Assembly: GCF_002980555.1 (NCBI RefSeq)
Contig: NZ_PVBT01000001.1
Span: forward strand, 744,001 to 808,000
Source: Phyllobacterium myrsinacearum
Lineage (GTDB): Bacteria; Pseudomonadota; Alphaproteobacteria; Rhizobiales; Rhizobiaceae
DNA length: 64,000 bases
Direction: 5' to 3'
Shown piece by piece: positions 1 through 64,000 of this stretch. A program made the translations under genes and the position numbers. How positions within the stretch are numbered: the stretch's first letter is position 1; each line of letters starts with the position of its first letter. Under the pieces are notes generated by a model. That model was not told where the DNA came from and searched no databases. It saw nothing but the letters and a program-made list of their open reading frames with translations.

Positions 1-699
1 GGCGATGACGCCGAGCGTGGCAAAATACATGGCATGGCGGTCACGCGGGATGACCTGCGTGGAGACCGGCTCCGGCTCCATGCCCAGCGACTTGGCCACA
101 TGTTCTTCGACATAGGGATCGATATTGGCGAAGGTGCCGACAGCGCCGGAAATGGCGCAGGTGGCGATCTCGGCGCGTGCGGCCACGAGGCGGGTGCGGC
201 AGCGCTCGAATTCGGCATAGGCCTGTGCCAGCTTGACGCCGAACGTCGTCGGCTCGGCATGGATGCCGTGGCTGCGGCCGATGGTGACCGTGTCCTTGTG
301 CTCGAAAGCGCGCTTCTTCAGGGCGGCGAGCAGCTTGTCGAGGTCGGCCAGCAGAATATCGCTGGCACGCATCAGCTGGACATTGAAGCACGTATCGAGC
401 ACGTCAGACGAGGTCATGCCCTGATGCACGAAGCGCGCGTCGGGGCCGACGATCTCAGCCAGATGCGTCAGGAAGGCGATGACATCGTGCTTGGTCTCGC
501 GCTCGATCTCGTCAATGCGGTCGATATCGAATGTCGCGGCCCCGCCCTTTTCCCAGATTGTCGCGGCGGCTTCCTTGGGAATGACGCCGAGTTCCGCCAG
601 CGCATCGCAGGCATAGGCCTCGATTTCGAACCAGATGCGGAATTTCGTTTCCGGGGACCAGATGGCGACCATTTCGGGCCGCGAATAACGCGGGATCAT
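1..699 (-). CDS. purB: Adenylosuccinate lyase, N-terminal part (cut by window edge)
   Basis: PurB cleaves SAICAR to AICAR and adenylosuccinate to AMP in cytosolic purine synthesis, releasing fumarate. The frame is open from an ATG at 699 to the left edge, giving 233 codons without a stop. The N-terminus MIPRYSRPEMVAIW and the segments MTSSDVLDT and GRSHGIHAEPTTFG are typical of the fumarase/aspartase superfamily; the first carries the TS-S-D residues and the second the catalytic-region histidine. The C-terminal part, with the signature loop SSxMPxKxN, lies outside the window. The gap of about 110 bases to the upstream DUF2259 gene suggests its own promoter. Family assignment is very secure. 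Confidence 0.96.
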   Translation of the reverse strand, partial: MIPRYSRPEMVAIWSPETKFRIWFEIEAYACDALAELGVIPKEAAATIWEKGGAATFDIDRIDEIERETKHDVIAFLTHLAEIVGPDARFVHQGMTSSDVLDTCFNVQLMRASDILLADLDKLLAALKKRAFEHKDTVTIGRSHGIHAEPTTFGVKLAQAYAEFERCRTRLVAARAEIATCAISGAVGTFANIDPYVEEHVAKSLGMEPEPVSTQVIPRDRHAMYFATLGVIA

Positions 700-811
700 T
701 GTGTGTTCCTATAGGCAATCGGTGGGCGGATGAGTGTGAAACCTGCTCTAACAGACGAAGGCGCCGTACTCAACGCGCCATTTTCGGCCCGGCAGGGCAA
801 ATGACCGGAAA

Positions 812-1549
812 TCAGCGTTGCGTGGTGACCGCCAGCCAGCGGTAATCGGGGCCTTCAAAGCCGATGGAACGGACAGCGATCAGAATGGCGAGGGCTGGTT
901 TGCCATCCGAAAGGTAAAAGGTCTGGACGGCGCCGATGCTGTAGCCTTGCGGGCAGTTGCGGCTCGATGGGATGGATTTGTCTTCGTGCAGCGTCCTGAC
1001 ATCGGCTGATGTACCCTGCTGGATCGTCAGGCGAAATCCTTTGTACATCTCCGGTTCCGGGCATTTGTCCGGACGCGGGACATCGATTTCCTCAAGTTGC
1101 ACCGTCAGCGGCTCGTCCATGGGAGGGAAAACCGGACGCGGATTGAATGTCACCTTGAACTTGTCGGCCGACAGCTCGGTGATCGGGCTGGCTGCAACCG
1201 TATCACCTGCATTGGCGCGCAGTTCCGTATCGGCAAGCCCGGTCAGCCCCTGTGCATCGCGGCCGGCCTTTTCACGCGCTTCGGCAAGCGAGGCCTTTTC
1301 ATCGTCAAGGCGCACCCGGACCGGCGTCTTGGGAAGAAAGGCGTCGGTTGCCGTGTCGATGTAATAGCGGTTGGCGTAGGGAAAGCCGGAACCATCCTGC
1401 ACGCCGTATTCCTCGAAGGCAAAAACCTTGCCGTCTTTGGAAAAGCCAAGAATGTCGAGCTTTGCAACATCTCCTGCCCGTGCCGCCACTGGCGAAAAAC
1501 CCAGGACCAGAACGGCGAGGGCGGCGCGAAGCAGGAGGGAAAGGCGCAT
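812..1549 (-). CDS. Secreted DUF2259-type protein
   Basis: The protein has 245 residues. It begins with a clear signal peptide ([18 protein letters not shown], likely cleavage after ARA near residue 25), so it should act in the periplasm. The mature part resembles the DUF2259 predicted secreted proteins of alphaproteobacteria, for example the region DILGFSKDGKVFAFEEYGVQ. No catalytic motif is visible and the function is unknown. The ATG at 1549 overlaps the rpe stop as TGATG, so translation is probably coupled to rpe. A GTG three bases upstream (1552) is the alternative start. The link to pentose metabolism is positional only. Confidence 0.8.
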   Translation of the reverse strand: MRLSLLLRAALAVLVLGFSPVAARAGDVAKLDILGFSKDGKVFAFEEYGVQDGSGFPYANRYYIDTATDAFLPKTPVRVRLDDEKASLAEAREKAGRDAQGLTGLADTELRANAGDTVAASPITELSADKFKVTFNPRPVFPPMDEPLTVQLEEIDVPRPDKCPEPEMYKGFRLTIQQGTSADVRTLHEDKSIPSSRNCPQGYSIGAVQTFYLSDGKPALAILIAVRSIGFEGPDYRWLAVTTQR

Positions 1550-2223
1550 CACGAGCCCTTGACGGTTGCGTTGCGGATCAATTCGATATTGGCGCGGTAG
1601 CTTGCTTCCGATCCACCCTTGAACACGGCAGAACCGGCAACCAGCGCATTGGCGCCCGCCTGCGCCGCCAGACCGGCGGTATCGGCGGTGATCCCGCCAT
1701 CCACTTCCAGATCGATCGGGCGGTCGCCGATCATCGCCTTGACCTTGCGGATCTTGTCCAGGGTCTCGGAAATGAATTTCTGGCCGCCAAAGCCGGGGTT
1801 GACGGTCATGACCAATATAAGGTCGACGTCATTCAGCATGTATTCGATGGCGGATTCCGGCGTGCCTGGGTTGATGGCGATCCCGGCCTTTTTGCCCAGC
1901 GCACGGATGGCCTGCAGCGAGCGATGGGCGTGCGGTCCGGCTTCGGCATGGATGGTGATGATGTCTGAGCCCGCCTTGGCAAAGGCTTCGAGATAGGGAT
2001 CGCACGGGGAAATCATCAGATGCGTGTCGAAAACCGCTGACGTCAGCGGCCGGATCGCCTTGACCACTTCGGGACCGAAGGTGATGTTCGGCACGAAATG
2101 GCCGTCCATGACGTCGATATGCACCCAGTCGGCCCCTGCCTTGAGCACGGTGGTGACTTCCGAACCGAGCTTCGAAAAGTCCGAAGCGAGAATGGACGGG
2201 GCGATGACAAGCGGGCGGCTCAT
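1549..2223 (-). CDS. rpe: Ribulose-phosphate 3-epimerase
   Basis: Rpe interconverts D-ribulose 5-phosphate and D-xylulose 5-phosphate in the pentose phosphate pathway (and Calvin cycle where present). The 224-residue protein has the usual TIM-barrel length. Its motifs are LASDFSKLG near the N-terminus, [17 protein letters not shown] (metal-binding His and catalytic Asp), [16 protein letters not shown] (phosphate-binding loop and flexible loop) and LEVDGGI with the second catalytic Asp. GGAGAA lies just upstream of the ATG at 2223. The stop overlaps the DUF2259 start, and the P1 peptidase lies 68 bases upstream on the same strand. Identification is secure. Confidence 0.97.
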
Positions 2224-2291
2224 GGCGTTCTCCGGTGGAAATGTTGTGCGCGCCCGTTACCATGCGCGCCCGGAAGGCACAATGAAAACCG

Positions 2292-3299
2292 TCAGGGCCG
2301 GGTGTTCCACACAGGAAACAGGTCGTTTGGAGCCGCTGTTGCCGCAAAAACACCGCGTGCGACGGCGCGTGCCATGGTGGAAGCTGCCGCCGCACACAAT
2401 TCGATGAATTCATCGATCTCAGGCGCGCGCCCGGCGGTGCCGGTGGCAAGGGCAAACACCAGATCGCCGTCGAATGGCGTATGCGAGGGCCAGATGGCGC
2501 GGGCAAAGCCATCATGCGCCGCAATGGCGAGACGCTTGGCTTGCGCCTTGGTCAATTGCAGATCGGTCGCGATGACACCGATGGTTGTGTTGGTGTCTGT
2601 TGCCGCTTCCTTGAATTTTGTCTTGATCTCCACCGCATCGGCGGGGAGCGGATGCGGCAGGCCAAGTCCGCCAAACTCATTGCCGATCTCGAAGGGGGCG
2701 GCCCAGAAGTGGCGGCTGCGCCCGACGGTCACCGATCCGAGCGCATTGACGGCCACCAGCGCGCCCATGGTTGCACCATTCGGCAGGATGGATGAGGCCG
2801 AGCCGAGCCCGCCTTTCAGGCCGGTGACCAGCGCGCCCGTACCTGCACCGGTGCTGCCGAGCGCAAAATCGCGCGATGCGGACTGCACGGCCTGATAGCC
2901 GAGCTCGCGATAGGGCGGGTAGAGGCCCCAGTCCTTGTCGCCGCCATTGATCAGGTCGAACAGAATGGCCGCCGGAACAATCGGAATGCGCTGGCCGCCA
3001 ACCTTGAAGCCGATGCGCTTTTCGCGCAGGGCCGCCTGTACGCCCGACGCGGCATCGAGGCCAAAGGCCGAGCCGCCTGAGAGAACCAGCGCATTGATGG
3101 TTTCAACCGTATTGTGCGGTTCAAGCAGATCGGTTTCCCGGGTGCCGGGCGCGCCGCCAAGAACCTGCACGGCGGCTGTCGCGGGTTCGTCGCAGAGGAT
3201 GACGGTGGTTCCCGATTTGATTGTTGCATCCGAGGCATTGCCGATGCTCAGTCCGGCGACGTCGGTGATGAGGTTGCGCGGCCCTGTCTTCAACGGCAT
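2292..3299 (-). CDS. P1-family peptidase (S58), NylC/DmpA-like
   Basis: This is a 335-residue member of the DmpA/NylC family, N-terminal-nucleophile hydrolases that act on small peptides, amides or 6-aminohexanoate oligomers. Glycine-rich family blocks are visible: NALVLSGGSAFGLDAASG, GAGTGALVTGLKGGLGSAS and AHDGFARAIWPSHTPFDGD. By analogy with NylC, self-cleavage is expected between Asn237 and Thr238 in DTNTTIGVIATD, exposing Thr as nucleophile; this is inferred, not shown. There is no signal peptide, so it is probably cytosolic. The ATG at 3299 overlaps the stop of the ABC binding-protein gene as TGATG, so the two are co-translated, suggesting hydrolysis of an imported compound. A TTG at 3302 is the alternative start. 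Confidence 0.9.
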   Translation of the reverse strand: MPLKTGPRNLITDVAGLSIGNASDATIKSGTTVILCDEPATAAVQVLGGAPGTRETDLLEPHNTVETINALVLSGGSAFGLDAASGVQAALREKRIGFKVGGQRIPIVPAAILFDLINGGDKDWGLYPPYRELGYQAVQSASRDFALGSTGAGTGALVTGLKGGLGSASSILPNGATMGALVAVNALGSVTVGRSRHFWAAPFEIGNEFGGLGLPHPLPADAVEIKTKFKEAATDTNTTIGVIATDLQLTKAQAKRLAIAAHDGFARAIWPSHTPFDGDLVFALATGTAGRAPEIDEFIELCAAAASTMARAVARGVFAATAAPNDLFPVWNTRP

Positions 3300-4381
3300 C
3301 AATTGGTCTCCTGCACGAACTGTTTTCCATCATAGCGCTGCAGGCGAAACGTATCTGCAATGCGCTCGCCGCGGGCGTCGAACTGCACGGGGCCGATGGC
3401 GGTTTCAAAGACGTTTTTCTTGAGAAGATCGGATAGCGAACCGGCCTGGGCCTGCGCGGTTGTCAGCAGCTGGATGGCGACTTCCGCTGCAGCGTAGGCG
3501 GGAATGGCATAACCTTCTGGCGCCTTGCCGGCGAGTTCCATGGCATTGCGGGCGTTGCGGGCGCTTTCGAGGGTCTCCGGATCGCGCGGTGCGATCATCA
3601 GCGTTCCCGTAGACAGGTCACCGCCGCTCGCCGTTGCCTTGAGCGATTCACCGCCGATGATCGTCAGGGGATAGGCAAGCGCCACGGCGCTGCGGCCGAT
3701 GGCAGCGACGTCATCCCGCTCACCGCCGACGAAGACCTGTGTCGCTCCGGCCCGCTTCAGGCGCCCGACCAGTGCATTCTGATTGTCGAGGCCGGGGCGG
3801 TAAGTATCGGCAAACACCGGCTTCAGGCCTTTTTCCTCGAGGCGTCCCCGCACCGTGGCGGCGATCTCGCGGCCGAAAATAGTGCCGTCATCGATGATGG
3901 CAAAGGGCAGGGTGCGCCAGAGGTTCACCAGTATGTCGCCGGTCTCGCGCGCGGCATTGCGTTCGGAGGAGGCAATGCGAAACACCGGATAGGGTGTATC
4001 TGCGCGCATTTCCGTCAGCGTCAGATCTCGAACGCCGGGTGTAATGACGGCAATGCCCTTCTGCCCGAGGATGGGCAGGGCAGCTTCGAGTGATTCCGAG
4101 CAGAGAAAACCGATGACAACAGTCGCATTGGCCAGCACCATTTCCCGGGCGGCGGCGGCCCCGCCTGCGGCATCGCATTTGTCGTCGGCCGTCACCACGC
4201 TGATGTCCTGCCCCTGCCTGTTGCCGGCAACCGCGGCATTGGCACCATCGACCATCTGATTGCCCAGCCGCGCGAACGAGCCGGAGAGCGGCGCGATAAC
4301 GCCAATCTTATCCTGTGCAAAGGCGACACTGCTGCTCAACAGGCACAGACCAAGCGTTGCGGCTCGTATCATCGGATTCAT
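3299..4381 (-). CDS. ABC transporter substrate-binding protein, branched-chain amino acid type
   Basis: This is a 360-residue periplasmic binding protein of the LivJ/LivK (type I fold, Peripla_BP_6) class. The signal peptide covers about residues 1-22 (ATLGLCLLSSSVAFAQ). The mature part starts DKIGVIAPLSGSFARLGNQM, the family opening that forms the first ligand-binding loop. No permease or ATPase genes are adjacent, so it either shares a transporter encoded elsewhere or senses a ligand. It is the first gene of a two-gene unit with the P1 peptidase (TGATG overlap), so an amide or short peptide ligand is possible. It is divergent from the flavin reductase. Confidence 0.88.
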   Translation of the reverse strand: MNPMIRAATLGLCLLSSSVAFAQDKIGVIAPLSGSFARLGNQMVDGANAAVAGNRQGQDISVVTADDKCDAAGGAAAAREMVLANATVVIGFLCSESLEAALPILGQKGIAVITPGVRDLTLTEMRADTPYPVFRIASSERNAARETGDILVNLWRTLPFAIIDDGTIFGREIAATVRGRLEEKGLKPVFADTYRPGLDNQNALVGRLKRAGATQVFVGGERDDVAAIGRSAVALAYPLTIIGGESLKATASGGDLSTGTLMIAPRDPETLESARNARNAMELAGKAPEGYAIPAYAAAEVAIQLLTTAQAQAGSLSDLLKKNVFETAIGPVQFDARGERIADTFRLQRYDGKQFVQETN

Positions 4382-4443
4382 TGCGATATTGCCGTACCTT
4401 CGAGATGGCGGATGACGAAACTTTCGATTTGGGTAACTGTTTC

Positions 4444-4471
4444 CTTCACTCTGTGCAATCCGGCTCTATAT
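4444..4471 (+). promoter_or_regulatory. Candidate housekeeping promoter for the flavin reductase/cox-like run
   Basis: CTTCAC at 4444-4449 and CTATAT at 4466-4471 are separated by 16 bases, close to the rhizobial sigma-70 form CTTGAC-N17-CTATAT. Transcription would begin near 4478, about 105 bases before the flavin reductase start. The spacing and -10 box are good, but the assignment is by eye. Confidence 0.45.
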
Positions 4472-4582
4472 AAAAGGGTAAGCATAGCGCGATAATATTG
4501 GCGCATTCCGCCGGAAAGAGTCCAAGCCGCAGAAAAAATATTCTACAGCTATAGTTCGGGCGCGCGTTGCGTTAGTGATGAT

Positions 4583-5110
4583 TTGGACAATGGAAATAAA
4601 ACTGTGCTCATCGCCAAGGATCAGAAAATAGAACCGCTCGCATTCCGCAATGCCATGAGTCATTTTGCGGAAGCGGTCCATGTCATTACCACCGATGGGC
4701 CAGCGGGCAGGCGCGGGGTCACCATTTCGGCCGCATGTTCCGTATCCGACAATCCGGCCACCATTCTGGTCTGTTTGAACCGGCAGCACGAATTCAATCA
4801 TCTTTTCATCGAAAATCAGGTTTTTGCGCTGAACGTGCTTTCGGCGGACCAGCGAGCGATTTCCGAGGCCTTTTCCGGCAAGGGGGATTTGCCGCAGGAA
4901 GACCGATTTGCCCTCGGGCAGTGGCAAACGCTGCAAACCGGCGCGCCGGTGCTGATGAATGCATTGGCCAGTTTCGATTGCCGCATCATTGCCACCCATG
5001 AGGTTGCCACACATTATGTCATCTATGGCAAGGTCACAGCGCTCAATACCGGGGAGCGCGGCCAGTCGCTTGTCTATCTCAACCGCTCCTATCATGGTGT
5101 AGGGGAATAG
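4583..5110 (+). CDS. Flavin reductase family protein (HpaC/RutF-like)
   Basis: The protein has 175 residues with the FMN-binding split-barrel pattern of NAD(P)H:flavin oxidoreductases. It opens FRNAMSHFAEAVHVITTDGP, followed by RRGVTISAACSVSDNPATILVCLNR, where the flavin phosphate is normally bound, and ends with HYVIYGKV and LVYLNRSYH. Such enzymes supply reduced FMN to monooxygenases or act as small flavoproteins. The start is unsure: TTG at 4583 gives the full length, a GTG follows at 4604, and no strong ribosome binding site is visible. It lies 18 bases before the MoxR gene, so it probably shares that transcript. The partner oxygenase cannot be named from here. Confidence 0.85.
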   Translation: MDNGNKTVLIAKDQKIEPLAFRNAMSHFAEAVHVITTDGPAGRRGVTISAACSVSDNPATILVCLNRQHEFNHLFIENQVFALNVLSADQRAISEAFSGKGDLPQEDRFALGQWQTLQTGAPVLMNALASFDCRIIATHEVATHYVIYGKVTALNTGERGQSLVYLNRSYHGVGE

Positions 5111-5128
5111 GTCCAAAACGGAGATTTC

Positions 5129-6055
5129 ATGGCCGACCAGACTGTTTCATCATTGCCGCAATCGATCGACGCGACGCTGGCACTGCTTGAAACCGGTGGC
5201 TATGTGGCGGACCGGGCGCTGGCCACCGTGCTGTTTCTCAGCCTGCGCATGAAGCGGCCGCTATTTCTCGAGGGTGAAGCCGGTGTTGGCAAGACCGAGA
5301 TTGCCAAGGTTCTTGCGTCGACACTGGATCGGCCGCTGATCCGCCTGCAATGCTATGAAGGCCTCGATATCTCCTCCGCCGTGTATGAATGGAATTACGC
5401 CGCGCAGATGATCGAGATCAGGCTGGATGAGGCGACAGGCATAGCCGACAAGACAGCCATCGAGCGTAATGTCTTTTCCGAAAAATTCCTGATCCGGCGG
5501 CCGGTTCTGCAGGCGCTTTCGGGCGAACCGGGCCGGGCGCCGGTGTTTCTGATCGATGAGCTGGACCGGACCGATGAAGCCTTCGAAGCGTTTCTGCTGG
5601 AAGTTCTGTCGGACTATCAGGTGACGGTGCCGGAACTCGGTACCATTGTTGCCGCCGAACCGCCGATTGTCATCATCACCACCAACCGCACGCGGGAAAT
5701 CCACGACGCTCTGAAGCGCCGCTGCCTCTATCACTGGGTGGATTATCCCTCGGCGGAACGGGAGCTGGAAATCGTCCGGCGCAAGGTGCCTGCGGCCAAT
5801 GAGCGGTTGTCGGCCGAAATTGTCCGCTACGTGCAGAAATTGCGCGACATGGACCTTTTCAAGCTGCCCGGCGTCGCCGAAACCATCGACTGGGCGGGTG
5901 CCCTGACCGAAATGGACAAGCTGGCGCTCGATCCGGAAACCATCTCCGACACAATCGGCGTGCTGCTCAAATATCAGGACGATATTGCGCGCATCGCAAC
6001 GGGCGAAGGACGGCGCATCCTCGACGAGGTCAAGGCAGAATTGAACGCGGCTTGA
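5129..6055 (+). CDS. MoxR/CoxD-like AAA+ ATPase
   Basis: This 308-residue AAA+ ATPase is of the MoxR type. Walker A is GEAGVGKTE near residues 48-56 and Walker B is PVFLIDELDR near 140; an arginine-containing sensor segment RTREIHDALKRRC follows. The segment ENGGYVADRALATVL-like N-terminus and length match CoxD, the chaperone that activates carbon monoxide dehydrogenase and related molybdenum hydroxylases. MoxR ATPases work with VWA proteins, and such a gene follows directly (one base between stop and ATG). GGAGA precedes the ATG. The name CoxD is not given as a symbol because no structural CO dehydrogenase genes are present in the window. Confidence 0.92.
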   Translation: MADQTVSSLPQSIDATLALLETGGYVADRALATVLFLSLRMKRPLFLEGEAGVGKTEIAKVLASTLDRPLIRLQCYEGLDISSAVYEWNYAAQMIEIRLDEATGIADKTAIERNVFSEKFLIRRPVLQALSGEPGRAPVFLIDELDRTDEAFEAFLLEVLSDYQVTVPELGTIVAAEPPIVIITTNRTREIHDALKRRCLYHWVDYPSAERELEIVRRKVPAANERLSAEIVRYVQKLRDMDLFKLPGVAETIDWAGALTEMDKLALDPETISDTIGVLLKYQDDIARIATGEGRRILDEVKAELNAA

Positions 6056-6056
6056 T

Positions 6057-7313
6057 ATGGAGACATTTGCCTCTTCCCCGCAGACCGCCCGGCAGGATAG
6101 CCGGCTGGCGGACAATATCGTCTATTTTGCCAGGACCCTGCGCAAGGCCGGTTTGCGGGTCGGCCCGGCGGCAGTCAAGGACGCCATCGAGGCCGTGCTT
6201 GCGGGCGGCATCGGTTCGCGCGATGATTTTTACTGGACGCTGCACAGCGTCCTTGTCACCCGGCGCGAGGATCACGCCACCTTTGACGAGGCATTCCGGC
6301 TGTACTGGCGGTCGCGCGAGCTGATCGAAAAAATGCTGGCAATGTTCTCGCCGGTTGCCGTGGCACGGGAACGGCCGAAGCCGAAGGCGGCGGAAGCCCG
6401 CGTTGCCGAAGCCCTGTTCAAGGGCACTGCCCGCAACGCGCCGCAAGAGCGGCCGCCGGATATCGATATCGATGCGCGTTTTACCTTTTCCGGCAGGGAA
6501 GTGCTGCGGTCGAAGGATTTCGCCCAGATGACCGCCGATGAACTGGCGCAGGCGCGGCGCGCCATGGATCAGCTCCGGCTGCCGGTCGATGAAGTGGCGA
6601 CGCGCCGGTTCCGGGCCGATCCGAAAGGCTCCCGCATTGATCCGAGGGCGATGATGCGGTCGAGCCTGAAAACCGGCGGCGATCTCATCCTGCCGAAATT
6701 CCGCTCGCGGCGGGAAATACACCCGCCCCTGGTGGTTCTTGCCGATATTTCCGGCTCGATGAGCCAGTATACCCGCATTTTCCTGCATTTCATGCATGCG
6801 ATGATGGCCAAGCGCCGCCGCGTGCATTGTTTTGTCTTCGGAACACGGCTGAGCAACATCACCCGCCCGCTGCGTTACCGAGACCCGGACGATGCGATTG
6901 CGCACTGCACCGGCGCCGTACAGGACTGGTCGGGCGGAACGCGCATCGGCGAGACGCTGCGTGTGTTCAACCGCCAGTGGTCGCGCCGGGTGCTCGGGCA
7001 GGGTGCGGTGGTGCTGCTGATTACCGATGGCCTTGAGCGCGAGGAAACCAGCGGGCTTGAAGCGGAGATGGAGCGGCTGGCAAAATCCTGCCGCCGCCTG
7101 ATCTGGCTGAACCCGCTGCTGCGCTTTGAAGGCTTCGAGCCGCGCGCCCGCGGCGTCAGGGCCATGCTGCCCTATGTCGATGATTTTCGCGCCGTGCACA
7201 ATCTCGATGCGCTGGAGGATTTGTGCCGGGCGTTGAGCCGCCCATCGGAACAGTGCGATGATCCCAAGCGCTGGTTGCAAAGTTCTTCCCAGCAACCCAG
7301 CTTATACGCATAA
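6057..7313 (+). CDS. VWA-domain protein, CoxE-like
   Basis: The 418-residue protein carries a von Willebrand factor A domain in its C-terminal half. The MIDAS metal site starts with DISGSMSQY near residue 230, followed by the expected Thr in SGGTRIGETL and Asp in LLITDGLERE. The N-terminal part (DNIVYFARTLRKAGLRVGPA) matches the CoxE/DUF58-like family. CoxE works with the CoxD ATPase to insert or rearrange the metal centre of molybdenum hydroxylases. It begins one base after the MoxR stop and is clearly co-transcribed. Which enzyme it matures cannot be seen here. Confidence 0.92.
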   Translation: METFASSPQTARQDSRLADNIVYFARTLRKAGLRVGPAAVKDAIEAVLAGGIGSRDDFYWTLHSVLVTRREDHATFDEAFRLYWRSRELIEKMLAMFSPVAVARERPKPKAAEARVAEALFKGTARNAPQERPPDIDIDARFTFSGREVLRSKDFAQMTADELAQARRAMDQLRLPVDEVATRRFRADPKGSRIDPRAMMRSSLKTGGDLILPKFRSRREIHPPLVVLADISGSMSQYTRIFLHFMHAMMAKRRRVHCFVFGTRLSNITRPLRYRDPDDAIAHCTGAVQDWSGGTRIGETLRVFNRQWSRRVLGQGAVVLLITDGLEREETSGLEAEMERLAKSCRRLIWLNPLLRFEGFEPRARGVRAMLPYVDDFRAVHNLDALEDLCRALSRPSEQCDDPKRWLQSSSQQPSLYA

Positions 7314-7326
7314 TGGTGCGGGAGGC

Positions 7327-7665
7327 ATGGCTATGACACAGCAAAGCACAAGTGAACACGATCCACTGCTCGTCGCCGAGCACTGGATGTCTGATGGCCG
7401 TGACGTTGCTATTGCCACGGTCATCGAAACCTGGGGATCGGCGCCGCGTCCGGTCGGCAGTCATCTCGTCATTGATGAGAAGGGCAATTTTGAAGGTTCG
7501 GTCTCCGGCGGCTGTGTCGAGGGGGCGGTGATTGCCGAGGCCATGGACGTGATCACGACTGGCGAACCCCGGCTGCTGGAGTTTGGCGTTGCCGACGAAA
7601 CGGCGTGGCAGGTCGGGCTGTCCTGCGGCGGCCGCATCAAAGTCTATGTTGAACGGCTTGGCTGA
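7327..7665 (+). CDS. XdhC/CoxI-family protein, short N-terminal-domain form
   Basis: The protein has 112 residues and corresponds to the N-terminal XdhC/CoxI domain alone. Typical blocks are ATVIETWGSAPRPVGSHLVI and GSVSGGCVEGAVI. XdhC proteins bind molybdenum cofactor and help insert it, after sulfuration, into xanthine-dehydrogenase-type enzymes. The start at 7327 follows GGGAGGC at a normal distance; an upstream in-frame extension into the VWA gene is unlikely. The next gene carries the Rossmann-type second domain, so the usual two-domain XdhC is split over two adjacent reading frames here. Cysteine residues in SGGCVEG and GLSCGGR may hold the cofactor sulfur. Confidence 0.9.
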   Translation: MAMTQQSTSEHDPLLVAEHWMSDGRDVAIATVIETWGSAPRPVGSHLVIDEKGNFEGSVSGGCVEGAVIAEAMDVITTGEPRLLEFGVADETAWQVGLSCGGRIKVYVERLG

Positions 7666-7674
7666 GATTGCATC

Positions 7675-8388
7675 ATGGATCCCTACTGCCTCAAAAAACT
7701 GAATATTGAACGCCTGGCTCGCAGGGCGGCGCTGCTGTTGACCGACCTTGGAGACGGCCGTGACCGGGTCATCAGGGAGGGCGATCCCGTCGCCGGGCAA
7801 CTCGGCGAGGTGATCGCGAAGGCATTCCTGTCCGGACAGTCCGGTGTCGCCGCGGTGGACGGCCGGTCGTTCTTTCTCAATGTTCACCTGCCGCCGCCGC
7901 GTCTCGTGGTCATCGGCGCCGTGCATATCAGCCAGGCACTGGCGCCGATGGCACGGCTTGCGGGCTATGACATGGAGATCATCGATCCACGCACGGCCTT
8001 CGCCACGCCGGACCGTTTTCCCGAGGTACGGCTTTTGGCTGAATGGCCGCAGGAAGCGCTGAAAACCCATCCGCTCGATGCCTATACGGCTGTCGCCGTG
8101 GTGACTCACGACCCGAAGATTGACGATTATGCGCTGGAACAGGCCGTGAAGGCCGGATGCTTCTATGTCGGTGCACTCGGCAGCCGCAAAACCCACGCCA
8201 AACGGGTGGAGCGGTTGCAGGCGCTCGGCCTTGATGAGCAAAGCATTGCCGGCATCCACGCGCCGATCGGCCTCGACATCGGTGCGGCAAGTCCGGCGGA
8301 AATTGCCGTCGCGGTGCTGGCGGAAGTCATCAAGGCCTTCCGGGCGCGCCGGCTGCGCACGGCCCAAACACTGGAAAAGACCGCATGA
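7675..8388 (+). CDS. XdhC-family protein with Rossmann C-terminal domain
   Basis: This 237-residue protein contains the C-terminal XdhC Rossmann domain: PPPRLVVIGAVHISQALAPM near residues 75-95 and GALGSRKTHAKRVERL near 165. It ends with DIGAASPAEIAVAVLAEVI, the usual XdhC tail. In the family the nucleotide-binding loop helps molybdenum cofactor sulfuration or insertion; the loop GAVHIS departs from the more common GAGHVA. It starts nine bases after the short XdhC gene and overlaps the next gene by ATGA. The two XdhC pieces are likely to work as a complex. Family is certain, substrate enzyme unknown. Confidence 0.9.
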   Translation: MDPYCLKKLNIERLARRAALLLTDLGDGRDRVIREGDPVAGQLGEVIAKAFLSGQSGVAAVDGRSFFLNVHLPPPRLVVIGAVHISQALAPMARLAGYDMEIIDPRTAFATPDRFPEVRLLAEWPQEALKTHPLDAYTAVAVVTHDPKIDDYALEQAVKAGCFYVGALGSRKTHAKRVERLQALGLDEQSIAGIHAPIGLDIGAASPAEIAVAVLAEVIKAFRARRLRTAQTLEKTA

Positions 8389-10004
8389 TTTTCGGCGATA
8401 TACCGCTTGATCAGGCCATCGGTGCCATTCTCGCCCATTCCACCCATGCGGGCGCGGTGAAGCTGAAGAAGGGACATGTCCTGACCGGGGACGATATTGC
8501 GCAATTGCGCGGTGCCGGCGTTACCCACGTCACGGCGGCGCGCCTTGACGCCGGTGATGTCGAGGAAAATACCGCCGCCCGGCAGATAACCGCTGCCTTG
8601 CAGTGCTTCGGCGTTCAGGCAGGGCCTGCCTCCACGGGACGGGTGAACTGCTACGCGCAGACCGCCGGACTGTTTACGGTGGATGCCGCCCTGATCAATG
8701 CGATCAATTCGGTCGATCCATCGGTCACGATAGCCACGCTCAAACCATTCGAGCGGGTGGAGCCGGGGCAGATGGTTGTCACCATCAAGATCATCCCCTT
8801 TGCCGTGCCGAAGGCCGTTCTGGATGAAATTGCCGCGCTTGCCCATCAGCGCGATGCTTTTGGCGTCCATGCTTTTACCGGTGCCCGCATCGGCCTGATC
8901 CAGACGACGCTGACCTCGGTCAAGCCCTCCGTGCTCGACAAGACGACACGGGTCGTCGATGCGCGCGTGAGCGCCAGCGGCGGTAGCCTGATCGGAGAAT
9001 TGCGTCCGGCCCACGAGGCAGGGGCGCTGGCGGCCTCCATCCGGCAGATGCATCGCAACAGCGATATGGTGATCATTTTCGGCGCATCCGCCGTGGTCGA
9101 CAGGGATGATGTGGTTCCCGCGGCCATTCGGGACGTGGGGGGCATTGTTCATCACGTCGGCATGCCCGTCGATCCCGGCAACCTGCTGGTACTGGGCGAA
9201 CTGGGCGGCAAGCCGGTCATCGGCGCGCCCGGCTGCGCCCGCAGCCCGAAGGAAAACGGTTTCGACTGGGTGATTGACCGTCTTATGGCCGATATTCCGG
9301 TCACCAAGGCGGATATTGTCGGTATGGGCGTTGGCGGCCTGCTGATGGAAATTCCGACCCGGCCGCAGCCAAGGGATCCGAGGCCGCCGCTGCCACGGCC
9401 AGCGGTCGCCATAGCCGTTCTTGCCGCTGGACGGTCAAGCCGCATGGGCGGTGCCAACAAATTGCTGGCCACGTTCGATGGCGTGCCGCTGATCCGCCGT
9501 TCGGCGGAACTGGCAGTCCAGGCCGGAGGCGAGCCGGTGATTGCCGTACTCGGCTACATGGCGCAGGAATGCAGCGCCGCGCTGGACGGATTGCCGGTGA
9601 ACATTGTGCTCAACACGGATCATGCCAGCGGGCTTGCCTCGTCACTGCACGCCGCCATCCGCGACGTTCCCGCCTCATCGGATGGTGTGATGATCATGCT
9701 TGCGGATATGCCTGCCTTGTCCGCATCGGATCTGCAAATGATGATCCGGCAATTCCAGGGTGTCGGCGGGCAAACGGTCGTCCGGGCAACCTTCAAGGGC
9801 AAACGCGGCAATCCCGTCATCCTGCCGCGCTTCCTGTTTGATGAGGTGTTCACGCTGGCGGGCGATGTGGGTGCGCGGCATCTGGTGGAGCGCGGCGATA
9901 TTCCGGTCATTGATGTGGAGCTTGGCGAAGCGGCGGCCATTGACGTCGATACGCCCGATATGCTTCGGCTGGCCGGCGGCACCATCGTGGAGCCGGTGCG
10001 GTAA
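8385..10004 (+). CDS. Molybdopterin-binding domain fused to MobA/MocA-like nucleotidyltransferase
   Basis: This 539-residue fusion has two parts. Residues about 1-335 resemble the MoeA/MoaB molybdopterin-binding fold (for example DMVIIFGASAVVDRDDVVPAA and GAPGCARSPKENGFD). Residues about 340-539 are a MobA/MocA-type nucleotidyltransferase with the signature VLAAGRSSRMGGANKLL near 343-359 and MIMLADMPALSASDL. MocA joins CMP to molybdopterin, giving the cytosine dinucleotide cofactor used by CO-dehydrogenase-like hydroxylases. A role in making or handing over that cofactor fits the CoxD, CoxE and XdhC neighbours. The ATGA overlap with the XdhC gene shows co-translation. The exact nucleotide (CTP or GTP) is not proved by sequence reading. 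Confidence 0.88.
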   Translation: MIFGDIPLDQAIGAILAHSTHAGAVKLKKGHVLTGDDIAQLRGAGVTHVTAARLDAGDVEENTAARQITAALQCFGVQAGPASTGRVNCYAQTAGLFTVDAALINAINSVDPSVTIATLKPFERVEPGQMVVTIKIIPFAVPKAVLDEIAALAHQRDAFGVHAFTGARIGLIQTTLTSVKPSVLDKTTRVVDARVSASGGSLIGELRPAHEAGALAASIRQMHRNSDMVIIFGASAVVDRDDVVPAAIRDVGGIVHHVGMPVDPGNLLVLGELGGKPVIGAPGCARSPKENGFDWVIDRLMADIPVTKADIVGMGVGGLLMEIPTRPQPRDPRPPLPRPAVAIAVLAAGRSSRMGGANKLLATFDGVPLIRRSAELAVQAGGEPVIAVLGYMAQECSAALDGLPVNIVLNTDHASGLASSLHAAIRDVPASSDGVMIMLADMPALSASDLQMMIRQFQGVGGQTVVRATFKGKRGNPVILPRFLFDEVFTLAGDVGARHLVERGDIPVIDVELGEAAAIDVDTPDMLRLAGGTIVEPVR

Positions 10005-10013
10005 TCAGGGGAT

Positions 10014-10898
10014 TTGCATTTGTTCAGGACTATTTTTCTTGGCGCGCTGGCTGCCGTCGGTCTTTCCAGCGCGACACTTGCCGCGCAGCTTGCGCCGTTC
10101 AAGGACGACTTGTTTGCCTATCCCGGCATCATGAAGACGGCCGACGGCGGCGACTACATCGTGGTCGATTACAATGAGATGCGCGATATCAATGGCCGCG
10201 ACGAGGTGCCGGAACTGCGGGTCAAGCGACGCTATATCGACCTTGCCGCCAAGCGGATGCAGAAGGATCTGGTGGTGACCACCGCCAGCGGGCCGATCAA
10301 GGTGATGGCCGCCGGGAAAATCGAACCCGGTGCATCCGTGATCACGATCTATCTGCACGGGCAGGGCGGTAACCGCCAGCAGGGCATGAATGATTTTACC
10401 TTCGGCGGCAACTTCAACCGCATCAAGAACCTGATGGTTCTCAATGGCGGGCTCTATCTCACGCCCGATTTCCGCGACTTTGGCGACAAGGGTGTGGCGC
10501 AGGTTGCCGGGCTCATTGCCTATTTCAAGTCGCAATCGCCGCAGGCAAAGCTGTTCGTCGCCTGCGGTTCCATGGGCGGCTCGCTGTGCTGGGGACTGTC
10601 ACAGGACGCCGAAGCCGCGAAAAACATTTCCGGCCTGGTCATGCTGGGTTCCCTGTGGGAGGACAAGTTCACCGGTTCGCCCGCCTACAAGCGGCGCATA
10701 CCGGTTTTCTTTGGTCACGGCAGCCGCGATCCGGTGTTCGCGATCGATAACCAGGAGGCGTTTTACCAGAAGATACGCAGCACCACGAAAGGCTATCCGG
10801 TGCGCTTCGTCCGTTTCGAGACAGGCAACCACGGAACGCCCATCCGCATGTCGGATTGGCGCGGCGTTCTGAACTGGATGCTCAGTGTTTCACCATAA
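10014..10898 (+). CDS. Exported alpha/beta hydrolase
   Basis: The protein has 294 residues with a short signal peptide (FLGALAAVGLSSATLAAQ). The alpha/beta hydrolase pattern is visible: an oxyanion-region motif YLHGQGGNRQQG, a nucleophile elbow CGSMGG (the Gly two before Ser is replaced by Cys), an acid loop GHGSRDPVF and a final histidine in TGNHGTP. It may be an esterase or amidase in the periplasm; the substrate is unknown. The start is TTG at 10014 or TTG at 10020 after AGGGGA; the second has the better spacing. It lies nine bases after the molybdopterin fusion gene, so it may be co-transcribed, but a role in molybdoenzyme maturation is not evident. Confidence 0.75.
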   Translation: MHLFRTIFLGALAAVGLSSATLAAQLAPFKDDLFAYPGIMKTADGGDYIVVDYNEMRDINGRDEVPELRVKRRYIDLAAKRMQKDLVVTTASGPIKVMAAGKIEPGASVITIYLHGQGGNRQQGMNDFTFGGNFNRIKNLMVLNGGLYLTPDFRDFGDKGVAQVAGLIAYFKSQSPQAKLFVACGSMGGSLCWGLSQDAEAAKNISGLVMLGSLWEDKFTGSPAYKRRIPVFFGHGSRDPVFAIDNQEAFYQKIRSTTKGYPVRFVRFETGNHGTPIRMSDWRGVLNWMLSVSP

Positions 10899-11026
10899 GG
10901 CGCGATCTGGGGATTGTGGCAATAAAGTCCCATTGTGGCGATTGTGCCACTAGACAAATGGGTAAAAGCGAATAGTTTCCGGCCTAAACAGACATCATCC
11001 TGCGACGAGACTTTGCGGAGAAAGCC

Positions 11027-11473
11027 ATGCGCCTGCCTACCTCTATTCTAAGCCGGATTGCCCCCCTGGCAGTTCTCATTCCTCTTGCCGCATGTTCCAC
11101 AACCGGCGAGCCCAGCGCAGGCCCGACATTCGCAACCTTCTCTCCCGTCCGCCCGCCCGTCAGTTCGGAACTTGCGGCGCCGTGCATCGCTGCCGCAGCA
11201 AGCAAATACGTGCTTTCGGCGAGCAACATCAAGGCCGTGGACGAGCGCGCCGTCGGCGGCGGCGTCAACGAAGTCTCCCTGAAAGTCGATATCCGCAACG
11301 CGCTGTGCACCGTCACCGACAAGGGCAAAGTCCGCTCCGTCGTCGACACCATGCCGAAGAGCGCCGATCAGGTTGCTGCCGAAGAAGCGGCCGCTGCCAA
11401 GAAAGCAGCTGGCGGTACCGCAGCTCCGGCCAAAAAGTCGAAGAAGAAGCAGGCACAGCAGCAGGAAGGCTGA
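11027..11473 (+). CDS. Small lipoprotein with Ala/Lys-rich tail, unknown function
   Basis: The 148-residue protein has a lipoprotein signal: charged start, hydrophobic core PLAVLIPL and lipobox LAAC with Cys23 as the expected lipid-modified residue. The middle (PCIAAAASKYVLSASNIK...SLKVDIRNALCTV) has two cysteines and resembles small hypothetical lipoproteins of Rhizobiales. The last 35 residues are low-complexity Ala/Lys/Gln and could contact envelope polymers; this is inference. AAAGCC-type spacing precedes the ATG and a strong hairpin terminator follows within 20 bases, so it is a single-gene transcript. Confidence 0.75.
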   Translation: MRLPTSILSRIAPLAVLIPLAACSTTGEPSAGPTFATFSPVRPPVSSELAAPCIAAAASKYVLSASNIKAVDERAVGGGVNEVSLKVDIRNALCTVTDKGKVRSVVDTMPKSADQVAAEEAAAAKKAAGGTAAPAKKSKKKQAQQQEG

Positions 11474-11492
11474 TCGCCTTCAGGTTTCATGC

Positions 11493-11528
11493 AAACGGCG
11501 TGGCGAAAGCCACGCCGTTTTTGTTTTT
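11493..11528 (+). terminator. Rho-independent terminator after the lipoprotein gene
   Basis: A perfect 12-base stem (AAACGGCGTGGC at 11493-11504 with GCCACGCCGTTT at 11509-11520) closes a GAAA loop and runs into TTTTTGTTTTTT. The tail overlaps the stop codon of the convergent lipid kinase gene. Confidence 0.95.
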
Positions 11529-12440
11529 TCACCCGGATGCCGGCTCGGCCGGAACCAGCACTTTCAGCGCGCCCGCATGCACCTTGATGACGACGTCGCG
11601 CTCCAGCGGGATGAGTTCGCCGTCGATGGTCGCTTTCTTGCGGTGATGAAGATGCGGAAAATGCAGGCCGACTTCCCTGGCCAGTATCTCGTCGACGTCG
11701 TTGTTGTTGCGCCACGAGCCCATCAGGATGGTGGCGGCCAATTTGGTAAGGGATGACAGCGATATCCGTTCGGCGATGTACAGGCCAAGTTTCCCCTGGT
11801 CCAGCCTGTCGGCGATTGGCATCAGACCCCGGCCATAGGGGTTGTTGGAGACGGAAATGGCCGAGACCGTGCGCTCGTCCGGTACACCATCGACAGTCAG
11901 CCGGACGGCAAAGCGCGGCGGGCGCCCCATCACCCTGGCGAATGCCCGCATGCTGGCCAGACGTTTGCCCCACTGGGAATTGTATTCGAGCGTGTTGCGC
12001 AGCTTGATCATCCGCGGTTGAAAGCCGATGGAGAACTGATGCACGAAGGCGCGGTCGTTGGCGGTCGAGATATCGGCTGCGGTTATCACGCCGCTGGCAA
12101 GGCTCTCCAGCGCGGCATTCAGCTCAAGCGGTATTTTCAGGGAGCGGGCGAACAGGTTCATGGTTCCGGCAGGCAGAACCGCCAGGGGAACGCCCGTCTT
12201 CCAGGCGAGGGCCGCCGCGGCGGAGATGGTTCCGTCACCGCCGCCGGCCATCAGCACGCCATCCCGATCCCGCGCGGCGGCCGTCTCAAGCGCCTTCACG
12301 ATGTCCTTGCCGGCCACGATATCGCTCTGGAAGGCATGCCCATGCTGTTCGAAGATGTCCTTGGCCTTCAGGGCGAATGCGGTAATGTCCATGGTGCGGA
12401 AGGTGCCGCCATCGCGGTTGAAAACGGCGTGAACCTGCAT
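11529..12440 (-). CDS. Diacylglycerol kinase family lipid kinase
   Basis: The 303-residue protein belongs to the DAGK catalytic-domain family, which phosphorylates diacylglycerol, sphingoid bases or related lipids with ATP. The glycine-rich nucleotide motif MAGGGDGTISAA lies near residues 64-75, followed by the second family block LAVLPAGTMNLFARSL, where the more common GTxNdfAR is GTMNLFAR. ATG at 12440 is preceded by GGGGAG at seven bases, which decides the start over upstream GTG or ATG codons. It lies 70 bases after the glucanase-like gene on the same strand and may be co-transcribed with it. The lipid substrate is not known. Confidence 0.88.
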   Translation of the reverse strand: MQVHAVFNRDGGTFRTMDITAFALKAKDIFEQHGHAFQSDIVAGKDIVKALETAAARDRDGVLMAGGGDGTISAAAALAWKTGVPLAVLPAGTMNLFARSLKIPLELNAALESLASGVITAADISTANDRAFVHQFSIGFQPRMIKLRNTLEYNSQWGKRLASMRAFARVMGRPPRFAVRLTVDGVPDERTVSAISVSNNPYGRGLMPIADRLDQGKLGLYIAERISLSSLTKLAATILMGSWRNNNDVDEILAREVGLHFPHLHHRKKATIDGELIPLERDVVIKVHAGALKVLVPAEPASG

Positions 12441-12509
12441 GAATACTCCCCGATGACTGCTGCGATCCGCCGGAATCTTGCCGGCTGCTCCGCTTGTGGC
12501 AATGCACAA

Positions 12510-13814
12510 TCAGCCCAATGGTTCCAAAACAGGCGGCGGGGCAACGGCAAAATGCGGGCTGGAGAAGCCGAGCTTGAGCAAGCCGTCCCGAACTTCGGGC
12601 GCACCCATGAACAGGTTCCACAACAGGCCGGTGCGATGGTTCTCGATCATGGCGACCACGGGTCCCTGATCGATGCCGAGATAGGTGCGGGCAAACCATC
12701 CGCTGGTCTGTGAAAACGCATCGACAAAGCCAAAGCGCCCCCACATTTTCGCCTGGGGAAGCTGGAAAAAATGCCGCAAGGCATGCATGGCCTCCTCGGG
12801 TAGATAGGGCAGGCTGCAAAGGGCGGCCGTGGGTGCAATCAGGCCGAAATCCGAGGCGGGGGAGCTGACGACATAGCCGGCCGGGCCATGGCTCGACGTC
12901 AGTCCCCAGCTGTCCGGGCCGTAGCCGCGATAGCCGTGTGGATTCTCGACGCAGTGCTGGTAGTTGATGCGGGCGTGGTTGCAGTTCTGCTGCCAGTAAT
13001 CGGCGTAGCGGTCGGAAAGTCCGCGCGGATCGAGACCGCAGAACGAATAGTGCGCGAAGAACAGCGGCCCGCCATAGTCGGGACCGAGCGGCAGGTTGAT
13101 ACCGTAATAATCCCGCCGGTTGATGAACTGGCTGCCGGTGGCAAAACCCTCGTGGTAGATGTCGGCATCAATGCCGTGCCTGGGCGCACCCGCCGCCAGC
13201 ACATAGGCGATCAGTGCTTCATTCCAGCCGCGGATCGGTATATTGCGGGCAAAATGGTAGCGGGGGCTGTGGTGCCAGTACAGGACCTTTTCGTCATGCT
13301 TGATGTGTGCGGTCCATTCGACAGCGTGCCAGAGATGGTTGATACGGTCGCGCAGCGCAGTTTCTTCCGGAACTGGTGCGCCAAAATACTGCCGCACGCA
13401 GATCAAACCCTGCAGCAGGAATGCGGTTTCGACGAGGTCACCGCCGTCATCGCGTCTGGAAAAGGGGATGGTGGACCCGTCTCTGCCATGGAAGAAATGC
13501 GGAAACACGCCGTGATAGCGCTTGGTCTGTTCGAGCGCTGTCAGCATTGTGGCGATACGGCCGAGAGCCGCCTGCCGTTCGATCCAGCCGCGCTCGATTG
13601 CCACCAGTATGGCCATGAAACCAAAACCGCTTGCCCCTGCGGCAACAAGATCGTTCTTGGGGTCGGCATTTTTGCCGGTGCGGTCGCGGGCAAGCCCGCT
13701 ATGGGGATGCGCGCCGTCCCAGAAATACTGGAAGCATGCGCGCTGGACCGCGTCCAGCAACCCCGCGTCATCCGGGGCCATGCCTGCTTTTTCACGCACG
13801 AATCTTTGATCCAT
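12510..13814 (-). CDS. Glucoamylase-family protein, probable beta-1,2-glucan-active GH144-like enzyme
   Basis: The 434-residue protein belongs to the PF10091 'glycoamylase' family, which includes GH144 endo-beta-1,2-glucanases and the related domain of cyclic beta-1,2-glucan synthase. Recognisable parts are FQYFWDGAHPHSGLARDR, GASGFGFMAILVAIERGW, YYGINLPLGPDYGGPLFFAHYS and GLTSSHGPAGY, with the acidic and aromatic residues usual for an (alpha/alpha)6 barrel. There is no clear signal peptide, so action on cytoplasmic or newly made glucan is possible. Cyclic beta-1,2-glucan is a typical rhizobial periplasmic polymer, so turnover of it is the best guess. The actual substrate is inferred from family. 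Confidence 0.82.
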   Translation of the reverse strand: MDQRFVREKAGMAPDDAGLLDAVQRACFQYFWDGAHPHSGLARDRTGKNADPKNDLVAAGASGFGFMAILVAIERGWIERQAALGRIATMLTALEQTKRYHGVFPHFFHGRDGSTIPFSRRDDGGDLVETAFLLQGLICVRQYFGAPVPEETALRDRINHLWHAVEWTAHIKHDEKVLYWHHSPRYHFARNIPIRGWNEALIAYVLAAGAPRHGIDADIYHEGFATGSQFINRRDYYGINLPLGPDYGGPLFFAHYSFCGLDPRGLSDRYADYWQQNCNHARINYQHCVENPHGYRGYGPDSWGLTSSHGPAGYVVSSPASDFGLIAPTAALCSLPYLPEEAMHALRHFFQLPQAKMWGRFGFVDAFSQTSGWFARTYLGIDQGPVVAMIENHRTGLLWNLFMGAPEVRDGLLKLGFSSPHFAVAPPPVLEPLG

Positions 13815-13888
13815 AATGGCCGGGTATTCCTGCTACAGGGCACAATGACGCTGCATATGCCGGATTGCATTGGACGATTGTCTGACTT

Positions 13889-13903
13889 CTACACCATGTG
13901 TAG
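13889..13903. promoter_or_regulatory. 15-base inverted repeat upstream of the FAH-family gene
   Basis: CTACAC (13889-13894) and GTGTAG (13898-13903) form a perfect inverted repeat with spacer CAT, about 65 bases before the FAH-family start and inside the divergent region with the glucanase gene. It has the size of an operator for a dimeric regulator; no regulator gene is adjacent. Confidence 0.3.
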
Positions 13904-13968
13904 CGTGCCAAACAGCTTGCCAAGATCGAATCCGATCCCGGTCATCAATCTCATGTGAAGGGCCCATA

Positions 13969-14664
13969 ATGCCGAACGATCAATTTGTTTTCCAGCCCGT
14001 TTCCCAGCCGATTCTGCGTGTGACCGGCTCGGAAAAGCTGTTTCCCGTGCACCGGATTTATTGTGTCGGGCGAAATTACGCCGATCACGCCATCGAAATG
14101 GGGCATGATCCGAACCGCGAACCGCCGTTCTTCTTCCAGAAGAATCCGGACGCGCTGGTCACCGGCAATGGCAATTTCCCCTATCCCAGCGGCTCCAGCG
14201 ACGTCCATTACGAGATGGAAATGGTTGTTGCGCTGGGGAAGGGCGGAACCGATATCGCCGTGGGCGATGCGCTTGATCACGTCTTCGGCTATGCGGTCGG
14301 CCTCGATATGACGCGGCGCGACTTGCAGGGGGAAGCCAAGAAGCTGGGACGCCCATGGGACGTGGCCAAGGCATTCGAAGCGTCCGCACCCTGTTCCGAC
14401 ATCGTTCCGGCAGCAAAAATCGGCCATCCGTCCTCCGGCGCCATCTGGCTCACGGTGAACGGTCAGGAGCGCCAGCGCGGCGATCTCAGGCAACTGATCT
14501 GGAATGTCCCTGAAACCATCGCCTATCTCTCGACACTGTTCACGCTTCAGGCGGGCGACCTGATCTTTTCCGGAACGCCTGCCGGTGTGGGCGCCATCGT
14601 GCGCGGCGATGAAATGCATGGCGGCGTCGACGGTATCGGCGAGATTCGGGCGCGAGTCGTCTAG
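13969..14664 (+). CDS. Fumarylacetoacetate hydrolase family protein
   Basis: This 231-residue protein is a single FAH domain of the small bacterial type, which cleaves acylpyruvates, hydrates oxopentenoates or decarboxylates oxaloacetate. Metal ligands are visible in HYEMEMVVALGKGG (Glu-x-Glu) and in the downstream Asp of AVGLDMTRRDLQ. The family opening KIYCVGRNYADHA-like segment (RIYCVGRNYADHAIEMG) and the end motif DLIFSGTPAGVGAI are typical. GAAGGG precedes the ATG at 13969, and an upstream extension starting at 13870 has no such site. The gene stands alone, divergent from the glucanase gene. The substrate cannot be read from sequence. Confidence 0.93.
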   Translation: MPNDQFVFQPVSQPILRVTGSEKLFPVHRIYCVGRNYADHAIEMGHDPNREPPFFFQKNPDALVTGNGNFPYPSGSSDVHYEMEMVVALGKGGTDIAVGDALDHVFGYAVGLDMTRRDLQGEAKKLGRPWDVAKAFEASAPCSDIVPAAKIGHPSSGAIWLTVNGQERQRGDLRQLIWNVPETIAYLSTLFTLQAGDLIFSGTPAGVGAIVRGDEMHGGVDGIGEIRARVV

Positions 14665-14993
14665 GTCCTGACCCTAGTCTCAAGCGCCATGCCGCTGAAT
14701 TTTGCCAGCGAAGGGAAGTGTTTTCGCGTTGGCATCAGCAAAAAAGTGAAAAATAAATTTTGACGCCGATCTGCGGGGATATCTCGATCCGTTTCACGCA
14801 GGTCAGCGTCAAACCGGTCCAAAATGGGCCGGCGGGCGCTCAAGTTTGACAGTTTTGTGTCTGTGCATTGATGGTGTTCCGGCTAAACAAATCCGCATGA
14901 CATTTTTGTTAGAAACGTCCCTGTTGTCTTTGAAATCAAATGGTCTATTGAAGAATCTGTTTTTCTCTCACCAGAACTCCAGAGCACCCGTTT
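14665..14993. other. 329-base gap with two tandem hairpins
   Basis: No convincing gene is present. Two inverted repeats stand side by side. The first has 17-base arms at 14759-14775 and 14797-14813 (TTTGACGC...GCGTCAAA) with two non-Watson-Crick positions. The second has 7-base arms at 14814-14820 and 14826-14832 around AAAAT. The rest is A/T-rich and probably carries the promoter of the next gene. The pair could be an RNA, a terminator of the FAH gene or a palindromic intergenic repeat. Confidence 0.5.
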
Positions 14994-15476
14994 ATGAACC
15001 ACCGCATTCTCTTTGGCTCCTACCCGATCCCGCGCTTTGCCGGGATTGCCAGCCATAATTTTGTGGTTTGGACCGATGAGACGGGCAGGCCGCTTTATGA
15101 GATCAATGGCGGTGCAGCCAATGCGGACGGCAGTTTCAACTACTGCGCCATTCGCGGCCGGCTGACAGCTGTGGTAACCGACTATTCCAAGCGCGACCTG
15201 ATCTATTGCCCCGAGTTCTATGTGCGCCCGACATCGCGCACCACACTGCTGCTTGAAGGAAATTATACGTCCATCGCCACAAAATGGCGTGCGGCGGTGG
15301 ATGTCGCGTCGCGCATCCGTGCATCCGGCCTCATCTATTCGTTCCTGATCCAGAACAGCAACTCCGTGGCAACGGCCATTGCCGAAGGGATGGGGCTGAC
15401 GCCGCCATCCGCAGCTGTCGGAAGAGTAAGGGCACCGGGATCGTATCGTCACCTTGCGCTGGATCAAGCGGCCTAG
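14994..15476 (+). CDS. Hypothetical protein, possibly papain-like (NlpC/P60-type) fold
   Basis: The 160-residue protein is not recognised with confidence. It has no signal peptide or membrane segment. A histidine in IASHNFVVWTDETGR is followed about 95 residues later by LIQNSNSVATAIAEGMGL. This order (His first, then an Asn-Ser-Asn-Ser helix start) recalls circularly permuted papain-like hydrolases, in which Cys sits in the second motif (NCxSF). Here the expected Cys appears as Ser or Asn, so it might be inactive or a binding protein. It lies before the mprF operon but is separated by 165 bases with a strong palindrome, so it is probably an independent unit. Confidence 0.55.
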   Translation: MNHRILFGSYPIPRFAGIASHNFVVWTDETGRPLYEINGGAANADGSFNYCAIRGRLTAVVTDYSKRDLIYCPEFYVRPTSRTTLLLEGNYTSIATKWRAAVDVASRIRASGLIYSFLIQNSNSVATAIAEGMGLTPPSAAVGRVRAPGSYRHLALDQAA

Positions 15477-15520
15477 TAGCGCAATTCATCAGAATGCAAT
15501 AACAAGCACACAATAGTGCA

Positions 15521-15547
15521 CTCGATTTTGGCTCGGCCAAAATCGAG
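15521..15547. promoter_or_regulatory. Perfect 12-base inverted repeat upstream of mprF
   Basis: CTCGATTTTGGC (15521-15532) and GCCAAAATCGAG (15536-15547) are perfect inverted arms around TCG. No T-run follows on either strand, so a simple terminator is doubtful. It sits 45 bases after the preceding stop and about 95 bases before the mprF start. It may be an operator, a terminator or an RNA-processing hairpin. Confidence 0.5.
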
Positions 15548-15641
15548 CGTTCGTGTTGTGGCATACTGCCGCCATTATTACATAGCTTATCACGCCTGAC
15601 CAAAGTCATGGGGATTTTGGCACTATTGGAAAGACGACGCA

Positions 15642-18284
15642 TTGATTTCGGACCCTGCCACGTCTCCGGTTCATAGCAACGAGAAAGCGCTGCAGAGAAT
15701 TAACGCGCGCTCGCAGCTTAAACTGCCGTGGGGAAAGCGGACGAAATCGGCGATGTTCGCCTTCTTCGGCGTTGGCGTGGCTGTCCTCAGTCTGCTGGTG
15801 CTGACGCATTTGTCGAGCGAGATTTCGTTCAAGGCCGTCAAGCATTCCATCCACGCGATACCGAACAGCACATTGCTGTTGGCGCTGTTCTTTACCTTCG
15901 TCAGCTTTGCCGCCGTTGCGCTCTATGACGTGGTGGCGGTGGAAACCATCGCGCCCAAGCGTGTGCCCTATTATATCTCCGCCATGGCAGGCGGTGCCGG
16001 ATATGCCATCTCCAACGCGCTCGGATTCTCGCTGCTGACCGGCGGGGCGCTGCGTTACCGGGTCTATGCCGCTGAAGGCATCAATGTGGCCGACATCGGC
16101 CGGATCATCGGCACGTCGTGGCTGGCCATCTGGTTTGCCTTCACCATCATGATTGCCGTTGCGCTGGTGATCGATCCCACGCGTATTCCCTGGATCGTGT
16201 CGTTCGGTCCGGTGATTGACCAGATGATCGGTGCGTCCATTCTGCTTGCGGTGGCGGTCCTGCTCTACTGGCTGTCGCGCCGCGAGCGCACGCTGCGCAT
16301 CGGCCGTATGTCGGTGCGCCTGCCGTCGTCGCAAGGCGCCATGCTGCAGATCATTGCGGGACTGGTTGATGTTGCCGCCGCTGCGGCGACCCTTTATGTC
16401 CTGATGCCACACGGAGCGGTGCCGAGCATCGCCGCCTTTGCGCTGATCTATGTGGTCGCCGTGGCCCTTGGCATCATCAGTCATGCGCCCGGTGGCATCG
16501 GCGCGTTCGAGGCCACGATGATTGCCGGTCTGGGGATTGGCACCAATCCCGACGCGATTGCTGCCTTGCTGGCGTACCGGGCGATCTACACCCTCATTCC
16601 GTTCCTTGTCGCCATCATCGGCTTTGTCATCTCGGAAATACTGCGGCGCCGGCACCTCATTGCCGGGCCGACCATGCTGGCCGTGCGGGTGTTCGAAACG
16701 CTGATACCGCCGCTTTCCGCCGGTATCGCCTTTCTCGGCGGCATTGTCCTGCTGATTTCCTCGGTCACGCCGGACTTCACGCGCCGCCTCGAGGTGCTCT
16801 CGGATTTCGTGCCGATGCCGTTTTTGGAAATGTCGCATCTCGGCGCGAGTTTTGTCGGGCTGGCCCTGCTCATCGTGGCGCGGGGACTGGCGCGGCGGCT
16901 TTGGCGCGCCTGGGTGATGGCCGTTGTCCTCTTCAGCCTGGGGGCGGTCTTTTCCCTGGCAAAGGGACTGGATTGGGAAGAAGCACTGGCCCTGACCCTG
17001 ATGGCGGGCGTGCTGCTGCTGTTCGGCGATTCCTTTTACCGCAAGCCGATGGGGGAAAGTTTCAAGCTGACCTGGGGCTGGCTCGCCAGTATCGGCACCA
17101 CCGCCTTTGCCGTGCTGTGGCTCGGTTTCTTCGCCTATCGCCATGTGGAATATGCCAACCAGCTCTGGTGGGAATTTGCCTGGGATGCGCAGGCATCCCG
17201 CTTCCTGCGCGGTAGCGTGCTGCTGCTGACCCTGCTGGCGGCGATCACCATCAACACGGTGATCAACGGTGTCGGGCGCGGCAAGCTGCGGGCGCAGCCC
17301 ATCCCGGAAGAGGTGCCGGATCTGGTGGCGCAATCGCCGCGGGCCTCCGATGCGCTGGCACTCTTGGGCGACAAACGGTTCTTGATGGATGGCAAGGGGC
17401 GCGGCTTTGTCATGTTTGCCCGCTCCGGCGGCAGTCTGGTGTCGATGGGCGAGCCGGTCGGCGGGGATGACGGTGTCATTGCGGGGCTTGCGTGGGCGTT
17501 TCGCGACATGGCGGATCGCACCGGCGCCCGGACCGTTTTCTACGGCGTCGGACCGGAACGCCTGCCGCTGTTCCTCGACATGGGCCTGACAGCGCTCAAG
17601 CTTGGCGAAGTGGCGCGCGTGGAACTGCGTGATTTTTCGCTGGAGGGTTCAAAACGCCAGCCGCTGCGCTATGCGGCAAGGCGGCTGGAAAAAGAAGGCA
17701 TCTCCTTTGAAATCCTGCCCAAGGAGCAGACGCCGGCCGTCATGGATGAACTGCGCGAGGTGTCCGACGCCTGGCTCGAAATGAAATCAGGTTCCGAAAA
17801 GCGTTTCTCGCTCGGCTCGTTCGAAGTGGCGTATCTCTCGCATTTCGACATTGCGGTCCTGCGCAAGGATGGTGCTATCGTGGCTTTTGCCAATGTCTGG
17901 CGCGGCGCGGGGCAGAAGGAAATTGCTGTTGATCTGATGCGGCACCGGCCCGATGCATCAAGCGTTATCATGGATGGCCTGTTTGCCAATCTGCTGATGG
18001 CGGCGAAGGCAGAGGGCTACGAGTGGTTCAATCTCGGTGCTGCACCCTTGTCCGGTCTTTCCGACAGCCACCTTGCGTCCCGCTGGAACCGCATCGGGTC
18101 GTTCATCTACCGGCGCGGTGCCGAATTTTATCGATTTGACGGATTGCGTGCGTTCAAGGATAAGTTCGGGCCGAAATGGACGCCCTATTATCTGATTTGC
18201 CCCCCAGGCCTTGCCACGCCGCGTTCGCTGATCGATGCAACGAATTTGGTGAGCGGCAGCCCCTTCGAGGTGTTTAAACGATGA
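15642..18284 (+). CDS. mprF: Bifunctional lysylphosphatidylglycerol flippase/synthetase
   Basis: The 880-residue protein (LpiA in rhizobia) transfers lysine from lysyl-tRNA to phosphatidylglycerol and moves the product across the membrane. The N-terminal half has many membrane segments (for example MFAFFGVGVAVLSLLVLTHL, and SNALGFSLLTGGALRYRVY of the flippase domain). The C-terminal third is the DUF2156 GNAT-like synthase domain (SDAWLEMKSGSEKRFSLG, YEWFNLGAAPLSGL, FKDKFGPKWTPYYL). Lysyl-PG raises resistance to cationic peptides and, in Rhizobium tropici, acid tolerance. The start is TTG at 15642 after GGAAAG. It overlaps acvB by ATGA, matching the known lpiA-atvA/acvB operon. Confidence 0.95.
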   Translation: MISDPATSPVHSNEKALQRINARSQLKLPWGKRTKSAMFAFFGVGVAVLSLLVLTHLSSEISFKAVKHSIHAIPNSTLLLALFFTFVSFAAVALYDVVAVETIAPKRVPYYISAMAGGAGYAISNALGFSLLTGGALRYRVYAAEGINVADIGRIIGTSWLAIWFAFTIMIAVALVIDPTRIPWIVSFGPVIDQMIGASILLAVAVLLYWLSRRERTLRIGRMSVRLPSSQGAMLQIIAGLVDVAAAAATLYVLMPHGAVPSIAAFALIYVVAVALGIISHAPGGIGAFEATMIAGLGIGTNPDAIAALLAYRAIYTLIPFLVAIIGFVISEILRRRHLIAGPTMLAVRVFETLIPPLSAGIAFLGGIVLLISSVTPDFTRRLEVLSDFVPMPFLEMSHLGASFVGLALLIVARGLARRLWRAWVMAVVLFSLGAVFSLAKGLDWEEALALTLMAGVLLLFGDSFYRKPMGESFKLTWGWLASIGTTAFAVLWLGFFAYRHVEYANQLWWEFAWDAQASRFLRGSVLLLTLLAAITINTVINGVGRGKLRAQPIPEEVPDLVAQSPRASDALALLGDKRFLMDGKGRGFVMFARSGGSLVSMGEPVGGDDGVIAGLAWAFRDMADRTGARTVFYGVGPERLPLFLDMGLTALKLGEVARVELRDFSLEGSKRQPLRYAARRLEKEGISFEILPKEQTPAVMDELREVSDAWLEMKSGSEKRFSLGSFEVAYLSHFDIAVLRKDGAIVAFANVWRGAGQKEIAVDLMRHRPDASSVIMDGLFANLLMAAKAEGYEWFNLGAAPLSGLSDSHLASRWNRIGSFIYRRGAEFYRFDGLRAFKDKFGPKWTPYYLICPPGLATPRSLIDATNLVSGSPFEVFKR

Positions 18285-19675
18285 AATTTCTACGCAGGCC
18301 CTATCTGTATCTCGTTGCTGCGCTTGTGATTATCAGCATCATTCTCTCCGTCACCTATCGCACCATGCCCTGGCTTGGTTTCGGGACCTCCGGACGCATT
18401 CTGGTCACATCCGAACGCCTGAGCGAGGTCCCGCTGCTGCAGCCGCGCATGAAACCGACCGGTATTGCCATCCTCGTGTCGCAGACCGGCGGTATCGGTG
18501 CTGATGACGAGGCGCTGTCCAAGCTGCTGCTCGATCGCGGGTTCCTCGTCCTGATGGTCGATCTGGAAAGGTGGCGTCAGCAACTCAACCAGGATACGGG
18601 CGAATGCACCTATTTCGTCTCCGATCTTGAGGGCATTGCGAAGGAAGCTCAGCGCATGATTTCTCTCGATACCTATATGCATCCGGTGATGATCGGCATT
18701 GGCGAAGGCGGCGTGATGTCCTATGCCTCGGTCGCCAATTCACCGGCGGCAACCCTTGCGGGTGCGGTGGCACTCGACCCGACCGTTGCGCTCAACACCA
18801 AGCTGCCCTCCTGCGAGGGGGCGGATTTCGAGCCCGTGGCCGGACAGGGCTACAGCTATTCCTATGATGCCGACCTGCCCAATCCGGCGGTGGTCGTGCG
18901 GGAAAAGGCAGATCCGGCACCATCCGGTCCGCCGACCCCCGGCTATTTCAAGGCGCAGGAGAAGCTGGCCGCAGGCAAGCCCGAGCGCATGCAGATGGCG
19001 GCGGATGCGGCAGTGGAAATTGCCAAGGAGGATGCCTCCGCCGATACCCTGCCGATCGTTGATATTCCAAGCAGCAGCGGCCCGGCGAAATATCTCGCTG
19101 TCTTCTTCTCCGGCGACGGCGGCTGGCGCGATATCGACAAATCCGTCGGCGACATCATCGCCAAGGAAGGGGTGCACGTCGTCGGTGTCGATTCCCTGCG
19201 GTACTTCTGGTCGGTGCGCAAACCGGAGGACATCGCCAAGGATATCGGCCGCATCATCAAGAAAGCCGATCCGACAAGCAAGCTGCCCGTGGTTCTTCTC
19301 GGCTATTCCTTCGGGGCGAACACGGTGCCCTTCGCCTGGCCCTTCATTCCCGAGCATCTGCAGCAGCGTATCGCCATGGTCGGGCTGATCGGCACGGAGG
19401 AGACCACGCCGTTCCAGGTCTCGGTCGGTGCGTGGCTGGGTCTGGGCGGCGACAACGAGGTGGCGCCCGCCATTGCCAAACTGCCGCCGGCAAAGGTCCT
19501 GTGCGTCTATGGCACGCAGGAGGACGATACGGCCTGCAATGACCCCTCGCTCAGCACGGTGCAGAAAATCCAGTTGAAGGGCGATCATCATTACGATGAA
19601 AAATATGACACGCTGGCTGCCAAACTGATGGAAGCCATCGCATCCCGCGTGCCGGCGCAGCCATCCGCGCAGTAA
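18281..19675 (+). CDS. acvB: AcvB/VirJ-like lysyl-phosphatidylglycerol hydrolase
   Basis: The 464-residue protein has an N-terminal membrane anchor or signal (YLYLVAALVIISIILSV) and two parts as in AcvB of Agrobacterium. The C-terminal VirJ domain holds the alpha/beta hydrolase elbow LLGYSFGANTVPF near residues 338-350, an Asp in VYGTQEDDTACND and a His in KGDHHYDEKYD. AcvB is known to hydrolyse lysyl-PG in the periplasm and is required for Agrobacterium virulence; the related AtvA of R. tropici is needed for acid tolerance. The ATGA overlap with mprF places the synthesis and breakdown enzymes in one operon. Confidence 0.93.
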   Translation: MKFLRRPYLYLVAALVIISIILSVTYRTMPWLGFGTSGRILVTSERLSEVPLLQPRMKPTGIAILVSQTGGIGADDEALSKLLLDRGFLVLMVDLERWRQQLNQDTGECTYFVSDLEGIAKEAQRMISLDTYMHPVMIGIGEGGVMSYASVANSPAATLAGAVALDPTVALNTKLPSCEGADFEPVAGQGYSYSYDADLPNPAVVVREKADPAPSGPPTPGYFKAQEKLAAGKPERMQMAADAAVEIAKEDASADTLPIVDIPSSSGPAKYLAVFFSGDGGWRDIDKSVGDIIAKEGVHVVGVDSLRYFWSVRKPEDIAKDIGRIIKKADPTSKLPVVLLGYSFGANTVPFAWPFIPEHLQQRIAMVGLIGTEETTPFQVSVGAWLGLGGDNEVAPAIAKLPPAKVLCVYGTQEDDTACNDPSLSTVQKIQLKGDHHYDEKYDTLAAKLMEAIASRVPAQPSAQ

Positions 19676-19708
19676 TGTTGCCAGTTCGAATCTGGAGACC
19701 CGCGCCGC

Positions 19709-20734
19709 CTAGCCGGCGGCGCTGGTTGCAGCCTTTTTATCCCCGGCAGATTGGACTGGGGCCTCGGATGCCTGCTTCTTGCGTGCATCCGCGTAGCGCT
19801 GGGCAATGACGGCACAGGCCATCAGCTGGATCTGGTGGAACAGCATCAGCGGCAGCACGATGCTGCCGATGTTCTGACCGGCGAAAATCACCGTGGCAAT
19901 GGGCACGCCGCTGGCAAGGCTCTTCTTCGAGCCGCAGAAGGTGATGGCGATCTCGTCCTCCTTGGAGAAACCCAGCCAGCGGCTGCCATACATGGTCGTG
20001 AGCAGGACCAGTGCAAGAAGCACGATGTTGACGGCAATGACCACGCCGAGATCGCGCAGCGACATGGTCTTCCACAGGCCTTCATTCACCGATTCGCTGA
20101 AGGCGAGATAAACAACCATCAGAATGGAGCCGCGATCCACCGGCATCAGGATTTTCTTCTTGCTGCGGATGAAATCGCCGATCCATGGCTGCAGCACCTG
20201 TCCGAGAACGAAGGGCGCCAGCAATTGCAGCAGAATGGATTGCAGTGCATCCAGCGAGAACCCGGCGTGGCCGCTGGCGGAAAACAGGACGCCAGCCAGA
20301 AGCGGGGTCAGGAACATGCCGAAAATATTCGAGGCGGATGCCGAACAGATGGCGGCGGGAACATTGCCGCCGGCTATCGATGTAAAGGCGATGGACGACT
20401 GCACCGTTGACGGCAGAACGCACAGAAACAGAATGCCGGTGTAAAAAGCCGGCGGCAGGATGGCAGGAACAAGCACACCGGCAGCCAGACCGAAGATCGG
20501 GAACAGCACGAAGGTGGCGGCGAGAATCGTCAGATGCAGTTTCCAGTGCAGAAACCCGGCAATGACCACATCCCGCGACAGGCGCGCGCCGTGCAGGAAA
20601 AACAGAAGCCCGATGGCCACTTTCGTCGCCAGACCGAAATAACCGGCGGCCACGCCGCTGACGGGGAAAAACGATGCGAGCACAACGGTGGCAACCAGCA
20701 TCAGGGTGAAATTGTCAGGCAGGAAACGGGACAT
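19709..20734 (-). CDS. Bile acid:sodium symporter (BASS) family transporter
   Basis: The 341-residue membrane protein is of the SBF-like/YfeH type (about ten membrane segments). Family blocks are visible: AIGLLFFLHGARLSRDVV, LFLCVLPSTVQSSIAFTSIAGGNVPAAICSAS, NIFGMFLTPLL and ITFCGSKKSLASGVPIATVIF, in which the crossing discontinuous helices carry the sodium and substrate sites. The first residues MSRFLPDNFTLML at 20734 give the usual family length; an in-frame upstream codon at 20770 is less likely. It is divergent from a LysR gene across a short region with two repeated palindromes, suggesting direct control by that regulator. Substrate unknown. Confidence 0.9.
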   Translation of the reverse strand: MSRFLPDNFTLMLVATVVLASFFPVSGVAAGYFGLATKVAIGLLFFLHGARLSRDVVIAGFLHWKLHLTILAATFVLFPIFGLAAGVLVPAILPPAFYTGILFLCVLPSTVQSSIAFTSIAGGNVPAAICSASASNIFGMFLTPLLAGVLFSASGHAGFSLDALQSILLQLLAPFVLGQVLQPWIGDFIRSKKKILMPVDRGSILMVVYLAFSESVNEGLWKTMSLRDLGVVIAVNIVLLALVLLTTMYGSRWLGFSKEDEIAITFCGSKKSLASGVPIATVIFAGQNIGSIVLPLMLFHQIQLMACAVIAQRYADARKKQASEAPVQSAGDKKAATSAAG

Positions 20735-20774
20735 GGCTGTTATTCCGGTACGATAGATTTGCGGCAGCATCCAC

Positions 20775-20819
20775 TATCATGATATAGGATGCAAGGAATA
20801 ACACTTATCATGATTCAGG
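20775..20819. promoter_or_regulatory. Two repeated LysR-type sites between the BASS and LysR genes
   Basis: TATCATGATA at 20775-20784 is a perfect palindrome, and TATCATGAT recurs at 20806-20814. Both are followed by AGGAT after two bases. The sites are 31 bases apart, close to three helical turns, as expected for a recognition and an activation half-site of a LysR tetramer. Confidence 0.6.
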
Positions 20820-20826
20820 ATTTCAT

Positions 20827-21687
20827 ATGCTTGATCTCATGCAATTGCGCAGTTTCGTCGCGCTGGAGCAGATGGGCAGTTTTTCCCTGGCGGCGAAAAA
20901 GCTGGGGCTGGGCCAGTCAACCGTCAGCCAGCATATCCAGAGGCTGGAGACGCAGCTCGGCCGCAGTCTGGTGCAGCGCGATACGCACCGTCTTGCCCTG
21001 ACGCCGGATGGCGAGGCGCTGCTTGCCCATGCGCGGACCATGCTGACGATCAATGGCGAAGTGCAGGCGCTTTTTGCTGAAAACAGTTTGCGCGGTCATC
21101 TGCGCCTGGGTGTTTCCGAAGATTTTGTCACCAGCCGTCTTCCTGACGTGCTGGAGGATTTCGGCCGGGCGCACCCGTCCGTCGACCTGGAACTCACGGT
21201 GTCCTTGAGCGGTGTCCTCTATGAAATGCTGGACCGGGGCGAGATCGATCTGGTCCTGGCCAAGCGCCGTCTTGGCGACCCGCGCGGCGAGCTGGTCTAT
21301 CGCGAGCCGCTGGTCTGGCTGGCGCGTGATCCGGCGCGTCTCGTGGGAAAGCAGAAGGCATTGCCGCTGATCGCCTTTCCACCGCCGAGCATTACCCGCC
21401 GTGTCGCACTGGAGACACTGGAAAAGCATCAGATTCCCTGGCGTATCGTCTGCACCTGCGGCAGCCTCAGCGGCCTGATTGCGGCAGCGAGAGCCGGCAT
21501 GGGCGTTCTGGTGCAGCCGCGCAGCATGGTTCCGGCCGGCTTGCAGGAGCTTCCCGCGGGCCGGCTGCCGGCGCTTGAGGATGTGGAATTCGTGCTGGTT
21601 CCGCGCAAGGGCGCCGATGGTGAACTGATCGCGGCGCTGTCGAAGGAAATCCTGTCGAATGTCCGCAATTTCCAGAATGCCAGTTAA
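20827..21687 (+). CDS. LysR-family regulator of the BASS transporter
   Basis: The 286-residue protein has the N-terminal LysR helix-turn-helix (MLDLMQLRSFVALEQMGSFS, then KKLGLGQSTVSQHIQRLE) and a periplasmic-binding-like effector domain from about residue 90. It is divergent from the BASS transporter with only 92 bases between start codons, in which two TATCATGAT sites lie; regulation of the transporter and of itself is likely. The stop overlaps the convergent EAL/GGDEF gene stop by four bases. The ligand is unknown but should relate to the transported organic anion. Confidence 0.93.
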   Translation: MLDLMQLRSFVALEQMGSFSLAAKKLGLGQSTVSQHIQRLETQLGRSLVQRDTHRLALTPDGEALLAHARTMLTINGEVQALFAENSLRGHLRLGVSEDFVTSRLPDVLEDFGRAHPSVDLELTVSLSGVLYEMLDRGEIDLVLAKRRLGDPRGELVYREPLVWLARDPARLVGKQKALPLIAFPPPSITRRVALETLEKHQIPWRIVCTCGSLSGLIAAARAGMGVLVQPRSMVPAGLQELPAGRLPALEDVEFVLVPRKGADGELIAALSKEILSNVRNFQNAS

Positions 21688-23483
21688 ACCTCTGTCAGAT
21701 TGCTGAACACCAGTCCGGACGGATTGGCTTTGGCGGATGCCTTGATCGCCGCGATGGATGCGCTGACCCGGTTGACGTCCGCATGCATGAGACCTTCGGC
21801 AATCTCCAGCACGGCAATGCTGCAGCGCATGAGCGGAAAGTGGCGCTCGCCACCGGACCGGTCATGGGCGCGGATGGCGCCGGCAGTGCGGTCTTCCGGC
21901 GTATAGAGATCAAGCACATTGGTCTGGAAATCGCTCAACAGACCGGTCAGCCGTTCCTCGATTTCCGCCCGGCTGCCTCCGCTCATCCCGATGAAGAAGT
22001 CGTCGCCGCCGACATGGCCGAGGAACTTGTCTTCCCCGACAAAATGATGCCGGAGCAGCGAGGCAAACAGGCCGATGGCCAGATCGCCCTTCTGGAAGCC
22101 GTAATGATCGTTGAACGGCTTGAAATTGTCGAAGTCGCAATAGCAGAAGAAGCGGGTCGATGAACCGTCCCGCATGATGTCCTGCACATAGTCGCGGATG
22201 GAGCGATTGCCCGGCAGGCCGGTCAGCGGATTCTGGTCCTGCGCGGTCTTCAGCTGCTTCTCATTGATGATTTTCAACAGGGACGAGGCGGAGAGGACAC
22301 CGGCATAGCGCAGGTTCTCGGTCAGGATCACGCAGTCGCTGCCGTCGATTCCAGCGAAAATCTTGAGCATCTGCTCGGCGGGCGTATCGAGATCGGCGAT
22401 GGGGGTTCCGGTCACGAAGTGCGAAATGCCGCGCTGATAAATGCGGTTTTTCAGGAGATCGCGGCCGAAGGGATGATAGATCATCGCCTTGACGTGATAT
22501 TCGTGCAAAACGCCGCGCGGCTCGTCATTGGCGCTGAGCACCGGAAAAAAGCTCTGCTGCGGGTTTTTGCGGAAGAGCTCAAAGACATTGTCGAGATCGT
22601 CGTTCTCACGCACGGCGGGAAGGCGCTGCACCTGCGCCCGGATGAGAATGCTGTCGAGTGTCGTGGTCTGGCGGCGCCCGCTGCCGGCCTGTTCCAGGTG
22701 GGGATAGGTATCCTGCAGCTCCCCGACATGGGTGGTGGGGCGCGCGATGTAATATCCCTGGACGAGATCGCAGCCGAGATCGCGGCAGACGATATATTCC
22801 GCTTCCGTTTCCACGCCTTCGGCGATGACGCGTGCACCCAGCATATGACCCATCTGGACAATCTGCTTGACGATGTGGCGTTTGCGCGGGCTGGCGTCGA
22901 GACCCGAGATGAAGTGGCGGTCGATCTTCACATAGTCGGTCGGATAGTCGCACAGCAGTTTCAATCCGTTGAAACCGACGCCGAAATCATCGATGGCAAG
23001 CTTGAAGCCGCCGTGGCGCAGCTTGTTGATCAGCGCGGTGAAAGCTGCGTCCTTGGTGTTGTCGAAACGCTCGGACAGTTCGAAACAGATGGAGGAGGGG
23101 CGAATGCTGGCTTTGATCAGCTGCTGGGCAAGGCGCTCGATGAAATTGGTGCCCAGGCTGATCAGCCGCGCATCGATATTGATGAACAGCATGCGGTGGG
23201 TGAAGCCGGGCAGGCCGGAAAACCCGGCAAAGGCCCGGCCGTTGATCATCTGTTCCAGCTCGGCCAGTTGGCCGACATCATGCGCCTTGTCGAGCAGTTC
23301 GGGCGGCGAACCAAAACCCAGCCGGTCAAACCCGCGCATGAGCGATTCATAGCCGAAAGTCGCCCCGGTTGCCGCCTCGACGATCGGCTGGAATGCGGTT
23401 TCTATGGCCAGCTTTGCGAGGGTCACGAGCTGATCGTCACCAAAACGGCGCAGGACCAGCATTTCAGCGGGTTGGAAGGACAT
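21684..23483 (-). CDS. EAL-CBS-GGDEF protein (cyclic di-GMP turnover)
   Basis: The 599-residue soluble protein has three parts. An EAL domain (about 25-265) has motif ESL instead of EAL, plus the metal and catalytic residues seen in LFINIDARL, FELSERFD, LAIDDFGVGF, VKIDRHF and IAEGVETEAE. A CBS pair (about 280-410) follows, then a GGDEF domain (about 430-595) whose motif is GGDDF near residue 490, with no RxxD inhibitory site. The phosphodiesterase half looks complete; the cyclase half is altered in its signature. CBS domains often bind adenine nucleotides, so activity may follow energy state. ATG at 23483 has GGAG seven bases upstream. Confidence 0.92.
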   Translation of the reverse strand: MSFQPAEMLVLRRFGDDQLVTLAKLAIETAFQPIVEAATGATFGYESLMRGFDRLGFGSPPELLDKAHDVGQLAELEQMINGRAFAGFSGLPGFTHRMLFINIDARLISLGTNFIERLAQQLIKASIRPSSICFELSERFDNTKDAAFTALINKLRHGGFKLAIDDFGVGFNGLKLLCDYPTDYVKIDRHFISGLDASPRKRHIVKQIVQMGHMLGARVIAEGVETEAEYIVCRDLGCDLVQGYYIARPTTHVGELQDTYPHLEQAGSGRRQTTTLDSILIRAQVQRLPAVRENDDLDNVFELFRKNPQQSFFPVLSANDEPRGVLHEYHVKAMIYHPFGRDLLKNRIYQRGISHFVTGTPIADLDTPAEQMLKIFAGIDGSDCVILTENLRYAGVLSASSLLKIINEKQLKTAQDQNPLTGLPGNRSIRDYVQDIMRDGSSTRFFCYCDFDNFKPFNDHYGFQKGDLAIGLFASLLRHHFVGEDKFLGHVGGDDFFIGMSGGSRAEIEERLTGLLSDFQTNVLDLYTPEDRTAGAIRAHDRSGGERHFPLMRCSIAVLEIAEGLMHADVNRVSASIAAIKASAKANPSGLVFSNLTEV

Positions 23484-23631
23484 GGGGTACTCCGGCATGG
23501 ATGCAAATTGCAGCCGGATAATTTCCGCTCATCCTTGAATATTCCGTTTCTGCCAGATGACAGTTTTATGAAGTTTGCAGCAGGTAATGGAGCAGCGGCA
23601 TGCCGGTGGTGGTTTCAGCGCGTTTCCGGCC

Positions 23632-25425
23632 TTACAGTTCGCCGGAAATCTCCCGCCGCCGCTGGTCGAGTTCTTCACTGTAACGGCGCAGCGTATGGCT
23701 TTCCGTGAGAAGCCCGACGACGTTGCGTTCGATCAGGTTGTCAATGACAGCAAGCGCTTCGCTTTCCGTCTTGTCGAAAACGCCGACCGCCTGCTTGGCA
23801 TTCATCTGCGGATGCAGGAAATCGCCCTGATACTTCATCAGGCTGCCGATTTCCTGGGTGCGCGCCGATTCATCGACGATTTCCGAATGGGCTTCCGGTA
23901 CGAGAACGATACCGGCATATTTGCCCGCATCGTCAAGCACCACGACGCGCTGGGTGGAGCCGAGGGGAAAATCGTGGCGGAAGTCGGCGATGGTCATATG
24001 GGTCGATGCGGTGCGCACATCCCGGCGCATCAGGCGGTCGACGGTGAGATTGCGGATCCAGCCGACATCGTGCGCGCTGCGGATGCTTTCCCCGCGCAGA
24101 TGAAAGCGCCACGTGGCGAAGGAATAGCCAAAGGTGTTGCGCACGGTCAGCGATGCGGTGATGACAGCGGCCAGAACCAGCGCGGTGATCGGAAAATCCC
24201 CGGTGATTTCCAGAGCCAGGAAGGTCATGGTCAGCGGTCCGCCGATAACGGCGACCGCAAGGGAACTCATGCCGACTACCGCATAGATGACGGGGGTCAG
24301 CGTGGCATGGGCAAAGATGAAGGGAGCGGAGTAGGCAAATATCTTGCCGAGGAGGGCGCCCATGAACAGGGAGGCGAAGAAGAGACCGCCCCTGAAGCCG
24401 GAGCCAATGGACACGGCGGATGCGATTGATTTGAGCAGGAGGATGCCGAGCAGCGAGGCAATGGTTGCGGTGTGATCGAGATTGAGGTGGAGGGCGCCAT
24501 GGCCGCCGGACAGCACCTGCGGCGAAACCAATGCAAGCGCACCCACGACAGCGCCGCCCATCGCCGGACGGATCGATGACGGAACCGAGCTCTTGCGGGC
24601 GAGTTCCTCGACAAAGGAGACGCCCTTCATCAGCAGGATGCCGGCACCGGCGCACAGGATGCCGAGGAGCAGCGCCGGTACGTAGTCGGCGGTGACGACG
24701 GTGCCGAAACTGCCGACGTCGATCATGAAATCACTGCCGACGAGGGCGCGGGCGACCATGGTGGAGATAAGGGCTGATACAACGACGGGCGCGAGGCTGG
24801 TGATGGTGTAGGAGCCGATGATCAGCTCAAAGGCGTAGAACGATCCGGTAAGCGGCGCGTTGAAGGCCGCCGAAATGGCGCCCGCCGCGCCGCATCCAAC
24901 GAGAATGCGCAGTTCGGCCCGGCGCAACTGCAGGGACAGGCCGAGCTTGGATGCCAGGCCCGATGCCAGCTGAGTATAGCCGGCTTCCAATCCTACGGAT
25001 GCGCCGAAACCGTTGGAGATGACATTCTGTACGGCGACGATGATGCTGTCGTTGAGGGAAAGCCGGCCGCCATGCAGGGCATTGGCCTCGATCGGATCGA
25101 CCATGGGGCGTTTGCGCCAGCGTGCCAGTATCAGCACCAGAACACCGAGCAGAATTCCACCGGCAAGCGGAGCCGAAAAAACAATCACCTGATCCAGCGC
25201 ACTCATGGAGCTTAAGCGTTCGCCCTCTTCGATCTTGAAGATGAGCTGGTGCATTTGCTGGGTAACAAGGCTCATGCCCGTGACCACGACACCGGCAACC
25301 AAGCCGATCAGTGCGGCGGCAAGCACAAGCCCAAGCTCGCTGCCGCGCGCGAAGGCCCGGAGCCGGCTGGGTGCCAGGAGAATGGAGAGGACACCAAGGC
25401 GGCGAATGTTGAATTTGCGGAGCAT
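23632..25425 (-). CDS. CLC-family chloride channel/transporter with CBS domains
   Basis: The 597-residue protein has a CLC membrane part (about 30-450) and a C-terminal CBS pair. The gating glutamate is present at position 147 in GASVGLEAGYTQ (GREGP in E. coli ClcA). The intracellular proton glutamate of ClcA (second E of IIEEM) aligns with Leu201 in AFELII, and the GxFxP block reads GGLFFAS. These changes suggest a passive channel or another anion preference rather than a 2Cl/H exchanger; this is inference. The ATG at 25425 fits the family; a TTG at 25473 would extend it. Confidence 0.9.
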   Translation of the reverse strand: MLRKFNIRRLGVLSILLAPSRLRAFARGSELGLVLAAALIGLVAGVVVTGMSLVTQQMHQLIFKIEEGERLSSMSALDQVIVFSAPLAGGILLGVLVLILARWRKRPMVDPIEANALHGGRLSLNDSIIVAVQNVISNGFGASVGLEAGYTQLASGLASKLGLSLQLRRAELRILVGCGAAGAISAAFNAPLTGSFYAFELIIGSYTITSLAPVVVSALISTMVARALVGSDFMIDVGSFGTVVTADYVPALLLGILCAGAGILLMKGVSFVEELARKSSVPSSIRPAMGGAVVGALALVSPQVLSGGHGALHLNLDHTATIASLLGILLLKSIASAVSIGSGFRGGLFFASLFMGALLGKIFAYSAPFIFAHATLTPVIYAVVGMSSLAVAVIGGPLTMTFLALEITGDFPITALVLAAVITASLTVRNTFGYSFATWRFHLRGESIRSAHDVGWIRNLTVDRLMRRDVRTASTHMTIADFRHDFPLGSTQRVVVLDDAGKYAGIVLVPEAHSEIVDESARTQEIGSLMKYQGDFLHPQMNAKQAVGVFDKTESEALAVIDNLIERNVVGLLTESHTLRRYSEELDQRRREISGEL

Positions 25426-25522
25426 TTTGGACTGCAGGGACGAGGAAAGTTGCCCGTGCAGGTTTATACCCAAGGCGCAGCCGCGTCAAAACAAGAGGCA
25501 CGTAAAATGGCGCGATTTGGCT

Positions 25523-25879
25523 TTAGCCGCGTGTATACCGGGGCCGGTGCGGAGCGGGAGAGCCGGGCTTGATCAAGGCGGCCTTGCGCGCCGCTGCCTC
25601 GGCCTGTTCACGGCGCAGCTGATGGGCTCTTGCCGCGTCGAGCGTCAGGCGCAATTCGAAATTCTTGCGGACGGCGCGGTCAAGCGAAAGCTCGGCAAGC
25701 CGCTTCACGTCCGATACACCCGAGGTATAAATCTGCAGGATGATCAGGGATATTTCCTGCGCATAGACCTTTGAGCGCGGGCCAAGATCCAGCATGCGGA
25801 AAGCTTCAGCGTAAGCCTTTCGCATGATTGCCAGGTCCTGCGGCGAGTAGACCGGTCCCGCCGAATCGCAAAAAATCAT
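25523..25879 (-). CDS. Conserved hypothetical protein, helical
   Basis: The 118-residue protein has no signal peptide or membrane segment. Residues 12-60 (SPQDLAIMRKAYAEAFRMLDL and following) are predicted by composition to be helical, and residues 75-105 are a charged Ala/Arg/Glu-rich helix; the tail is basic and proline-rich. Similar short proteins are common in Rhizobiales but I know no function. GGGGGTAA lies at a good distance before the ATG at 25879, which supports a real gene. It lies about 100 bases upstream of the CLC gene on the same strand and may be transcribed with it. Confidence 0.6.
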   Translation of the reverse strand: MIFCDSAGPVYSPQDLAIMRKAYAEAFRMLDLGPRSKVYAQEISLIILQIYTSGVSDVKRLAELSLDRAVRKNFELRLTLDAARAHQLRREQAEAAARKAALIKPGSPAPHRPRYTRG

Positions 25880-26049
25880 CGTTACCCCCGAAACGGCACG
25901 CGGCGCATGCTGTTACAACCCAATCAGCCCACAACCAAACTATTGGCAATAGGTGTGGAGAACAACTGGAAATCGTGCTGCGGCGTACAGGCGGCGGCAA
26001 CGGTGGCTGACGGGCCCGGCCTGACGGCCAGATTCCGGCGCATGCAAGG

Positions 26050-26670
26050 TCAGTGCGGGCAGGTCTGCGGCTGTCCGTTCAAGCCCTGATGCTTTATCTC
26101 GAATGTCGATTTTGACGTCTCGCCGTTTCGGGTGATCGTGACGACATAGATGCTGTCGAAATCGTCTTTCGGCCATTTTGGCACGGCGCCGGCATCGCCA
26201 TTGTTGGCCTCGAGCAGGTCAGTGACAATGTTGTCGATTTTCTTGTGTTCCCAGGCGACGAGGATGCGGGCATTGCGCAGTTTTGGCTTGCTGAGAGCCT
26301 TGGCGAGGTCCTTGCGCTCGGAAACGCCGATGCTTGCGTTGACCGGCAGGCCGAACGAAATGGCCGTCGGCTCAATCGTGGCCAGCGGGCGAATATAGTC
26401 ATAGTTCTCGCCGCCATCTTCCTTCTGATCGGAAGGGTTCGGCGCGAAAATATAGTCGGGCTTGCCCAGTGTTTTGGCAATCACGGGGGGAAGAGCAAGG
26501 GCGCGATTCAGCCCCTGGCAATTGAGCTGGCCCAAGCCTTTTTCCGGCTTTTCACCATGCCTGATAAAGGCAATTGTCTGGACGCTGTCGCTGCTCCAGG
26601 CAGGCGCGGTGCCGGCTGTCAAAGCCAGCATGGCAATTGCGGTGAGTGGTCCGAATGATCGTAAAGCCAT
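26050..26670 (-). CDS. Periplasmic histidine phosphatase family protein
   Basis: The 206-residue protein has a signal peptide (LTAIAMLALTAGTAPAWS) and the catalytic RHG motif of the histidine phosphatase superfamily in TIAFIRHGEKPEKGLGQLN near residue 38. The second catalytic His is probably in LVAWEHKKI near residue 138. The domain is short and the family includes phosphoglycerate-mutase-like phosphatases; an extracytoplasmic phosphomonoesterase is likely. It stands alone, divergent from the GntR gene. The substrate is unknown. Confidence 0.82.
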   Translation of the reverse strand: MALRSFGPLTAIAMLALTAGTAPAWSSDSVQTIAFIRHGEKPEKGLGQLNCQGLNRALALPPVIAKTLGKPDYIFAPNPSDQKEDGGENYDYIRPLATIEPTAISFGLPVNASIGVSERKDLAKALSKPKLRNARILVAWEHKKIDNIVTDLLEANNGDAGAVPKWPKDDFDSIYVVTITRNGETSKSTFEIKHQGLNGQPQTCPH

Positions 26671-26962
26671 GGTGATTCCTTCCCTTTGCCAATTCCTATT
26701 CCGGCTAACATGGAAGCGCTACAGGATTCTTCGAGCGCCAGCCCGTCAGGACAGCCCGCAAGGACATCCGCCAATGCCATGATCTGGACGGATGAATGCC
26801 GTATCACCAGCCCCGACATGTCCCCATGGCCGTTCGCTATTGAACAAATGTGATGGTTTGACGCAGAAAAGTGCGCATTTATGTTGGAAATGGCCTTATA
26901 AGGATTGATAAAAGTTCTTTGTTGGGAAAAAGTACAATTATTATTACAAGGGGTATCGGAAC

Positions 26963-27877
26963 TTGACCAAGCACACGCCACTTCAGACACGGATTCGCGA
27001 TCAATTGCAACGACGGTTCGGTGAGGACCTGCATGTCGGCGACCGGGTGAATGAGGCGGAAATTGCCGATGCCCTGGGGATTTCGCGCACGCCCGTGCGC
27101 AAGGTGCTCTGGCAGTTGCAGAATGAAGGTGTCGTCAGCTACGAGCAGCATCGCGGGTTTCGCCTCGCGGACGCAAGCGCCGACGTGTTTGATACGGATG
27201 CCGAGAAGAATGAGCTGCTGGATGAACGGGTGATGCGCGACATGGCGCTCGGCCAGCTCGGCAGCGTGATCAGCGAGCGGGCGCTGATGCAGAAATATGC
27301 GGTTCCGCACGGCATTCTCATGTCAACCCTGCGCCGCCTGATGCGCGATCAGCTGGTGGAGCCTTCCGTCGGTCACGGATGGATTTTTGCCGACGTCAGT
27401 GCGACTGCCCTGGAAAGCGGATACAAGTTCCGTCAGATTCTCGAGCCGGCCACCATTCTGGCCGATCCCTACTTCGTCGATGTCGAGGCCTTTCAGGCGA
27501 TTGATCGCGACCATGCCAATACAATCGCCAATATCGAAAAAGTTGATCAGCGGCGGCTTTTCGATCTGGACGCCAAATTTCACCGGTTGGTTGCGCTCGG
27601 CGCCCGGTCTGCGCATCTGGTTGATGCCATCGAGCGGCAGAACAATATCCGGCGGGTCAATGAATATATCGGGTTTGTCCGGCTTGAGCGCATCCGCGAA
27701 TCCCTTGGTGAGCACCGCAACATCATCGCGGCCCTGCTGCGCGGTGAGAGGCAGGTGGCTGCAGCCTTGATGCGGCTGCATCTGCAAATCTCCAGGGATG
27801 AAACATTCAAATACATCGATGACGATCTGGAGCGGGTCCGGGCGGGGGATTTGCATCTTTCCCTGGAGCAGGATTGA
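26963..27877 (+). CDS. GntR/FadR-type regulator with two winged-helix domains
   Basis: The 304-residue protein starts at TTG 26963 after GGGG. It has a normal GntR winged helix (about 5-70: EAEIADALGISRTPVRKVLW, EGVVSYEQHRGFRLAD). A second region with the same pattern follows (about 86-144: SERALMQKYAVPHGILMSTLRRL, LVEPSVGHGWIFAD), then an FCD-type helical effector domain with DAKFHRLV. A tandem DNA-binding module is unusual in this family. It probably controls the following class III aminotransferase, which is 339 bases downstream behind an inverted repeat. Effector unknown. Confidence 0.88.
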   Translation: MTKHTPLQTRIRDQLQRRFGEDLHVGDRVNEAEIADALGISRTPVRKVLWQLQNEGVVSYEQHRGFRLADASADVFDTDAEKNELLDERVMRDMALGQLGSVISERALMQKYAVPHGILMSTLRRLMRDQLVEPSVGHGWIFADVSATALESGYKFRQILEPATILADPYFVDVEAFQAIDRDHANTIANIEKVDQRRLFDLDAKFHRLVALGARSAHLVDAIERQNNIRRVNEYIGFVRLERIRESLGEHRNIIAALLRGERQVAAALMRLHLQISRDETFKYIDDDLERVRAGDLHLSLEQD

Positions 27878-28216
27878 TACGGCACCCGCCAGCTGCGCCG
27901 ATGTACTGATCCGCGGATGGGATGCGGATGGCCCATGTGGATGTTTTTCGTTTTTAACATTGGTATAGTGCAATAAAGAATTTTCCCGCCGGAATTGCCG
28001 GGTGCCGGGATAAATCCCTATTTCAAGAAACATCGCAGTGAATATACCGATAAACAGGCATGTTTATGCCAATCTGTAAAAATATATTGTGCGATGCAAT
28101 CGGGTAGAGCGGTTTAACCTACGATATCGAAAAGCATTTTATATTGACAAAATGCAATATGTGACTTCTCATGAAGTGCAGATGCGATCAACGCATCGTT
28201 ACTTCTGGAGGGATTC
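27878..28216. other. 339-base control region before the aminotransferase
   Basis: No gene is visible. The stretch is A/T-rich. Near its end an inverted repeat (GCATTTT at 28134-28140 and AAAATGC at 28149-28155) overlaps a TTGACA (28144-28149) that could be a -35 box. This is a likely operator-promoter for the aminotransferase, perhaps bound by the GntR protein encoded upstream. GGAGGG at 28207-28212 is the aminotransferase ribosome binding site. Confidence 0.45.
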
Positions 28217-29593
28217 ATGGATACAACAGTACAGTCTTGGGAGCGGCGCGAACTTGGCAGCTTCTTTCACACATTCTCGGATTTGGCATCGCTGCGGGAG
28301 GACGGGCCTGCCATCGTCGAGAAAGGCGATGGCGCCTATATCTTCGATACCGCCGGCAAGCGCTATTTCGAGGGCAATTCCGGTCTTTGGAACATGACGC
28401 TGGGATTTTCCGAAACGCGCCTGGCCGAGGTTGCCGCCCGGCAATATGCGCAGTTTCCCGGTTATCACACCTTCTTTGGCCGCAACTCAAAGCCGACCAT
28501 TGCCCTGGCCGAGCGCATGCTTGAACTGGCGCCCGTGCCGATGAGCCGCGTCTTTTTTACAAATTCGGGCTCGGATGCCAATGAATCCGTCATCAAGCTC
28601 CTGTGGATGATGTGGGCGGCAGAGGGCCAGCCCAGGCGGCGCAAGCTTCTGACACGCAAGAACGCCTATCATGGCGCCACCGTCATGGCTTCGGCGTTGA
28701 CGGGCAAGGATTACGTGCGGGCCTTCGGCCTGCCCAATGCCGAGATCGTTACCCTTGACTGTCCGCATAGCTGGCGCTTTGCGCTGCCGGGTGAAAGCGA
28801 CGAGGACTATTCCGCGCGGCTTGCCGCCCGGCTCGAACAGCAGATTGTGGCGGAAGGCCCGGAGACCATTGCCGGCATGTTCGCCGAGCCCGTGATGGGG
28901 GCAGGCGGTGTCATCGTGCCGCCGGACGGGTATTTCCGCATGATCCAGCCGGTTCTGCAGCGTTATGGCATCCCGCTCGTCGCCGATGAGGTGATCTGCG
29001 GCTTTGGCCGGACGGGGCATCTGTGGGGTGCGCAGGCAGTCGGTCTGCGGCCGGATATCATCGTGGCATCAAAGAGCATGTCGGCGGGCTATTTCCCGAT
29101 GGGCGCCGTGATGCTTTCGGCCGACATGGACAAGCGGGCGACCGCGGCCTGCGAACTTTGGGAGGAGTTTCCGCATGGTTATACCACCGGCGGCCATCCC
29201 GTCGGATGTGCCATTTCGCTGGAAGCGATCCGCATCATCACGGAAGAGGGCATTCTCGACAATATTCGCAAGGTCGGGCCGGTTTTTCAGGCCGGGTTGC
29301 GCACGCTGGCCGAACACCCCATGGTTGGCGAGGCGCGCGGCCTTGGCCTGATGGGCGCGCTGGAGATGGTGGCGGATAAGAAAACCAAGACCGCCTATGC
29401 GGGAGAGTACCGCGTTGGGGACAGGATCGCCAAGGCGGCACGGGATCTCGGCTTCATCATTCGTCCGCTCGGTGCCTCCGTGGTTTTGGCGCCGCCATTC
29501 ATTGCGACGCTTGACCAGATCGGGCAGCTGCTGGATGTCCTGAAGCGGATTCTGGACGATGTTCATGCGGATGTGAACAGGCGTTGCGCCTGA
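28217..29593 (+). CDS. Class III aminotransferase, omega-amino acid:pyruvate type
   Basis: The 458-residue PLP enzyme belongs to the omega-transaminase group. Visible blocks are FFTNSGSDANESVIKLLW (phosphate loop), NAYHGATVMASALTG, VADEVICGFGRTGHLWG with the PLP-N1 Asp, and IVASKSMSAGYFPMGAV with the Schiff-base Lys near residue 289. Such enzymes move amino groups from beta-alanine, putrescine, taurine or similar amines to pyruvate or 2-oxoglutarate. GGAGGG precedes the ATG. The neighbouring GntR regulator suggests induction by the amine substrate, which is not identified by sequence. A terminator follows directly. Confidence 0.94.
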   Translation: MDTTVQSWERRELGSFFHTFSDLASLREDGPAIVEKGDGAYIFDTAGKRYFEGNSGLWNMTLGFSETRLAEVAARQYAQFPGYHTFFGRNSKPTIALAERMLELAPVPMSRVFFTNSGSDANESVIKLLWMMWAAEGQPRRRKLLTRKNAYHGATVMASALTGKDYVRAFGLPNAEIVTLDCPHSWRFALPGESDEDYSARLAARLEQQIVAEGPETIAGMFAEPVMGAGGVIVPPDGYFRMIQPVLQRYGIPLVADEVICGFGRTGHLWGAQAVGLRPDIIVASKSMSAGYFPMGAVMLSADMDKRATAACELWEEFPHGYTTGGHPVGCAISLEAIRIITEEGILDNIRKVGPVFQAGLRTLAEHPMVGEARGLGLMGALEMVADKKTKTAYAGEYRVGDRIAKAARDLGFIIRPLGASVVLAPPFIATLDQIGQLLDVLKRILDDVHADVNRRCA

Positions 29594-29600
29594 GATATGC

Positions 29601-29640
29601 GGCCTGCTCCCGGCATTTCCGTCCGGGGGCAGGCCGTCTT
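29601..29640 (+). terminator. Terminator after the aminotransferase
   Basis: GGCCTGCTCCCGG (29601-29613) pairs with CCGGGGGCAGGCC (29623-29635) with one mismatch, followed by GTCTTGT. It also lies just beyond the end of the convergent membrane-protein gene and may serve both. Confidence 0.75.
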
Positions 29641-29653
29641 GTATGCCGGCGGG

Positions 29654-30604
29654 TTATGCCGTTGCCGCCAGACCGGCATTTTCCTTGAGTTTCCTGAATT
29701 TGCCGGACATTTGCGACAGCTTGGCTTCCCATTCGGGATTGGGCGACTGGCCTTCAATCGTCCGGAAAAACACCTGCATCATGCATGTGATGGCAAACGG
29801 TTCGATGAGGGCGGCCTTGACGGCCCAGGCAAAGATGAGGGCGAGAAGGAAGCCGCCGGATGTCCAGCCGCCCGGAATCCAGTAGACCAGGGCTGCCGCC
29901 GGTGCCAGCATCACCAGGAATACGGCGATCGACAGGCCGTAGACGATGACGGTCAGAAACGCGGCATTGCGCAGCATCGTTCCCGCATTCTGGCCGTAGA
30001 GCACCAGTGCCGACTGTGCCGATTGCCAGGGATTGGGGCTGCGCGTCCGGATGATGTAGGCAAGCATGACCTCATCGATGAAGCCGACGGCAATGCGCAG
30101 GAATGCCCGGATCAGCGACATGAGCTGGTCCAGGCCGGGCAGGGGCAGAAAGGCGGCGACACCCTGCACCAGTCCGGTGATGGCCGCCAGCACGCCCTTT
30201 ATCAGCTGGTCGACGGCAAAAAGGACGCTTGCCTCGGCGAACCGGTTTGCAACGATGCCTCTGGCGTACCGGATCTGTCCCTGATTGTCCGGCAATGGCC
30301 TGCCGTCGAGCAGCTCCACCAGCACGGCAATGTGCCCTGCCTTGACGACATAGAGGATGTATTCCCGCATGAGATAGAGGGCCCCGGCGGTCATGCAGAA
30401 GCCGACAAGCCCGCCGATGAAGATGGAATTGGCCCGGAACCCTTCATCGCCAAGGCCGCCAATACCCCAGCCGATACCGGCGCCGGTTGATGTGACGAGC
30501 ACATAGGCGATGACCATGCCGAAGTAGATGGCAATTCTAAGCGCGATGAACGGGGCCGTGCGTGCCATGAGGCCGAGTGAACGCGTGATGCTGAAGTTCC
30601 ACAT
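29654..30604 (-). CDS. Multi-spanning membrane protein, unknown function
   Basis: The 316-residue protein has about six hydrophobic segments, among them ALRIAIYFGMVIAYVLV, IFIGGLVGFCMTAGALYL, FLTVIVYGLSIAVFLVML and GGFLLALIFAWAVKAAL, and a charged C-terminal tail. It resembles uncharacterised proteobacterial membrane proteins; I cannot assign a role. Two regions around GVLAAITGLVQGVAAFLPLPG could be amphipathic. ATG at 30604 follows AGGACAC at a normal distance; an in-frame upstream extension to 30706 is low in hydrophobic pattern and unlikely. It is separate from the OmpA-family gene upstream by about 140 bases. Confidence 0.75.
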   Translation of the reverse strand: MWNFSITRSLGLMARTAPFIALRIAIYFGMVIAYVLVTSTGAGIGWGIGGLGDEGFRANSIFIGGLVGFCMTAGALYLMREYILYVVKAGHIAVLVELLDGRPLPDNQGQIRYARGIVANRFAEASVLFAVDQLIKGVLAAITGLVQGVAAFLPLPGLDQLMSLIRAFLRIAVGFIDEVMLAYIIRTRSPNPWQSAQSALVLYGQNAGTMLRNAAFLTVIVYGLSIAVFLVMLAPAAALVYWIPGGWTSGGFLLALIFAWAVKAALIEPFAITCMMQVFFRTIEGQSPNPEWEAKLSQMSGKFRKLKENAGLAATA

Positions 30605-30745
30605 GAGTGTCCTGCTTGATCTTTGAGAATGTGCAACTGCCGGCGTGCGATGATTGCCATGTCGGCCATTCATCTGCCAGTGGAGATTTGAAACTCTGAA
30701 ACACATGGCGCTGGCGGTATTTGCGCCGCCAGCGGATTGCGCGCA

Positions 30746-31855
30746 TTAGCGCATTTTGACGAGTTCAACACGCCGGTTCTTGGAACGGTTTTCCTCGGTT
30801 GCATTGCTTGCCGCGGGGGCAGACATGCCTGCACCAAAGGAGCGCAGCCGCCCGATTGCGATGCCGTAACGATCTGCCAGCACTCTGGTCACCGAAGCCG
30901 CCCGGCGCTTGGACAGGTCGACATTGTAGTCGAAATTTCCGACGTCATCGGTGTGGCCGACAACCAGAACGTTGAGGTCCTGGTTCGATTTCATCATGTT
31001 GGCGATCTCGGACAACGCAGCGTCGGATTCCGGCTTGATGTCGGTCCGGTCCGTGTCGAAGAAAATGCCATAGAGGGCAACGCGGCCGCTGGTATCAAGG
31101 GCCGTTGCCATTTCGCGGGCATTGACGGTGATCATTTTCTGTTCGCGCTTTTCCGGCTCCACCACGTTGACGAGGGCGATCGTCCTGTCAGTATAACGGG
31201 CGCAACCGTCGGTGAAGCTCTTGGCAATGCGATAGGTGTGGACCGTCGCATAGGCGTCCGCGCCGCCCTGCGGAAAGCTCGCCGCAAAAAAGCGCTGGTC
31301 ATCGATCTTGTACGGCAGGGCCGAGCAGCCCAAAGCATCATCAAATTTCGCCTGCAGCTTGCTCTCGTCGATGAAGTACATCATCAGGCTGGTGTCTTCA
31401 TTGCCGCCCGTGGGGACGCGGGCCGAAAGATCGGCGCTGCCGCCGCATTCTTCGCCCTTGCAGGAATAGAGGATCTTGCCGCCCTTCGCGGCGATTTCAT
31501 CCTGATAGTTCCGCGTGACTTCAAGGGTGGAGCGCCCTTCAGGGGTGAGATAAATGAGCCGGGTCAGTTCGCCTTCGACCGTCTGTTTCTGCTTGGGCTT
31601 GAATACTTCCATATAGGTCCGCTCGATCTTTTCGCCCGTATCGACAAGCGGAGACAGCGGAAAGGTGAAGTCGGTGAATTTCTGGTGAAGATGGCTCAAA
31701 ATGAGCGAGCCTTCATAGCGCTTGAGCGCCGGGCTGTCCGATGCGCCCGCAATATCCTTTTTGGGCAGCGCCGTTTCCTCAGCCCATGCGGCTGTTGCCA
31801 TCATGGCCACGATCAGGCTGCTGCGGACGCATAATTTCGTGAAGTGGTTGAACAT
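30746..31855 (-). CDS. OmpA-family protein with DUF4892-like N-terminal part
   Basis: The 369-residue exported protein has a signal peptide (SLIVAMMATAAWAEE). Residues about 35-230 resemble the DUF4892 region found in front of OmpA domains, with four cysteines (YSCKGEECGG, LGCSALP). Residues about 250-365 form the peptidoglycan-binding OmpA C-terminal domain: IFFDTDRTDIKPESDAAL, VVGHTDDVGNFDYNVDLSKRRA and RSKNRRVELV, with the Asp and Arg that bind diaminopimelate. It should anchor in the periplasm to the cell wall. AGGAAA precedes the ATG at 31855. It is divergent from the LysR gene. Confidence 0.9.
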   Translation of the reverse strand: MFNHFTKLCVRSSLIVAMMATAAWAEETALPKKDIAGASDSPALKRYEGSLILSHLHQKFTDFTFPLSPLVDTGEKIERTYMEVFKPKQKQTVEGELTRLIYLTPEGRSTLEVTRNYQDEIAAKGGKILYSCKGEECGGSADLSARVPTGGNEDTSLMMYFIDESKLQAKFDDALGCSALPYKIDDQRFFAASFPQGGADAYATVHTYRIAKSFTDGCARYTDRTIALVNVVEPEKREQKMITVNAREMATALDTSGRVALYGIFFDTDRTDIKPESDAALSEIANMMKSNQDLNVLVVGHTDDVGNFDYNVDLSKRRAASVTRVLADRYGIAIGRLRSFGAGMSAPAASNATEENRSKNRRVELVKMR

Positions 31856-32099
31856 GGTTTTTCCTGTCAATGGTCAGTTGAGTTGTATTCGCCAAGCTAT
31901 GAGCCTGTGCCGCCAGGTCGCCGCCGGTGGCCTGGTGATGCGGGGTGCAATCCGCGATTCCTGGGAGACTGTTACGGATAGCACCGCCTCATTTTGCATT
32001 TTACCGGGTTATAATACAAAAATTGACTTGCCCGGAAACAAGGGGAGCTGATAGATAGGCCATCGAAACATGTAAAATGAAAACTTCTGGACGCGCATC

Positions 32100-33032
32100 A
32101 TGAGCAAGATTCATATCAACCTGACCATGCTGAAGGCTTTGATTGCTATCGTGGAAGAAGGCGGGTTTTCCCGCGGCGCCGACCGGATCGGCGTCAGCCA
32201 GTCTGCCGTCAGCCACGCCATCCGCGGCCTGGAGTTCGCGATAGGCGCACCACTGATCGAGCGGCAGCGGGGCAATATGGAACTGACGGCCATGGGCCAG
32301 AAAGTCGCCGAGGAAGCGCGCGGCGTGCTGCAGGCCATCGAGCGGCTGCGCAAACTCGGCCAGAACCGCAATGTCTGCGGCACGGTGCGCGTCGGCGTCG
32401 TCGCCAGCATCGCGTCGCGGATCACGCCGGCGGCCTTGCGCGACCTGCGCCGCAATTTTCCCGATATCCGGCTCGATATCTGGGATGGAACCGATCAGGA
32501 AGTGCATGAATGGGCCAGAAATGATCTGATCGACATTGGCATAGCCGGTATTTGCGATGGTCTGAACGCCGAGCACTTCATGGAAGAAAAGCTGCTTCTC
32601 CTCGTTCCGGAAGATCATGTCCTGGCCGGGCGCGAGACCGTATTGCAGGCCGACTTGCAGGATGCCCGCTTTGTCGTGCCGGCAATGGGGTGCGGCCCGC
32701 AGATCGACAGGATGCTCGGGGATGCCGGTGTTGCAATCGATGTTGTCGTGCGCGTGAGGGAAAAGGAGACGCTGTTTTCGATGGTCCGCTCCCATGTCGG
32801 CGTGGCCATGGTGCCTGAACTGGCGCTGCCGGCCATTGTCGATGGCTGTGTTGTCCGTCCGCTTGATCCGCCATTTTCCCGGAAACTGTTTCTGATGCAC
32901 GGCGATGCCAGCTTGAATTCGTCTGCGCGGGCGGTGGCCGATGCGTTCAGGCGTGCGTCATGCAGTTTTGCTTTTTGTTTGCCTGACGAAGCAATTCAGG
33001 ATGATGCCAGAATCGAGGAAAAGACGGCTTGA
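32100..33032 (+). CDS. LysR-family transcriptional regulator
   Basis: The 310-residue protein has an N-terminal LysR helix-turn-helix (MLKALIAIVEEGGFSRGADR, then IGVSQSAVSHAIRGLE) and a substrate-binding domain from about residue 90. It resembles CysB/CynR-type activators. A TRAP transporter operon ends convergently 60 bases downstream and the OmpA gene is divergent, so the target is not obvious; the OmpA gene or a distant operon is possible. The C-terminus (about 290-310) is longer than the core domain. No ligand can be named. Confidence 0.9.
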   Translation: MSKIHINLTMLKALIAIVEEGGFSRGADRIGVSQSAVSHAIRGLEFAIGAPLIERQRGNMELTAMGQKVAEEARGVLQAIERLRKLGQNRNVCGTVRVGVVASIASRITPAALRDLRRNFPDIRLDIWDGTDQEVHEWARNDLIDIGIAGICDGLNAEHFMEEKLLLLVPEDHVLAGRETVLQADLQDARFVVPAMGCGPQIDRMLGDAGVAIDVVVRVREKETLFSMVRSHVGVAMVPELALPAIVDGCVVRPLDPPFSRKLFLMHGDASLNSSARAVADAFRRASCSFAFCLPDEAIQDDARIEEKTA

Positions 33033-33052
33033 TCCCGGGTTTGATCCGAGGG

Positions 33053-33078
33053 CTCGATCCCTTCTGCGAGGGATCGAG
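33053..33078. terminator. Hairpin between LysR and TRAP permease genes
   Basis: CTCGATCCC (33053-33061) and GGGATCGAG (33070-33078) are perfect 9-base arms around TTCTGCGA, in the 63-base convergent gap. There is no T-run, but the position suggests a two-way terminator. Confidence 0.65.
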
Positions 33079-33095
33079 ACTGCCATGGTTCCCGG

Positions 33096-34973
33096 CTAAT
33101 GCACAAAGCCCATATAGCGCGGCAGCGACAATGTGATATCCGGAATGAAGGCGATCAGCAGCAGACACACGAACAGGATCGCCAGATATTTGGCGATAGG
33201 CTTGACCGTTGCCTCCAGGGACACGCCGCCCACCGCACAACTCGTGTAAAGCCCGAGCCCCAATGGCGGCGCGAACAGGCCAAGCCCCATCGCGACGATG
33301 AGCACGATGCCGTAGTGCAGGGGATGGATGCCAAAGCTCTGCGCCACCGGAATGAGCAGCGGGCCGAAGATGATGAGCGCCGGAGCGCCTTCCAGTGCGG
33401 CACCCATGACGATGAGGATCAGGATGGAGGCGATGGTGAACGCCCAGGAGCCTGCGCCGTGGCTGAGATTGATCATGGCTTCCGCCAGCATGTGCGGCAC
33501 CTGGTCGATGGTCAGCGAGAAGGCAACGGTCTGGGAGGCTGCGACCACGAAGAGGATCATACCGGCAAGCGTCGCGGAGCGGATGAACAGGTGTACCGTG
33601 CTGCGCCATGTCAGCTCCCGGAACACGAGGCGTCCGACCAGGAGCGCATAGGCCACGGCGAAGGCGCCGATTTCGGTGGCGGTGGCAAAGCCGGAGCGAT
33701 AGCCGCCGAAAATGATCACAATGACGCCAAGGCTGACCGCACTGCTCCACATGAGATTGTTCAGGCTGCGCCCCGAGGTTTCGACCGGGGCAGGCGGCGC
33801 TTTCTTGGAGAAGATGACGACGCCAAGGATGAGGGCTCCGGCCATCAGGATCGCCGGATAAATGCCAGCGGCAAACAGGCCGCCGATGGACAGGTTGGCC
33901 ACATAGCCGAGAATGATGAGGTTGATGCAGGGCGGGATGGTTTCCGCCATGACGGCACTGGCCGCCAGAAGGGCCACGCCTTCGGAGGGATCATGGCCCG
34001 AGCGGCGCATGGCCGGGATCATGACCGTACCGACAGCCGTCACATCCGCAAGTTTCGAGCCGGAAATGCCTGAGAACAGCACCATGCTGAGAATGGTGAC
34101 GATGTTGAGCCCGCCCTTGCGCTCGCCCACACCCCGGCGCAGCAATTCAATCAGCCGCACCGACATGCCATTCACCTCCATGGCAAGGCCGGTCAGGACA
34201 AAGAACGGTACGGCAAGCAGCACAAAATTGTCGATACCGCTGGAGGCCTGCTGGGCAAAGACCGCAAATGGAATGAAACCATCGCCGAGAATGTAGAGCA
34301 GGGCACCGACACACAGCGAAAAGGCGATGGGAATGCCGCTGGACAGGCAAATGGCAAACCCGCCGAGCATCAGAACCAGCGGGCTGGGTGCATGATCCGG
34401 CAGAAGCGTTGTCCAGAGCGTCACCGCACCAGCCAGAACAAGAAGCCCGGCCAGGCCCATCGCAATGTCTGTCTTGGGATAGGCCAGCAGCCGTGCCGCG
34501 GTGAAAATGGCCATGCAGAAGCCGCCGGCAACGAGCGGATACATGAAGAGATTTTGCGGCAGGCCGGTCGAAGTCACCTGCGTGGAGGCAGACTCGCAAT
34601 ACTCGATGGCGAAGACCGCCACGGCGAGTGTCACGCCGAGTTCGATCCACAGGCCCGCCGCTTCCACGCGGGATGCATGGTGCGGCGCCAGCTTGTCCCG
34701 CAGGATACGGATACCGACATGATTGCCCTTGGCGACCGCTGCAGCGCCGCCCAGAAAGGCGACGGCGATGAGCAGCATGCGTGCGACTTCATCGGCCCAC
34801 AAAATGGTGTCGTTGAAGGCGAAGCGCCAGAGGACGGCGATGATGACCAGGGCGAGATCGGCGGCCAGGGCGATGGCGGCCAGGATCTCGACGGTGCGCA
34901 GGAGAGCGCCGACAAACGGCGCGCCCCTGACGGCGGGTGCATGGGCGGTGGGCAAGGCAGCCTCGACGGACAT
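33096..34973 (-). CDS. TRAP transporter permease, fused DctQ-DctM
   Basis: The 625-residue membrane protein joins the small (DctQ, about 1-185) and large (DctM, about 200-625) TRAP subunits. The DctQ part shows TVEILAAIALAADLALVIIAV and VGIRILRDKLAPHHAS. The DctM part shows FVLTGLAMEVNGMSVRLIEL, SGSKLADVTAVGTVMIPAM and GLGLFAPPLGLGLY. TRAP systems import organic acids with sodium. The binding protein gene lies eight bases upstream on the same strand, so the operon is DctP then DctQM. The divergent GntR gene is a likely regulator. Substrate unknown; a dicarboxylate or sugar acid is typical. Confidence 0.94.
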   Translation of the reverse strand: MSVEAALPTAHAPAVRGAPFVGALLRTVEILAAIALAADLALVIIAVLWRFAFNDTILWADEVARMLLIAVAFLGGAAAVAKGNHVGIRILRDKLAPHHASRVEAAGLWIELGVTLAVAVFAIEYCESASTQVTSTGLPQNLFMYPLVAGGFCMAIFTAARLLAYPKTDIAMGLAGLLVLAGAVTLWTTLLPDHAPSPLVLMLGGFAICLSSGIPIAFSLCVGALLYILGDGFIPFAVFAQQASSGIDNFVLLAVPFFVLTGLAMEVNGMSVRLIELLRRGVGERKGGLNIVTILSMVLFSGISGSKLADVTAVGTVMIPAMRRSGHDPSEGVALLAASAVMAETIPPCINLIILGYVANLSIGGLFAAGIYPAILMAGALILGVVIFSKKAPPAPVETSGRSLNNLMWSSAVSLGVIVIIFGGYRSGFATATEIGAFAVAYALLVGRLVFRELTWRSTVHLFIRSATLAGMILFVVAASQTVAFSLTIDQVPHMLAEAMINLSHGAGSWAFTIASILILIVMGAALEGAPALIIFGPLLIPVAQSFGIHPLHYGIVLIVAMGLGLFAPPLGLGLYTSCAVGGVSLEATVKPIAKYLAILFVCLLLIAFIPDITLSLPRYMGFVH

Positions 34974-34981
34974 GGGCGACC

Positions 34982-35995
34982 TCAGGCCTTGGTGATGGAT
35001 TCAAGCACGGGCTTGGTGCTTGGATAGGTCCTGGCGAACTCATCCCAGAGCGGCAGGACAAGCTGCTTGAAGGCGGCGCGATCGACCTCGTGCGTCGTCA
35101 CGCCATTGCTGCGCAGTTTTGCCAGCGCGCTGGCTTCGATCTCGTTTGCCTTGCTGCGCTGGAAGGCGGAGGCTTCCGCCGCCGCCTCGCGGAAAGCGGG
35201 CAGATGTTCCGCCGGTATTTTGGACAGGGCACGCCTGCCGATGACGATGGTCTGCGGATTGCAGATATGCTGGGTGAGGGAAATGTGCTTGGCCACCTCA
35301 TAGCACTTCAGTGCCAGGACGGTCGGGGCATCGTGCTCCAGCCCGTCAATGACGCCCGTCTGCAGGGCGGTGTAGACTTCGCCCAGTGACATCGGCGTGG
35401 GCGATGCCCCCATCGCCTTCAGCGTGGCGACGAAATTGGCAACCGGCAGGACGCGAATCTTCTGTCCCTTGAGCAGTTCCGGCGTGTTGGCAGGCTGGCG
35501 CGCCGTTACGTTGCGCCCGCCGAGACTATAGGCCCAGCTGACAACCTCCACGCCAATCTTGTCGGCAAAAATGCCGTTCAGCACCTTGCCCGCGCTGCCA
35601 TCGAGCACCGGTCCGGCCGCATCCATCGAATTGAAGAGATAGCCGAGATCGAGAACACCGATTTCCGGCGCGAGCGTGCCCCAGATGGAGGAGCCGGAGA
35701 TCATCATGTCGACAATGCCGAGCTTCACCTGGCCGACAATGTCGGCTTCCTTGCCAAGCTGATTGTCAGGGAAATATTTGATCTCGACAGCATCGCCGGC
35801 CTTGTTTTTCAGGCTGCTCTGGAAGCGGTCATACCACAGCCAATGCGCCGAGTTCGGATCGGCGGGCAGGGATGACGACATGCGCAGGGTCACCGGGGCG
35901 GCTTCGGCGCGCGTCGCGCGGCCGAGAATGGCAAATGTACCGGCACCGGCAAGGCCAAGGCCGAATGCACGGCGTGTCAGGCGAAAATCCTTCAT
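34982..35995 (-). CDS. TRAP transporter substrate-binding protein (DctP type)
   Basis: The 337-residue protein has a twin-arginine-like signal (LTRRAFGLGLAGAGTFAILG), so Tat export is possible. The mature DctP fold is shown by LRMSSSLPADPNSAHWLWYD, VEIKYFPDNQLGKEADIVGQ, GQKIRVLPVANFVATLKAMG and GVIDGLEHDAPTVLALK. In the family the Arg in the IRV motif holds the substrate carboxylate; Arg is present here. It is the first gene of the TRAP operon, with a 330-base region to the divergent GntR gene. ATG at 35995 has GGAGAGACT upstream. Confidence 0.94.
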   Translation of the reverse strand: MKDFRLTRRAFGLGLAGAGTFAILGRATRAEAAPVTLRMSSSLPADPNSAHWLWYDRFQSSLKNKAGDAVEIKYFPDNQLGKEADIVGQVKLGIVDMMISGSSIWGTLAPEIGVLDLGYLFNSMDAAGPVLDGSAGKVLNGIFADKIGVEVVSWAYSLGGRNVTARQPANTPELLKGQKIRVLPVANFVATLKAMGASPTPMSLGEVYTALQTGVIDGLEHDAPTVLALKCYEVAKHISLTQHICNPQTIVIGRRALSKIPAEHLPAFREAAAEASAFQRSKANEIEASALAKLRSNGVTTHEVDRAAFKQLVLPLWDEFARTYPSTKPVLESITKA

Positions 35996-36324
35996 AGTCT
36001 CTCCTCCACATCGGCCACTCCCCGTGGCCTTGATTGTTCCCGACGCCAGACATGATCGGCGTCACCCCATGCTGCCGTTCTTGCTCAGGACGGCTTCGGA
36101 CACGGTCGCGGACTCCTCAATCCACCCGCCGTGGTGCTGGCTCTATGCACGCTTTGCTTGGTTCAGGCGGATTCCTGTGCGAAACAGCATGGGTGCCTTG
36201 TCTATCCGGCACCGGATTCTGGTTCACAAACAGGCCGTCGCTTGACCGCGGCTGGCACGGCATATACTAGTATGGTAGTATGATATGGTAATCGATGCAA
36301 TGCAAGCGGATTGGAGGAACAGGT
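35996..36324. other. Divergent control region of the TRAP operon and GntR gene
   Basis: No credible gene is present in 329 bases. The part near the GntR gene has an inverted repeat TACTA-GTATGG-TAGTA (36265-36280) containing the palindrome ATACTAGTAT (36264-36273). TAGTATG also occurs twice in a row. GntR proteins of the FadR branch bind sites of this size, so it is a candidate operator for self-control and for the TRAP operon. The TTG start of the GntR gene is set by GGAGGA at 36313-36318. Confidence 0.5.
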
Positions 36325-36999
36325 TTGACGATTGATCTCAGCCGTGGTGGCTCAACGGCGCACCGGCTCGAAAAGGAGCTGCTCAGGGCCATTGTTTCGC
36401 TGGAATTATATCCGGGCGTGCGCTTGTCGGAGCAGGAGATTGCCGAGCGCTACGGCGTGTCGCGCCAGCCCGTGCGCGAAGCTCTGATCGCGCTCAGCAA
36501 ACAGCAGTTTGTCGAAGTGCTGCCGCAGCGGGGCACGATGGTGGTCAAGATTTCCCTTGCCAAGATGCGGGAGGCGCGGTTTCTGCGCGAGGTCATCGAA
36601 AGCGCCGTCGTGCGCCGGGCCTGTGAAGCGTTTGACCCGGCAAGCCGGGAAAAGATCGACGAGGCGCTTGAAGCGCAGGCGCGTGCCGCCGCCCGCACCG
36701 ACCACAGCGCTTTCCAGAGATTTGACGAGCAGTTCCACATTGCGCTTGCGGAAGGCGCAGGCTGTCCGATGGCATGGTCGGTCGTCGGCAACCTCAAGGC
36801 CCATATGGATCGGGCCTGCCAGCTTACCCTGTTGAATGCGGCGGCCATGCAGCTGCTCATCCAGCAGCATCAGGCAATCGTCAGCGCCATCGATGCGGCC
36901 GATCCCGACGCGGCGGAGGCGGCGATGCGCCACCACCTCACCGAAATATTGCGCGCCCTGCCGGAGGTGGAGAAAAACCACCCGGATCTGTTCGAATAG
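36325..36999 (+). CDS. GntR/FadR-type regulator, probable regulator of the TRAP operon
   Basis: The 224-residue protein has a GntR winged helix (LSEQEIAERYGVSRQPVREAL, FVEVLPQRGTMVVKI) and a C-terminal FCD domain whose metal ligands appear in FQRFDEQFHIALAEGAG and QQHQAIVSAI...RHHLTEI (Asp and three His). The start is TTG at 36325, six bases after GGAGGA; an ATG at 36295 has no such site. The gene is divergent from the TRAP operon and 3 bases from the convergent MFS stop. FCD domains bind organic acids through a metal, which fits a TRAP substrate. Assignment of target is by position. Confidence 0.92.
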   Translation: MTIDLSRGGSTAHRLEKELLRAIVSLELYPGVRLSEQEIAERYGVSRQPVREALIALSKQQFVEVLPQRGTMVVKISLAKMREARFLREVIESAVVRRACEAFDPASREKIDEALEAQARAAARTDHSAFQRFDEQFHIALAEGAGCPMAWSVVGNLKAHMDRACQLTLLNAAAMQLLIQQHQAIVSAIDAADPDAAEAAMRHHLTEILRALPEVEKNHPDLFE

Positions 37000-37002
37000 A
37001 GG

Positions 37003-38295
37003 TCAGCGCACCGCATCGTGCCGGCTGGATTTCAGTTCCCGGCCGAGAAACAGAACGATGATGGCTGCCGCCGCAAGGCAGCAGGCAAGCACGCCCATGC
37101 CGATCTGGAAACTGCCGGTGCTCTGTTTGATCCAGCCGACGAGATAGGGACCGGCGAACCCTCCGAGATTGCCGACGGAATTGATCAGCGCAATGCCACC
37201 GGCTGCCGCCGTTCCCTGCAGAAAGACCGGCGGCATGGCCCAGAAGGGGCCGAGGCTCGCATAAATGCCGACGGAGGCAACGCCGAGACAGAAAAGCGCC
37301 ACCAGATTGGACTGGAGATAGACGCTGCCGATGAAGCCGATGGCGCTGACCGCCGCGGCAATGGCGACATGCCAGACCCGCTCGCCGCTTTTGTCGCTGT
37401 GCCTGCCCCAGAGCAGCATGGCGATGGCGCTGACGAGATAAGGCAAGGCCGTGATGAAGCCGACCTGCGTGTTGGAAAAACCCATCGCCTTGATCATTTG
37501 CGGCAGCCACAGGCCAATGCCGTAAAGCCCGATGACGATGCCGAAATAGACAAGGCCGAGGAGCAATACCCGCCTGTCAACCAAAGCGGGCCAGAGCCTG
37601 TGCTGGGTGCGGCCGGGATGGGCGAGGTGGTCCTTGTCCAGTCTCTCCTGGACGATGCGCCGTTCGGTCAGCGTCAGCCAGGGCGCCTGCGCGGGGCCAT
37701 TGGGCAACAGGCGCAGCACCGCAAGGCCGAGCAGGCAGGATGGGATGCCCTCGATGATGAACAGCCACTGCCAGCCTTTCAGCCCCCAGGCGTGATCGAT
37801 CCCGATGATCAGGCTGGAAAGCGGTGCGCCGACGGCACTTGCCAGCGGCACCGCTGCCATGAACAGGCCGATGAATTTCGCCCGCTGCGCCGCCGGAAAC
37901 CAGTATGTGAGGTAAAGGATCATGCCGGGAAGAAACCCCGCCTCGGCGAGGCCAAGCAGAAAGCGCAGGATAAAGAAACTCCATGGCCCCTGCACAAAGG
38001 CCATGGCGGCGGAGACAAGCCCCCAGGTAATCATGATCCGGGCGATCCAAAGCCGCGCGCCGACCTTTTCGAGAATGACGTTGCTGGGCACTTCGAACAG
38101 GAAATAGCCGAGAAAGAAAATACCCGCGCCCCATCCGTAGACATAGGGCGTCAGGCCGACATCGTCGTTCATGGTGAGGGCAGCAAAGCTGATATTCACC
38201 CGGTCGAGAAATGCGACGAGATAGAGCACCATCATGAAAGGAATGATGCGCAGGCTTATTTTTCGGTATGGATCTACCGTTTCGTTCAGTGACAT
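37003..38295 (-). CDS. MFS transporter, anion:cation symporter (ACS) family
   Basis: The 430-residue protein has twelve probable membrane segments and the ACS-family opening LVAFLDRVNISFAALTMNDD, with RYFGLAEAGFLPGM-like segment FLLGLAEAGFLPGMILYLTYWFP. ACS members import tartrate, phthalate, glucarate or other organic anions. The C-terminal half ends FLGRELKSSRHDAVR. The gene is convergent with the GntR gene and 42 bases downstream of the MscS-type gene on the same strand. Its substrate could overlap with that of the TRAP system, but this is only inferred from family. Confidence 0.92.
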   Translation of the reverse strand: MSLNETVDPYRKISLRIIPFMMVLYLVAFLDRVNISFAALTMNDDVGLTPYVYGWGAGIFFLGYFLFEVPSNVILEKVGARLWIARIMITWGLVSAAMAFVQGPWSFFILRFLLGLAEAGFLPGMILYLTYWFPAAQRAKFIGLFMAAVPLASAVGAPLSSLIIGIDHAWGLKGWQWLFIIEGIPSCLLGLAVLRLLPNGPAQAPWLTLTERRIVQERLDKDHLAHPGRTQHRLWPALVDRRVLLLGLVYFGIVIGLYGIGLWLPQMIKAMGFSNTQVGFITALPYLVSAIAMLLWGRHSDKSGERVWHVAIAAAVSAIGFIGSVYLQSNLVALFCLGVASVGIYASLGPFWAMPPVFLQGTAAAGGIALINSVGNLGGFAGPYLVGWIKQSTGSFQIGMGVLACCLAAAAIIVLFLGRELKSSRHDAVR

Positions 38296-38337
38296 GCGTG
38301 CCTCCCAACCCCACTGCCGTGATCTGCCGCTTCTTTG

Positions 38338-39573
38338 TCAGGCCAGATCGATTCCCTTGTTCTTGAATTCCTGCAGAATCATCTCATTGATATCAGAGAT
38401 GATCTCTATACGGCCATTGCTAGGATCACTGATCCAGAAGCGGGCCAGAAGCTTGATGCTCTTGTTTTCGATCGTTGCCGTAAAAATCCGGGGCGGCGGC
38501 TGTTTCAGGACGCGCGGCTGCTTTTGCACGGCATCGAGAAAGATGCGGCGCGCCGCATCCAGATCGGCGGAGGATGCCACCGCGACCGGGCATTCCAGCC
38601 GTATATTGCTGTCGGAGAGCGTCTCGTTGAAGATCGTGCTGCTGATCAGCGTGTCGTTGGATATCAGGACATCGAGTCCATCGGTGGTATGGATCGTTGT
38701 GTAGCGGATGGTCATCTCCGTGACCTTGCCCGAAATGCGGTCGGTAACCAGATTGTCGCCGACCCGGACCGAACGTTCAAACAGCAGGATGAGCCCGCTG
38801 ATATAGCTGGCGGCAAGCTTCTGGAAGCCAAGGCCAAGACCAATGCCGAGCGCGCCGCCAAAGGCGGCAAGGGCGGTCAGATTGATCCCGGCCAATGAAA
38901 TGATCAGCAGGGCCGCAACCACCCACATCGTTACCGAGATGATACGGTCGAGAGCAAGCGCAAGATTGGGCTGCAGGCCGCTCCTGCGGTGGAGATAACG
39001 CTGCACCGTTTCGGAAATCCAGATCGTGACAATCAGGATGATGGCGCCCAGAAACAGGATGTTGAAGATCGCCTGCGCACTGATTCTGGAGTCGCCGATG
39101 GGGATTTCCGCCTCGAAGAAACCCTTGATCGCCGGATTCCATTGCCCGAAGAGATAAACGAACAGTGCAAACCAGAATAGAACGGACCCGACGCGCAGGA
39201 TGGAGCGAAACGGGTCATGCGGTTTGAAAAGAAGTTCGACGACCGCGCCGACAACCCGGACGACAAGAAAGGAACCAAGCGCGCCGCCCATCACGAACAC
39301 CAGCGTGTTGGCCAGTGTTCCCCTGAATATCTGCATCAGCGCGAGGATGAAGATGATGGTCAGAACAACAGTCGAGAGATAATCGATGAGAATGCGGATG
39401 CGCGATCTGATCGGCCATTTCCGTTTCAGCCGCCGGGTGATCAATGCTGCGACGATGATTGATCCGGCAAGGGCGGCAATCGACGCAAAGGCCACGCGCG
39501 GTGATTGCTGAAACAGGGAGAACGCGCCGGTGGCGAGTGCCTCGATCGCATCGGCATCTTCTTTGTCCATCAC
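38338..39573 (-). CDS. Mechanosensitive ion channel, MscS family
   Basis: The 411-residue protein has five or so membrane segments, then the MscS core. The pore helix is ALAAFGGALGIGLGLGFQKLAASYISGL, with the Gly/Ala packing pattern of TM3. The beta domain begins LFERSVRVGDNLVT and shows KVTEMTIRYTTIHTTDGLDVLISN. MscS channels open on membrane stretch and release solutes during osmotic downshock. The N-terminal extension of about 170 residues makes it larger than E. coli MscS (286). It lies upstream of the MFS gene on the same strand, perhaps in one transcript. Confidence 0.93.
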   Translation of the reverse strand: MMDKEDADAIEALATGAFSLFQQSPRVAFASIAALAGSIIVAALITRRLKRKWPIRSRIRILIDYLSTVVLTIIFILALMQIFRGTLANTLVFVMGGALGSFLVVRVVGAVVELLFKPHDPFRSILRVGSVLFWFALFVYLFGQWNPAIKGFFEAEIPIGDSRISAQAIFNILFLGAIILIVTIWISETVQRYLHRRSGLQPNLALALDRIISVTMWVVAALLIISLAGINLTALAAFGGALGIGLGLGFQKLAASYISGLILLFERSVRVGDNLVTDRISGKVTEMTIRYTTIHTTDGLDVLISNDTLISSTIFNETLSDSNIRLECPVAVASSADLDAARRIFLDAVQKQPRVLKQPPPRIFTATIENKSIKLLARFWISDPSNGRIEIISDINEMILQEFKNKGIDLA

Positions 39574-39812
39574 GCCCCCGACTGTTCAAAGCTGCGATAC
39601 ACGCAGCGCATGAACGATATGCTTGCTGCAATATCTTGTGACATAAATTGCGGCGCAAAAACAGATCGGCCGCTGACATCGGCACCTCAGGCGCGTCATG
39701 GTTGCAAACACAGATTTTGGTGCCATTTTGCGCCGGAAATTAGCATGGCGGGCGTTGCGGGCAAGCGCTGCAATTGTGTATCGGTGGTTTTGCCAATGAA
39801 AGGAAATTCAAA

Positions 39813-40484
39813 TTGTCTCCAACCACTTCCGCCGTTTTCAGCAAGCCGTTTGCGGCATTGCTTTTCGACATGGATGGCACGATCCTCAATTCGCTGGCTT
39901 CCGCCGAGCGCATATGGGGCAACTGGGCGCGCCGCAAGGGCCTTGATGTCGAAACCTTCCTGCCCACCATGCACGGCGTCCGCGGTGTCGATACGATCCG
40001 CCGCCTGGCTCTGCCGGGGGTGGATCCGGAAACGGAAGCAGCGGAGATCGAGCGGGAGGAAATCGACGATGTCGAAGGCATTGTCGCGATTGACGGGGCG
40101 GTGGCCTTTCTGAACGCCCTGCCGCCGCAGAGCTGGGCGATCGTGACATCAGCCCCCCTTGCGCTGGCGCTGCGGCGGCTGGAAGCTGCGGGTATTCCTG
40201 TTCCCCGAACGATGGTGACGGCCGAGGATGTCTCGATCGGAAAACCGAATCCGGAATGCTATCTGCTCGGTGCCGAAAAACTCGGCGTGGATATTGCGGA
40301 CTGCCTGGTTTTTGAAGATGCGCCGGCGGGCATTCAAGCCGGTGAGGCGGCCGGTGCCGAGGTCATCGTAGTGACGGCGACGCAGGTGCACGCGATTGCC
40401 ACCGCTCACCCGGCAATCGCCAGCTACGACGCCATTGCCGCCCATGTCGGCAAGGACGGGAAAATCTCCATCGTCAGCCGGTAG
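39813..40484 (+). CDS. HAD-superfamily sugar phosphatase
   Basis: The 223-residue protein is a HAD subfamily IA phosphatase. Motif I is LLFDMDGTILNS with Asp19 and Asp21, motif II is IVTSAP, motif III is the Lys in SIGKPNPECY and motif IV is LVFEDAPAGIQAG. It resembles glycerol-3-phosphate, sorbitol-6-phosphate and 2-deoxyglucose-6-phosphate phosphatases. The start is TTG at 39813, seven bases after AGGAAA; an in-frame TGTATC-start at 39774 would overlap the ribosome binding site. It is convergent with matB, five bases away. Substrate unknown. Confidence 0.9.
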   Translation: MSPTTSAVFSKPFAALLFDMDGTILNSLASAERIWGNWARRKGLDVETFLPTMHGVRGVDTIRRLALPGVDPETEAAEIEREEIDDVEGIVAIDGAVAFLNALPPQSWAIVTSAPLALALRRLEAAGIPVPRTMVTAEDVSIGKPNPECYLLGAEKLGVDIADCLVFEDAPAGIQAGEAAGAEVIVVTATQVHAIATAHPAIASYDAIAAHVGKDGKISIVSR

Positions 40485-40489
40485 GGCGT

Positions 40490-42016
40490 TCAGGCGTTCA
40501 CCTGGCTCGCATAGAGATTGCCATATTGCTCGCGCAGCACGTTCTTCTGCACCTTACCCATGGTGTTGCGCGGCAGGTCATCGACGAAAATGATACGTTT
40601 GGGCTGCTTGTAGCGCGCCAGGCGGTCCTGCAGCGCGTCGAGAATGGCTTTCTCATCGATATCGGCGCCGGATTGCCTGACCACGACGGCGGTCACGCCC
40701 TCGCCGAAATCCGGATGGGCAACACCGATCACGGCGCTTTCCATGACGCCCGGCAGTTGATCGATTTCGGTTTCCACTTCCTTGGGATAGATGTTGTAGC
40801 CGCCCGATATCACCAGATCCTTGCTGCGGCCGACAATGTGCACATAGCCACCCGCATCGATCTTGCCGAGATCGCCGGTGATGAAGAAGCCGTCATCGCG
40901 GAACTCCGCCTTGGTCTTCTCCGGCATGCGCCAGTACCCCTTGAACACATTCGGCCCCTTGACCTCGATCATGCCGGTTGCATCGGCCGGGAGCATCGCG
41001 CCGGTTTCCGGATGGGTGACCCGCACGGCAACACCCGGAAGCGGAAAGCCGACCGTTCCGGCAATCCGCTCGCCATCATAGGGATTGGAGGTGTTCATAT
41101 TGGTTTCGGTCATGCCGTACCGCTCCAGAATGGCATGGCCGGTACGCTCCTGGAATGCCCGGTGCGTATCGGCAAGCAGAGGCGCCGAGCCGGAGATGAA
41201 CAGCCGCATTCCCCTGGCGGCATCACGGGTCAATCCCTCATTCTGCAAAAGCCTGACATAAAAGGTGGGAACGCCCATCATGGTGGTCGCGCGCGGCATC
41301 AGCGACAGGATTTCCGCCGGGTCGAATTTTGGCAAGAGGAACATCGATGCGCCGGACATCAGGATGACGTTGGTGGCGACGAAAAGCCCGTGGGTGTGAA
41401 AGATCGGCAGGGCGTGGATCAGCCGGTCATCGGCTGTGAACTGCCAGCAGGCCCGCAATGTCAGGGCATTCGACAGGAGATTGTCATGGGTCAGCATTGC
41501 GCCCTTGGAACGTCCGGTTGTGCCCGATGTGTAGAGAATGGCGGCGAGATCATCTGCCGCTCTCGCAATATCGGGAAAATCCGGCGATTGATCTCTTGAA
41601 ATATCCATGAGCGAGCCGCAGCCGTGGTCATCGAGCGTCTCAACCGACGCACCATGGTTCGATGCCACAGCCTTGATGCCATCGGCTGCCTGCGGTGTTG
41701 CCACGACGAGACGCGGTTCGGCGTCACCGATGAAATAGTCAAGTTCAGCCAGGGTGTAGGCGGTGTTCAGCGGCAGATAGACCGCTCCGCTGCGGATGCA
41801 GGCGAGATAAAGCATCAATGCTTCTGCGCTTTTTTCCACCTGAACGGCCACCCTGTCGCCGGGGACAACGCCGAGGCCGCGCAGGGCGCCCGCCATCCGG
41901 CCGGAGCAGCGCAGCATGGCGCCATAGGTCCAGCTGCGTCCGTCGCCTGTTTCAATGAACACGGCATTGCCGGCGGGAATGGCATCCCGGATGGCGTCGG
42001 ACAGATGATTGCTCAT
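40490..42016 (-). CDS. matB: Malonyl-CoA synthetase
   Basis: The 508-residue protein is an ANL-superfamily acyl-CoA synthetase with the P-loop AILYTSGTTGRSKGAMLTH near residues 158-176, the adenylate motif RYGMTETNMNTSNPYDGER and the hinge YVHIVGRSKDLVISGGYNIY. The RYGMTET and MMGVPTFYVRLL blocks are characteristic of malonyl-CoA synthetases, which make malonyl-CoA from malonate, ATP and CoA. The gene overlaps malonyl-CoA decarboxylase by ATGA, which supports the matB role: malonate to malonyl-CoA to acetyl-CoA. The usual carrier matC is not next to it. Confidence 0.92.
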   Translation of the reverse strand: MSNHLSDAIRDAIPAGNAVFIETGDGRSWTYGAMLRCSGRMAGALRGLGVVPGDRVAVQVEKSAEALMLYLACIRSGAVYLPLNTAYTLAELDYFIGDAEPRLVVATPQAADGIKAVASNHGASVETLDDHGCGSLMDISRDQSPDFPDIARAADDLAAILYTSGTTGRSKGAMLTHDNLLSNALTLRACWQFTADDRLIHALPIFHTHGLFVATNVILMSGASMFLLPKFDPAEILSLMPRATTMMGVPTFYVRLLQNEGLTRDAARGMRLFISGSAPLLADTHRAFQERTGHAILERYGMTETNMNTSNPYDGERIAGTVGFPLPGVAVRVTHPETGAMLPADATGMIEVKGPNVFKGYWRMPEKTKAEFRDDGFFITGDLGKIDAGGYVHIVGRSKDLVISGGYNIYPKEVETEIDQLPGVMESAVIGVAHPDFGEGVTAVVVRQSGADIDEKAILDALQDRLARYKQPKRIIFVDDLPRNTMGKVQKNVLREQYGNLYASQVNA

Positions 42017-43422
42017 GAACTCAATTCCTTGCTGTCTGCTGCGTTCCCGGCGCGCTCCGCGGCAGGCGCGGAGCGGTTCGGCTTGATGCTGCGAAGCAGC
42101 TTGCGGATGGCTGGCGCGGCAACGATCTCGCCCCGCTGGGCGAAAGCCTCGTGGTTGGTTTCAATATCGTCAAGCTTGTAGAGATAATTGACCATCAGCC
42201 CGTGCGCCTGCCGCATGGCGCGGCTTGAACGGTCGGCAAGAAAATCCAGCCGCTCCAGCCGCGCGCCGTTGCCGAGGTGAAAGCGGGCAACCGGATCAAC
42301 CGGCCGGCCATCCGGCGTCCGGGCCCGGAGGAAATACCAGGCGGCGGCGGGCAGCAATGCCGCCTTTACATCGGCGGTCCCGGCCGTGCCGCTGGCCCAG
42401 TCGGCGTCATCCAGCACGGCGAGAGCGGCCTTGTCCTCCGCCGTCAGCACATCGGAATCCTCATTGCGCCGTTCGCGCCCCAGCCAGCCTGCAAAGGCCG
42501 GAGCCGGTGAAAGCGTGACGAATGTATCCAGTTTGGGAAGGTCACGGCGCAGATCTTCGACCACCTGCTTGATCAGGAAATTGCCGAAGGAAATGCCGCG
42601 CAGGCCCGCCTGGCAGTTCGAAATGGAATAGAAGACGGCGGTTCGCGCATCCTGTGCCTGAATCGGCGCGCGCTTTTCCCCGAGCACGTCGGAGATGGTT
42701 TCGGGAATGGTCTTGGTCAGTGCCACTTCCACGAAGATCAGGGGATCGTCGGCCAGTTGCGGATGAAAGAAGGCAAAGCAGCGCCGGTCGCCCGGCGCCA
42801 GGCGGCGGCGCAGTTCATCCCAGTCGCCGATCTCGTGCACGGCCTCGTAGCGGATGATTTTTTCCAGAATATGCGCGGGCGTTGACCAGTCGATCGGACG
42901 CAGTATCAGAAAGCCGCGATTGAACCATGAGGTGAAGAGATGTGCGAAATCCGCATCCACAGCCTCAAGGTCCGGAGTGTCGATCTTCAGCTCCAGCAGC
43001 CGTTCGCGCATGCGCACCAGCGTTGATATGCCGTTGGGCGCGAGATTGAGGCGCCGGATCAGTTCCTGCCGGCGTGGCTCCGCGGCCTCATGCAGTTCCA
43101 GCACTGCTTTCGCGCTACGTTCCGCACGGTATGTGTCGATGGCCTTGTCGAGCTTGTCGGAGTCAGGCCCGAACTTGCCGGCAAGAAGCAGCATGAAATC
43201 GCGCTGCTGTCCGTCGTTCAGGCGCGACCATTGCTGCAGGATTTCCGCCGCCAGCGCCATGCCGGATGCCTCGCCGCGGCTGGAGAGCAGCATGTCGCAC
43301 AGTTTTTCCAGGCTGGTGAGGCTGGTCTGCGTCCGTTCCGCGCGTGGCGCAAACGACAGCAGCTTGCGGCCGCGTTCGGTGATCGTCTGCACCATGTCGC
43401 TGAAGAAGGATGTACCGGTCAT
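42013..43422 (-). CDS. matA: Malonyl-CoA decarboxylase
   Basis: The 469-residue protein belongs to the MLYCD family, which converts malonyl-CoA to acetyl-CoA and CO2. Conserved pieces are FLILRPIDWSTPAHILEKIIRYEAVHEI, CFAFFHPQLADDPLIFVEVALT, AVFYSISNCQAGLRGISFGNFLIKQV, with a Ser-containing helical segment, and the late FHLGNGARLERLDFLAD. GGAGTTCTGCA lies before the ATG at 43422, which sets the start over upstream in-frame codons to 43593. Together with matB it forms a malonate-use operon known from Rhizobium. No MatR-type GntR gene is directly adjacent. Confidence 0.94.
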   Translation of the reverse strand: MTGTSFFSDMVQTITERGRKLLSFAPRAERTQTSLTSLEKLCDMLLSSRGEASGMALAAEILQQWSRLNDGQQRDFMLLLAGKFGPDSDKLDKAIDTYRAERSAKAVLELHEAAEPRRQELIRRLNLAPNGISTLVRMRERLLELKIDTPDLEAVDADFAHLFTSWFNRGFLILRPIDWSTPAHILEKIIRYEAVHEIGDWDELRRRLAPGDRRCFAFFHPQLADDPLIFVEVALTKTIPETISDVLGEKRAPIQAQDARTAVFYSISNCQAGLRGISFGNFLIKQVVEDLRRDLPKLDTFVTLSPAPAFAGWLGRERRNEDSDVLTAEDKAALAVLDDADWASGTAGTADVKAALLPAAAWYFLRARTPDGRPVDPVARFHLGNGARLERLDFLADRSSRAMRQAHGLMVNYLYKLDDIETNHEAFAQRGEIVAAPAIRKLLRSIKPNRSAPAAERAGNAADSKELSS

Positions 43423-43579
43423 TGCAGAACTCCAATTCAGAGGATTGATCGCGCGGGAGGGCAGGCACGACAGACCTATGATGGGAGTATTTCCGAAGTT
43501 GCGCCTGCTGCAAGGCCTATTATAGCCGATCCGGCTTGCCTGCGCTTCGCCAAAGAAGCCCCTGATGGCGGGGCAGCGA

Positions 43580-43603
43580 CCGGACGGAAACAATGCCGTC
43601 CGG
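43580..43603. terminator. Hairpin upstream of matA
   Basis: CCGGACGG (43580-43587) and CCGTCCGG (43596-43603) pair perfectly around AAACAATG in the 280-base gap between the PsiF-like gene and matA. It may be a second terminator or a regulatory hairpin. Confidence 0.4.
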
Positions 43604-43654
43604 GCGGCGACGGGCTGAAAGCCTGAGCGGCCGCGTATTTACCTTTATCGATAA

Positions 43655-43686
43655 CTGGCGGGCGGCGGATTTACCGCGCCCGCCAG
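43655..43686 (-). terminator. Hairpin after the PsiF-like gene
   Basis: CTGGCGGGC (43655-43663) and GCCCGCCAG (43678-43686) form a perfect 9-base stem that can continue inside as GCGG-ATTTA-CCGC. It starts 15 bases after the PsiF-like stop codon on the minus strand. Confidence 0.7.
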
Positions 43687-43700
43687 CAGCAGGTCGGGCG

Positions 43701-44015
43701 TTAGCTCTTGCCGCCGTTCTTCTTGCATTCGGCGCGGAACTTGTGGCGTTCCTTGCCATGCAGGCCCTTGGCATCAGCCTGGGCCGAGCATGCCTTGGAG
43801 ATGGCTGTTTTGGCCGGGGTGGTGGCTGTGGCAGCCGGAGCAGCGGCGGGTTTCTTGGCCATGGAATTGGCGGCCGGCTTTGTCGTTGTGGTCGGTGCGG
43901 CCGGTGCGGTTGTGGCCGCTGGCGCTGTCGTTGCGGGGGCTGCAGTCTGTGCCATCGCGCTTGTGCCGACAAAGGCAAGGATCGCGGTGGCGGTAAGGGT
44001 GGCAACTAGTCTCAT
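43701..44015 (-). CDS. PsiF-like exported protein
   Basis: The 104-residue protein has a signal peptide (MRLVATLTATAILAFVGTSAMAQ), a low-complexity Ala/Thr/Pro linker of about 50 residues and a single C-terminal PsiF repeat: ISKACSAQADAKGLHGKERHKF with the second Cys in RAECKK. PsiF proteins are small, phosphate-starvation-linked secreted proteins of unknown function that usually carry two repeats; only one is seen here. AAAGGAAACG precedes the ATG. The protein shares its layout (signal, Ala-rich linker, Cys-framed motif) with the three-repeat protein at 54.4 kb. Confidence 0.85.
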   Translation of the reverse strand: MRLVATLTATAILAFVGTSAMAQTAAPATTAPAATTAPAAPTTTTKPAANSMAKKPAAAPAATATTPAKTAISKACSAQADAKGLHGKERHKFRAECKKNGGKS

Positions 44016-44308
44016 GGTCGTTTCCTTTGAGTTACAAACCCGTTTTGTAGCGCTTTGTGACACCAGGTTCTCTCGCGCTACGGTTGCACCTGAGCACTGC
44101 TTGCATTTCGCCAAGCCCTTGCAAATCAATGAGATGCGCGGTGCTATACGCCATGCCAACATTGCTCGAGTCACAGATTATTGATCGACCGTGTTTTCTT
44201 TGTGTGCATCAACATTAATTTTTTCCATGAAACGGCCCTGTTTTGCAGCTGCTTGACGCTCGCGCATCACGGCTCTATATCGGCGCTTCAACCGGGAGCT
44301 GCACTTCC
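44016..44308 (+). other. Gap with upstream control region of the CmlA-like gene
   Basis: About 290 bases without a gene between the PsiF-like start and the leader peptide. It holds the PsiF gene promoter on one side and, near its right end, the strong promoter at 44252-44280. The middle (44190-44235) is A/T-rich. I see no further ordered structure. Confidence 0.5.
44252..44280 (+). promoter_or_regulatory. Consensus rhizobial sigma-70 promoter for the leader/CmlA-like unit
   Basis: CTTGAC (44252-44257) and CTATAT (44275-44280) are exactly 17 bases apart, an exact match to the rhizobial housekeeping consensus CTTGAC-N17-CTATAT. Transcription should start near 44287, only about 20 bases before the leader peptide ATG, with GGGAG at 44294-44298 as its ribosome binding site. 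Confidence 0.8.
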
Positions 44309-44338
44309 ATGAAAGCCACCACGCTCGCAACCCGCTAG
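44309..44338 (+). CDS. Nine-residue leader peptide (MKATTLATR) before the CmlA-like gene
   Basis: The open frame ATG-AAA-GCC-ACC-ACG-CTC-GCA-ACC-CGC-TAG starts ten bases after GGGAG and about 22 bases after the predicted transcription start. It is rich in Ala and Thr. Chloramphenicol is known to stall ribosomes where Ala, Ser or Thr is the second-last residue of the growing chain, and inducible cmlA and cat genes use leader peptides of about this size. A hairpin begins one base position after the stop codon. I propose a stalling leader controlling the pump; the leader is too short for standard gene calling. Confidence 0.6.
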   Translation: MKATTLATR

Positions 44339-44371
44339 GCCGCAACAACCGTTTTCAACCGTTGTTGCGGC
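44339..44371 (+). promoter_or_regulatory. Attenuator hairpin directly after the leader peptide
   Basis: GCCGCAACAAC (44339-44349) and GTTGTTGCGGC (44361-44371) form a perfect 11-base stem with loop CGTTTTCAACC. The left arm starts immediately after the leader TAG, so a ribosome stalled on the leader would cover it and open the stem. The right arm could then pair elsewhere, for example GCGGC with GCCGC near 44411. There is no T-run, so simple termination is unlikely; the way it affects the gene is inferred. Confidence 0.6.
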
Positions 44372-44451
44372 ATTCAAAGCTCTCATCATGCTTTTTGCGT
44401 TGGGATCAATGATCGCCGCCGGACTTTCCTGTTCGTGTGGGATTCTTTGTT

Positions 44452-45657
44452 ATGCTTTACCCCAAAAATTGGACTTATTCGCTGCCGGCAGCCTTGCTGC
44501 TGATGGCTCCCTTTGACCTGCTCGCTTCGCTGGGCATGGACATCTATCTGCCTGTTGTCGTCCGCATGCCTGCGGTTCTCCAAACCACACCGGCGACGAT
44601 CCAGCTGACACTCAGCCTGTATATGATCGTTCTTGGCTGCGGGCAGCTCCTGTTCGGCCCGCTGGCCGACCGCATCGGACGCAGGCCCGTCCTGCTCGGC
44701 GGCGCACTTCTGTTCACCTTTGCCTCCGCCGGATTGGCCATGACCAGTTCGGCCAGCGTTTTCATAGCGCTGCGCGTTGTCCAGTCGGCAGGTGGCGCGG
44801 CGGCCCTGGTGGCAACCTTTGCCACTGTCCGCGATGTTTATGCGGCGCGGCCGGAAGGCGCCATCATCTATGGCCTGTTCGATTCCATGCTGGCCTTCGT
44901 TCCGGCTTTTGCACCGATGATCGGCGCATTGGTCGATCATATATTCGGCTGGCGTGCCGTTTTCTGGTTGCTTGCCGGGCTTGCTGTGTTGTCCGGGCTG
45001 CATGCGTTTCTGCGCTGGCCCGAAACATGTCCGCTACAGACACATCCGGCAACACTGCGAGGTAGTTTTGGCAGGGTGTTTTCCAGCGTCTCGTTCTGGA
45101 CCTATACAATGGGTTTCAGCACCGCTATGGGAACGTTCTTCACCTATTTCTCGACGGCGCCGCGCATTCTCATGCAGGCGCTTGGCCTGTCTTCGACCAT
45201 GTTCAGCCTCGTCTTTGCAACCGTTGCCCTTGTCATGATCGTGTGCAGCCGCTTTGGCGGTGTGTTCGTCCGGCGTTGGGGGCTAAAGGGATGCCTGATC
45301 AGGGGGATGGCCTTGTTCCTGGCCGGCGCGGTGGTGCTGATGGCGGGACAGATGGTCCTGCCCATCTCCATTGTCACGTTCATGGCGCCGATGTGGATCA
45401 TGGCTTGCGCCATATCATTGACATCTGCCGTTGCGGCAAACGGGGCTTTGCGCGACTTTGGTGATATCGCGGGAACGGCGACAGCCATCTATTATTTCAT
45501 CCAAAGTGTGATTGTCGGGGCTGCCGGGACGCTGGCCGTGGTCCTGCTCCCCGAGGCGAGCTTTTGGCCCGTTGCGGTGTTTGCCGCCGTGGCGGCCGTT
45601 GTCACACTGGGTTTGGCAGGCCTGTGCGGACCTGATGAAAAGCATGTAACCCTTTAA
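44452..45657 (+). CDS. CmlA/FloR-like chloramphenicol efflux MFS transporter
   Basis: The 401-residue protein has twelve probable membrane segments and follows CmlA closely from the start: YSLPAALLLMAPFDLLASLG, MDIYLPVVVRMP, TIQLTLSLYMIVLGCGQLLF, then motif A GPLADRIGRRPVLLGG and the blocks LVATFATVRDVYA and WRAVFWLLAG. CmlA/FloR pumps expel chloramphenicol and florfenicol in exchange for protons. The ATG at 44452 aligns with the CmlA start; a GTG at 44437 would add five residues. Base composition resembles neighbours and no integron parts are present, so it seems a resident chromosomal gene. Drug specificity is inferred. Confidence 0.88.
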   Translation: MLYPKNWTYSLPAALLLMAPFDLLASLGMDIYLPVVVRMPAVLQTTPATIQLTLSLYMIVLGCGQLLFGPLADRIGRRPVLLGGALLFTFASAGLAMTSSASVFIALRVVQSAGGAAALVATFATVRDVYAARPEGAIIYGLFDSMLAFVPAFAPMIGALVDHIFGWRAVFWLLAGLAVLSGLHAFLRWPETCPLQTHPATLRGSFGRVFSSVSFWTYTMGFSTAMGTFFTYFSTAPRILMQALGLSSTMFSLVFATVALVMIVCSRFGGVFVRRWGLKGCLIRGMALFLAGAVVLMAGQMVLPISIVTFMAPMWIMACAISLTSAVAANGALRDFGDIAGTATAIYYFIQSVIVGAAGTLAVVLLPEASFWPVAVFAAVAAVVTLGLAGLCGPDEKHVTL

Positions 45658-45672
45658 TTACACTGCATCATT

Positions 45673-45705
45673 CGCGATCCCGGCCAGATTATCGCCGGGG
45701 TCGCG
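45673..45705. terminator. Two-way terminator between the CmlA-like and AhpD-like genes
   Basis: CGCGATCCCGGC (45673-45684) and GCCGGGGTCGCG (45694-45705) form a 12-base stem with one G-T pair around a 9-base loop, in the 63-base convergent gap. There is no long T-run. Confidence 0.65.
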
Positions 45706-45720
45706 GATATGGCAATCGGC

Positions 45721-46242
45721 TCATGCCCTGTAGGAATGCAGTTCCGGATCAAGCTCCACCTCAACCACGTTGGTGAAGACCGCCGTGGCGATCATGATAC
45801 CGGCAAAGGCGACAAGGTTGACCAGCGTCGGCTCGTCATAACGTGCAGCCAGTTTGTTCCACAACCGCTCGGGCACCGCATTGGCATCGGCAACGATGGC
45901 CTTGCCAAAATCGATCAGCACCGTTTCATCCGCATCCGGGACGATGGTCTCGGGCTGCAGCCCGGAGTCGATCAGGGCGCGGCGGAAAAAGGTGACGGGC
46001 ACATCCGCATGGCTTGCCTGCGCGATGGCGAGCGACAGAAGCCAGATGGCGCGATCCGGCAGGGCCGGGCGCAACAGATCCCGCAAGGTAAACCATTCCG
46101 CATAGATGCGGTGGGCGACAGGTGAATGCAGCATGATGCGTTTCATGTTGGTCATGCGGCCGCGCAATTGCAGCTCCCGGTCGTGCTCGGCGCGAACATC
46201 CGGCGCAGCGTTTTCATAAACAATCGGGGAAATGCGGCTCAT
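45721..46242 (-). CDS. AhpD/carboxymuconolactone decarboxylase-like protein without the CxxC site
   Basis: The 173-residue protein has the AhpD-like helical fold (RGRMTNMKRIMLHSPVAHRIYAEWF, then LLSLAIAQASHADVPVTFFRRAL). In active AhpD-type peroxidases this second block reads CxYCxxxH; here no cysteine is present anywhere in the protein, so the thiol peroxidase reaction is not possible. It may be a decarboxylase-like or purely structural relative. The gene stands alone and is convergent with the CmlA-like gene. Family membership is by pattern, function unknown. Confidence 0.8.
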   Translation of the reverse strand: MSRISPIVYENAAPDVRAEHDRELQLRGRMTNMKRIMLHSPVAHRIYAEWFTLRDLLRPALPDRAIWLLSLAIAQASHADVPVTFFRRALIDSGLQPETIVPDADETVLIDFGKAIVADANAVPERLWNKLAARYDEPTLVNLVAFAGIMIATAVFTNVVEVELDPELHSYRA

Positions 46243-46546
46243 GGGAAATATCCGTCTGTGACAGGTTTGCGGGGGGTACGGGGCAGGGTGTTCAAAGGCT
46301 TATATTTTCTGGCGGCGGCGCGCCATGGAAAACCCGATGGCAGATTCATTTCGCGGCAAAACCCGGATGTATTCCACATTCTGGAAAATTCCAGCTCCGG
46401 TTGCGGCAATTGTTGAAAGGTTTTTCGCCTGCTGCTCTGCACAAAAGATAGTCATCCCTCGCTCAAACCGTGTGCATTCGCGAATATCCGGGATGAAACA
46501 AGACGTTTCTCTTTTCGCTATTCACACTGCCTACGGGGGCCAGCAC
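46243..46546. other. Upstream region of metQ, no clear riboswitch
   Basis: About 300 bases divergent between the AhpD-like gene and metQ. An inverted pair CATCCC/GGGATG flanks a C/G-rich stretch near 46454-46496, but the conserved SAM-II core (GATAAA and GCTAAA near an SD) is not found. The region probably carries both promoters. GGGGG before the metQ ATG is its ribosome binding site. Confidence 0.4.
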
Positions 46547-47392
46547 ATGACAAAAACCATAGAAAATCTCGAAAACAACGGGAAAATCACGCGGCGCGCC
46601 GGCCTGTTTGCGCTGATGGCTTCGGCTATCGCCATTGCCAGCTTCACCGCGCCGCAACCGTCGCAGGCGGCTGACAAGGCCATCAAGGTCGGCATCATCA
46701 GTGGTGAGGACGAAGATGTCTGGAAAGTCGTGACGGCGGAAGCCGCCAAGAACGGCCTGAAAATCCAGACGGTTGTTTTCAACGATTACACTCAGCCGAA
46801 CGAAGCGCTGGAACGTGGCGATCTCGACGCCAATGCATTCCAGCACAAGCCCTATCTCGACAACCAGATCAAGACGCAGGGCTACCACATTGTTCCGGTC
46901 GGCTATACCGGCGTCTGGCCCATCGGCCTCTATTCCAAGAAGTTCAGCAAAATCGCTGACCTGCCGCAAGGCGCCGTGGTCGGCGTTCCCAACGATCCGT
47001 CGAATGAAGGCCGGGCGCTGCGGGTGCTGGAAGATCAGGGCGTCATCAAGCTCAAGCCCGGCACGGGCATTCTCGCCACCATCGCCGACATTGCCGACAA
47101 CCCGAAGAAGGTGAAAATCAAGGAACTCGATGCCGGTATTGTCGGGCGTTCGGTTGAAGATCTCGATGCAGCCGTGGTCAACACGGATTGGGCGCTGAAG
47201 AGCGGCCTGACACCGGAAAACCGCATCGCCCAGGAAAAGATCGCCGACAATCCTTACCGCAATTTCATTGCCGTGAAGGCCGGGCAGGAGAAGGAGCCAT
47301 GGGTGAAAACCCTCGTGTCCTCCTACCAGAACGACAAGGTCAAGGCGGAATTCGACAAGGTGTACAAGGGAACAGGTATCAGCGCTTACTGA
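46547..47392 (+). CDS. metQ: Methionine ABC transporter substrate-binding protein
   Basis: The 281-residue protein belongs to the NlpA/MetQ family: KVGIISGEDEDVWKVVTAEA, VVFNDYTQPNEALERGDLDANAFQHKPYLDNQ and GYTGVWPIGLYSKK, with the residues that hold D- or L-methionine. The signal region (ITRRAGLFALMASAIAIASF, cleavage near SQA|AD) has twin arginines and no lipobox Cys, so unlike E. coli MetQ it is a soluble periplasmic protein, perhaps Tat-exported. It precedes metN and metI with a 117-base gap that contains a hairpin. Confidence 0.94.
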   Translation: MTKTIENLENNGKITRRAGLFALMASAIAIASFTAPQPSQAADKAIKVGIISGEDEDVWKVVTAEAAKNGLKIQTVVFNDYTQPNEALERGDLDANAFQHKPYLDNQIKTQGYHIVPVGYTGVWPIGLYSKKFSKIADLPQGAVVGVPNDPSNEGRALRVLEDQGVIKLKPGTGILATIADIADNPKKVKIKELDAGIVGRSVEDLDAAVVNTDWALKSGLTPENRIAQEKIADNPYRNFIAVKAGQEKEPWVKTLVSSYQNDKVKAEFDKVYKGTGISAY

Positions 47393-47473
47393 TAACCGGT
47401 TGATCTAAAAGCAATCACGACAAAGCGGTTCGCAGCATGGATATATGCCGCGGGCCGCTTTCCCGGTTGATGC

Positions 47474-47492
47474 GGATGCCGTTGCGGCATCC
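47474..47492 (+). promoter_or_regulatory. Intercistronic hairpin before metN
   Basis: GGATGCC (47474-47480) and GGCATCC (47486-47492) pair around GTTGC, just before the metN ribosome binding site (GAGG near 47500). A wider pair AAAGCGG/CCGCTTT surrounds the gap. It may protect the metQ message and give more binding protein than transporter. Confidence 0.5.
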
Positions 47493-47509
47493 CTCCAAGA
47501 GGAAAACAC

Positions 47510-48592
47510 ATGAATTCGCATGTCTCTGTTCCCGGCCAGACGGGTGCAATCATAGCCGGTACGCCGCTTGCCGACGCTGTCGTGCGGCTTGAGAATGTCA
47601 AACGGCATTTTGGGGAAACGCCGGCTTTGGACGGTGTGTCCCTGACTGTCCGCAAGGGGGAAATTCTTGGCATTATCGGCCGCAGCGGCGCGGGAAAGTC
47701 GACGCTGATCCGCTGCCTCAACGGGCTGGAGCGGCCGGAATCCGGGGCCATTTTCGTCGAAGGCAGGCAGATCACCGGGCTTAGCGAGCGGGAGCTGCAG
47801 CCCTTCCGCCGCCGTATCGGCATGATCTTCCAGCACTTCAACCTCTTGTCGGCCAAGACCGTGGAAGAGAATGTGGCGCTACCGCTGAAGATCGAGGGCC
47901 GTCCGAGGGCTGAACGGCTCCAACGCGCGCGCGAACTGCTCGATCTTGTCGGCCTTTCCGACAAGGCAGGGGCCTATCCGTCCTCCCTGTCCGGCGGGCA
48001 AAAGCAGCGGGTCGGCATTGCGCGGGCACTGGCGGCACGCCCGGCCTTGCTGCTTTCGGACGAAGCGACATCGGCACTCGATCCCGAAACAACCCGCTCC
48101 ATCCTCGCGCTGCTGAAGGACATCAATCGCAAGCTTGGCCTCACCATCCTGCTGATCACCCATGAGATGGAAGTGGTCCGCTCCATCGGCGACCGCGTGG
48201 CAGTGATCGATGCAGGGAAAATCGTCGAGGAGGGTCCCGTCTGGTCGGTGTTCGCCGATCCGCAGACGGATATCACCAAAAGCCTGCTGGCGGGTATTCG
48301 CCCGCAGCTTCCGGCGCATATCGCCGATGCCCTATCGGCGGAACCGGGCGGCGAGGCTGTGCTGGGTGTCGATCTCGCTGGTGCTGCAGCGCAGGGCACC
48401 TTGCTGGCCGAGCTGCCACGGCCGTTCCGCCTGCTGCATGGCGGTGTCGATCATGTGCAGGACCAGGCGGTTGCCCGGCTTTATCTTGCGGTTCCGGCTG
48501 TGCCTGCCGGCGCTGTCCAGACATTCATTCAATTTCTCGAGGCCCGCTCGGCCCGTGTGGAGGTGCTCGGCTATGTCACCGGTCATGCTTGA
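47510..48592 (+). CDS. metN: Methionine ABC transporter ATP-binding protein
   Basis: The 360-residue protein is a MetN ATPase. Walker A is GRSGAGKST (57-65), the signature is LSGGQKQRVGIARAL, Walker B LLLSDEATSALD and the H-loop LLITHEME. The last about 75 residues (RPFRLLHGGVDHVQDQAVAR and on) form the NIL domain that binds methionine and inhibits transport. It is followed by metI with a 20-base overlap. The N-terminus has about 20 residues more than usual before VRLENVKRHF; the ATG at 47510 has AGAGG upstream. Confidence 0.96.
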   Translation: MNSHVSVPGQTGAIIAGTPLADAVVRLENVKRHFGETPALDGVSLTVRKGEILGIIGRSGAGKSTLIRCLNGLERPESGAIFVEGRQITGLSERELQPFRRRIGMIFQHFNLLSAKTVEENVALPLKIEGRPRAERLQRARELLDLVGLSDKAGAYPSSLSGGQKQRVGIARALAARPALLLSDEATSALDPETTRSILALLKDINRKLGLTILLITHEMEVVRSIGDRVAVIDAGKIVEEGPVWSVFADPQTDITKSLLAGIRPQLPAHIADALSAEPGGEAVLGVDLAGAAAQGTLLAELPRPFRLLHGGVDHVQDQAVARLYLAVPAVPAGAVQTFIQFLEARSARVEVLGYVTGHA

Positions 48593-49229
48593 TCTTCTCG
48601 TTCAATCCATCTGGGAAACGCTTGTCATGACCGGGGCCTCCGGTCTGATCTCGCTGGCCGCGGGATTGCCGCTTGGCCTTGCCCTGGTGGCAACGGACCG
48701 TGGCGGCATTGCGCCCAATCCCTGGGTCAACAGTGTGCTTGGTGCCGTCATCAACGCCTTCCGATCCGTGCCGTTCATTATCCTGCTGGTGGCGCTGATC
48801 CCGGTAACGCGGCTCATCGTCGGAACATCCATCGGCACATGGGCGGCCATTGTGCCGCTGTCCATCGGCGCGACGCCCTATTATGCCCGCATTGCCGAGG
48901 TGTCGCTGCGCGAAGTCGATCGCGGATTGATCGAGGCCGCACGCGCCATGGGCGGCAACCGCTGGACGATTATCCGCGAAGTGCTGGTGCCCGAAGCGCT
49001 GCCGGGCATTATCGCCGGTTTCACGGTGACGCTCGTCACTCTGATCGGTGCATCAGCCATGGCCGGTGCCATCGGCGCGGGCGGCCTCGGCGATCTGGCC
49101 ATCCGCTACGGCTACCAGCGGTTTGAAACCTCGATCATGATTGCCGTGGTGATCGTGCTCATCGTTCTCGTCTGCGGCATCCAGTGGGTTGGCGACAGGC
49201 TGGTCAAGCGGCTCGACCACCGGATTTAG
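48573..49229 (+). CDS. metI: Methionine ABC transporter permease
   Basis: The 218-residue membrane protein is MetI: five membrane segments with the EAA-loop segment EVDRGLIEAARAMGGNRWTII, which contacts MetN. The start at 48573 (MSPVMLDLLVQS) is chosen because GGAGGT lies eight bases before it, inside metN; ATG at 48585 is the alternative. The gene overlaps metN by 20 bases. Length equals the family norm of about 217. It ends 38 bases from the convergent osmoprotectant operon. Confidence 0.95.
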   Translation: MSPVMLDLLVQSIWETLVMTGASGLISLAAGLPLGLALVATDRGGIAPNPWVNSVLGAVINAFRSVPFIILLVALIPVTRLIVGTSIGTWAAIVPLSIGATPYYARIAEVSLREVDRGLIEAARAMGGNRWTIIREVLVPEALPGIIAGFTVTLVTLIGASAMAGAIGAGGLGDLAIRYGYQRFETSIMIAVVIVLIVLVCGIQWVGDRLVKRLDHRI

Positions 49230-49267
49230 ACACGATGTAATGAATGAAAAAAGCGCAGGGGAAACGG

Positions 49268-50020
49268 TCAGCCTTGCTGGAGAAGGCCCATGCGCCGCGA
49301 AATGAAACGTTCCATCGCCGACAATCCGTCATAGATCATGACGGCGAGCACTCCGACGATCAGACCGCCCTGCAGCACAAAGGAGAGGTTGTTGGATTGC
49401 AGCCCGGCAATGATCACTTCGCCCAGCGTTTTGGCGGCAACCGTGGAGCCGATGGTGGCCGTTGCCAGATTGATCGTCACCGAGAGGCGGATGCCGGCAA
49501 GAATGACCGGCATCGCCAGCGGCAGCTCCACTTTGACAAGCCGCTGCCAGCCGGTCATGCCGACGCCGCGCGCCGCATCGGTGACGGTCGGCGGCAGGGT
49601 GGTCAGGCCGGTCAGCGCGTTTTCGAAGATGGGCAGCAATCCGTAGAGAAACAGCGCGATCAGCGTGGGTTTTTCACCGAAGCCGACGGCTGGCACCGCC
49701 AAAGCGAGCACGGCGACGGGCGGAAATGTCTGGCCGATATTCACCAGACTGCGGGACAGTGGCAGAAATTCCGCGCCGAAGGGGCGCGTGACCAGAATGG
49801 CCAGCGCGATGGCCACGATGGTCGCGCCCGCCGTCGCAATGGCAACGGTGCGCAGGTGAAGCAGTGTCAGGTTGAGCAGGCTGCCCTGATTATAGATCAC
49901 CGGAGCATTGTTCTGCGTCAGCGGGCGAAACACCGGCTCGAACCATTCCGGCCGTGCGAGAAACACGACCAGCAGCACCAGGATGCCGATGCGCACTATG
50001 GCGGGCAGGCGCAGTTTCAT
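49268..50020 (-). CDS. Osmoprotectant ABC transporter permease, YehW type
   Basis: The 250-residue membrane protein matches the smaller permease of the OsmF/YehZ system (E. coli YehW has 243). About five membrane segments are present, with the EAA-like loop LPPTVTDAARGVGMTGWQRL that contacts the ATPase. It is the last of four genes in the order binding protein, large permease, ATPase, small permease, the same set as YehZYXW. Neighbouring genes overlap by ATGA. The family imports glycine betaine and related solutes; this transporter's solute is not certain. Confidence 0.93.
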   Translation of the reverse strand: MKLRLPAIVRIGILVLLVVFLARPEWFEPVFRPLTQNNAPVIYNQGSLLNLTLLHLRTVAIATAGATIVAIALAILVTRPFGAEFLPLSRSLVNIGQTFPPVAVLALAVPAVGFGEKPTLIALFLYGLLPIFENALTGLTTLPPTVTDAARGVGMTGWQRLVKVELPLAMPVILAGIRLSVTINLATATIGSTVAAKTLGEVIIAGLQSNNLSFVLQGGLIVGVLAVMIYDGLSAMERFISRRMGLLQQG

Positions 50021-50958
50021 GCGGCGGGCCTCGACGCCCGCTTGACCAGCCCATCGACGGTGACCCGGCCGATGGCTTTGCCGGCCTCGTTGACCACGGG
50101 CAAAGCGGGGCGGCCGGACCAGAGGAGTTCAGCCAGCGCATCGCGCTGGGTGGCGGAGGCGGGGATGGCTTCGCCCTCGGCTGTGCCGGGCTCCACCGCG
50201 TCGCCAGCGGGGCTCAGGGACAGGAAGCGGAACGGCCGGTCACCCGTGCCGACCAGTGTTGCCACGAAATCCGTTGCCGGATTGGCAAGAATTTCGGCGG
50301 GCGTTGCATACTGCAGCAGATTGCCGCCATCCATCACTGCAATCTTGTGGCCAAGGTGGATCGCTTCCTCCATATCATGCGTGACCAGGATGATCGTGGT
50401 GCCGAACCGCTTCTGGATGGCGAGCAGGTCCTCCTGCGCCTTCGAGCGTATGACGGGATCGAGCGCGCCGAACGGCTCGTCCATCAACAGGACGTTGGGT
50501 TCCGCTGCCAGCGCCCGGGCAACGCCGATGCGCTGCTGCTGGCCGCCGGAAAGTTCATGCGGATAGCGTGGGCCAAAGGTTTCCGGGTCGAGCTGAAACA
50601 GGGAGAGCAGCTCGCTGACGCGGGCATCGGTTCTTGCCTTGTCCCAGCCGAGAAGTTCGGGAACGACCGCGATGTTCTGCGCCACGGTACGGTGCGGGAA
50701 AAGGCCATGCCCCTGAATGGCATAACCGATGCGGCGGCGCAGTTCGTATCCGGGCAGGGTGCGGTTGTCCTCGCCATCGAGCCTGATCACGCCCGCTGTC
50801 GGTTCGACCAGCCGGTTGATCATGCGCATCAGCGTCGTCTTGCCCGACCCTGAGGTCCCGACGATAACGGTGATCGTTCGCGGCTGCACGACAAGCGAGA
50901 CGTCGTTGACGACCGTTGCCGCGCCGTAGCGCTTGGTGATGTTCTCGATTTCGATCAT
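50017..50958 (-). CDS. Osmoprotectant ABC transporter ATP-binding protein, YehX type
   Basis: The 313-residue protein is a glycine-betaine/choline-type ATPase. Walker A is GTSGSGKTT near residue 33-41, the signature is ELSGGQQQRIGVARAL, Walker B is VLLMDEPFGALD, and the H-loop is ILVTHDMEEA. A CBS-like segment at the C-terminus (LPVVNEAGKAIGRVTVDGL) may sense ionic strength, as known for OpuA. It overlaps both permease genes by ATGA and is therefore expressed with them. Confidence 0.94.
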   Translation of the reverse strand: MIEIENITKRYGAATVVNDVSLVVQPRTITVIVGTSGSGKTTLMRMINRLVEPTAGVIRLDGEDNRTLPGYELRRRIGYAIQGHGLFPHRTVAQNIAVVPELLGWDKARTDARVSELLSLFQLDPETFGPRYPHELSGGQQQRIGVARALAAEPNVLLMDEPFGALDPVIRSKAQEDLLAIQKRFGTTIILVTHDMEEAIHLGHKIAVMDGGNLLQYATPAEILANPATDFVATLVGTGDRPFRFLSLSPAGDAVEPGTAEGEAIPASATQRDALAELLWSGRPALPVVNEAGKAIGRVTVDGLVKRASRPAA

Positions 50959-52112
50959 GCGGATGTCCTCGCGTGAAAGGGGGAGCTGAGTTCGACGGCC
51001 GCATCGAGAATGATGGCAGCCGCGAAGGCGAGAAGCACGGTCGGAACCGCCCCGAGCAGAACCAGATCCATGGCGGTCTGGCCAATGCCCTGAAACACGA
51101 AGACGCCGAAACCGCCGCCGCCGATCAGCGCGGCGATGGTTGCAAGGCCGATATTCTGAACCAAGACAATACGCACGCCGGTCAGGATCACGGGAAAGGC
51201 CAGCGGAAACTCCACCCGGAACAGGCGCTGCCGTTCCGTCATGCCGACACCGCGGGCGGCATCATTGGCCTGCACCGGCACGCCGGCAAGCCCGACCACC
51301 GTATTGGCCACCACCGGCAGCAGGGAATAGAGAAACAGCGCGACGAATGCGGGCGCCATGCCGATGCCCTTGATGCCGATGTCAGCGGCGCCCGGCACAT
51401 GCGCCGCGATCCAGCCGAGCGGGGCGATGAGAATGCCGAACAGGGCAATGGAGGGGATGGTCTGGACGATGTTGAGGACGTTGAGAACGGCGGCGCGCAG
51501 CTTCTGCACCCTGTGGCACAGGACACCGAGCGGGATGCCGACAATGACGGCAGCGGCGAGCGAGCCGAGCGCCAGCGTCACATGCTTGCTGGCCTCCGCC
51601 CAGAAACTGTCGGCGCGGGCGCTGTATTCCTTGAGTATCGACAGCCTGTCCCAACTGCCGGTGAACAGGACAAAACCGAGGAAGGCCCCGGCCAGGACAA
51701 GGACTAGGATGCGGAGCGGCGGTGTCGGGCGCAGGCGCGTCAGGGCATCCGCCGCCAGCAGGGCGAAGGCAAAGAGCAGCAGCCAGAAGCCCGAGGCCGG
51801 GGATACGCGCGCGTAGGTGTTGCCAGGCGGCGTCAGATGGTCGGCCGCCGTGCCGATCAACAGGAGGAGGGCGGCCAGGGCGGCGAAGCTCGCCGCCAGC
51901 CGCAATGTCGAGGGTGTGCGGAACAATCCAACGAGAACGGCTGCTGCAATGACCGCCAGAAGCGTGGGGCCAGCCCAGGAGGGCAAGGCCGCCAACAGCG
52001 TCTGCGGCTCACCGGCGACGATCCGGTTGGCACGGAACGTGGCAAAGGGTGCTGCCGCCACGGCATATCCGGCGATCAGGGCAATCACGACACCTAGTTT
52101 GTCCAGACGCAC
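50955..52112 (-). CDS. Osmoprotectant ABC transporter permease, YehY type
   Basis: The 385-residue membrane protein equals E. coli YehY in length. An extended N-terminal part has several membrane segments (LGVVIALIAGYAVAAAPFAT, LAASFAALAALLLLIG), followed by the BPD-type permease domain with SLAAAVIVGIPLGVLCHRVQ and the EAA loop VPVQANDAARGVGMTERQRL. It overlaps the ATPase by ATGA and lies 71 bases after the binding-protein gene. Role: membrane channel of the import system. It is the first permease of the operon. Confidence 0.93.
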   Translation of the reverse strand: MRLDKLGVVIALIAGYAVAAAPFATFRANRIVAGEPQTLLAALPSWAGPTLLAVIAAAVLVGLFRTPSTLRLAASFAALAALLLLIGTAADHLTPPGNTYARVSPASGFWLLLFAFALLAADALTRLRPTPPLRILVLVLAGAFLGFVLFTGSWDRLSILKEYSARADSFWAEASKHVTLALGSLAAAVIVGIPLGVLCHRVQKLRAAVLNVLNIVQTIPSIALFGILIAPLGWIAAHVPGAADIGIKGIGMAPAFVALFLYSLLPVVANTVVGLAGVPVQANDAARGVGMTERQRLFRVEFPLAFPVILTGVRIVLVQNIGLATIAALIGGGGFGVFVFQGIGQTAMDLVLLGAVPTVLLAFAAAIILDAAVELSSPFHARTSA

Positions 52113-52183
52113 GGCATGGCCTCCTTTTTGCCGGAACAGGGCAAGCCCAGACCGGGCTCACCCCATCCCGGCAAAGAGCGGAT

Positions 52184-53095
52184 TTACTTGAGGAAGCCGT
52201 TCTTCTTCAAAAAGTCTTCCGCAACGGCTTTTGCCGGTTCGCCGCCAACCTGCACGCGGCCATTGAGTTCCTGCAGCGTGACAAGATCGAGCTTTTCGAA
52301 CACCGGCTTCAACAGGGTTTCGATCTGCGGATGCTCCTTCAGAACCGCCTCGCGAATGATCGGCGCGGGCTGATAAACCGGCTGAACGCCCTTGTCGTCC
52401 TGGAGCACCACCAGCCCGGAAGGGGCGATGCCGCCATCGGTGCCATAGACCATGGCCGCATTGGCGCCATTGGTCTTGTTGGCAGCGGCTGCAATCGTTG
52501 CAGCGGTATCGCCGCCGGACAGGGTGATCAATTGCTCGGGTTTCAGCTTGAAGCCGTAGGTTGTCTGGAATGCAGGCAGGGCGGCTGCCGAATTGACGAA
52601 TTCGGAGGAGGCCGCAAGCACCACCGTTCCGCCCTTGGCCACATATTTGCCGAAGTCGGAAAGGGTTACCAGCTTCTCCGCATCAGCCACTTCCTTGCGC
52701 AGCGCAATGGCCCAGGTGTTGTTGGCGGGCGAGGGTGTCAGCCAGACGATCTTGTTGGCGTCGTAGTCGAGTTTCTTGGCGGTCTCATAGGCCTTGGCCG
52801 CGTCTTTCCAGGCGGGATCATCGGCCTTTTCGAAGAAGAACGCGGCATTGCCGGTATATTCGGGATAGATGTCGATTTCCTTGGCCGTGATCGCCTTGCG
52901 CACGATCGGCGTGGCGCCCAGTTGGATGCGGTCGGTTGTTGGAATTTTATTCGCGTTGAGAACGGCCAGAATAATATTGCCGAGGACACCGCCTTCCGTA
53001 TCGATCTTGGAAGAAACAACAACCTGCGCACTGGCAGATCCGAGAGAAAGCGCCAGAGCAAGCGCTACGCCGAGAAAAGTTTTGCTGGTAGACAT
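52184..53095 (-). CDS. Osmoprotectant ABC transporter binding protein, OsmF/YehZ type
   Basis: The 303-residue periplasmic protein has a signal peptide (FLGVALALALSLGSASAQ) and the OpuAC-type fold: VVVSSKIDTEGGVLGNIILA, IYPEYTGNAAFFF (aromatic box region), IVWLTPSPANNTWAIAL and FSDYDGVQP-like later parts. The conserved YPEYTGNAA block is diagnostic for the choline/betaine OsmF branch. It starts the four-gene operon; 209 bases to the next gene hold its promoter, in which I see no clear stress-promoter motif. Confidence 0.94.
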   Translation of the reverse strand: MSTSKTFLGVALALALSLGSASAQVVVSSKIDTEGGVLGNIILAVLNANKIPTTDRIQLGATPIVRKAITAKEIDIYPEYTGNAAFFFEKADDPAWKDAAKAYETAKKLDYDANKIVWLTPSPANNTWAIALRKEVADAEKLVTLSDFGKYVAKGGTVVLAASSEFVNSAAALPAFQTTYGFKLKPEQLITLSGGDTAATIAAAANKTNGANAAMVYGTDGGIAPSGLVVLQDDKGVQPVYQPAPIIREAVLKEHPQIETLLKPVFEKLDLVTLQELNGRVQVGGEPAKAVAEDFLKKNGFLK

Positions 53096-53304
53096 TCTTT
53101 TCGTTCCCTTTGCATATCCCGAGTTGAAGCGACCTTTTAATCACGATTACAGCGATCGGTCCGGGTATTTCTTTTCGCGAAAAGGCCATGCAACGAAAAA
53201 TTGCAGCTTTTCGTCCGCCCGTGAGATTGTCCTATTTCTGGCAATGTCTCAAGCCTGATGTGTCAGCATGGATCAGCGGAATGGCAGGAGTGTACCGGGC
53301 GGAT

Positions 53305-54003
53305 TCAGGCGACCGCCGTGCATATGGCGGCAAAGTGGATGCTTGCCGCCGTCAGAACGAAGCCGTGCCATATCGCATTGTGAAAGGGCAGCCGTTCCGC
53401 GACGTGAAAGATGACACCGAAGGAATAGACGAGGCCGCCGGCCAGGATCAGCCACAAGACCGTGGCCGACAGGGCAATCGTCAGTTCCTGATAGGCGGCA
53501 ACGCCGCTCCATCCGAGGGCGAGATAGAGAACGATGGAAAGCCTGTCGAACCTGTTGGGCATCAACAGCTTCAACAGGACGCCGGCCATGGCAATCGACC
53601 AGACGATGGACAGGAGCCACCATGTGCCGCTTTTGGCCATGAGGGGGGTATAGGTGCCGGCGATGAGCAGATAGATGGCCGAATGATCAAAGCGCCGCAG
53701 AAACCCCTTGGTCGGGGAAATCGGCCATATATTGTACATTGCCGACAGGGCCATGGACAGAACAAGGGTCGCCAGATAGATGGCGGTTGCCGCGTAGGCG
53801 CCTGCGGTTGCTTCCTCCGGAACAAAGGCAAGCAGCAGAATCGATCCGATGATTGCCAGCGTCACACCCGTCATATGGACGACGCCATCCGCCCACAGTT
53901 CTGCCACGGTATAGTTTCGGAAGACCAATACGGGCAGCGGACGGGGCGGCGATGGGGGCAATGCGGTGTCCTTGATAAAACAGTTTTTTCGGAGATTAGG
54001 CAT
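53305..54003 (-). CDS. Hemolysin III family (PAQR-type) membrane protein, TrhA-like
   Basis: The 232-residue protein has seven membrane segments. Typical residues are seen in ELWADGVVHMTGVTLAIIGS, SMALSAMYNIWPISPTKGFL, RRFDHSAIYLLIAGTYTPLM and HVAERLPFHNAIWHGFVLTAASIHFAAI, where His and Asp residues form the metal site of PAQR proteins. Bacterial TrhA affects membrane energy and fatty-acid balance; some were first named haemolysins. It stands alone. The ATG at 54003 gives a normal start. Confidence 0.9.
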   Translation of the reverse strand: MPNLRKNCFIKDTALPPSPPRPLPVLVFRNYTVAELWADGVVHMTGVTLAIIGSILLLAFVPEEATAGAYAATAIYLATLVLSMALSAMYNIWPISPTKGFLRRFDHSAIYLLIAGTYTPLMAKSGTWWLLSIVWSIAMAGVLLKLLMPNRFDRLSIVLYLALGWSGVAAYQELTIALSATVLWLILAGGLVYSFGVIFHVAERLPFHNAIWHGFVLTAASIHFAAICTAVA

Positions 54004-54409
54004 TTATCTCATATAACAACGAAAGATCGTGCTGCGTAAATGCCGCATAAATGTGTCTGGGAGACAAGGATCCATTCAACAACTGCAGATTGATCCGCAA
54101 GCTCTGCCGATGGTTAATCGCAGGCGATTCTTTCCATCCGGCCCGGTTGTTTTTTCTCAGGCCATTTTCTTATTATTTACCGGACATATCTGATAAAATA
54201 GTATTTTAACAAAACTCGTTCGTAATCATTTGAAATCTTGTAATAATTTGTCATGTTTGGTGAATATTTTTCCCGAATGATTCTAGTTGGTTACTTCTCA
54301 AATTTAAGCCATAATCATTTCATCACATGGGAAGACTATGGGTTCTGGGGAAACCTGTAGTTGGTGACAGTTTCTGAATGTGCACTGTTGAAATTGAGGG
54401 AGTTCAAAT
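54004..54409. other. 406-base A/T-rich gap
   Basis: No convincing gene is visible. The right half (54180-54330) is much more A/T-rich than the surroundings. A perfect 14-base palindrome (AATCGC-AG-GCGATT, 54116-54129) lies near the centre and a run TTGTTTTTTC follows at about 54148-54158. The stretch probably has the promoter of the repeat protein and perhaps a small RNA; nothing more can be stated. Confidence 0.4.
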
Positions 54410-55102
54410 ATGACTATCACCCGGAATCTCATACTCGCTGGAATTATTGGCGCAGCATCATTTACGGTTGTGCCAGCCTATGCGCTGACCGCGAAGGAAT
54501 GCAGCGTCAAATACCAGGCGGCCAAGACAGCCGGTACGCTCGGCAACGTGAAGTGGAATGACTTCCGCAAGACCCAGTGTGCCGATGCTTCACCGGCCGC
54601 TGCAGCCGCTCCGGCGGCTCCTGCTGCCACGACCAAGCCTGCCGCGAAGGCAACAACCGTAGCACCCAAGGCCGCCGCTCCAGCAGCAGCCGCACCGGCT
54701 GCAACGGGCCTGAGCATGAAAGAGTGCAGTGCCAAGTATCAGGCTGCAAAAACCGCCGGTACGCTCGGCAACGTGAAGTGGAACGACTTCCGTAAGACCC
54801 AGTGCGCCGCCGGTGCAACGGCTGCAGCTGCTCCTGCCGCTGCTGATGAGACAGCACCGACCCCGCAGACAGCGACCTACAAGGATGAGCCGCCGGCAGC
54901 GACCACACCGGCACCGAAGGGCGTTGTTTTCCCGAGCGCTGTTTCCAGCAAATATTCCACCGAGAGCGCCGGCAAGGCCCGCATGCAGACATGCCTCGAG
55001 CAGTATTATGCCAACAAGCAGAACAACACGCTCGGCGGCCTCAAGTGGATCCAGAAGGGCGGCGGCTATTACAGCCTCTGCAATTCCCGCCTGAAGGGCT
55101 GA
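54410..55102 (+). CDS. Exported protein with three Cys-framed repeats
   Basis: The 230-residue protein has a signal peptide (AGIIGAASFTVVPAYA). Repeats 1 (residues about 29-58) and 2 (about 104-133) share ECSxKYQAAKTAGTLGNV and KWNDFRKTQC, with cysteines at 31/57 and 106/132, both 26 apart. Repeat 3 (193-226) is diverged: RMQTCLEQYYANKQNNTLGG and LKW, cysteines at 195 and 224. Ala/Pro linkers join them. Each pair probably forms a disulfide in the periplasm. Repeats 1 and 2 are nearly identical at DNA level, 225 bases apart, which shows recent duplication. The family is known in Rhizobiales but has no function. Confidence 0.85.
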   Translation: MTITRNLILAGIIGAASFTVVPAYALTAKECSVKYQAAKTAGTLGNVKWNDFRKTQCADASPAAAAAPAAPAATTKPAAKATTVAPKAAAPAAAAPAATGLSMKECSAKYQAAKTAGTLGNVKWNDFRKTQCAAGATAAAAPAAADETAPTPQTATYKDEPPAATTPAPKGVVFPSAVSSKYSTESAGKARMQTCLEQYYANKQNNTLGGLKWIQKGGGYYSLCNSRLKG

Positions 55103-55155
55103 TCACGGCAATCACAGTGGAAGCGGGGCGAAAGTCCCGCTTTTTCCTTTTGAGC

Positions 55156-55461
55156 CTATCGGCTGAAGTCTTTTGCTTTTTCCGCGCCTGCGGGATCGAG
55201 CAGGAGCAGTGCGGGACTTTCCTCCGCGCCCGGACCATGCCGGAGAATGTGGACGCGGTTGTCCGCATCGCGGTGGATGGAATAGACCAGCTCGCCGTCA
55301 AAACGTCTTTCCACCTTCTTGCTCTCAATCCGGAAGCGCAGCGTCAGCGCCACCAGCCCCAGCACGAAGGCAGGCGGGACGATCAGCCACAGAATCTTGA
55401 GCCAGTCGGATAGCGACTGGTACGTATCGAACAAATCCTGCCAGAAATTGTAGTTGTCCAT
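55156..55461 (-). CDS. Small single-span membrane protein, unknown
   Basis: The 101-residue protein has one membrane segment (LKILWLIVPPAFVLGLVAL, residues about 20-40) and a C-terminal cytoplasmic part with a beta-rich pattern (RRFDGELVYSIHRDADNRVHIL). No known domain is recognised. GGGGGTG before the ATG at 55461 is a strong ribosome binding site, and a GTG two codons upstream is an alternative. Its 5' side is the structured element at 55478-55693, so that element would be its mRNA leader if the RNA is made from the minus strand. Confidence 0.7.
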   Translation of the reverse strand: MDNYNFWQDLFDTYQSLSDWLKILWLIVPPAFVLGLVALTLRFRIESKKVERRFDGELVYSIHRDADNRVHILRHGPGAEESPALLLLDPAGAEKAKDFSR

Positions 55462-55477
55462 GTGCACCCCCTTGTTT

Positions 55478-55693
55478 CGCGAGGAAAGTGGTCACCCGAG
55501 GGTTATCCTCTGGTGACCGGGAGGTTCGTAAGCCGCCGCAAGACGACCGCCACGGCCTTTAAGCCGAAGCTCTGGACATACGCCGAGGCCCCCCCGGCCA
55601 TAGGGCTGAGGAGGTGCCTTTGCGGTCGACACCGACCGCTTGCGGAGGGGTTACGAGCCCCAAGACCGATCCGTTTCGACCGGCCTCATCGCG
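55478..55693. ncRNA. Structured element, probable leader RNA or small RNA
   Basis: About 216 bases with several strong helices: closing CGC-GAGG (55478-55484) with CCTC-ATC-GCG (55684-55693); GGTCACC (55490-55496) with GGTGACC (55512-55518), continued by GAGG/CCTC and loop GTTAT; CGGC-CTTTAA-GCCG (55553-55566); GCGGTC-GACACC-GACCGC (55622-55639); GGGG/CCCC (55647-55661). No coding pattern is convincing in either direction. No T-run terminator follows on either strand. On the minus strand it would be the leader of the small membrane-protein gene, ending 17 bases before its ATG. I cannot match it to a known riboswitch, RNase P RNA, tmRNA, SRP RNA or 6S RNA. Confidence 0.55.
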
Positions 55694-55755
55694 GACCATA
55701 ATGGGAAAGTGAAGCGGGCGGAAGAGCCGGAACGAACAGGTTGAACGAAAATCCC

Positions 55756-56532
55756 CTAACCATATACCACCCGGTTGCGGCCCTGATGCTTGGCCGAATA
55801 GAGATATTTGTCGGCGACACCAAGGGTTTCCTCGAGCGATTGTCCGGGTTCGTGCAAGGCAATGCCGATGCTGACCGTGATGGCCGTCGTATCGAGTCCA
55901 AGCTCCCTGCCGATGGTGCGGGTGGCCATGAGGATTTTATGCGAGATCCAGTTGGCCCGGCCAAGGTCCGCGTCTGCCAGGAATACGGTAAACTCTTCGC
56001 CGCCGATCCGCGCCGCCAAATCCCGCGCGCCGATATTCGCCCTGATCACCCGGCCGATCTCATGGATGACCTCGTCGCCGGCGGCATGGCCAAACCGGTC
56101 ATTGATTGCCTTGAAATGATCGGCGTCGATATAGAGGAGGGCTCCGGCGCTATCCATCGGCCTTGCTGCGAGAAACAGGCCCTGCGCCTGCACATAGAAC
56201 TCTGCCCGGTTGAGAAGCCCGGTCAGGTCGTCACGGCGGGATTCCAGGTCGAGCTGTGCGGCCAGCTGTTTCAGCTTGAAGTTCAGCCCGACGAGAAAAG
56301 CCCCGAGGGGGACGCTGACCAGCACCACGATCGCGGTTGTGACGCCGGCAACGTGATAAGGCGTTCGCAGGCCGATGACGAAAAACGCCAGAACGGCGAG
56401 GATATCCGAGGATATCGTGGCCATGCCGACCATGATCGCGACCTGCGTCAACGGCGAGAGCGCGCCGAACTTGGTCATCCATAGGGTGTAGATGTTCATG
56501 GTGTTTGCCGGGCTGGTTGAAAGCACCGGCAT
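55756..56532 (-). CDS. Membrane diguanylate cyclase
   Basis: The 258-residue protein has two membrane segments (SPLTQVAIMVGMATISSD..LAVLAFFVIG and VTTAIVVLVSVPLGAFLVG) and a GGDEF domain (about 90-255) with DDLTGLLNRAEF, DADHFKAINDRFGH and an active-type GGEEF motif. The inhibitory RxxD site is absent (GARD at the expected place), so no product inhibition there is expected. It makes cyclic di-GMP from two GTP. The N-terminal periplasmic part is very short, so the input signal is not evident. ATG 56499 (MNIYT) is an alternative start. It is not obviously in an operon. Confidence 0.92.
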   Translation of the reverse strand: MPVLSTSPANTMNIYTLWMTKFGALSPLTQVAIMVGMATISSDILAVLAFFVIGLRTPYHVAGVTTAIVVLVSVPLGAFLVGLNFKLKQLAAQLDLESRRDDLTGLLNRAEFYVQAQGLFLAARPMDSAGALLYIDADHFKAINDRFGHAAGDEVIHEIGRVIRANIGARDLAARIGGEEFTVFLADADLGRANWISHKILMATRTIGRELGLDTTAITVSIGIALHEPGQSLEETLGVADKYLYSAKHQGRNRVVYG

Positions 56533-56599
56533 TCAAGCCCGAAACAGATGAAGAAAGCCATGCCTGCTTGCGTTTAATTCGAACTATTCTGTTCTAAAA

Positions 56600-57835
56600 T
56601 CAGCTGTCCAGGGCATAACTGATGCGCACGGTGGTGCCGACGTCAGGCGTCGAGGTGATTTTCAACTTGCCGGCCATGGTTTTCACCAGCTCCATGCAGT
56701 TTGTCAGCCCGAGGCCGAGATGAACGCCCGCCTTGGTCGAAAAGAACGGCTCCTTGGCCTTGGCAAGCGTCGACGGGTTCATGCCGATGCCGTTATCGGC
56801 AACGACGAGTATCAGCTGCGGCCGCTGCAGAAAGCGCCGATGGATGCTGGCCTTGATGGCAATGACGGGGGTGGTGCGGGTGGCGACGGCGTTGATCGCA
56901 TTGCGGACGAGTTCGTCGATGATCAGGTGAAACTGCGATGCGGGAATGAGCGAATTTCGCGCTGCCTGATCGATGTCGAGCTGCAGGTCGACCGCGCTCT
57001 TCGACACGATGTCCGCAAGCAGGTCACCCAACGGCACTTTGCGGAATTGTGTCTTGGAATGCCCGATCATCATCAACCCCTCGTTGATGCTTTCAAGCTC
57101 GGCGATGGTGTTGCGGGCCGCAGAGGTCATTTCAGAGGACGGAACGGTGTTGCTGCCGACATAGCCGAGAAAAAGGCGCAGGGCGGCAACGCGCGTGCGT
57201 GTCATATGGGCAAACAGGGTGGAGAAGGAGCGGATATGCTGGTCCTTGCGCCGCGCCAGCAGGCTGCGCTGATGGATGAGCAATCCCGCCAGGATGAGGG
57301 CACCCGCGGCGCCCAGGAGCTTGTTCCTGGCGACATCAGCGGCAATCGTCGCGGTTCCCTGAAGGGTGATGCTGTGGGCCATTGTCGAACCGGCGGTGCG
57401 ATAAATATCCGTTTCGATTGTCTGCAAGGTTTTCAGGGCCTTGTCGTACTGGTTTCCCGCCCTGATCTGGGGAACCAGGACGGTATCGACGGTCGAGATG
57501 GTTTTCTGCAGTGTCGCGATGTCGGGCGCATCCAGAAACCGGTCGGCATATTCCAGCTGCTGCAGCGATTTGAGATTGAAGTTCATGAGCGTGACTTCCG
57601 ACAGCAGGCGCGGCTCGACTTCACCTGTCCGGGTTGCCAGCGTCAGATAGCCCTTGATGCTGGAAATCTTTTCGCGCGCCTGCGAGGCGCGGACCTGAAT
57701 CTCGAAGCTCTGGCTCATGATTTCGTTTGACTGGATACGATACGTGTCCGCCCGGATGAATGACCAGCAGCAGATCAAAGCCGCACTGATCAGTATGATG
57801 TAGAAGAGCGGATCGAGGTACTTATCCAGTTTCAT
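56600..57835 (-). CDS. Membrane sensor histidine kinase, third gene of a signalling operon
   Basis: The 411-residue protein has two membrane segments (about 10-27 and 174-190) enclosing a periplasmic helical domain of about 145 residues. The likely phosphorylated residue is His210 in STLFAHMTRTRV, a divergent form of the usual HExRT box. The ATP domain is complete: DELVRNAINA (N box), VVADNGIGMNP (G1), PFFSTKAG (F) and HLGLGLTNCMELV (G2). It begins two bases after the stop of the periplasmic protein gene, which follows the response regulator by TGATG. The three genes form one unit. Confidence 0.88.
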   Translation of the reverse strand: MKLDKYLDPLFYIILISAALICCWSFIRADTYRIQSNEIMSQSFEIQVRASQAREKISSIKGYLTLATRTGEVEPRLLSEVTLMNFNLKSLQQLEYADRFLDAPDIATLQKTISTVDTVLVPQIRAGNQYDKALKTLQTIETDIYRTAGSTMAHSITLQGTATIAADVARNKLLGAAGALILAGLLIHQRSLLARRKDQHIRSFSTLFAHMTRTRVAALRLFLGYVGSNTVPSSEMTSAARNTIAELESINEGLMMIGHSKTQFRKVPLGDLLADIVSKSAVDLQLDIDQAARNSLIPASQFHLIIDELVRNAINAVATRTTPVIAIKASIHRRFLQRPQLILVVADNGIGMNPSTLAKAKEPFFSTKAGVHLGLGLTNCMELVKTMAGKLKITSTPDVGTTVRISYALDS

Positions 57836-57837
57836 GT

Positions 57838-58494
57838 TCAGTCAACCGGACGGATCGAGGTAACAAACCAAACCCATATGGTGTTGCGCGCGGGGACATA
57901 GGGTTTTGGCAGTTTGGATAGCGGCCAGACAATGTAGAACGGGCCGCCATCATCGAGTGACAATGGTTTGAAATCCTGATCCTTGGCGCAGGCTCCGCTT
58001 TGCTTGTCGGCATCGGTACAGGCTCTCTCGATGGCGATCACGGGTGCAAATTCGACAACCTCATCCATCGTGACTTTCACGATGAAATTGTCATAGGCGG
58101 CAACTTCGAGGTTGGCCTTGTCGCCGATTTTGTATTTCGCGATCATCTCCTGCAGCGAGGGGCCGCGAAAATGCACCTTCACCCCATTGGTCCACGGCGT
58201 TTCCGTGACCAGATCACGCATGGGAAACTGCTGCTTCAACTGCTCCTGGGTAAAGGTCCCGAGAGGGCTGCCCGACGCGTCCTGTATTTGAATGACCGCA
58301 GGGTCGTCATTGGCCGCTGCCGCGCCGCACCAGAGCGGCGCGCCGATCGACAGTGCGGCAAAAAACAAGGCAGCATATTTCCAGATGCGCGGTGCGCGTT
58401 GTTTTCTATTGGCGATAACGGCAGGGAAGGGTTCTTCCGTGCCTGCCTTCGCCAATGATTTTTCGGTTTTTTTGATGTCCAGAGCCGACCCCAT
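57838..58494 (-). CDS. Exported molybdopterin-oxidoreductase-fold protein in a two-component operon
   Basis: The 218-residue protein has about 38 charged residues, then a signal or anchor (KYAALFFAALSIGAPLWCGA), then a domain like the molybdopterin-binding domain of sulfite oxidase: FTQEQLKQQFPMRDLVTETP, WTNGVKVHFRGPSLQEMI, VAAYDNFIVKVTMDEV and DGGPFYIVWPLSKL. The Cys that ligates molybdenum is not in its usual place; only C-T-D-A-D and G-A-C-A are seen. It is probably a ligand- or cofactor-sensing partner of the histidine kinase encoded next. AAGGGG precedes the ATG at 58494, which overlaps the regulator stop as TGATG. Confidence 0.75.
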   Translation of the reverse strand: MGSALDIKKTEKSLAKAGTEEPFPAVIANRKQRAPRIWKYAALFFAALSIGAPLWCGAAAANDDPAVIQIQDASGSPLGTFTQEQLKQQFPMRDLVTETPWTNGVKVHFRGPSLQEMIAKYKIGDKANLEVAAYDNFIVKVTMDEVVEFAPVIAIERACTDADKQSGACAKDQDFKPLSLDDGGPFYIVWPLSKLPKPYVPARNTIWVWFVTSIRPVD

Positions 58495-59141
58495 CACAAC
58501 CCCTTTGGCAGGAGCCCGGTTTTTAAAAGCTTTGCGCGCGCTCGCTTGTAGTATTTTTCTGCCGATGCCGCGTCGATATCAAAGCGTTCCCCAAGCTGTT
58601 CATATATGTCCTTGCGGCTGATTCCAGACGGTCTTTGCCGCATCCAGCCGAGTATTTCCTGTTCGCGTGGCGTCAGACCGGAATGATAGAATTCCGGTGG
58701 CGCCGTTGTTTCGTTCGACAACCTCACGCTGTAGCCCCGTTCTGCAACCTCCTGCAGAACATCGACGAGTGCTCCCGGCCTTATATTGTTCTTGGCGAGG
58801 TAGCCGACGACACCGAGCTTCTGGCAATGCTCCCATTCTTCATCCGTGTCGGAACCCGTGACGACGATATGGATTGCGTCCGGTGAAAGGTCGAGGATGA
58901 CCTGCACGACATCCAGGCGATCATCCTGCGATTTCGGATCATAGCCGGGCATGCCGGGGTCAATGACCACAAGGTCGAACTGATGCGATTCCAGAAGGTC
59001 GAGGGCAATGGTGACATTGGCCGCCCCGTGAACAATGGATGCAGGCAGTGCCGCCTGCAATTCATGTATCAGGGCCAGCCTCATGAGGTGCTGGTCTTCA
59101 ATGACCAGCACATGTGTATGCTTTGACGTTTGTTCCGACAT
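58494..59141 (-). CDS. LuxR-type response regulator
   Basis: The 215-residue protein has a receiver domain (acidic pair E15/D16 in LVIEDQ, phosphorylated Asp61 in LVVIDPGMPG, and the Lys in YLAKNN). It ends in a GerE-like helix-turn-helix region (LTPREQEILGWMRQRPSGIS, then KDIYEQLGERFDIDAASAEK), which is longer than the standard LuxR helix pair. The start at 59141 (MSEQ) is chosen; a GTG at 59150 would add three codons. It is first in the operon with the periplasmic fold protein and the kinase, its likely partner. It is divergent from a gene of unknown function behind a strong palindrome. Confidence 0.88.
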   Translation of the reverse strand: MSEQTSKHTHVLVIEDQHLMRLALIHELQAALPASIVHGAANVTIALDLLESHQFDLVVIDPGMPGYDPKSQDDRLDVVQVILDLSPDAIHIVVTGSDTDEEWEHCQKLGVVGYLAKNNIRPGALVDVLQEVAERGYSVRLSNETTAPPEFYHSGLTPREQEILGWMRQRPSGISRKDIYEQLGERFDIDAASAEKYYKRARAKLLKTGLLPKGL

Positions 59142-59228
59142 GGCTCTCACGCGTACTCACAGTTGCACGCCACAGTGTATAAAATACAGCAGTTGCGTTT
59201 AGAGAGTAGTGCGATTTATGCAAAGCGC

Positions 59229-59256
59229 AAAATAGGGACAGGGTTGTCCCTATTTT
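59229..59256. promoter_or_regulatory. Perfect 12-base palindrome between divergent promoters
   Basis: AAAATAGGGACA (59229-59240) and TGTCCCTATTTT (59245-59256) are perfect arms around GGGT, about 90 bases before the response-regulator start and 75 bases before the divergent gene. Its position between two divergent genes argues for a regulator site, perhaps for the adjacent response regulator. A hairpin terminator for a short unseen transcript cannot be excluded, because T-rich ends occur on both sides. Confidence 0.55.
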
Positions 59257-59330
59257 TCTGAGCGTAACCGCATAGTGTTCCGACCGAAACGCGAAACGGT
59301 GCATTGAAATGCATTGAGAGGGTACACGGC

Positions 59331-59705
59331 GTGACTTTGGCTATCATTACCATCGATGGTGTCCGGGTTAATCCGACCGAACGCGTTGCTTCGATTGCAA
59401 CTGTGCTTGAACGGCACAGACATTCCAGACGTGAATTGCAATGGATTGTCCGGACATGCACCGATCGTGCGGACTCCGAACAGGACAATGCATCGTCAGA
59501 CCGGCGCCTGGCGGCGGCAACGGACGCGGAACATCACGCGCGCGTTGCCATGCTGAAACATCCGGCAAACACGTTGGAAGAGTTTGCGGCGAAGGCACAG
59601 CATATCTGTTCTCTTCTGCTGGAGGAGGACGACAGTTTGGACAAGTACGAACTGTTTTCAATCCTGCAGAGGCTGATCGCACAACCACAGTCGGAATGCC
59701 AGTAA
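59331..59705 (+). CDS. Hypothetical helical protein
   Basis: The 124-residue protein has no signal peptide and is probably mostly helical (for example ERVASIATVLERHRHSRREL and LEEFAAKAQHICSLLLEEDD). It is not recognised. The GTG start at 59331 is favoured by GAGAGGG nine bases upstream; a TTG at 59304 would add nine residues. It is divergent from the response-regulator operon across the palindrome at 59229-59256, so it may be a target of that regulator. Confidence 0.6.
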   Translation: MTLAIITIDGVRVNPTERVASIATVLERHRHSRRELQWIVRTCTDRADSEQDNASSDRRLAAATDAEHHARVAMLKHPANTLEEFAAKAQHICSLLLEEDDSLDKYELFSILQRLIAQPQSECQ

Positions 59706-59815
59706 TTCGAACCGGTACATGCGGTGAAATCCTGGTCCTGCATACGTGACAGGACTTCGCATCGCATGGGAAAACGCGTCCTCAAGTGCTTCTATTTTCG
59801 AGGGAATCGAACACT

Positions 59816-60310
59816 ATGCCGAGCAATTGGGATAAATCCCAACCTATAGATGCCCATCCGGAAACAGCAAAACTGATCCAGGGGGCGGAAGCGGTCATCC
59901 AACAGGAGATCGGACCGCTGGCGGCGCTGTGCGACGCGCTGCGCCTGCGACTGGATTCCTATCGCAATGCGGCCGATGCGGCGGAGCGTCTCGAGCGCTG
60001 GCGGCTTGCGGTTGTCCTGCACAGCGAGATCATGGAGGTCTGGAAATCGGCCTTCCTGAATGCGCGGGCTGCGGTGGATGACTATCTTGCGGGCTGTGAT
60101 CTCGGCACCTTTTTCTCCTGCCGCGAAATCCTGGTGGCATCCCTGCATGGACGCTGCAAGCCATCTGTCGGTATCGCGCTGTCCGTGATGCAGTTTGAAA
60201 GCGAGCGCAATCTGCGCAGAATGGCAGAGGCTTCGCCCGATATGGCGACGCACGGCGAGCCTGTCGACCGGCGATTTTTCCGGGTGGCCGCTGCCGGACG
60301 GCATCGGTAG
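59816..60310 (+). CDS. Hypothetical protein, unknown
   Basis: The 164-residue protein has no signal peptide. It is acidic and helix-rich with a coiled pattern in RLDSYRNAADAAERLERWRL and ends with a basic tail (RRFFRVAAAGRHR). No known domain is recognised; similar length proteins exist in Rhizobiales as hypotheticals. GAGGGAA precedes the ATG at 59816, supporting a real gene. The gene is followed by a strong terminator and probably forms a unit with the previous one or stands alone. Confidence 0.6.
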   Translation: MPSNWDKSQPIDAHPETAKLIQGAEAVIQQEIGPLAALCDALRLRLDSYRNAADAAERLERWRLAVVLHSEIMEVWKSAFLNARAAVDDYLAGCDLGTFFSCREILVASLHGRCKPSVGIALSVMQFESERNLRRMAEASPDMATHGEPVDRRFFRVAAAGRHR

Positions 60311-60337
60311 TTTTCGATTATTGTCCAGAACCTGCTG

Positions 60338-60367
60338 AAAGCCTGCCGTCCGGTGGGCTTTTCTTTT
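60338..60367 (+). terminator. Rho-independent terminator
   Basis: AAAGCCTGCC (60338-60347) and GGTGGGCTTT (60352-60361) form a 10-base stem with two G-T pairs and loop GTCC, followed by TTTTCTTTT. Confidence 0.85.
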
Positions 60368-60397
60368 ACGACTCATCGCAAGCGGGTTTGACTTTAC

Positions 60398-60412
60398 TAG
60401 ACGACTGGTCTA
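60398..60412. promoter_or_regulatory. TetR operator 1 (TAGAC-N5-GTCTA)
   Basis: TAGAC (60398-60402) and GTCTA (60408-60412) surround GACTG, 10 bases before the TetR ATG. The site resembles the NemR box TAGACC-N-GGTCTA. An exact 14-base copy, AGACGACTGGTCTA, lies at 61037-61050. Confidence 0.75.
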
Positions 60413-60422
60413 TTCTGAATAG

Positions 60423-61013
60423 ATGGGAAAGATCGACACACGCACCGTATTGATTGAGGAAGGGCTGAAAGCTCTGCTTTCGCACGGTTATGAAGGGGCG
60501 GGCATTGGCCCGGTGCTCAAATCGGCCGGGGTGCCGAAGGGCTCGTTCTACCATTTCTTCGCCAGCAAGGAGGAGTTTGCCTCCGCGGTCCTCACCTTTT
60601 ACACCGAGGGCAACCAGATTGTCCGGACGCGGATCCTGGGCGACGAAAGCAAAACGCCGCTCAAACGCCTGCGTGCCTATTTTGAATATTACGAACAGGA
60701 ATTCGCCCGGGAGAATCCGATTGGCGGCTGCCTGCTTGGCAATCTCGCCCAATCGATTGCCGCCCACAGCGATGTCCTGAGGCACGAACTGCACCGGGCC
60801 TTTGCCGCGTGGCAGCACGATTTCCAGACGGTTCTGCGGCAGGCACGGGCGCAGGGCGAACTGCCCGCGCACCTTGATCCCGATGAAACCGCTGCTTTTC
60901 TGATCGATGCCTATGAAGGGGCGCTGGTGCGGATGAAGACGGAAGGCAGCATTGCACCGCTCAAGCGGTTCGCGACCATGACGCTCGATTGCCTGCTTAC
61001 AAACCATCCATAG
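60423..61013 (+). CDS. TetR/AcrR regulator, NemR/AcuR-like
   Basis: The 196-residue protein has the TetR helix-turn-helix (GIGPVLKSAGVPKGSFYHFFASKEEF) and a C-terminal helical domain close to NemR and AcuR. Cys103 in PIGGCLLGNLAQ matches the redox-sensing Cys106 of E. coli NemR (ISGCLTVKL), which reacts with hypochlorite, quinones and methylglyoxal. The operator TAGAC-N5-GTCTA directly before the gene supports self-repression and agrees with the NemR box type. It precedes a DUF1127 gene by ten bases in which a second copy of the site lies. Electrophile or redox sensing is inferred from homologues. Confidence 0.9.
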   Translation: MGKIDTRTVLIEEGLKALLSHGYEGAGIGPVLKSAGVPKGSFYHFFASKEEFASAVLTFYTEGNQIVRTRILGDESKTPLKRLRAYFEYYEQEFARENPIGGCLLGNLAQSIAAHSDVLRHELHRAFAAWQHDFQTVLRQARAQGELPAHLDPDETAAFLIDAYEGALVRMKTEGSIAPLKRFATMTLDCLLTNHP

Positions 61014-61023
61014 GAGATTTATC

Positions 61024-61242
61024 ATGTCCAATATCGAGACGACTGGTCTACTAGAAGGACGCGGCGGCAATGCATTGGCATCATTCATCAAAAACACCGC
61101 AACGGATATCTGGAACAACTATCTGCATATTCGTGGCGGGCGGGCAGGCGAGCCAAAGGTCAGCAAGCTCAGCGATCATCTGCTTGATGACATCGGCATA
61201 ACGCGGGAAGAAGCCCGGGAGATCGATCGCCGCCGCCGCTGA
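61024..61242 (+). CDS. Small DUF1127 protein
   Basis: The 72-residue protein carries a C-terminal DUF1127 segment (VSKLSDHLLDDIGITREEAREI) preceded by a helix (NTATDIWNNYLHI). DUF1127 proteins are short, arginine-rich, often stress-linked proteins that can bind RNA or affect phosphate and carbon metabolism in alphaproteobacteria. GGAGATTTATC precedes the ATG. Codons 5-9 contain a copy of the TetR operator, so repression inside the coding start is possible. It shares the transcript of the TetR gene. Confidence 0.85.
   Translation: MSNIETTGLLEGRGGNALASFIKNTATDIWNNYLHIRGGRAGEPKVSKLSDHLLDDIGITREEAREIDRRRR
61037..61050. promoter_or_regulatory. TetR operator 2 inside the DUF1127 gene
   Basis: AGACGACTGGTCTA at 61037-61050 is identical over 14 bases to part of the operator at 60399-60412. 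Here it is followed by CTAG rather than TTCT. It lies in codons 5-9 of the DUF1127 gene. Confidence 0.65.
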
Positions 61243-61321
61243 TGAAGCCGCAGACTCATGAATGCACCGGTCACCGATACGCGGCACGCCTCTCCCGGCT
61301 TATGGGGGGCAAAAAGTGGCT

Positions 61322-61963
61322 CTACAACGCCGGTGACCGTGCCGCCCAGGCCTTGGTGGCTTGGCAGGTTTCCATCGCCCGGGCATAGGCGGGGCGTGCC
61401 GTTGTGCGGGCGAGATAGGCACGCTCCACCGAACCTGGGGTATAGTTGCCGGTGCGCAGACCAAACAGGAGAGCGTAGCTCACTGAAATGTCAGCGGCAG
61501 TGAACCGGTCTCCGGCGAGAAATGGCCGATTTGCGAGACGCCGGATGACCAATCCCAGCCGGCTATGAAAGGTCTCCAGTGCCCAGCGTGTGACCCGGGC
61601 GTTTCTCTCTGCTTCGGGCGCGAGTGCGCGACCGATGAGGACGGCATTCATTGGCCCAGCGAGCCCGGCCTCTCCCAAATGGAGAAATTGCAGATAGGCG
61701 GCAAAAGCCGGATCATCCGGGGCAATGGCGAGCGGGCTCGGGCCGTAGCGGGCAAGCAGATATTCGAGGATCGCAATCGATTCGACCATGATCATCTCGC
61801 CGTCCTGCAACGCGGGGATGAAGCCCGCGGGGTTGATCGCCAGAAAATCGGGATCGTTTTCGACCGCGAGCAGATCGACCGGGCGCAGCCGATAGGCCAC
61901 TCCCAATTCTTCGAGCAGCCAAACGACACGGAACCCGCGACCTTCGCCATAGACAGTGAGCAT
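61322..61963 (-). CDS. Glutathione S-transferase family protein
   Basis: The 213-residue protein has an N-terminal thioredoxin-fold domain (GEGRGFRVVWLLEELGVAYRL, LLAVENDPDFLAINPAGFIPAL, MVESIAILEYLL with the GSH-binding Glu-Ser) and a C-terminal helical domain (NRPFLAGDRFTAADISVSYALLF). It conjugates or reduces electrophiles with glutathione. The close NemR-like TetR regulator for electrophiles makes it a possible functional partner, although it is on the other strand. Length fits the family. Confidence 0.92.
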   Translation of the reverse strand: MLTVYGEGRGFRVVWLLEELGVAYRLRPVDLLAVENDPDFLAINPAGFIPALQDGEMIMVESIAILEYLLARYGPSPLAIAPDDPAFAAYLQFLHLGEAGLAGPMNAVLIGRALAPEAERNARVTRWALETFHSRLGLVIRRLANRPFLAGDRFTAADISVSYALLFGLRTGNYTPGSVERAYLARTTARPAYARAMETCQATKAWAARSPAL

Positions 61964-62225
61964 ATCTGAGCGTCCCTACGTTGGCTTAAGTGCTTACATT
62001 CGCAGGAGCGAGACTTCCGCACCTATTGCTATCGCCCGGACACGGCATGCGCAAGGCTTGTCGAATACCCGGCATCATGCAGCGCGGGTTCGCATCGCAA
62101 TATTTTCCCCAGCACAATCATGCGTGTAGCTCCTCCAACGGAGTAAACGTTCGATGCAGGTTGAAGTTTGTATTTACAGATAGACTCAAAAGATATATCG
62201 TTTGTGCATGAAAGGAGAATGTACA

Positions 62226-62834
62226 ATGTTTAGAAATTGTCATCACGAACGGCATGAACGCGATGAGCGTTTTGTCATATACGGCATGGGGCGCGGTTTT
62301 GGCCGTCACGGCGGCGGTCACGATGGCCCCGGCGGCGGCGGCCGTTTCGGCCGCAGGGGCGGCGGAGGCAGGGTGTTCGCGTCAGGCGACCTGCGTCTGG
62401 TTCTGCTGGCGCTGGTCGCCGAACGGCCGCGCCATGGTTATGAGCTGATCAAGGACATCGAGGAGCTGTTCGGCGGCGCCTATGCGCCGAGCCCCGGTTC
62501 TGTCTATCCGTCCCTGACGTTCCTGGAGGAAATAGGGCAGGTAACGGCTGCAGCGAGCGAAGGCTCGAAAAAGCTCTATACCATCACGGAGGAGGGACTT
62601 GCCTATCTCGCCGAGAACAAGAACCTTGTGGATGCGGTCCGCACGCGGATGGGCATGGTTGCTCGTTCGATGGCTGGACAGCGCGCGCCGGAAGCGGTCG
62701 CCCATGCGATGGACACGCTGCGCACCGCGCTCCACCTTCACAGTCACGGCTGGGATGCGGAAGAGGTCGACCGGGTTCGCAAGATCCTCGAACAGGCGGC
62801 GCTGGACATAGAATCAGGCAAGAAAAAAGACTGA
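62226..62834 (+). CDS. PadR-family metal-sensing regulator, YqjI-like
   Basis: The 202-residue protein has a histidine-rich and glycine-rich N-terminus (NCHHERHERDERF and GRHGGGHDGPGGGGRF), then a PadR winged helix (ASGDLRLVLLALVAERPRHG, YELIKDIEELFGGAYAPSPG, SVYPSLTFLEEIG) and a C-terminal dimerisation helix. This layout is that of E. coli YqjI, a nickel-responsive repressor. The sequence fits a metal-binding regulator; the metal is not known. AGGAGA precedes the ATG at 62226 at seven bases. A palindrome GATATATC (62192-62199) upstream may be its own operator. Confidence 0.85.
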   Translation: MFRNCHHERHERDERFVIYGMGRGFGRHGGGHDGPGGGGRFGRRGGGGRVFASGDLRLVLLALVAERPRHGYELIKDIEELFGGAYAPSPGSVYPSLTFLEEIGQVTAAASEGSKKLYTITEEGLAYLAENKNLVDAVRTRMGMVARSMAGQRAPEAVAHAMDTLRTALHLHSHGWDAEEVDRVRKILEQAALDIESGKKKD

Positions 62835-62842
62835 TGTCTAAA

Positions 62843-62874
62843 CCCATGCGGCGCCGGAAACGGCGCCGTATGGG
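62843..62874. terminator. Two-way terminator between PadR and ftsZ genes
   Basis: CCCATGCGGCGCCG (62843-62856) and CGGCGCCGTATGGG (62861-62874) form a 14-base stem with one G-T pair and loop GAAA. It lies in the 57-base convergent gap and can serve both genes. Confidence 0.85.
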
Positions 62875-62891
62875 AATTCATGCAAGGGGAT

Positions 62892-63926
62892 TTAGGCCTG
62901 ACGCCGTGTCATCGACAGGACGGAGCCGGGTGTGCCTGCGTCAGACAGTGCGCCTGCGCGGGCAACATCGATGCCGGTTGCCACAACCGATACGCGGAAG
63001 ACGCCTTCCAACGCATCATCGAAGGTTGCGCCGAGAATGATGTTGGCCTGATCGTCGACTTCTTCGCGGATACGGGTTGCGGCTTCGTCGACCTCGAACA
63101 GGGTCATGTCTCGCCCGCCGGAGATCGACACCAGGACGCCCTTGGCACCCTTCATCGATTCCACGTCGAGAAGCGGATTGGCGATTGCAGCTTCGGCGGC
63201 CGCCTGTGCACGGCCTTCGCCGGTGCCTTCGCCGGTTCCCATCATGGCGCGGCCCATGTCGCGCATGACCGAGCGCACGTCGGCAAAATCCAGATTGATC
63301 AGGCCTTCGCGGACCATCAGGTCGGTGATGCAGGCAACGCCCGAATAGAGAACGCGGTCGGCCGTGGCAAAGGCATCGGCAAAGGTCGTGGACGCATTGG
63401 CGACGCGGAAAAGATTCTGGTTGGGGATGACGATCAGCGTATCGGCGCTGTCGCGCAGCTCTTCCAGACCCTCTTCGGCCATGCGCATGCGGCGCGTGCC
63501 TTCGAACGAGAACGGCTTTGTCACGACGCCAACCGTCAGGATGCCGGCCGAGCGGGCTGCGCGGGCAATGACCGGCGCTGCGCCGGTTCCGGTGCCGCCG
63601 CCCATGCCCGCCGTCACGAAGCACATGTGCGTGCCGGCGAGATGATCCATGATTTCATCGATGCTTTCTTCCGCAGCGGCCCGTCCGATTTCCGGATGCG
63701 AGCCTGCGCCAAGCCCCTGCGTCACGTTGGCGCCGAGCTGGATCAGCCGGCTTGCCTTGGACATGGCCAGCGCCTGCGCATCCGTATTGGCCACGATGAA
63801 CTGCGTGCCCTGCAGGTTTTCACGGATCATGTTGTTAACCGCATTGCCGCCGCCGCCGCCGACACCGAACACGGTGATATTCGGCTTCATCTCGGAAATT
63901 TCCGGCTTCTTGAGGTTAATTGACAT
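62892..63926 (-). CDS. ftsZ2: Short FtsZ paralogue (FtsZ2-like)
   Basis: The 344-residue protein contains the complete tubulin-like core: [14 protein letters not shown], the nucleotide signature GGGTGTG (108-114), KPFSFEG and the T7 loop [14 protein letters not shown] with Asp210 and Asp213 for GTP hydrolysis. It ends shortly after the globular core, without the long linker and the C-terminal peptide that binds FtsA or ZipA in full-length FtsZ (over 550 residues in rhizobia). This matches the short FtsZ2/FtsZ1-like paralogues of rhizobia and Agrobacterium. AAGGAT precedes the ATG at 63926. No other division gene is near. The gene is complete. Confidence 0.92.
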
Positions 63927-64000
63927 CGTGCAATCCTTATTCCCGGCCGATGGTCGTATCGGCTTGCAGGTACGTAATGTTATGACGGAGCTCACCAGGA

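What the first reader, a model, noticed from the sequence alone, without database searches (positions are those of the whole stretch)
44252..44460. Leader-peptide attenuator in front of a chromosomal CmlA/FloR-like pump
An exact CTTGAC-N17-CTATAT promoter is followed by a 9-codon peptide with a good ribosome binding site (MKATTLATR, rich in Ala and Thr), then at once by a perfect 11-base hairpin (44339-44371), and then by a pump close to CmlA. Chloramphenicol stalls ribosomes after Ala, Ser or Thr, and resistance genes cmlA and cat use such leaders. The same design in a chromosomal alphaproteobacterial gene with a different peptide and a hairpin 80 bases before the gene would be a new example, perhaps with another mechanism.
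Basis: partly seen in the sequence, partly recalled or inferred. Interest (0 to 1): 0.75.

Follow-up and report, generated by a model that had tools for sequence, protein, structure and literature searches.

The report
Drug-sensing switch before a pump
A soil bacterium's chloramphenicol-type pump gene is preceded by a tiny peptide and an RNA switch that most likely turn the pump on when the drug stalls ribosomes; it belongs to the known cmlA/floR switch, and its relatives suggest how a hairpin far from the gene can control it.

Summary
In detail: promoter, 9-codon leader (MKATTLATR), abutting hairpin and pump are at the stated coordinates. It is not a new design. The genome groups with Phyllobacterium, the pump is CmlA/FloR family, and all 166 relatives read (chosen by pump similarity, near-copies included) have a hairpin behind a short leader, plasmid cmlA and floR among them; the stop codon abuts it in 157. 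The hairpin's distance from the gene (80 nt) is typical (median 77). A covariance model built without the window's clade finds the window element at 55.7 bits. The alignment supports four segments: 1:2 plus 3:4 (hiding the pump's ribosome site), or 2:3 when a stalled ribosome covers segment 1. The residue third from the leader's end is Ala, Ser or Thr in 64 of 64 distinct peptides: the phenicol-stalling residues, at the place of the published CmlA arrest. This suggests an answer to a question two floR papers left open: how a hairpin far from the ribosome site could act. The window's variant is a leader ending LATR instead of NADK. Induction is untested; in the full-length window RNA the switch needs folding during transcription, and calculation does not show the ribosome site freed.

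The parts
44252..44280 (+). promoter, CTTGAC-N17-CTATAT
   Evidence: same spacing and nearly the same hexamers in 6 of 6 Phyllobacterium loci of this type
44294..44298 (+). GGGAG, likely ribosome binding site of the leader, 10 nt before its ATG
   Evidence: read; not the same in sister loci
44309..44338 (+). leader ORF MKATTLATR, stop TAG; Ala7 is the expected stall residue, Thr8 the expected P-site codon, Arg9 the A-site codon
   Evidence: A/S/T at position -3 in 64 of 64 distinct peptides
44339..44349 (+). segment 1, GCCGCAACAAC, pairs with segment 2 (no drug)
44361..44376 (+). segment 2, GTTGTTGCGGC plus flank ATTCA; pairs with segment 1 (off) or segment 3 (on)
44410..44424 (+). segment 3, TGATCGCCGCCGGAC; pairs with segment 4 (off) or segment 2 (on)
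44431..44443 (+). segment 4, GTTCGTGTGGGAT, contains the pump's likely ribosome binding site GTGGGA 44437-44442
44452..45657 (+). CmlA/FloR-family phenicol efflux MFS pump, 401 aa

Best explanation
This is a chromosomal member of the CmlA/FloR ribosome-stalling translational attenuator. Without drug, ribosomes finish MKATTLATR and leave; segment 1 pairs with 2, so segment 3 pairs with 4 and hides the pump's ribosome binding site. When a phenicol-type drug halts a ribosome with Thr8 in the P site and Ala7 as the penultimate residue, its leading edge covers about seven bases of segment 1. Segment 2 then captures segment 3 as it is transcribed, segment 4 is released and the pump is translated. 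Shown by computation: the anatomy, its conservation and the covariation. Inferred: the stall, the inducer, the footprint (standard toeprint offset, recalled) and the switch in the cell.
For: All 166 of 166 loci read (near-copies and some repeated genomes included) have a hairpin behind a short leader; 157 with the stop codon abutting it, 9 with the stop displaced but an [AS]x[RK] triplet 2-3 nt before the hairpin. Position -3 of the leader is A 43, S 20, T 1 in 64 distinct peptides; on the pump tree it changes at least 11 times and never leaves A/S/T, while each of positions -1, -2 and -4 to -7 does. Chloramphenicol stalling prefers Ala, then Ser/Thr, as penultimate residue (PMC8987054, passages), and the CmlA leader stalls with codon 8 in P and 9 in A (PMC11190716, passages). 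Covariation on 52 representatives: 1:2+3:4 95.5% of cells paired (shuffled mean 93.7), score 0.152 against 0.126; 2:3 89.8% (86.8), 0.121 against 0.077; for these measures 0 of 500 shuffles as high. Folding before segment 4 exists: P(2:3) mean 0.02 free, 0.91 with the leader covered; window 0.00 to 0.99. Clade-left-out covariance model: 55.7 bits, E 2e-13 on the window; 0 of 19 paralogous pump loci given match at E 1.
Against: No expression data. In the full-length window RNA at equilibrium, covering the leader leaves 3:4 at 0.81 and 2:3 at 0.16, and the ribosome site goes only from 0.00 to 0.05 unpaired; in sisters L004 and L007 2:3 does form (0.98, 0.99) but the site then pairs with the start region instead (unpaired 0.01, 0.00). 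Only 28 of 52 representatives have 2:3 above 0.5 at equilibrium, and the site opens by more than 0.2 in 15 of 52 (by any amount in 44). The column-defined 3:4 core has probability 0.00 for cmlA1, cmlA8 and floR: in cmlA the site pairs with a nearby CCUU in both states, in floR with segment 3 at about 0.5 only. When spacer and segment 3 are shuffled, the freed segment 2 still pairs downstream at mean 0.71 against 0.98. For 2:3, the number of pairs with double changes is not above shuffles (122 of 500), and related sequences can exceed such shuffles without structure. The window lacks the K-x-A-D core. Ala at -3 is always codon GCA, so RNA pairing may contribute to its conservation.
Confidence: 0.75

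Rival explanations
1. Transcription attenuation: in this clade the 3:4 hairpin, followed by a T-rich stretch (GATTCTTTGTT in the window, GATTTTTGCT in L004 and L007), ends transcription just before the pump; stalling prevents it.
For: T count of the tail is 6 or more in all 3 Phyllobacterium representatives and in 3 of the other 49. floR mRNA rises with drug (reported in passages of PMC5890775 and PMC8256890). The calculations do not show the ribosome site freed in this clade, which would matter less for this rival.
Against: 0 terminator-like sites found in 43700-46000 (the scan found no bulged stems). A run of five T follows the stem in only 4 of 52 representatives, 2 of them Phyllobacterium, not in the window itself, and the stem holds the pump's ribosome site. 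More mRNA can also follow from translation protecting it.
Confidence: 0.15
2. The hairpin 44339-44371 is a DNA operator or an mRNA-stability element and the leader is not used.
For: It is a perfect inverted repeat, 80 bases from the gene.
Against: A/S/T at -3 in 64 of 64 peptides and the fixed leader-to-hairpin register; G-U pairs and compensating changes in 1:2 favour RNA. The six neighbouring genes tested for synteny include no obvious regulator (names recalled).
Confidence: 0.04
3. The same switch, but its natural inducer is another peptidyl-transferase ligand (an oxazolidinone-like or other soil compound), not chloramphenicol.
For: Linezolid shares the penultimate-Ala rule (PMC8987054, passages). 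The window's leader has T8 and R9 in place of D8 and K9.
Against: The pump family is phenicol-specific by name, and its mobile members are reported inducible by phenicols (passages).
Confidence: 0.2

Closest known systems
cmlA translational attenuator (Stokes and Hall 1991, known here through passages of PMC8876359 and PMC11190716)
   Same: 9-codon leader, stop codon directly against GCCGCAGCAAC...GTTGTTGCGGC, two alternative stems described, pump of the same family
   Different: leader MSTSKNADK against MKATTLATR; integron cassette against a chromosomal locus shared by Phyllobacterium species; ribosome site AAGGAG in a shifted stem against GTGGGA
floR putative attenuator (PMC5890775, PMC8256890, passages)
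   Same: 9-codon leader, 11-base repeats, hairpin distant from the ribosome site
   Different: leader MGNSKSADK; both papers find the hairpin does not overlap the ribosome site, a link that segments 3 and 4 could supply (in floR itself only weakly by calculation)
Gram-positive cat and ermC attenuators (recalled; general description in passages of PMC8876359)
   Same: drug-stalled leader peptide opens the ribosome site of the resistance gene
   Different: there the stem by the leader itself hides the ribosome site (recalled); here a second stem does

Membership tests
CmlA/FloR translational attenuator | short leader whose stop codon abuts the first stem | tested here: met
   44309-44338 and 44339-44371; 157 of 166 relatives read alike
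CmlA/FloR translational attenuator | sequence and structure homology of the element | tested here: met
   model R2, built from 36 sequences without L002, L004, L007 and L042: 55.7 bits, E 2e-13; 0 of the 19 paralogous loci given (of 21 held) match at E 1
CmlA/FloR translational attenuator | second stem hides the pump's ribosome site, with a competing pairing | tested here: met
   window P(3:4) 0.99 free, P(2:3) 0.99 when covered and segment 4 not yet made; alignment support (computation only)
CmlA/FloR translational attenuator | covering the leader frees the ribosome site | tested here: inconclusive
   window 0.00 to 0.05 unpaired at equilibrium, full length; depends on folding during transcription
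CmlA/FloR translational attenuator | Ala, Ser or Thr one residue before the P-site codon of the known arrest | tested here: met
   Ala7; 64 of 64 distinct peptides
CmlA/FloR translational attenuator | K-x-A-D core (KNAD) of the leader | tested here: not met
   window TLAT, other Phyllobacterium of this type KLAT. Not treated as defining here: position -2 is T, A or R in 12 of 64 distinct peptides
CmlA/FloR translational attenuator | induction by sub-inhibitory phenicol | not testable with these tools
   needs a reporter or toeprint
CmlA/FloR pump family (NF033134) | score above the curated cut-off | tested here: met
   565 against 450 bits
intrinsic-terminator transcription attenuator | stem followed by a T-run | tested here: inconclusive
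   0 sites by scan; 7 T of 11 after the bulged 3:4 stem, longest run 3
any Rfam family | match up to E 1 | tested here: not met
   0 matches in 43900-44700

The most novel reading that the evidence does not exclude
The element is an old chromosomal RNA sensor of alphaproteobacteria that reads the penultimate-residue rule of peptidyl-transferase drugs, from which the mobile cmlA and floR genes took their switch; the Phyllobacterium branch, with two successive stall residues (A7, T8) and a T-rich tail, has been retuned to another inducer or to joint control of transcription and translation.
Probability: 0.2. Interest if true: 0.7.

Novelty: new member of a known kind. Interest (0 to 1): 0.45.

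Why it matters
Two papers on floR note that its hairpin lies apart from the ribosome site, one of them that its role is therefore unclear (passages). The comparison across chromosomal relatives supplies a concrete four-segment model with covariation, a predicted stall codon and a predicted moment in transcription at which the choice is made, all directly testable. It also suggests that the drug-sensing switch of mobile phenicol pumps is inherited from chromosomal ones, and gives a natural series of 64 leader peptides in which the penultimate-residue rule can be read from evolution.

Tried and rejected
Rejected: a new design (same block before cmlA and floR); an Rfam family; use of the element before other genes. 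With model R1 the own genome has 1 match; 1 of 337 class genomes (the own one) and 21 of 398 phylum genomes (own included) have a match at E 0.001, under stricter filters. 14 places score 38 bits or more: the own one and 13 checked by blastx, and each precedes a CmlA/FloR pump (two of them the same pump; some are rows of the model or near-copies). Eight weaker places checked (L202-L209) do not; six further weak places (L211-L216) were not checked.

Dead ends and limits: the first upstream alignment used four minus-strand loci unturned and was redone. Of one search's loci only the nine best pumps were counted; the 21 other Bcr/CflA-type loci (L011-L031) were not, and 19 of them served as controls. 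Two of the loci without a leader (L119, L139) were my offset error at contig ends and were read again. One search parsed 150 of 166 loci: 6 were dropped by a script rule for the pump start and 10 because the strict leader pattern failed; their leaders, read, keep A or S in the same place. Four Pseudochrobactrum-type loci given to model R2 (L044, L118, L120, L122) do not match it. L198 and L199-L201, read after the count of 64, have T at -3. When partners are slid, percentage paired and covariation score fall sharply, but the number of pairs with double changes does not always (6 against 7 for 1:2+3:4, 4 against 4 for 2:3). The tree is a FastTree with 38 of 120 inner branches open. No structure prediction was made.

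Full report
What is there. The pump belongs to NCBIfam NF033134, CmlA/FloR family, at 565 bits against a cut-off of 450. The window lies in a 5.44-Mb genome. The nearest pump in a named record is that of Phyllobacterium calauticae (94% identical), then P. myrsinacearum (84%); the first lies on a contig of the same length (1,174,415) as G004, a genome called same genus, so the genus is Phyllobacterium by inference. The locus is shared: in L038-L041, from four Phyllobacterium genomes, a psiF-like gene lies before the pump (about 1.7 kb away in L041) and a carboxymuconolactone-type gene, metQ and metN after it (names recalled). Eight of 21 genomes of the genus and 76 of 394 of the family (26 of 109 genera) have a pump at E 1e-80 or better.

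Conservation. I read the region upstream of 166 pumps: the 9 best, 6 records of the plasmid collection picked by hand (cmlA1, cmlA8, three floR forms, Sinorhizobium meliloti pSymB), 80 from the genome collection, 26 and 45 fetched. They were chosen by pump similarity or name, not by their upstream regions; they include near-copies of mobile floR and a few genomes twice. In 157 a short ORF ends with a stop codon directly against a hairpin that begins GCCG[CT] and ends GCGGC (155; L128 with a GTG start; L139 after correction). In the other nine (L068 and eight Pseudochrobactrum-type loci) the stop codon has moved, but a triplet [AS]-x-[RK] stands 2-3 nt before the hairpin, close to its usual place. 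The distance from hairpin to pump start is 64-149 nt, median 77, in 148 loci: the window's 80 is ordinary.

The peptide. Among 64 distinct leaders (150 loci parsed) the third residue from the end is Ala in 43, Ser in 20 and Thr in 1. On a pump tree this position changes at least 11 times without leaving that set, whereas each neighbouring position from -1 to -7 leaves it. Chloramphenicol and linezolid arrest ribosomes best when the penultimate residue is Ala, less so Ser or Thr (PMC8987054, passages), and toeprints place the CmlA arrest with codon 8 in the P site and codon 9 in the A site (PMC11190716, passages), which makes residue 7 the penultimate one. The window keeps Ala7 and has T8-R9 where CmlA has D8-K9. 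A caution: Ala is always written GCA here (59 of 86 distinct leader DNA sequences), and in many relatives GCAGAC can pair with GTCTG behind the hairpin, so part of the conservation may be at the RNA level; the Ser and Thr replacements, and the window clade, where that pairing is lost, argue for the residue itself.

The RNA. On 52 representatives aligned without reference to structure, the pairings 1:2 and 3:4 hold in 95.5% of cells (shuffled mean 93.7, 0 of 500 as high), with 25 double-change cells against 9.7; 3:4 alone is 90.4% paired, with 5 of 9 pairs showing double changes. The competing pairing 2:3 holds in 89.8% (86.8; 0 of 500), with 15 double-change cells against 4.9, though the number of such pairs is not above shuffles (122 of 500). 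Percentage paired and covariation score fall sharply when partners are slid by 1-3 columns; the number of pairs with double changes does not always. In three rows the pair at columns 73:115 is A-U where 40 have U-A; the window is one of them. Segment 4 contains the pump's likely ribosome site.

The switch. With RNAfold, before segment 4 has been made, 2:3 has mean probability 0.02 when the leader is free and 0.91 when leader and seven bases of segment 1 are covered; it exceeds 0.5 in 0 and 49 of 52; in the window it goes from 0.00 to 0.99. At full length 2:3 exceeds 0.5 in 28 of 52, but the window largely stays in 3:4 (0.81), and its ribosome site goes only from 0.00 to 0.05 unpaired. In L004 and L007 2:3 does form, but the site then pairs with the start region. 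In cmlA1 and cmlA8 the site pairs with a nearby CCUU, in a register other than the family's 3:4, and stays largely so when the leader is covered (about 1.0 to 0.6 and 0.8); in floR it pairs with segment 3 at about 0.5, which is lost when 2:3 forms (0.96). The model therefore needs the choice to be made during transcription, as in other attenuators, and the opening of the ribosome site itself is not shown. A control with shuffled spacers shows that a freed segment 2 often finds some partner (0.71 against 0.98; 48 of 780 shuffles as high), so the alignment evidence weighs more than the folding.

Membership. A covariance model from 36 relatives without the window's clade finds the window element at 55.7 bits, E 2e-13, the Phyllobacterium sisters at 51-60 bits, and none of the 19 loci of other Bcr/CflA-type pumps given; it also misses four Pseudochrobactrum-type loci. 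A model of 45 sequences searched in 398 genomes of the phylum found 14 places at 38 bits or more, each before a CmlA/FloR pump. Rfam has no match for the region.

Known and new. The cmlA attenuator, with a 9-residue leader and two alternative stems, goes back to Stokes and Hall 1991 (passages of PMC8876359; the original was not read). For floR, PMC5890775 and PMC8256890 (passages) describe leader and hairpin and state that the stable hairpin does not overlap the ribosome site; the second adds that its part in induction is not clear. What is added here is a covarying second stem and a covarying alternative pairing that link hairpin and ribosome site across the family, the A/S/T rule across 64 peptides, and a chromosomal, syntenic member with a divergent leader. 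I therefore file the window element as a new member of a known kind.

Noticed in passing
L082 (Comamonas testosteroni) and L194: A cmlA-type leader (MSTSKNADK) is joined to the floR2-type hairpin and pump: apparent recombination inside the upstream region.
   Followed up: no
L044, L118-L120, L122-L125 (Pseudochrobactrum by L044; the others by likeness): The leader's stop codon is lost from its place beside the hairpin and lies inside or beyond segment 1, while SATR or SSTR keeps its place; the stop seems dispensable.
   Followed up: partly
pump tree of 123 rows: Mobile floR forms lie inside a set of chromosomal, mostly alphaproteobacterial pumps; cmlA sits on a long branch near the window's clade, placement unsure.
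   Followed up: partly
L197/L210 and L105, L140, L172: A stretch of several dozen bases lies between segments 2 and 3 with the outer segments kept, which suggests that the spacer length is free.
   Followed up: no
L199-L201 and L198: Distant members with leaders ending T-V-R and T-D-R, outside the counted 64, also obey the A/S/T rule.
   Followed up: partly
window 46325-50020: metQ and metN-type methionine transporter genes follow the pump; a separate convergent ABC permease-type gene lies at 49268-50020 (names by recall).
   Followed up: no
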